Shown: positions 1 through 19,484 of the stretch, in pieces | How the letters are laid out: each line of letters starts with the position of its first letter | Position numbering within the stretch: the first letter of the stretch is position 1 | Source of the DNA: Candidatus Woesearchaeota archaeon | GTDB lineage: Archaea > Nanobdellota > Nanobdellia > Woesearchaeales > UBA525 | Length of the DNA stretch: 19,484 nucleotides | Direction: 5' to 3' | NCBI GenBank assembly: GCA_003694385.1 | Contig: RFKA01000013.1 | Location: forward strand, 1 to 19,484 | Notes under the pieces: generated by a model | What the model was told of the DNA's origin: nothing | The model's input: only the letters and a program-made list of their open reading frames with translations | Database searches by the model: none | Position numbers and translations under genes: made by a program

Positions 1-120
1 ATCCTCGAGCAAGAACACGTTGTGTTCTCGGCGGCGAGCCACTACAAGAGCGTGCGCATGCGAAGCGAGGACTGGCTGCGCGTCAGTGGCTGCACCCTCG
101 CGGCAATCGGGAAGAACTAG
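1..120 (+). CDS. C-terminal end of an unrecognised protein (partial)
   Basis: Frame 1 is open from the window edge to a TAG at 118-120, giving 39 residues that end in SGCTLAAIGKN. The beginning lies outside the window. I do not recognise the family from this short tail, which has no obvious membrane segment. It reads in the same direction as asnS, 109 nt ahead of it, but asnS has its own promoter-like box, so the two need not be co-transcribed. That it is a real coding end is inferred only from the open frame. Confidence 0.45.
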   Translation: MLEQEHVVFSAASHYKSVRMRSEDWLRVSGCTLAAIGKN

Positions 121-199
121 CTGCGGAGGAACACAATGTATCACTCAACGCTCTTCCCGACGACTTTTTCTTATACTTGTTAGCACTTTTTCCAATACT

Positions 200-207
200 T
201 TTTTTAA
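200..207 (+). promoter_or_regulatory. Box A promoter of asnS
   Basis: TTTTTTAA is centred about 26.5 nt before the ATG at 230. This is the same spacing seen between box and start codon for mre11, the PLD gene, trmI, the Cache sensor, abce1 and polB in this window, and it implies a leaderless asnS mRNA. Confidence 0.5.
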
Positions 208-229
208 CGAGGAGAAGACCCTCCGAGTG

Positions 230-1525
230 ATGGACTTCCTGACAATTAAAGAAGCGATGGCCCAGGGTGGCGGCACAGTGAGCGTGCGCGGCTGGGTGTA
301 CCGGGAGCGCGGCAGCGCAAAAGTCAAGTTCGTTGTACTCCGCGACGGCACGGGCATCCTCCAATGTGTTATCAAGCGCGACGTCGTCGGCGACGAAGCG
401 TTCGCAGTAGCTGATAAGCTACAAGTGGAGGCCTCGCTTGAGTTGCACGGTGAAATCCGGGTGGATGAGCGCGCACCAACAGGCTTCGAATTACAGGTAC
501 AATCCTTTACCGTCGTCGGCGAGAGTGACACCTTCCCCATCACCAAAGACCAGTCGCCCGAGTTCCTCTTGGACAAGCGCCACCTCTGGCTCCGGTCGCG
601 GAAGATGCAAGCAATCCTGAAAATCCGCGCGACGCTCTTCAAGACTTTCCGCGAGTACTTCGATAGCCGAGGATTTATCGAGTACCACAGCCCCATCTTC
701 CAGAGCACGCAGTGCGAAGGCGGGAGCTCGCTCTTCAGAGTCAAGTATTTCGACGCTGAAACCTTCCTCGCCCAGACATGGCAGCTCTACGCGGAGCCAG
801 CCATCTTCAGTTATGAGAAGCTCTACACAATCGCGCCATCATTCCGCGCAGAGAAAAGCAAGACTTCACGCCACCTCACCGAGTACTGGCACGCTGAGAT
901 GGAGCAGGCTTGGGCGAGCTTTGAGGACATCAAGGCGCATGGAGAAGGCGTCCTCAAAGCGATGGTCGGGGCGGTGCTCGAGAAGCACGCAGAGGAGCTC
1001 GCCGTGCTCAAGCGTGACCCGAAGCTTCTGAAGCCAACGATTGAGAAGCCGTTCCCCCGCATGACCTATACCGAAGCGCTCCGCATCCTAAAAGAGCGTT
1101 GTGGCATGGACGTTCCGTGGGGGAAAGACCTTCGCACAGTGGAAGAGGACAAGCTGAGCAAGCTCTATGATACGCCAATCATCATTGATGGCTACCCGAA
1201 AGCCGTTAAGGCTTTCTACATGAAGGAGTTCCCTGACGACCCGCGAGTTGTGCAAGGCTGTGACTTCATCGCGCCCGAGGGCTACGGAGAACTCATTGGG
1301 GGAAGCGCGCGCGAAACCTCGCTCGAGAAACTCAAGGAACGCCTCAAAGCAGACGGCGAGAAGCTTGAGGATTACGAGTACTACTTTGACACGAGGCGCT
1401 ACGGGAGCGTGCCCCACGGTGGTTTCGGCCTCGGCATGGAACGCGTCATCAGTTGGGTGTGTGGACTCGACAGTATTAAGGACGCGATTCCCTTTCCCCG
1501 CACACCCCTTCGCTGGACGCCTTGA
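230..1525 (+). CDS. asnS: Asparaginyl-tRNA synthetase (archaeal type)
   Basis: Cytoplasmic class IIb aminoacyl-tRNA synthetase that charges tRNA-Asn with asparagine using ATP. The 431-residue protein is full length for archaeal AsnRS. It opens with an OB-fold anticodon-binding domain (about residues 15-105, VSVRGWVYRERGSAKVKF then a GILQCVIKRD strand). Class II motif 2 follows (FRAEKSKTSRHLTEYWHAEME) and motif 3 lies near the end (GGFGLGMERVISW, then IPFPRTP), which is the AsnRS rather than AspRS style. The open frame extends upstream to position 20, but that stretch is low-quality sequence before the promoter. The ATG at 230 is chosen because a T-rich box A lies 26-27 nt before it; a GTG directly in front (227) and a GAGGAG at 209-214 are alternatives. 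Nothing unusual in the catalytic motifs. Confidence 0.95.
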   Translation: MDFLTIKEAMAQGGGTVSVRGWVYRERGSAKVKFVVLRDGTGILQCVIKRDVVGDEAFAVADKLQVEASLELHGEIRVDERAPTGFELQVQSFTVVGESDTFPITKDQSPEFLLDKRHLWLRSRKMQAILKIRATLFKTFREYFDSRGFIEYHSPIFQSTQCEGGSSLFRVKYFDAETFLAQTWQLYAEPAIFSYEKLYTIAPSFRAEKSKTSRHLTEYWHAEMEQAWASFEDIKAHGEGVLKAMVGAVLEKHAEELAVLKRDPKLLKPTIEKPFPRMTYTEALRILKERCGMDVPWGKDLRTVEEDKLSKLYDTPIIIDGYPKAVKAFYMKEFPDDPRVVQGCDFIAPEGYGELIGGSARETSLEKLKERLKADGEKLEDYEYYFDTRRYGSVPHGGFGLGMERVISWVCGLDSIKDAIPFPRTPLRWTP

Positions 1526-1621
1526 ACAAACCTTTAGCGCGCCCGCAATTCCCTAATTCAATTCCCCAATTCTTGATTCTTACATGGAAAACCCCCCTTT
1601 CTAGTCATTTCTCTGGGGAAA

Positions 1622-1629
1622 TTTTATAT
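1622..1629 (+). promoter_or_regulatory. Box A promoter (TTTTATAT)
   Basis: TTTTATAT is a good archaeal box A. It overlaps the first in-frame ATG (1628) of the following gene, so transcription would begin near 1651 and that ATG would not be in the message. It therefore decides the start in favour of the GTG at 1655. Confidence 0.55.
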
Positions 1630-1654
1630 GCTGGACCATCCCTTGTTACTCGTT

Positions 1655-2269
1655 GTGGACACGACAGTCGCATCCTATACATCTCGAGCTCCACCATCGG
1701 TTGTATTCGCTTATGACTCACTCATTGGCGCAGTCAGAGCAGGAACCGAAGCAGGGCTGGAGCGAATCCTCAACGGCTTTCTCGTCTTAACCGTGCTCCA
1801 CCCACACCGAGAACTCGAGGAAGACGCCTTGAAAGAACTCGAGAAGAGAGTCGCCACTCTCGCAGAAGAAAACCCTCACTTCCAGGAAACCCCCACGTAC
1901 GCCTTCGCCGTTGCGGTCCTCGGTGAGCGCTACGAACTGCAAGAGCTCTTCGCAGCAATCACTGCTCTCGACTTGGATGCCAACCCAGAAGACTATCAGC
2001 GAGCGATTGCTTATGCGCGCAGGCTTGAGGAACTCGGCTGGCACGCGGGAAAAGATGCCGTTGCGTTCTATACGAACCAAGCAGTGGCAGCTGGTGCACT
2101 CACCCCGGACGAGGCATCGCGCATCGCGCCGAGAGGGTTCTCCTATGATCCTCGTCGTTTCGGAGACCGCTTAAACGCTGAGGAGGATATTCGCTTGTAT
2201 ATACAAGCGCAACGGATACAACACCTCTTGTCCCCCCCTCTCGTTCCCCATTTAGACCTCGTTCACTGA
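1655..2269 (+). CDS. Hypothetical protein, mostly helical
   Basis: I do not recognise this family. From the GTG at 1655 it is 204 residues; an ATG at 1628 would give 213, but it sits inside the box A TTTTATAT and is unlikely to be transcribed. The protein is rich in Glu, Ala and Leu with helical stretches (ELEEDALKELEKRVATLAEE; YQRAIAYARRLEELGW). It has no signal peptide, no clear membrane segment and no Cys cluster or nucleotide-binding motif, so it is probably cytoplasmic. It ends in convergent overlap with mre11 (7 nt), so the two genes share a 3' end but not a promoter. Function unknown; that it is a real gene is supported by the promoter, length and tight packing. Confidence 0.7.
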   Translation: MDTTVASYTSRAPPSVVFAYDSLIGAVRAGTEAGLERILNGFLVLTVLHPHRELEEDALKELEKRVATLAEENPHFQETPTYAFAVAVLGERYELQELFAAITALDLDANPEDYQRAIAYARRLEELGWHAGKDAVAFYTNQAVAAGALTPDEASRIAPRGFSYDPRRFGDRLNAEEDIRLYIQAQRIQHLLSPPLVPHLDLVH

Positions 2270-3477
2270 GCCCTGCGCTCGAGAAGCGTGCGTGCTTCTC
2301 GCTGGACGCGCTCTTCGTACTCATACTGTTTCTCTCCCTCGGGCTTCTCCTCACCAAGCGTGTTGAGAAGTTCCTTCGTGAGCGCGACTTCTTCTTCTGT
2401 GTTGAGGCCGAGGGGCGTCTGGCCCGCGTGCTCGCGGATCACTTTCAGCTCTACTTCTTCGGTTGTAGCCCCACGCACTTGCACCTCGGCGAGTTCCTTC
2501 GAGGAGAGCTGGGCGGTATTGCGCATGACAAAATACGCTCCCCGCTCATACCACTGCTGCACGAGCGTTTTCGTCTGCACATCAGCGATCCTTCCTTCGC
2601 AGAGCTCGCCCGTGATGCGGAGGAGAACAATCTTGCCAGCAACATCTTCTTCGCGAAGCTCTCCGAGGAGCGCATTCACCATTTCCGGCGTCTTCTTATC
2701 AGCGTCAACGTGGAACGACGCGCAGGTTTTGAGCTCGACGGGGACGCGCTCGACCTCCCAGTCCTTGACGAAGCAGAACGATCCTCTCCCGAGCTCCTCG
2801 AGCTCGCTGAAGTTTGCAGGAAAGAGCGGGCCGGGATAGACGATTGCTTCGTAGCCAGGCAACCGTGTTGCATTGACGATGTGGACGTGGCCTCCCGCGT
2901 AGTACCGGCAACCCTTCGGCATCATGCTCGCAGGGGCGCTCTCTATCTTCTCGAGTGCCTTCGGCTTCAACTCAGTGAGGCTCGTGTGAAACAAGAAAAT
3001 CTTCTCTCCAGGCTCCTGCTCGAGAGCGTCTCTGTTAAGGTCTTCATAGTAGGTACGGTCGAGGCTCCCCGCGCGTCCGATAATACCCGTGAGTTTCACT
3101 CCTGTGCGCTCGTCCGTCGTCCAGCGAAGGGTAATCTTGCCATCAACGACCTCTCCTTTCATAACATTCACGAGGAGTCCTGCTTCCTCGAGGACGTCGA
3201 GCATCGTCTTCCCACTCGGGCTGTAGTCGTGACTGCCCGCGATGGCATAGACGGGGATGCCCGCCGCCTTGAGCCGTTGAAGCTGTGTGACTGCGCGCTT
3301 CACTTGGTCGAGCGGCGGCACGCTCGTGTTGAAGAAGTCGCCAGCGATAATCGTGAAGTCAGCTTTGCGCTCGGTAATGAGGTCGACGGCGCGCTCGAAT
3401 GCCTGGATGGGTAGTTCTTTCATGCGCGGGTCGCGCCACGCACCGATGTGCACGTCAGCGAGGTGAGCGAAGAGCAT
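2263..3477 (-). CDS. mre11: Mre11/SbcD-type DNA repair nuclease
   Basis: A 404-residue calcineurin-like metallophosphoesterase of the Mre11 family, the Mn-dependent nuclease subunit that works with Rad50 in double-strand-break end processing. The metal-binding motifs are present in order: LADVHIG (D8, H10), AGDFFN (D47), AGSHDYS (H83, D84; GSHD instead of the usual GNHD), FLFHTS (H164) and GGHVH (195-199). The remainder forms the cap and C-terminal helical region expected to bind Rad50. An ATG at 3477 lies 27 nt past a minus-strand box A (TTTTTATA, 3501-3508), so the message is probably leaderless. No rad50, herA or nurA gene is visible nearby; in many archaea these form one operon with mre11, so the partner must be encoded elsewhere or be absent. 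Confidence 0.88.
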   Translation of the reverse strand: MLFAHLADVHIGAWRDPRMKELPIQAFERAVDLITERKADFTIIAGDFFNTSVPPLDQVKRAVTQLQRLKAAGIPVYAIAGSHDYSPSGKTMLDVLEEAGLLVNVMKGEVVDGKITLRWTTDERTGVKLTGIIGRAGSLDRTYYEDLNRDALEQEPGEKIFLFHTSLTELKPKALEKIESAPASMMPKGCRYYAGGHVHIVNATRLPGYEAIVYPGPLFPANFSELEELGRGSFCFVKDWEVERVPVELKTCASFHVDADKKTPEMVNALLGELREEDVAGKIVLLRITGELCEGRIADVQTKTLVQQWYERGAYFVMRNTAQLSSKELAEVQVRGATTEEVELKVIREHAGQTPLGLNTEEEVALTKELLNTLGEEKPEGEKQYEYEERVQREARTLLERRAQ

Positions 3478-3500
3478 AAGCTGGTGGGGAGTCGGCCTCG

Positions 3501-3508
3501 TATAAAAA
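3501..3508 (-). promoter_or_regulatory. Box A promoter of mre11
   Basis: On the minus strand this reads TTTTTATA, centred 27 nt before the mre11 ATG at 3477. The spacing matches the other leaderless genes of the window and separates mre11 from the small gene upstream. Confidence 0.5.
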
Positions 3509-3515
3509 GTGGACC

Positions 3516-3812
3516 CTATAATCTAATCTTCTTTAAGCGTGGACAGGATGTGAGGTCCGTACCAAGCATTTGGGAAACTTCGTCTGCAATGCGGAGTAGT
3601 GCTTTTCTCGGGCCATCGTGTTTCGAGACTTCCGGGTCTGCAAGCGCTACGCCAACTTGTTTTTGTAGAGCTTGGAGTGCTTCTGCGATTGGTCTATTCT
3701 TAGACACCTCAAAGTTCAACTCTGCGGAACTGACTTGTTGAGCTGTGGCTGCACGATGTAAGAATCGTATCGAATCTTCGACGTCTCTGAGGGTTTTGGG
3801 CTTTCCGAACAT
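3516..3812 (-). CDS. Small hypothetical protein
   Basis: A 98-residue soluble, helical protein that I do not recognise. It contains the stretch DVEDSIRFLHRAATAQQVSS and a basic C-terminus (CPRLKKIRL). Two ATGs are available, 3818 and 3812. The minus-strand TTTATTATA box at 3833-3841 puts the transcription start close to 3812, so the inner one is preferred; a second box (TATTTAAA, the reverse of the tRNA promoter) would allow 3818 with a GGTGGTGAGG leader. It lies just upstream of mre11 in the same direction, but each gene has its own box A. There is no evidence that it works with Mre11 beyond position. Confidence 0.6.
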   Translation of the reverse strand: MFGKPKTLRDVEDSIRFLHRAATAQQVSSAELNFEVSKNRPIAEALQALQKQVGVALADPEVSKHDGPRKALLRIADEVSQMLGTDLTSCPRLKKIRL

Positions 3813-3852
3813 ACTCATATCGCCTCACCACCTATAATAAATCTTACGAATC

Positions 3853-3860
3853 TTTAAATA
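3853..3860 (+). promoter_or_regulatory. Box A upstream of tRNA-Arg region
   Basis: TTTAAATA centred 3856-3857. It lies 28-29 nt before the truncated copy of the tRNA 5' end at 3885, and about 73 nt before the real tRNA-Arg 5' end at 3930. The spacing fits the truncated copy, not the working tRNA. Confidence 0.55.
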
Positions 3861-3882
3861 CTGTATTGGGGAGCCAAACACT

Positions 3883-3897
3883 GTGGACCTGTAGCTC
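3883..3897 (+). repeat. Duplicated tRNA-Arg 5' end fragment
   Basis: The 15 nt GTGGACCTGTAGCTC are repeated exactly at 3928-3942, where they form the first bases of tRNA-Arg. The copy is followed by a potential hairpin (AGCTCCGAG with CTCG..GAGCT) and not by a tRNA body, so it is a fragment and not a second gene. Confidence 0.8.
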
Positions 3898-3929
3898 CGA
3901 GACACTCGAGGAGCTCCGGACCACGTAGT

Positions 3930-4027
3930 GGACCTGTAGCTCAGGCTGGATAGAGCGACGGCCTTCTACCGAGGCTCGCGCCTCGGAGGAAAGCCGTAGG
4001 TCGGGGGTTCGAATCCCTCCAGGTCCG
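3930..4027 (+). tRNA. tRNA-Arg(UCU) with a 23-nt intron
   Basis: Acceptor stem GGACCTG pairs with CAGGTCC (4020-4026), discriminator G4027. D-arm is GCTC/GAGC, the anticodon stem ACGGC (3958-3962) pairs with GCCGT (3993-3997), and the T-arm has loop TTCGAAT. The anticodon TCT is at 3965-3967 with U33 before it. A 23-nt intron (3969-3991) interrupts the canonical 37/38 position. The precursor folds into a textbook bulge-helix-bulge: outer anticodon stem, bulge AAA, 4-bp central helix CTTC/GAGG, bulge TAC, then the intron hairpin CGAGGC-TCGC-GCCTCG. The archaeal splicing endonuclease would cut TA|C and AA|A, restoring the 7-nt loop CTTCTAA. CCA is not encoded. The gene decodes AGA (and AGG by wobble). 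Confidence 0.95.
3969..3991 (+). other. tRNA intron with bulge-helix-bulge splice motif
   Basis: Intron of tRNA-Arg between positions 37 and 38. It consists of a 6-bp hairpin (CGAGGC/GCCTCG, loop TCGC), the GAGG arm of the central helix and two bases of the 3' bulge. Confidence 0.9.
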
Positions 4028-4071
4028 TAGCGAAGCTGAGGAACTGGGGGGCAGGAACGCAGTGACGCACT

Positions 4072-4083
4072 CTCCAGGTCCGT
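4072..4083 (+). repeat. Duplicated tRNA-Arg 3' end fragment
   Basis: CTCCAGGTCCGT repeats exactly the bases at 4017-4028, the 3' end of tRNA-Arg plus one flanking base. With the 5' fragment at 3883-3897 it brackets the functional tRNA with an outer, mutually complementary pair of tRNA ends. Confidence 0.75.
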
Positions 4084-4146
4084 CTAGCCTTTGCCGATGC
4101 TAGGTCCCTTGCGCGATGTTCGAGCCTTCTTTTCTTCGCCGTCATA

Positions 4147-4154
4147 CTTAAAAA
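4147..4154 (+). promoter_or_regulatory. Box A promoter of tRNA-Cys
   Basis: CTTAAAAA lies about 30 nt before the mature 5' end of tRNA-Cys, the expected distance for an archaeal tRNA promoter with a few bases of leader. Confidence 0.5.
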
Positions 4155-4180
4155 CCCCTCGTCGTTCTCCCCGCTACCGC

Positions 4181-4251
4181 GCGGGCGTGGCCAAGCAGTA
4201 AGGCAACCGGCTGCAGACCGGTGATCCCGAGTGCAAATCTCGGCGCCCGCT
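4181..4251 (+). tRNA. tRNA-Cys(GCA)
   Basis: Acceptor GCGGGCG pairs with CGCCCGC (4244-4250). The discriminator is T4251, the U73 identity base of tRNA-Cys. D-stem is GCC/GGC, anticodon stem ACCGG/CCGGT with loop CTGCAGA, so the anticodon is GCA at 4213-4215. T-stem is CCGAG/CTCGG. Two tertiary-contact bases look unusual: the D-loop AAGCAGTAA places A instead of G at position 18, and the T-loop TGCAAAT has G instead of T at 55. CCA is not encoded. No intron. All stems pair fully, so I take it as functional. Confidence 0.93.
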
Positions 4252-4354
4252 TCTCTCGAACAATTGTGGGCTTTGACGATACAGCCACTCAACTATTATC
4301 TAGTAATCTCTCTAGAACGGCACTTGCTCTACAGGCCACGACCGCCGAAGCGCC

Positions 4355-5848
4355 TTAGAACGTGCTGAGACCACTCCATTCCATTAGGTGGTAGAGGATG
4401 ATGCGAGTGATGCGCGTATCCTCGTACTCGGTGAACGGTACTGTATACACGCCATCCTCATTATTCCAGACGCGGGAGAAATACGCTGAGGCATCCTGCA
4501 TGAACTGTGTCTCATTAGCTCCTCGCACGACGACATCAAGCTCGAGGTTCAGGTCTTGTAGGTTGCGGCGTGTATAGTTCGCGCTCCCCACGATGACGAG
4601 CATTGAGCCGTCCGCCTTGTGGATGATGAGGAGTTTCGTGTGGAACTGCTCTCCGTGCGTGTCCGCCCAGCGCACCTCTATGCCTGCATGATGCAACTCG
4701 AGCCCTACCTGCCGGTTCGGGATGCCATTCTTCTCCCTCCCGAACGCGTCCTTGTTCGGGTCGAGCACGATGCGTACGGAGACGCCCCGCCACCGCGCTT
4801 CCTTGAGCGCGCGCACAACGCCGCGGTCGCTGAGGTAGAACATGGCTAAGTCTATTGTGTCTCCGCGCTTCGTATCCCTTATCGCTGAGAGCACTGCCTG
4901 TCTTATCGCGCCTTCACTCACGACTTGCACCGTCGTCTCAGCCTCCTCGGCGGCAACAGTCGGGATGGGCACCGCGTACCCCCCAGAGTAATTCATGACT
5001 GCCGTTTCGGCGCGGAGCACGTCGAGCGCTGCAGGCCCCGTGAAGGTCACGCCAACATTGCTGTGAGCGCTGCTCGCATCATGAGGGTTCGCGCTCGTCA
5101 CAAGTGCGCGGTACGTGTCGCCTTCATCGACGACGAGTGTCTTGCGATGGTTCGCTTTGAAATTGAGCAGTGTGAGGTAGCTTCGCAGCGAAACCCTGCC
5201 CTCGCCGAGAGGGTTTGGGAGCCGCAAGCCCGGGCCCGTGCCGAAGGGCAAGAAGAAGACCCGCCACACGCTGCTGTAGAGCGGGTTGCTATCGCGGAGA
5301 CGGTTCAGGTTCGTGAAGGTGACCTTCACCCCGGCTTCTTCGAGACTGTTGAGTTGCGGGTTCTCGATACTGCCGTACACGGTGTTGATGGGGTCGGTGA
5401 TGACAACCGCCTCAAGTGGATGCATGGCCTTCTGCGCGATAATCGCCTCTGCGAGTTCCGAGCTGAGCGGGCGGCCGAGCACGGGTTGTCCTTGGAAGTC
5501 GTTGAACAGGAAGAAGTCCGCAACGATGAGCTTCCGTGCCTGCCCAATCATGGTGCGGGCGTGGTCGAAAATCTCCTGCTCCGCGACGCGCGAACCATTC
5601 TTCTCGAACGTCCTATCAGCAAGGAACGCCACTGTCGCCGCGTGCTCCTCACCCATGAAGGAGAGCCCGCGTGGGAGCGTCTTACTCGTGTTGTGAATAC
5701 CAATGAGGAGGAAGAGCACACAGAGAAGCGCGATGGCGGAGAGAAACGGGTGGGCGCGCACCGCCTTCGGCGCCCGCCACGCGCGTTTAACCTTCACGCG
5801 TTTGCGAACAATCTTTCTCTTACCCTTCTTCCGGACAAACCGCGCCAT
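4355..5848 (-). CDS. Membrane-anchored phospholipase D-like protein
   Basis: 497 residues. The N-terminus is very basic (residues 1-30, many K and R), followed by one membrane anchor (about 35-51), so the catalytic part should lie outside the membrane. Two PLD/HKD half-domains follow: HRKTLVVD at 234-241 with SAN at 252-254, and HTKLLIIH at 403-410 with GSANYTRRN at 421-429. The family transfers phosphatidyl groups, hydrolyses phosphodiesters or, in some members, cuts nucleic acid; the substrate cannot be told from sequence. The second motif has H where HxKxxxxD normally has D. A cardiolipin-synthase-like role is possible, but only one N-terminal membrane segment is present. The ATG lies 27 nt past a minus-strand box A (5871-5880), so a leaderless message is likely. 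Divergent from trmI. Confidence 0.85.
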   Translation of the reverse strand: MARFVRKKGKRKIVRKRVKVKRAWRAPKAVRAHPFLSAIALLCVLFLLIGIHNTSKTLPRGLSFMGEEHAATVAFLADRTFEKNGSRVAEQEIFDHARTMIGQARKLIVADFFLFNDFQGQPVLGRPLSSELAEAIIAQKAMHPLEAVVITDPINTVYGSIENPQLNSLEEAGVKVTFTNLNRLRDSNPLYSSVWRVFFLPFGTGPGLRLPNPLGEGRVSLRSYLTLLNFKANHRKTLVVDEGDTYRALVTSANPHDASSAHSNVGVTFTGPAALDVLRAETAVMNYSGGYAVPIPTVAAEEAETTVQVVSEGAIRQAVLSAIRDTKRGDTIDLAMFYLSDRGVVRALKEARWRGVSVRIVLDPNKDAFGREKNGIPNRQVGLELHHAGIEVRWADTHGEQFHTKLLIIHKADGSMLVIVGSANYTRRNLQDLNLELDVVVRGANETQFMQDASAYFSRVWNNEDGVYTVPFTEYEDTRITRIILYHLMEWSGLSTF

Positions 5849-5870
5849 GTCGCATCTTCTTGTTGAGGCT

Positions 5871-5880
5871 ATTTTAATCT
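5871..5880 (-). promoter_or_regulatory. Box A promoter of the PLD gene
   Basis: Minus strand AGATTAAAAT, centred 27 nt before the ATG at 5848. Together with TTTTTAAA at 5911-5918 on the plus strand it forms a compact divergent promoter. Confidence 0.5.
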
Positions 5881-5910
5881 CTTGTCATCCCCACGATTAT
5901 TTACGAATCG

Positions 5911-5918
5911 TTTTTAAA
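5911..5918 (+). promoter_or_regulatory. Box A promoter of trmI
   Basis: TTTTTAAA centred 26-27 nt before the ATG at 5941. This argues against the upstream in-frame TTG at 5926 as the start. Confidence 0.55.
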
Positions 5919-5940
5919 TGAATGCTTGATTCACCCTCGC

Positions 5941-6693
5941 ATGGCTCGCATTGTCATCAAGCTGCCGCGCACGCACCGGGAGAAGAAGATTGGTGTGCGC
6001 GAGTATTTCGTCCGAGACGAGCAGCACGATTTTCATACGGACTTCGGCGTGCTCCCCAAAGAAGCACTCGCCGCCTGCGGCAAGCACCGCGTAGGGAACG
6101 AAACCGTGCTCGTCTACCCCGCCACCTTTGCTGACGCGTATGCCCGCTTGCAGCGCGGCGTGCAAATTGTCGTGCCGAAGGATTTGGGACTCGTGATTGC
6201 CACAACCGGCATCGGCCCCGAGAGTGTTGTGCTTGACATCGGCTTCGGCTCTGGAGCCGTGACTGGCTTCCTCGCGCGGCTCGTGAAGCACGTGTATGCG
6301 TATGACCGTGAAACAGAGCATATAACCCTTGGCGAGGAGAACCTCAAGAACCTTGGCATAACTAACTTCACTGTGAAAAAAGGCGATGCCTATGATGCGT
6401 CCACGATTGCTGAGGAAGGAGTCTGCGATTTGTTCTTCCTTGACGTCCCGGAGCCTTGGCGTGCACTCGCCACCGCGAAGAAAGCGCTCAAGCCAGGTGC
6501 GTGGCTCGTCGCCTACACGCCATGCATTACCCAGGTGACACAGTTGGCGGACGCGCTCGGAGACGACTGGCACAAAGTGAAATGCGTGGAAGTCATTGAG
6601 CGAGAATGGAAAACGGGCGGCTTAGCCGTGCGGCCAATCACGAAGGACTTCAGCCACACAGCGTTCTTAACATTCCTCAGGAATATCCCTTAA
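5941..6693 (+). CDS. trmI: tRNA (adenine-N1)-methyltransferase, TrmI family
   Basis: S-adenosylmethionine-dependent enzyme that makes m1A at position 58 (and 57 in archaea) of the tRNA T-loop. From the ATG at 5941 it has 250 residues, the usual family length. A small N-terminal domain is followed by the substrate segment RGVQIVVPKDLGLVIATTGI (73-91; VPKD for the common YPKD). SAM motif I is LDIGFGSGAVTG (98-109), motif IV is DLFFLDVPEPW (163-173), and the C-terminal signature is RP..KDFSHTAFLTFLR (231-247). An in-frame TTG at 5926 would add five residues, but box A spacing favours a leaderless ATG. It lies opposite the PLD gene and overlaps the end of the convergent operon by 4 nt. The target is inferred from the family. 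Confidence 0.9.
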   Translation: MARIVIKLPRTHREKKIGVREYFVRDEQHDFHTDFGVLPKEALAACGKHRVGNETVLVYPATFADAYARLQRGVQIVVPKDLGLVIATTGIGPESVVLDIGFGSGAVTGFLARLVKHVYAYDRETEHITLGEENLKNLGITNFTVKKGDAYDASTIAEEGVCDLFFLDVPEPWRALATAKKALKPGAWLVAYTPCITQVTQLADALGDDWHKVKCVEVIEREWKTGGLAVRPITKDFSHTAFLTFLRNIP

Positions 6694-7109
6694 GACCGCA
6701 ACCACCAGAACACAACGCCGAAGACCCCTAGCGCAAAGAGACTCACCCAGACGATTGTGCTTCTCCCCATCGCGTGGCTCATCATCGCGTGGCTCTCGCC
6801 ACCCATCCCTTCTGTTTCTTCACTGCAGTACATAGAGCGGGCCATGCGCACATGCATATCCCTCAATGCTTCAGAGCCTTCACCGCCCATCATCTCGTCC
6901 ATGCGCTCGTGCTCCTCTCCCGGATGCATCTGCTCCATGTAGTAGTCACCAATCATCTCCAGTTGCTCCTCGGTGAGGAGTTCACAGGGGATTTCCGCAT
7001 TGATGAGTGCCTCAGCCTGCTCAAAACTCGAGTGTTCAGCGTGCCCAGCATGAGCAGAAACGATGTGGACAGAGAAGAGGAACAGAACTATCAATAGGCT
7101 TTTCTTCAT
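6690..7109 (-). CDS. Exported His/Met-rich protein with C-terminal anchor
   Basis: 139 residues. A cleavable signal peptide (residues 1-19, ending SAHA) would leave an N-terminus that begins with a cluster of His (H20, H23, H26). The body has an acidic helical region with many Met and His (YYMEQMHPGEEHERMDEMMGG), two cysteines (C42, C95), a further His/Met stretch (SHAMMSHAMG, 106-115) and a C-terminal membrane helix (118-137). I have no family name for it; I recall similar unnamed proteins in archaeal and candidate-phyla genomes. His/Met richness outside the membrane suggests metal (copper) binding, which is inference. It is the last gene of the six-gene operon, 6 nt after the preceding stop, with a GGTGA site overlapping that stop. 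The end overlaps trmI by 4 nt. Confidence 0.75.
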   Translation of the reverse strand: MKKSLLIVLFLFSVHIVSAHAGHAEHSSFEQAEALINAEIPCELLTEEQLEMIGDYYMEQMHPGEEHERMDEMMGGEGSEALRDMHVRMARSMYCSEETEGMGGESHAMMSHAMGRSTIVWVSLFALGVFGVVFWWLRS

Positions 7110-7115
7110 TTTCTT

Positions 7116-7601
7116 TCACCACTCTTTGCAACAATCAATGATTTTCTTCATGACAGCTGAGAACTTTCCCATCTGCTTGTCTTCCTGCTTGAGTTCTTGC
7201 ACACCAACCATCTTCAAGTTGATCGCGAAGAAGAGTGACCACAGGTCGAATCCCGCCCGGTAGTAGTGCTCAGCCTCTCGTAAGCCCTTGGTGGAGTGCT
7301 CCTTGCAGCCAACTTCGTATAAGCGCATACTCGCTGCGAGCAGGTGCTTACTGATACACCACTCTTCACCCACTGGTTTGGTCACAATCTTCTCGAGCAT
7401 TTTCTTCCTGAGCGCCCTCACCGACTGTTGGAACTCGAGATACTTCGCGTTCTGCGTCTTCATCGCCGTGAAGTAGAAATGCTCTTCGAGACTGACAAGG
7501 TTCATAAGAGCGATGCTGAGGTCCTCATCTCGAGAGAGGTCCACCGCGCCACCTTTTGTCCTCTCAATTTTTTTCATCCAGGCTTCAACTTCCTTATCCA
7601 T
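7116..7601 (-). CDS. Conserved helical protein, unknown function
   Basis: 161 residues, predicted all-helical and soluble, with no signal peptide. Possible metal or haem ligands lie in EEHFYFTAMK and EEWCISKHLLAASMRL, a pattern I recall from unnamed proteins of DPANN and candidate-phyla genomes. C-terminal cysteines are adjacent (IIDCCKEW). The ORF can be extended to a GTG at 7610, but GAGAGGTG sits at the right distance for the ATG at 7601, so that is the start used. It lies 12 nt after the stop of the HCPLC protein and 6 nt before the His/Met-rich protein. The EEH and KH positions resemble a four-helix-bundle metal site, but this is a guess. Confidence 0.75.
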   Translation of the reverse strand: MDKEVEAWMKKIERTKGGAVDLSRDEDLSIALMNLVSLEEHFYFTAMKTQNAKYLEFQQSVRALRKKMLEKIVTKPVGEEWCISKHLLAASMRLYEVGCKEHSTKGLREAEHYYRAGFDLWSLFFAINLKMVGVQELKQEDKQMGKFSAVMKKIIDCCKEW

Positions 7602-7613
7602 CTTGTTCACCTC

Positions 7614-8123
7614 TCACGCGACGAGCTGTACAACTGTCCCTACAACAAGGAGGAGACCCATGGTGAGGAGCAAACCCTGATAAGGAATCAGCTTCCCGTC
7701 ACGCCAGGCAGTGATTTTCCTACTCATTGACGGCGTCACAGTCACGACGAGCCCCCCAAGCAACGCGCAGATGAGGAACACATCGAGAGAGAACGTCGTG
7801 CCGTAAGTTCCGAGCCAGGACAAATAGAGTGGTCGGTTGTCAGCGAGGAACGGCTTCATCGGGAGCACCGTCGTTACAAAAGAGAGCACAATGAGCGCAG
7901 GCTTCTGGTACGGGATGTACCGCTTTTGCAGGGCATTCCCGAACCACCAACCCATCGAGACAGCGAACGCCCCGATGAACACGCCGATCGCAGCGTGGCT
8001 CACACCAAGCGCCGTAGCTCCACCCGCTGCTGCTGCCGCCCCAATCGTGCACAGCGGGCAGTGGGCACTCACCACTTGCGTGCCCAAGATGAGCGAGGCC
8101 GCCAGAGACCAACGCTTCTTCAT
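7614..8123 (-). CDS. HCPLC-motif integral membrane protein
   Basis: 169 residues. A signal-like first helix ends at VVSA and is followed at once by HCPLCTIGAAAAAGGA (residues 21-36), a CxxC with flanking His at the outer face. Four or so further hydrophobic helices follow (about 43-64, 74-92, 112-131, 146-168), with a conserved-looking RYIPYQKP loop and a second YQG. The family is unnamed to me; I recall relatives in archaea and candidate-phyla bacteria. A CxxC at the membrane surface suggests thiol redox or metal binding. The start is supported by GTGAGGTT, which overlaps the DUF411 stop. Spacing is 9 nt to the gene before and 12 nt to the gene after. Confidence 0.8.
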   Translation of the reverse strand: MKKRWSLAASLILGTQVVSAHCPLCTIGAAAAAGGATALGVSHAAIGVFIGAFAVSMGWWFGNALQKRYIPYQKPALIVLSFVTTVLPMKPFLADNRPLYLSWLGTYGTTFSLDVFLICALLGGLVVTVTPSMSRKITAWRDGKLIPYQGLLLTMGLLLVVGTVVQLVA

Positions 8124-8132
8124 CGCGCAACC

Positions 8133-8591
8133 TCACATAGTCATGAATTCGCTCGTACTGCCATCGCGCTGCACTGCATAAATAGTCCAAGAGCCTCTCT
8201 TCGAGCCAGGCATCCCGGGCGACCCGGAAGGCATGCCTGGGAGCGCGATACCAGCGATGTCAGGTTGCTCTGTTACGAGCTTCGCTATCGCCTCAACAGG
8301 AACGTGTCCTTCGACGAAGTAATCCCCGACCTTTGTTGTGTGGCAGCTCTGCATGTCCTGAGGCACGCCGAACCGTTCTTTCACCCCTTCCATGGTCTCG
8401 ACTTGCTGCACCGTGACGGCAAATCCTTGTTTCTCAAGGTACTGTGAATAAATACCACAACAGCCACAGTTCGCTGATTTGAACACGACCACTTCACCTG
8501 TCGGCAAGTCACCAACAGCCACTTTTTGTGCACAGCTCGCGATCAGCAGGAGGCTGACGAGCAGGAATACAACACTTCTTCTTGCTTTCAT
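8133..8591 (-). CDS. DUF411 metal-binding-type lipoprotein
   Basis: 152 residues from the ATG at 8591. The ATGA overlap with the previous gene's stop and a GGGAGGG site decide against the longer frame to 8609. A signal peptide with a lipobox-like end (LLIASC, C20) suggests membrane anchoring through a lipid. The DUF411 signature is complete: CGCC at 42-45 in a thioredoxin-like strand-turn-helix, SCHTTKVGDYFVEGHVP at 82-98, then LPGMPSGSPGMP at 118-128. DUF411 proteins are associated with copper resistance and probably bind copper through these Cys/His residues; that metal is family knowledge, not shown here. Translation is probably coupled to the upstream lipoprotein. Confidence 0.9.
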   Translation of the reverse strand: MKARRSVVFLLVSLLLIASCAQKVAVGDLPTGEVVVFKSANCGCCGIYSQYLEKQGFAVTVQQVETMEGVKERFGVPQDMQSCHTTKVGDYFVEGHVPVEAIAKLVTEQPDIAGIALPGMPSGSPGMPGSKRGSWTIYAVQRDGSTSEFMTM

Positions 8592-9064
8592 TCTTTTTCC
8601 CTCCCCCACGTGAAGATTCTCTCCTCCACTTTCGGGACACCCTCTATAATGATGGAATAGGAGTCCAAGTCTTGGCCAACATCGAAGACGAGCGTGCCTG
8701 AGACGTGATGCCCTCTCAGACTCGGTGCCTCGAGCGGCTTCACGCTCCGCCCTGCAAACTTGAGTGTCGTTCTTTCTTTCAGGTCAAACTGGGAGAGCAT
8801 GACTGAGTGCGTGTTCATCGAAATGTCAACTGAGAGCTTGCCATTCACAACTCCCCTCGGGGTGAGTTCGATCAAAACATCACCCATAGCAGTGCTTCCT
8901 GTGGTCCTCGTAATGCGCAGCCCTTCATTGTCGGGCTCGCTGCTATCCCCTCCACTAAAGTCGCCACGGGCCTGCAAGTCTGCACCCTTGGTTTGTCCGG
9001 AGCACCCCGCGAGCACGAGCATTCCGAGAAGCCCCGCGAGGAAAACAATGAGGAGCGGTTTCAT
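8588..9064 (-). CDS. Exported lipoprotein with a GHH-containing beta domain
   Basis: 158 residues. Signal peptide with lipobox LAGC (C21), then a short Gly/Ser/Asp-rich linker (to about 47) and one beta-rich domain (50-155). The domain shows the pattern NTHSVMLSQFDLKE (84-97) and SLRGHHVSGTLVF (115-127). I recall this domain from exported proteins next to copper and redox genes, but it has no name I can give with certainty. The paired His in GHH and the THS may bind metal or may be structural. The start ATG at 9064 overlaps the previous stop (ATGA), so translation is coupled; a longer frame to 9139 has no support. It overlaps the DUF411 gene by 4 nt. Confidence 0.8.
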   Translation of the reverse strand: MKPLLIVFLAGLLGMLVLAGCSGQTKGADLQARGDFSGGDSSEPDNEGLRITRTTGSTAMGDVLIELTPRGVVNGKLSVDISMNTHSVMLSQFDLKERTTLKFAGRSVKPLEAPSLRGHHVSGTLVFDVGQDLDSYSIIIEGVPKVEERIFTWGREKE

Positions 9065-9471
9065 ACCTTCACCCCCACAATCCTGTCTTTGAGGTAGACC
9101 CCCGCACCAGCAAGCACGAGAGCCCCGCCAATTGTCCAAAAGAGTGCTTGGAACTGTTGCAGTGATTGCAAGGGGATTCCCGCGATTATGAACCCACTAT
9201 TCACAACGAGGAGCGCCTTCGAGATGCACTGTTTCTTCAGCGAGAAATAGGCTGCAATGCCAAGGAGCACGAGCGCCGCACTCCAGAGAGGAAGCGCGAT
9301 TTTCGTGAAAAACATTAACGGCATCCCCGTGAGCGTGATGCCCACCATGCTCAGAGCAGCAACGAGGCCAAGACAAATATTATGGCAGACTTGCCAAGAG
9401 CCCAGGATACTCGCTGCGCCAGAAATGCTTCCTGTTGCCCCTATCATCCGTTCTTTGAGGTTTGTAATCAT
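9061..9471 (-). CDS. Four-helix membrane protein with conserved cysteines
   Basis: 136 residues, first gene of the minus-strand envelope operon. The ATG at 9471 is preceded by GGAGGAAGG at ideal spacing; the open frame reaches 9507, but only the inner start has a ribosome site. Membrane helices lie about 33-49, 55-77, 86-103 and 109-126. Cysteines are in WQVCHNICLG (C29, C33, spacing three) and KKQC (C82), at the membrane borders. The Cys-in-helix design recalls small mercury or copper transport proteins such as MerT/MerC, but I cannot establish homology. The operon order (Cys membrane protein, lipoprotein, DUF411, HCPLC protein) supports a metal or thiol role. Confidence 0.75.
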   Translation of the reverse strand: MITNLKERMIGATGSISGAASILGSWQVCHNICLGLVAALSMVGITLTGMPLMFFTKIALPLWSAALVLLGIAAYFSLKKQCISKALLVVNSGFIIAGIPLQSLQQFQALFWTIGGALVLAGAGVYLKDRIVGVKV

Positions 9472-9480
9472 GTCCTTCCT

Positions 9481-9492
9481 CCAAGGCCTTGG
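9481..9492. repeat. 12-bp perfect palindrome before the operon start
   Basis: CCAAGGCCTTGG lies immediately upstream of the GGAGGAAGG ribosome site of the minus-strand operon. It could be a protein-binding site or form a weak RNA stem (CCAA/TTGG). No evidence for either beyond position. Confidence 0.4.
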
Positions 9493-9562
9493 CCTCCTGC
9501 CGCCCATAATTTCCGCTTCTCAGGGGCCGAAGCACCCGTTTCATGCACTCGTAAAGCAAAAC

Positions 9563-9578
9563 CTTGTTTAAATACAAG
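9563..9578. promoter_or_regulatory. CTTG-TTTAAATA-CAAG palindromic promoter motif, copy 1
   Basis: Inverted repeat CTTG/CAAG around a box A core TTTAAATA, lying between the minus-strand envelope operon and the Cache-DUF835 gene. Read on the minus strand it is a box A whose transcription start would be near 9542, giving the operon a leader of about 70 nt. A weaker AAATTATG nearer the gene is an alternative promoter. Copies of the motif lie at 9607-9620 and 11431-11446. Confidence 0.55.
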
Positions 9579-9606
9579 AAGAAAATACAGGGAAAAAATA
9601 GGGAAA

Positions 9607-9620
9607 CTATTTAAAACAAG
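9607..9620. promoter_or_regulatory. Promoter motif, copy 2 (Cache-DUF835 gene)
   Basis: CTATTTAAAACAAG, which on the minus strand reads CTTGTTTTAAATAG and differs from copy 1 by one inserted T and the last base. As a plus-strand box A (TATTTAAAA) it is centred 26 nt before the ATG at 9638, so it is the promoter of the sensor gene. Confidence 0.55.
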
Positions 9621-9637
9621 TATTTTTCTCGGCGCCG

Positions 9638-11377
9638 ATGGGGGGACGTATCAAAGAGCATGGGCCGCTGCTCCTGCTCCTGCTCTCACTCTTCATTGTC
9701 GGTCTCATCATCTTCTCTAACTTCCTCTCGTTCATGAAGATACAGGCTGTTGTCGTAGACCTGCTCGCCGAAAACCAGCACACACAGACGATCCACGCCG
9801 CGGGCCGGATGGAGAACCACATCCTCCAAGTGAAGGATGAGCTGCTCGCACTCAGCAAGGTCCCAGCGGTCAGCACACTCGGCGTAGAGAGCTGCAGTGA
9901 CACCCCGCACGAATGGGTATCAACGACGCTCGACGCCTTCATGCGCGCCGACAAAGACGGCGACATTGTTGCGTGCACCTCCAAGCGATTCTCAGGGTTT
10001 CTCGGCCTGAACATCAAGAACAAAGACTACTTTACGCAGCCGCGAGACACGGGAGAACCGTTCATCGCGGGCACCTTTGGGCAAGACATATCGCCCCAAA
10101 TCATCGTCTCAGTCCCCATCTTTGCGCGCGCAAGATACACGCCTCTTTCTCGTTATGGAACCCACTACCTCGAGGAGTTCAATGGGACGCTCTTCACGAT
10201 TATCGACCTTGACTACCTCTACAACCTGTACATCCATCCTTATGTCAGGGCGGGGAAGAATTCTTTTCTTTTCTACGATGTCGCTACAGGAGAGACGCTG
10301 CTTAAGAGTCCAGATATTGAACCCTACGAAGTCCTAAAGGACAAACTCCCTATTGGGGATGAGCTTGTTGTTGGTTTTGATACTTGGGGGGAAACCATTA
10401 TTACCTCATCAGAGATTATTCTTGGGTCTAAACGCTTCCGTCTCATCATCCTGACGCCCCTCAAAGAAGCCTCTGAAGACATGGTTTCGTTGCAGTACCG
10501 ACACCTCTTCAGCTTGTTTTTTATTCTTACAGTGGGGATTATCATGACGGTCTTCCTCGTGCGCCTCTTCAAATCAAGGGAAGAGGCTCAGGCGAAGCTG
10601 AGACAGGCAAGCATTACGCTTGAGCGCTATGGGATACAAGGGTCGCTCGAAGAGGCGAAATACGCCGATGCTGACGTCTCCCTCGCGTCCGGCAAAGTAT
10701 ACCTCATTAAAGAAGAGGGCGAGAACCACGCCCACGAACTCTTTATCAGCTCTCTGAACAAGGGTTATGTCGGCTTGGGAGTCATCCGTGAAAACCCTGC
10801 TGTCTTCAGGGAGCGCTACAACCTCGAGAAAACAGCACTCATCTGGATGACGAAAGCTAAGCCAGCTGATGTGCCGGCCGAGACAGATATTCGCGGGCTG
10901 TATACCTTAATCGCCGAATTCGTACAAAAAAACGAGAAGTGTGTTATCCTCTTGGACCGTATGGATTATCTCATCTCTGAGAATGACTTCGCGACAGTTG
11001 TTCGCGTTCTCCATTCTCTTAACGACCTCATCTTGCATAAGGATTGTATCATCATCCTCTCCGTCAACCCCCGTCTCGTTTCAGAGGCGCAGCTGGGAGC
11101 GCTCGAGGCGGAAGCCATCGACTACTATGGCAAACAGTTGGAGAAGCGTGTCGCCCTATCAGAGAAAGAACTGGGAATCCTGCGGTACATCAATGAGCAG
11201 AACGTGAAGAACAAGCTCGTCACCTATGGAGCTATAACTGCTCAATTCAAGATTACAAAGCCCACGACGCGCGTGAGAATTCAGAAACTCGCGGACCTTG
11301 GTCTCGTGCGTGTCGAACAAGTCGGGCGCTTCAAATCCCTCAAAGTCACTTCTGCAGGTCGAAGAGTCCTTCGCTAG
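9638..11377 (+). CDS. Transmembrane Cache sensor with DUF835 and winged-helix DNA-binding domain
   Basis: 579 residues. Membrane helix 1 (11-30) and helix 2 (289-310) enclose an extracytoplasmic dCache-type sensor domain (about 36-285; ADKDGDIVACTS at 104-115, LNIKNKDYF at 124-132, late QIIVSVPIF strand). Inside the cell follow a short coiled segment (313-345), a DUF835 domain (352-495; KVYLIKEE, GLGVIRENP, then VILLDRMDYLISENDF at 436-451) and a winged helix-turn-helix (505-579; TRVRIQKLADLGLVRVE plus a wing, FKSLKVTSAGRRVL). One polypeptide thus joins an outside ligand sensor to a DNA-binding head with no kinase or receiver. The ATG is 26 nt after box A, probably leaderless. Its position between two envelope operons with related promoter motifs makes it their likely regulator (inference). 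Confidence 0.85.
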   Translation: MGGRIKEHGPLLLLLLSLFIVGLIIFSNFLSFMKIQAVVVDLLAENQHTQTIHAAGRMENHILQVKDELLALSKVPAVSTLGVESCSDTPHEWVSTTLDAFMRADKDGDIVACTSKRFSGFLGLNIKNKDYFTQPRDTGEPFIAGTFGQDISPQIIVSVPIFARARYTPLSRYGTHYLEEFNGTLFTIIDLDYLYNLYIHPYVRAGKNSFLFYDVATGETLLKSPDIEPYEVLKDKLPIGDELVVGFDTWGETIITSSEIILGSKRFRLIILTPLKEASEDMVSLQYRHLFSLFFILTVGIIMTVFLVRLFKSREEAQAKLRQASITLERYGIQGSLEEAKYADADVSLASGKVYLIKEEGENHAHELFISSLNKGYVGLGVIRENPAVFRERYNLEKTALIWMTKAKPADVPAETDIRGLYTLIAEFVQKNEKCVILLDRMDYLISENDFATVVRVLHSLNDLILHKDCIIILSVNPRLVSEAQLGALEAEAIDYYGKQLEKRVALSEKELGILRYINEQNVKNKLVTYGAITAQFKITKPTTRVRIQKLADLGLVRVEQVGRFKSLKVTSAGRRVLR

Positions 11378-11430
11378 ACCGCAGAGCGTCTTAAGGAGTG
11401 ATTTTCCCCTTTTTTTCACCAAAATTTATT

Positions 11431-11446
11431 CTTGTTTAAATACCAG
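11431..11446. promoter_or_regulatory. Promoter motif, copy 3 (second envelope operon)
   Basis: CTTGTTTAAATAC is identical over 13 nt to copy 1, and the right arm is CCAG instead of CAAG. As a box A it predicts a transcription start near 11465, about 133 nt ahead of the first gene of the operon. Confidence 0.55.
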
Positions 11447-11464
11447 GTCTTATGTTCTTACCTG

Positions 11465-11597
11465 CATGCTTAGCTAGTGCAGAGGGGTTTCACCTAACGC
11501 CTTGCTACAGTGGCACGCGCAATGACTACGCGTAATGACTCGTAGGGGTGTTGGGTAGTGCACAGCTGGCATGGTGCAGTAAGCAGAGGGTTGAATA
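11465..11597 (+). other. Long foldable 5' leader of the second envelope operon
   Basis: Between the predicted start and the ATG at 11598 lies a leader of about 133 nt with nested pairing. GCTTA (11468-11472) pairs with TAAGC (11580-11584). TGCA (11478-11481) pairs with TGCA at 11559-11562 or 11575-11578. ACCTAAC (11492-11498) pairs with GTTGGGT (11550-11556). CTACG (11526-11530) pairs with CGTAG (11541-11545). The GAGGG before the start codon is left outside the stems. Other single genes here look leaderless, so a leader of this length is exceptional. It matches no riboswitch I know. The pairing was found by eye only. Confidence 0.4.
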
Positions 11598-12389
11598 ATG
11601 GAAGAGAAATCAAATACAAAACAACGGGCCAGAAGTACTCACCGAACCCGAAGGGCAAGGAGACACGGCCGGAGAAAAGAAGAGAATCTGTTAACGGCGC
11701 CAGTCATCGTGCTGCTCGTGCTTGCGGGAGCACTCATGCTCTTTAACCAGTTTCAGATAAGGAGCATCTCGTCACTGCTGGACGGAGGGTCGAATGGAGG
11801 CTCGACGAGCTCTCGTTCAGGAGCTTCCGGCTCAGTTGAACTGGCAGCTGTCGACGTGAATCTGCTCCAATCAACCGCGCAGACCGTCGCTGCAGTCTTT
11901 CCAGAACTCTCTGACGCTCAGACTGCGGATGAGGTCATGGGTGTGTTGTTCCCCACAGGCACGCCGCCGTATGGTGAGGACCTCGGGGTGAGCTTTGATG
12001 AACCCGTGGCTTCGCTGGCGAAGCTCGCGAAGATGTACCGCCCCCTCAAGGCAGAAGTCGAGGAGAAAGACCCTGAGGCGTTCCAGCGCTTTGTGAATCT
12101 CGCTTCAAAACCACGGGGCGTCTCCTGCGAGTTCTGTTGTGGCGTCGGCCCGGCAGGGGCTGACAGCAAAGGAAACTCTCGCTGTGGCTGCCAGCACAAT
12201 CCCGCCGTCCTTTCCGTCGCGCTCTACCTGACCGCGTACACAGATTATACTGACGCGGAGATTCTGCGTGAAGTCATGAAATGGAAGACGCTGTTCTTCC
12301 CGAAGAACATGATTGACATCGGCTCAAAAATCGCGGGCGGAGACACGTCCGTGCTGAAAAACCTGCCAGGAATGGTGGGTGGATGCTAA
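11598..12389 (+). CDS. Membrane-anchored Cys-rich protein ending LPGMVGGC
   Basis: 263 residues. A strongly basic N-terminus (RRARRHGRRK) precedes one membrane anchor (about 33-49), so the rest lies outside the membrane. A Ser/Gly-rich linker (62-79) leads to a domain with LFPTGTPPYGEDLGVSFDEP (117-136) and a Cys/His cluster: CEFCCG (C177, C180, C181) and CGCQH (C196, C198, H200). A conserved-looking helix YTDAEILREVMKWKTLFFPK (217-236) follows, and the protein ends in NLPGMVGGC. The cluster looks like a metal site or a set of redox thiols. I recall related CGC-H / WK-FFP proteins in archaea but know no name. GAGGG precedes the ATG. It is the first gene of the operon, and its stop is 14 nt before the next ATG. 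Confidence 0.8.
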   Translation: MEEKSNTKQRARSTHRTRRARRHGRRKEENLLTAPVIVLLVLAGALMLFNQFQIRSISSLLDGGSNGGSTSSRSGASGSVELAAVDVNLLQSTAQTVAAVFPELSDAQTADEVMGVLFPTGTPPYGEDLGVSFDEPVASLAKLAKMYRPLKAEVEEKDPEAFQRFVNLASKPRGVSCEFCCGVGPAGADSKGNSRCGCQHNPAVLSVALYLTAYTDYTDAEILREVMKWKTLFFPKNMIDIGSKIAGGDTSVLKNLPGMVGGC

Positions 12390-12403
12390 GGAGGTACGTG
12401 AAC

Positions 12404-12619
12404 ATGAAAACACAAACAATCGTAGTTGTTGTACTGATAGTGCTTGTACTTGCGTCAGCGGTGCAGGCGTTCCAATTGCAGAGCCTGAAAGGGAAAATTG
12501 CTGACGGGCAAGTCACTGCAAGTGTGAGTCCATCAGTTGCATCCTCACCCGAAAACGGTAAAACCTCTGCACTCCCAAGCAGCATTAAGGATTTACCGCA
12601 AATGGTGGGGGGGTGTTAA
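12404..12619 (+). CDS. 71-aa anchored peptide ending LPQMVGGC
   Basis: A small protein with an N-terminal hydrophobic helix (about 5-23), a short coiled segment and a Ser/Pro-rich linker. It ends in KDLPQMVGGC, nearly the same last eight residues as its neighbour's LPGMVGGC. The C-terminal Cys is its only cysteine. The frame is open from 12383, but the ATG at 12404 is preceded by a perfect GGAGGT at suitable spacing, so that start is used. It may be a carrier, competitor or cleaved product relating to the larger neighbour; function unknown. It looks like the membrane anchor and tail of the preceding protein without the middle domain. Confidence 0.75.
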   Translation: MKTQTIVVVVLIVLVLASAVQAFQLQSLKGKIADGQVTASVSPSVASSPENGKTSALPSSIKDLPQMVGGC

Positions 12620-12761
12620 GCCCTCTCACTTTTTCGAGGTGAACACAACGGCGCAGAAAGCGCCCAATTGAAGCAAAAACACGAAGCAAAACTATTGTGA
12701 CCGCTATTCGTGTCCACTATTCATATCCACCACACATTACGATCACTCGGGGGGTTCCTCC

Positions 12762-13883
12762 ATGAAAAAGAAAAAACAATCGGGAAGTTACCTGCCAATC
12801 ATCCTCGGCATCCTTGTGACAGCCATCGTAATCTTCAACATTCTCCAGCTTGCCTCTCTGAATGCGCGCATCAAACAACAAGCAGCCGAACGTGCAGAGG
12901 CTGCGCGGCCAGCAGATTTAGAGCTCATCCTCCTCGACCCCGCGTGTGAGGCGTGCGTTGATGTCCAGCCAGTCATTGACCTCGTCAAGCGTGCCAATAC
13001 GCGTATCACGAGCGAGCGCACAGTGGCGGCTGACTCAGCCGAGGGAAAAGAGCTCGTCAAGAAATACTCGCTCACAGCCGCACCGAGCATCATCCTTCTC
13101 GGCGAAACGGAGAAATTCTCGTCACAGGAATTCACGGAGCGCGGCGACGGCCTCGTCTTCGAGCCTTCAACCCCGCCCCTTGTTGATCTCTCTACTGGTG
13201 AAGTTACAGGCCTCGTCAGTGCAACTATTCTCACGGATAGTTCCTGCGATGTCTGCCAGGGTCTTGACGGAGTCCTTTCTCGCCTTCAGCAAATCGGCGT
13301 TGTCGTTTCCGCACGGGAAACCGTTGAGCGTGACAGCCCCGCTGGCAGGGCACTCATCAAGGACTACGCGCTCACAAAGCTTCCCGCACTCATTCTCTCG
13401 AAAGAACTGGCTGATTATGGCTCTGCTGTCGAGAAGCTCTGGCTCCAAGCGGGGCGGAAGGCGCCTGACGGTGCCTATGTACTCGAGCAACAAACACCCC
13501 CCTATGTCGAGGCTGCTACGGGCGAGATCCGTGGCCTCGTTACGATGACAGTTATCACCGACCCCGCTTGCGCCACGTGCTATGATACAGAGGCCTTCAA
13601 CAAGCCCATCCTGCGACGCTTTGGTCTCGTCCCAAGCGAGACGCGGCGCGTGAATGTCTCAGACGCCAAAGAACTTATTGACCGCTATGCTATCGAACTC
13701 GTTCCAACGTTTCTCCTCTCGAGCGAAGCCACCCTCTACTCAGGTCTCGTGAGGGTTTGGCCTCGTGTTGGCACGGTCGAGGAGGATGGGACTTATGTGT
13801 TCCGGAACCCCGCGGTCTCGAGGCAACCCTACAAAAACCTGACTTCGGGAGCGATTATCAACCCTGCAAGCCAGGCTTCCTGA
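12762..13883 (+). CDS. Membrane-anchored protein with three thioredoxin-like domains
   Basis: 373 residues. A basic start and one anchor (10-30) precede a coiled linker and three tandem units. Each begins with a strand and a CxxC: DPACEACVD (C62, C65), DSSCDVCQG (C162, C165) and DPACATCYD (C270, C273). About 43-46 residues later each has the proline typical of the cis-Pro strand (AAPSIIL P108, KLPALIL P208, LVPTFLL P315). The units are joined by a repeated linker, TPP.V...TGE..GLV (138-151 and 246-259). The fold is probably thioredoxin-like outside the membrane, handling thiols or metal. The ATG follows a GGGGGGTT run. A gap of 142 nt before it holds no gene I can see. CcdA begins 12 nt after its stop, so electron transfer from CcdA is a reasonable inference. 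Confidence 0.82.
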   Translation: MKKKKQSGSYLPIILGILVTAIVIFNILQLASLNARIKQQAAERAEAARPADLELILLDPACEACVDVQPVIDLVKRANTRITSERTVAADSAEGKELVKKYSLTAAPSIILLGETEKFSSQEFTERGDGLVFEPSTPPLVDLSTGEVTGLVSATILTDSSCDVCQGLDGVLSRLQQIGVVVSARETVERDSPAGRALIKDYALTKLPALILSKELADYGSAVEKLWLQAGRKAPDGAYVLEQQTPPYVEAATGEIRGLVTMTVITDPACATCYDTEAFNKPILRRFGLVPSETRRVNVSDAKELIDRYAIELVPTFLLSSEATLYSGLVRVWPRVGTVEEDGTYVFRNPAVSRQPYKNLTSGAIINPASQAS

Positions 13884-13894
13884 GGTGTGGCCTG

Positions 13895-14851
13895 GTGCGA
13901 GTCTTGAACGTTTTTCTCGTTCTTTTTTTGCTCCTGCTCTCCTTGCACGCAGTACTCGCCAGCGAGGATGCCTTGCCCATTGGCTTGCAGAAGATTATCG
14001 ATTATAATAACCGGAGCACTGCAGATTTCGCACTGAAGATATCGTTTTTCATTGCCTTCGTCGCGGGTATGTTGGGGATCCTCTCACCCTGCATCCTCCC
14101 TTTTCTTCCCGCGTATTTCTCTTATACATTTAAAGAGCGAAAGGACATCACTAAGATGACACTTGTCTTTTTTCTTGGCTTCTCTCTGGCATTCGTTTCC
14201 ATGGGTGTCGTCGCGGGCTTCCTCGGTGCTCAAGTCCTCCTCGCCGTCCAGAGTGGCTGGCTCGTGACCATCGCCGGCCTTGCAATCATCGCTTTTGGTA
14301 TCATGTCCCTCTTGGGGAAGGGCTTCTCGTCTTTTTTGAAGATGCGGACTTTCAAGAGCGACGTTCTCGGCACTTTTCTCTTCGGCTTGTTCTTCGCTCT
14401 TGGTTGGACTGCGTGTTTGGGGCCCATCTTAGCAGGCATCCTGGGGATTGGGGCGGTTCTGCACGACCCGTTCACTTCTGGCGTGCTGCTCTTCTTCTAC
14501 TCGCTTGGTAACCTCGTTCCCCTCTTCGTCCTCTCCCTCCTCTATGATAAATTCAACCTGGCCGACTCCCGTTTCCTCAAAGGGCGTGTTCTGTCGTTCT
14601 CATTAGGAGCAAAGACGCTGCGTGTGCATTCTTTCAACCTCCTCTCAGGGCTCCTCTTTATGCTCATCGGCGCAGTCATGGTGGTTTTTCAAGGAACCGC
14701 AATCGTGAACGCGTGGGACATCTTCGGCACAAAGCAGTACTTCTACTCTCTGCAAAACTCCCTGCTCGCCTGGGAGTACGCCCAGCCAGTGAGCGCACTG
14801 CTTTTTTTCTCTTTCCTGCTCTTGCTTGGCTTCTTTTGGAGGCGTCGCTAG
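13895..14851 (+). CDS. ccdA: CcdA-type thiol-disulfide membrane transporter
   Basis: 318 residues from a GTG with GAGGTG seven nt before it. The longer open frame to 13757 overlaps the thioredoxin-like gene and is not supported. An N-terminal signal-like helix (1-22) is followed by the CcdA/DsbD membrane domain with its two catalytic cysteines: GILSPCILPFLPAYFSY (C66) and GWTACLGPILAGILG (C174). Helices fill about 47-70, 88-110, 121-140, 158-184, 195-216, with two more near the C-terminus. CcdA carries electrons from cytoplasmic thioredoxin to extracytoplasmic proteins. The gene directly upstream encodes three CxxC domains that could be the acceptor. It is the last gene of the operon, followed by an A/T-rich stretch with a T-run (about 14864). 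Confidence 0.9.
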   Translation: MRVLNVFLVLFLLLLSLHAVLASEDALPIGLQKIIDYNNRSTADFALKISFFIAFVAGMLGILSPCILPFLPAYFSYTFKERKDITKMTLVFFLGFSLAFVSMGVVAGFLGAQVLLAVQSGWLVTIAGLAIIAFGIMSLLGKGFSSFLKMRTFKSDVLGTFLFGLFFALGWTACLGPILAGILGIGAVLHDPFTSGVLLFFYSLGNLVPLFVLSLLYDKFNLADSRFLKGRVLSFSLGAKTLRVHSFNLLSGLLFMLIGAVMVVFQGTAIVNAWDIFGTKQYFYSLQNSLLAWEYAQPVSALLFFSFLLLLGFFWRRR

Positions 14852-14990
14852 AAACGCGAAAACTTTTTCCCACCGTGCACAATGATTCTTGAACAATCTT
14901 AAAATAAGTTAGGAGATAAATCCGTATTTTCCAAACGATTGTTCTTGTTTGCTCCCCTCGGAGCTCCTCGCGGTAGTAGCCCGGGGTTTC

Positions 14991-15668
14991 TCACTTGAAC
15001 GTAGCGCGCGCGGACTTATGCGCGAACGTATCGTGTGCGGGCTTGGGCGGCTCGAGCAGCAAGGCGCCGAGAAGGCAGAGGAGGCCGAGGCTCAGCGCCG
15101 CAGCAAGAACGTGCATGGCGAGCGTTGACCAGAACGATTCCGGGTAGAGCGTGATAAGCACACTCGTTACAGAGAAGAGGTAGTTCCCCTGGGGAAAAAA
15201 GAGTTCGTGGAAGCGCAGCCAGAACCACGGGAAGTTCAGGCCGCCAAGGCCGAGCATGAGTGCAATGACGAGCACAGCCAGGCCTGTGCGCCGCAGCAAC
15301 GTAGAGAGTTCTTTCCTTCCTGCTTCTCGAGCCTTGCGGATGCGCAGCACAAACCAGAGGATGATGAGCCCGCTCACGACTAACACCCCTCGGGCGATGT
15401 TCAACAGGCGACGAACGTCTCGCAGGTGTTCTTGTTCGCTGCGCGTGTAAAAGGAGAGGTCAGCGCGCTTGCCGTCGAGGTAGGCGAGCGTCTCCGCGTG
15501 CATCACCTGTTGCTCGCTCGTCGCGCTGCCGCCGGCAAGGTGCGCGCGCAGAAGCTCTGTGTCAGCGTAGACGAGGAAGAACGCGGAGAGAAAAAGGAAT
15601 ACGGACAGGGGCACGATGATGGCCCCGCGCGTTACTTGTTTCCACGATGCCGAGTGGCGCTCTCCCAT
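14991..15668 (-). CDS. DUF1461 integral membrane protein
   Basis: 225 residues. Membrane helices lie about 16-35, 91-108, 126-146 and 184-207. The outer loop carries the family pattern RFHELFFPQGNYLF and LITLYPESFW (about 152-181), which I recognise as DUF1461 (TIGR01906 integral membrane protein). Function unknown. The start shares one base with the ABCE1 stop (TAATG), so translation is probably coupled to ABCE1, an odd partner for a membrane protein. The C-terminus is short and basic. DUF1461 assignment is by motif memory. Confidence 0.75.
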   Translation of the reverse strand: MGERHSASWKQVTRGAIIVPLSVFLFLSAFFLVYADTELLRAHLAGGSATSEQQVMHAETLAYLDGKRADLSFYTRSEQEHLRDVRRLLNIARGVLVVSGLIILWFVLRIRKAREAGRKELSTLLRRTGLAVLVIALMLGLGGLNFPWFWLRFHELFFPQGNYLFSVTSVLITLYPESFWSTLAMHVLAAALSLGLLCLLGALLLEPPKPAHDTFAHKSARATFK

Positions 15669-17449
15669 TAGCTCGCGTAGTACAGCTTGCCGCTCGCCTT
15701 TTGCTCGCGGTCCTTGACGCTGCCCTCCTTATTGACGCGTGGACGGTGACTCTCCTCGTCGCGACGGAACGTGATGTTGAGCCCTTTGAGGAAGCGGTTC
15801 ATGCCCTCGCTCATGCTGAACGGTCCGCGCGCCACTCCTCGCTTGCCCGGCTCCCCCTCAAAGACGATGAGCTTCTCGCTCAGGTAGTCGATGAAGAGGA
15901 TGTCGTGGTCGACGACGAGGCAGGCCTTGCCTTTCGCCGCCATCATCTCGCGCGTGATTTTACTCATGAGCAGGCGTTGCTCGACATCAAGATAGGCACT
16001 CGGCTCGTCGAGGAGGTACAAGTCGGCTTCTTCGGCGAGCTTCGCCGCGATGATGACGCGCTGGAGCTCGCCGCCCGACAACTGCCCGAGCGTTTTCTCG
16101 AAGAGAGGCTGGAGGGCGAGCGGCGCGATGAGTTGGTGTTCGTACGCGAGCGCGTGCTGGAGCACTTCCCCCACCGTTTTCTCCGCGGAGAAGCAATCGG
16201 CTTCTTCGAGGTACTGGGGCTTGTAGCTCACCTTGAGCGCGCCCGCCTTCGTCTCGGCTTCGATACGCGCGAGCGTTTTCACGAAGCTCGTCTTGCCGAT
16301 ACCGTTCTCGCCGAGCACCCCGATGACGTCGTGCTTGTCAATGCGTCCTTCGCTCGCGGTGAGCGTGAAGTTGCCGAGCTGTTTCTCGATTGCTGGCCAC
16401 GTCACGAGCTGCTCGTCACTCGGCCGGGCGTCGTGTGCGTGCACGCTGAACTGTACCTTCTGGTCCCGGAAACGCACATTCTCTTCACGGAGATACCCTT
16501 CGAGGTACACATTGATGCCTGCTTTCGTGCTCTTGGGCTGGCTCACGATGCCGTAGCCGCCTTCTTGCCCGTACATGATGTGGATGAGCTCTGTCATGTA
16601 GTCGAGGATGATGAGGTCGTGGTCGATCACCATCACTGCTGTGTGTTCATCGGCGAGGCTACGGAGAAAATGCGCGACGCTGATGCGCTGCTTGATGTCG
16701 AGGTAGCTCGTCGGCTCGTCGAAGAAGTACACGTTTGCTTTTTTCAGTACCGTCGCGGCGATTGCGACGCGCTGGAGCTCGCCGCCGCTGATAACGCCGA
16801 TGTCGCGTTCGAGGATGTTTGCGAGCTGGAGTACCTCCGTGACTCGTTTGAACTCCGCGTCGCCTTTCTCATTCGCCTTGCCGAGGAGCTCTCTGACTGA
16901 TCCCTTGAAGGCTTTCGGGATGTGCTCGACTTGCTGCGGCTTGTAGCTCAGGACAATCTTGCCGTCGCGGAGCTTCTCGAAGTAGCCCTGTGCTTCGCTG
17001 CCTTTGAAGCGCTCGATGAGTTCATCATACGGCGCTTTATTCTCTTCCCCGTTTCGTTCTCTGCCGAGGTTCGGTTGGAGAATGCCCGCGAGAATCTTCA
17101 CTGCTGTCGACTTGCCGATGCCATTGCGGCCGAGGAGGCCGACGACTTTGCCCATGATGGGGACGGGGAGGCGGTAGAGTGCAAAGCCGTTTTTGCCATA
17201 GCGGTGAATCGGTGCCTCTGTGAGCTCGCTCGGGAGATTGATAAGCTTTAGGGCTTGGAACGGGCACTTGTTGACCGCGATACGGTCGATGTCGCTGACG
17301 AGCTCTTCATTCACGCCAACCTTGCCATCCTCATCCTTATAGAACGCTTCTTTGCCCGCGCGGTTGCTCGGGCTGACGCGTGTGCAGAGGAAGCCGCCGC
17401 AGCCTTCCGGGTTGCACTTCTCCTTCTCGACGATGACGATCTTCGGCAT
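15668..17449 (-). CDS. abce1: ABCE1 ribosome-recycling ATPase with a reduced Fe-S domain
   Basis: 593 residues from the ATG at 17449, usual length for ABCE1 (Rli1), which splits ribosomes after termination and is essential in archaea. Twin ABC cassettes are intact: Walker A GRNGIGKST (107-115) and GENGIGKTS; signature ISGGELQR and LSGGELQR; Walker B FFDEPTSYLD and LLDEPSAYLD; switch His in VIDHD and VVDHD. The N-terminal Fe-S domain is altered. It normally has eight Cys in two motifs. Here only C12, C17, C22 and C62 remain; the CP cysteine of the first motif is Ser (VSP) and the first three of the second are gone (EELVSDIDRIAVNKCP). The four left are those expected to bind one cluster. Box A at 17471-17480 lies 27 nt upstream, so the MEFVAR extension to 17467 is rejected. 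Confidence 0.95.
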   Translation of the reverse strand: MPKIVIVEKEKCNPEGCGGFLCTRVSPSNRAGKEAFYKDEDGKVGVNEELVSDIDRIAVNKCPFQALKLINLPSELTEAPIHRYGKNGFALYRLPVPIMGKVVGLLGRNGIGKSTAVKILAGILQPNLGRERNGEENKAPYDELIERFKGSEAQGYFEKLRDGKIVLSYKPQQVEHIPKAFKGSVRELLGKANEKGDAEFKRVTEVLQLANILERDIGVISGGELQRVAIAATVLKKANVYFFDEPTSYLDIKQRISVAHFLRSLADEHTAVMVIDHDLIILDYMTELIHIMYGQEGGYGIVSQPKSTKAGINVYLEGYLREENVRFRDQKVQFSVHAHDARPSDEQLVTWPAIEKQLGNFTLTASEGRIDKHDVIGVLGENGIGKTSFVKTLARIEAETKAGALKVSYKPQYLEEADCFSAEKTVGEVLQHALAYEHQLIAPLALQPLFEKTLGQLSGGELQRVIIAAKLAEEADLYLLDEPSAYLDVEQRLLMSKITREMMAAKGKACLVVDHDILFIDYLSEKLIVFEGEPGKRGVARGPFSMSEGMNRFLKGLNITFRRDEESHRPRVNKEGSVKDREQKASGKLYYAS

Positions 17450-17470
17450 GCGTGCTACAAACTCCACGGT

Positions 17471-17480
17471 GTTTTTAAAG
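17471..17480 (-). promoter_or_regulatory. Box A promoter of abce1
   Basis: Minus strand CTTTAAAAAC, centred 27 nt before the ATG at 17449. It fixes the start and implies a leaderless mRNA for abce1 and the DUF1461 gene. Confidence 0.5.
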
Positions 17481-17583
17481 ATGGAGGTTATTTAATTTCT
17501 ATATAGAGATTTTTTGTTTCTTTCTTTAATCAATTTCTTTAATCAATCAGTAATATAACCATATGGAAAAAAATTGTGAGTAG

Positions 17584-17591
17584 TTTTTTAT
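17584..17591 (+). promoter_or_regulatory. Box A promoter of polB
   Basis: TTTTTTAT, centred 27 nt before the ATG at 17615. An ATG at 17590 overlaps it and is out of frame with the polymerase. Confidence 0.45.
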
Positions 17592-17614
17592 GCACAGAGT
17601 TTTTCTGGAAAAGC

Positions 17615-19484
17615 ATGAAGGGCTTCATAGTCGACAGAACCTATCGAATTGTCGAAGGAAAGGCACTCGTCTACTGCTTCGGCCGCCTCGCGAACGGCGA
17701 GAGCTTCCTCACAATCAATCAGTTCAAGCCCTACTTCCACATTAAGAAGAGCGACGAAGCAAAAGCGAAACAACACTTGAAACTCGACACCCGCGATGAA
17801 GGCAAGACGACGATGGCCGGCGAGCCAGTCGTGCGCGTGACACTCGAGCAGCCACGCGACGTCCCAGAGGTGCGCCGGGTACTCGAGGATGCAGGCATCC
17901 CCTGCTATGAAGCAGACATTCGCTTCACGCAACGCTTCCTCATGGACCTCGGCATCTACGCAACAATGGACATCCAAGGAACACACAAGACGGGGCGCTT
18001 CGTGAACCGCATCTACGAAGAACCAGTGCTCACCCCCGTCGACTACACACCGCAGCTCGTCACGGCGAGCTTCGACATTGAAACGAGCTACGAGAACGAG
18101 CAACTCTACAGCATCAGCATCACGACCGGTAGGCAGAGCGCAGTCCTCATGGTGCGCGACAAGCAACACCCTCAGAAAATCCCTGGTGTCCAACTCTACG
18201 AGAACGAGAAAGAACTGCTCGTGATGTTCACCGAACTCATGACGAAATGGGACCCTGACATCCTCACCGGCTGGAACTGCATCGACTTCGACCTCGCCTT
18301 CCTCAAGAAAAAATACGACGCATACGGACTCCCCTTCGCACTCGGCCGAACCGACTGGCCCGCCACCTTGCGACTCGAGAAAAACTTCCTCAAGGATAGC
18401 CGCGCAACAATCCCCGGCCGCGTCGTCCTCGATGGCATTCACGTCCTGAAGAGCAGCTTCATCAACCTTGACGACTACAAGCTCGAGACAGCAGCGCAAG
18501 TCATCCTCGGTAAAGGCAAACTCCTCACGGGTGAAACCAGGCACAAAGAAATCGAACGCCTCTACCACGAAGACCCCGCCGCGCTCGCGGCGTACAACAA
18601 GAGGGACGCAGAACTCGTCCTCGACATCCTCAACAAGCGACACCTCATCGAGCTCACCGTGCTGCGGAGCATGCTCACCGGCATGACACTCGACCGTGTC
18701 CGCGCGAGCATTGCAAGCTTCGACAGCGTGTACATCCGGCAACTCAACGCGGCAGGGAAAGTCGCGCCGACAACACAATTCGCTGAGCGCAGCGAACGCA
18801 TTAAAGGAGGCTACGTCCGCGACAGCAAGCCCGGCATCTACGAGAACATTGTCGTGCTCGACTTCAAGAGCATGTACCCAAGCGTTATTCGCACGTTCAA
18901 CATTGACCCCGCGAGCTACCTTCCTACGTGTACGCAGACGAAGACCGACGAGAAGATTATCGTGTGCCCCAATGGTGCCTGCTTTCTCAACACGGATGGC
19001 ATCCTCCCCCGTATCATTCAGCGGCTCTGGGAACAACGCGACGAGGCAAAGAGGCGGAAGGACGCGACGGCGAGCTTCGCCATCAAGACGCTCATGAACA
19101 GTTTCTTCGGCGTCCTCGCGAGTCCCAACTGCCGCTTCTTCTCGCTCGCGATGGGCAATGCCATCACGAGCTTCGCCCGCCACTTCATCAAGCTTGCCGC
19201 AGAAAAAATTGAGGAACGAGGTTACGACGTGATCTATGGCGACACTGATTCGGTCTTCGTCAATACGAAAAAGAGAACTCCACAAGAAGCCATCGCCGTC
19301 GGCGAGGAGCTCCAAGAACACATCAACACGTTCTACAAAGACTACGTCGCGAAAGCGTATCATCGCCAGAGCTTCATGGAGCTCGAAGCGGAGAAAGTGT
19401 ACCGGCGATTCCTGCTCCCCCGTATCCGCGGCAGTGACGTCGGCGCGAAGAAACGCTACGCGGGCCTCCGCTGGGAGAACGGGA
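17615..19484 (+). CDS. polB: Family-B DNA polymerase, bacterial Pol II type (partial)
   Basis: The frame is open from the ATG at 17615 to the window edge (623 codons; E. coli Pol II has 783). The 3'-5' exonuclease motifs are present: SFDIETS (D154, E156), GWNCIDFDLAF (N221, D226) and YNKRD (Y327, D331). So are polymerase motif A VLDFKSMYPSVIRTF (D416), motif B KTLMNSFFG (K491) and motif C YGDTDSVFV (D543, D545). The details match bacterial Pol II rather than archaeal PolB1/PolB3: YEADIRF near 99-104, the GGYVRDSKPGIYENIVVLDF run, NIDP after motif A, and RIRGSDVGAKKRYAGL near the end. It should be an active polymerase with proofreading. The C-terminal thumb is outside the window. Whether it replicates the genome or serves in repair cannot be told. 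Confidence 0.93.
   Translation, partial: MKGFIVDRTYRIVEGKALVYCFGRLANGESFLTINQFKPYFHIKKSDEAKAKQHLKLDTRDEGKTTMAGEPVVRVTLEQPRDVPEVRRVLEDAGIPCYEADIRFTQRFLMDLGIYATMDIQGTHKTGRFVNRIYEEPVLTPVDYTPQLVTASFDIETSYENEQLYSISITTGRQSAVLMVRDKQHPQKIPGVQLYENEKELLVMFTELMTKWDPDILTGWNCIDFDLAFLKKKYDAYGLPFALGRTDWPATLRLEKNFLKDSRATIPGRVVLDGIHVLKSSFINLDDYKLETAAQVILGKGKLLTGETRHKEIERLYHEDPAALAAYNKRDAELVLDILNKRHLIELTVLRSMLTGMTLDRVRASIASFDSVYIRQLNAAGKVAPTTQFAERSERIKGGYVRDSKPGIYENIVVLDFKSMYPSVIRTFNIDPASYLPTCTQTKTDEKIIVCPNGACFLNTDGILPRIIQRLWEQRDEAKRRKDATASFAIKTLMNSFFGVLASPNCRFFSLAMGNAITSFARHFIKLAAEKIEERGYDVIYGDTDSVFVNTKKRTPQEAIAVGEELQEHINTFYKDYVAKAYHRQSFMELEAEKVYRRFLLPRIRGSDVGAKKRYAGLRWENG

Follow-up and report, generated by a model that had tools for sequence, protein, structure and literature searches.

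Does the ribosome-splitting ATPase ABCE1 need both [4Fe-4S] clusters of its N-terminal arm? The question is raised by a gene of the window (the whole stretch of 19,484 nucleotides analysed here), whose product lacks four of the eight Fe-S cysteines of canonical ABCE1/Rli1 (P. abyssi 3bk7, yeast Rli1 and human ABCE1), and these four make up one complete ligand set. Judging from sequence comparison, the gene likely encodes a ribosome splitter that still works with one predicted structural [4Fe-4S] cluster, site II having been lost as a unit and the arm being exchangeable. Coordinates are collected in Table 1.

Table 1. Features of the ABCE1 gene in the window
Feature	Position	Strand	Basis or remark
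ABCE1/RLI coding sequence, A1 type (cluster II ligand set lost)	15671..17449	minus	593 aa, MPKIV...
Ferredoxin-like Fe-S domain, N-terminal, residues 1-75	17225..17449	minus	gapless alignment to P. abyssi ABCE1
Kept cluster-I ligands C12, C17, C22 (I, II, III)	17384..17416	minus	alignment to P. abyssi ABCE1; TGC codons 17414-17416 (C12), 17399-17401 (C17), 17384-17386 (C22)
S26 at ligand IV position (cluster II)	17372..17374	minus	alignment to P. abyssi ABCE1, codon
Residues 51-58 at ligand V-VII positions (cluster II)	17276..17299	minus	alignment, model; codons S52 17294-17296 (V), D55 17285-17287 (VI), A58 17276-17278 (VII)
Kept cluster-I ligand C62 (VIII)	17264..17266	minus	TGC codon, alignment to P. 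abyssi ABCE1
NBD1 Walker A, residues 107-114	17108..17131	minus	motif scan
NBD2 Walker A, residues 380-387	16289..16312	minus	motif scan

The protein (599 aa if an alternative GTG start is used) belongs to the ABCE1/RLI family: it scores 758.9 bits against the RLI equivalog model NF009945 (NCBIfam cut-off 469), and P. abyssi ABCE1 covers its residues 3-592 in a phmmer alignment, the first block of which, residues 3-105, is free of gaps. The fold is that of ABCE1 overall, N-terminal arm included. Two stretches match PF00005, and a motif scan found Walker A/B, signature and H-switch in both ABC cassettes together with the C-terminal KDREQK, in agreement with the earlier note, which had described two intact ATPase cassettes. 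The Pfam model of the arm, Fer4_RLI (PF04068), gives 15.9 bits for the whole protein and 20 bits for the arm alone, below its cut-off of 23; such arms may therefore go unremarked. In two congeners the ABCE1 protein (L033 of genome G003 and L030 of G004) has roughly 40 extra residues, inserted in frame into NBD1 around the position of window-protein residues 134-139. Elsewhere in the window (8133-14851), DUF411, DUF835 and DsbD-type genes occur together with one whose product matches thioredoxin weakly, below the cut-off; perhaps this neighbourhood is a thiol/metal handling set.

In Sulfolobus tokodaii ferredoxin, cysteines I-III and VIII hold cluster I and IV-VII hold cluster II (PMC2946596), and by homology the same division is expected in ABCE1. 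The gap-free alignment with P. abyssi ABCE1 places C12, C17, C22 and C62 at I, II, III and VIII, a complete cubane ligand set, as the earlier note had proposed; its reading of IV as Ser and of V-VII as replaced likewise holds (S26, S52, D55, A58). If Glu48 is taken as the anchor, a one-residue loop insertion moves column V to V51; there is no Cys at V under either alignment. The whole protein has six cysteines (12, 17, 22, 62, 419 and 510), four of the canonical eight being present, and by alignment none of those remaining belongs to the other cluster. The four kept cysteines are invariant across a 48-protein alignment. In a metal-free structure model, with pLDDT of 83-92 per 10-residue block across residues 1-80, residues 53-60 form a helix; metal-free models of the arms have a helix in place of each lost loop. 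One could suppose that two clusters are still bound, the second through the Ser/Asp side chains of S26, S52, D53 and D55. Three of these residues, S26, D53 and D55, are conserved in four A1 arms (alignment A3), and Asp is known as a cubane ligand (PMC2946596). Still, the replacements vary by lineage, with S, N or D at position IV and varied residues at V-VII, and the model shows a helix for the loop, so that we regard such ligation as very improbable.

The window assembly has 889,737 bases in 130 contigs and is 86.7% complete. It contains one ABCE1; two other matches are partial ABC proteins with 28% and 37% identity. All four congeners with N-terminal DNA (G001-G004, with G004 readable from residue 17) have the same ligand pattern, which rules out a sequencing error, and the second complete ABCE1 that the earlier note had named as a possible refutation was not found in the assembly at this completeness. 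Arm identity of the window protein to G001 and G003 is 86% and 85%, compared with 73% for the whole protein (G001, G002); the arm is therefore under constraint. As the gene is the sole ABCE1 found in the genome and four congeners show the same pattern, the missing cysteines represent neither error nor decay. As the assembly is incomplete, a canonical ABCE1 could lie in sequence that it does not cover, with the observed gene a decaying or specialised paralogue. This is hardly credible given the intact ATPase motifs, the closer similarity of the arms than of the whole proteins, and the single ABCE1 match in each of several fuller one-cluster genomes (G001, 93%; G296, 100%; G044, 99%; G011, 99%).

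Scoring of the eight Cys columns across relatives, a check suggested along with the original observation, revealed that loss of one ligand set is widespread and not peculiar to the window protein. We read 267 of the 275 genomes of the order with an ABCE1 match (G008, G027, G038, G040, G055, G170, G177 and G232 were left out); 262 of these had an N-terminus, while five (G295, G250, G096, G098 and G102) had none in the DNA taken and were dropped. After removal of G180 and G268, whose starts are truncated, and with G004, cut at residue 17, retained, the census comprised 260 N-termini; fragments in G183 and G221 were left uncounted. Automatic Cys counts were reassigned by eye to the eight-Cys class for G127, G131, G224, G079, G319, G323 and L073, and to the set-II-lost class for G302.

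All eight cysteines were present in 171 of the 260 readable N-termini. The cluster-II set was lost in 40 (22 without any of IV-VII and 18 with one orphan Cys), and the mirror image, with I-III and usually VIII gone and IV-VII kept, was seen in 42, of which 40 are exact (G199 keeps VIII; G150 also lacks V). One ligand was missing in seven. Loss of both sets was observed in none of the 260; 6.5 cases would be expected if the two losses were independent [P(0)=0.00045, relatedness ignored]. Four cysteines can be lost from eight in 70 ways, two of which correspond to the ligand sets, and every loss of exactly four cysteines, in the census and in a 314-row alignment, was one of these two. Positions I, II, III and VIII, and these exactly, were Cys in 105 of the 314 aligned N-termini, a set gathered with biased queries and with duplicates included. 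The claim that a complete ligand set was removed, as distinct from random decay, is thus strongly supported by the existence of the reciprocal type, with its 40 exact cases among 260.

Outside the order, 20 of 28 genomes of the same class with an ABCE1 match were read: 13 had eight cysteines, one lacked V, and in six set II was gone and IV was Asp (VII was still present in two of the six, G311 and G313). A query with a set-II-lost arm carrying Asp at IV returned 56 proteins: IV was Asp in 55 and Cys in one (P0300), three cysteines preceded IV in 55, and the CP of VIII was present in all 56. The set-wise loss is imperfect; the remaining database protein, P0293, lacks ligand II as well as IV. 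That reciprocal types exist, and that no N-terminus examined had lost both sets, suggests that each cluster is sufficient by itself.

Several side observations were made in the course of the census. The set-I-lost ABCE1 of G150 (L311), in which IV, VI and VII remain, may be an intermediate towards complete cluster loss, or may have a three-Cys cluster. A ninth, non-ligand Cys following the CPxNR motif (ECI) is invariant (C34) in 39 mostly set-I-lost proteins (alignment A6); at this position the four A1 arms of alignment A3 have Ala. In nine genomes (G304, G316, G320, G324, G326 and G330 of the same class; G179, G192 and G270 of the same order) no ABCE1 exceeded the family cut-off, and the matches obtained were weak ones to ABC ATPases; one of these genomes, G316, is a single contig and 95% complete. 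ABCE1 may be absent from these genomes, while the abstract of a review places it in all archaea (PMC6088178).

Grouped by pattern and by eye, the replacements of set II fall into seven types, A1-A7 (A5 being G280 and A6 being G209), and those of set I, grouped by eye, into three or four: B1 (KLKDM...), B2 (FNPEN...) and B3 in G279 and G199. Wherever a type lacks exactly four cysteines (A1, A3, A7, B1, B2 and the B3 of G279), the lost ones form one of the two ligand sets among the 70 possible subsets. The distinct replacement sequences of A2-A7, B2 and B3 imply that independent losses seem to occur.

The types A1 and B1 appear to have a different history, with that of the Fe-S arm departing from that of the ATPase body. 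In the tree of the nucleotide-binding domains (NBDs) the window genus groups with G005, an eight-Cys protein of its own family, at 98/90, whereas in the arm tree all seven A1 proteins of the set form one clade (100/100) apart from G005. Approximately unbiased (AU) tests on the NBDs rejected A1 as a clade (p 8e-4), and with it a single origin of the A1 cluster-II-lost arm through whole-gene descent; B1, taken without G276, was rejected too. On the arms, the tests rejected three groups of closely related bodies as well as the window genus plus G005, all of these groups being named post hoc with the trees already in view. Removal of the ligand columns and their neighbours left A1 (100/97) and B1 (98/92) as clades; the arm AU tests then gave p of 0.057, 0.022, 0.003, 0.017 and 0.0095, so that four of five body groups were rejected at p<0.05, more weakly than before. 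The rows of the 37-row tree were picked after inspection of a first, 118-row tree, which was poorly resolved and served for background use only.

The clearest pair is formed by G241 (B1) and G043 (eight Cys), members of one genus: their arm segments are 32% and 51% identical and their body segments 78-82%. With G292, from another family, G241 shares 76-77% identity in the arm and 60% in the main body segment, and the best breakpoint of this triplet lies at residue 64-74. Best breakpoints were located at residue 61-100 for G241, G129, G292 and G287 and at 23 for G016; for the A1 proteins G118 and G296 they were diffuse (about 295-404), where slow arm evolution may be an alternative. For the window protein the breakpoint fell at 69 with G200 as donor-type and at 148-150 with G063. 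No breakpoint was seen in two eight-Cys control triplets.

The conflict between the ATPase-domain and Fe-S-domain trees, in which closely related ATPase bodies carry different arms, suggests that these archaea have passed the arm among themselves as a module; we read it as recombination that seems to have replaced the arm, in either direction. ATPase bodies of differing ancestry bear one-cluster arms of a single sequence type, so that recombination close to the arm/NBD1 boundary probably either brought in the window arm or gave its kin their two-cluster arms back. The main rival is parallel loss, in which each lineage lost cluster II (or I) alone and the sequences converged with no exchange of arms. 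It would account for the distinct replacement sequences of A2-A7, B2 and B3 and would fit both the weakening of the arm-tree tests without ligand columns and the scatter of breakpoints from 23 to about 400. Convergence would, however, have to produce the closely similar KLKDM...HIQSLCPVNR stretch in B1 arms of 13 families, and clades A1 and B1 that persist without the ligand columns, yet are rejected on the NBDs. We consider parallel loss possible but unlikely, and prefer recombination of the arm.

Fe-S assembly genes bear on the metal content. In a first, hand-picked batch SufB/D (PF01458) was matched in 40 of 53 one-cluster genomes versus 9 of 27 eight-Cys genomes (Fisher p 0.0005), with no significant difference in independent tree pairs (10 pairs, median p 0.375). 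A second batch, also hand-picked, was positive in 41 of 80: 39 of 77 eight-Cys genomes (several with weak single matches) and two of three partial ones. The excess in one-cluster genomes is a lead only. Its direction is opposite to that expected from a defect in Fe-S biogenesis, which was rejected as a cause, and since the 40 positive genomes include that of the window, the one-cluster state is not accounted for by a lack of Fe-S assembly. The four kept cysteines could alternatively bind zinc or another single metal ion, making the arm a zinc-type module; four cysteines in a small domain may do so, and 13 of the 53 one-cluster genomes lack a SufB/D match. We find this improbable, given the matches in the other 40 and the exact agreement of the kept cysteines with the two cubane ligand sets, which complement each other; a [4Fe-4S] cluster is the preferred occupant. 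In ten genomes (G063, G031, G237, G258, G134, G138, G288, G062, G247 and G178) the SUFBD_core match is split by about 1 kb, in most cases inside a single, very long open frame, a pattern that resembles SufB inteins.

How would such an arm operate? That of the window ABCE1 would be built for cluster I, held by C12, C17, C22 and C62, while the cluster-II site would have gone as a unit and its loop, in the model, become a protein-only helix. The clusters of ABCE1 are described as structural and not redox-catalytic (PMC8153317), hence a one-cluster arm should still split ribosomes. Closure of the NBDs is reported to swing the arm out and split the ribosome (PMC6124641); the one-cluster arm would still swing upon ATP-driven closure of both NBDs. 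It is plausible that such an arm is rigid enough in these archaea. As a wider rule, we propose that either cluster alone would keep the arm rigid and that loss of both would not be tolerated. For ABCE1 of DPANN archaea in general we think it somewhat probable that this rule of either cluster, never neither, is combined with a mobile arm swapped by recombination, one- and two-cluster arms being interchangeable on the same body.

Experiments with yeast Rli1 are consistent with the rule. The mutants C25S and C61S, each affecting a different cluster, are viable without oxygen, while the double mutant is dead (PMC4523923). These are laboratory point mutants with one ligand gone, in which the authors thought the clusters to be retained (PMC4523923), unlike the natural ABCE1, where the whole set is missing; since the single mutants are thought to keep cluster binding, the yeast data fit and do not prove that one cluster suffices. 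A review regards both clusters as essential and gives their cysteines an important role in the viability of yeast (PMC8153317).

Domains with one of two clusters are already known from ferredoxins and from the RNA polymerase subunit Rpo3; for ABCE1 none is described among the literature matches listed. Monocluster bacterial-type ferredoxins represent a dicluster fold reduced to one cluster, and serve as electron carriers, not as a mechanical arm. Archaeal Rpo3 likewise belongs to a machine that processes information and has a 2[4Fe-4S]-type domain, with two, one or no cluster motifs depending on the archaeon (PMC5300874). It is a different protein from ABCE1, neither cluster is essential in Methanosarcina acetivorans Rpo3, and the available part of that report contains no description of arm exchange (PMC5300874). 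Our literature search, with most subscription journals outside its scope, gave no match for ABCE1 with Woesearchaeota, and for ABCE1 with DPANN only a review of release factors; this is consistent with the earlier note, whose author knew of no one-cluster ABCE1.

Some natural ABCE1 proteins thus keep the ligands of cluster I alone, some those of cluster II alone and some those of the pair. Such different states can occur in a single family (f82), and in one genus (g37) both-cluster and cluster-II-only forms are found side by side. As nature offers all three states, the role of each cluster in ribosome splitting is directly testable by arm swaps. If our reading is true, Pfam-style annotation misses such arms, and a core translation factor would be modular, recombining by domain.
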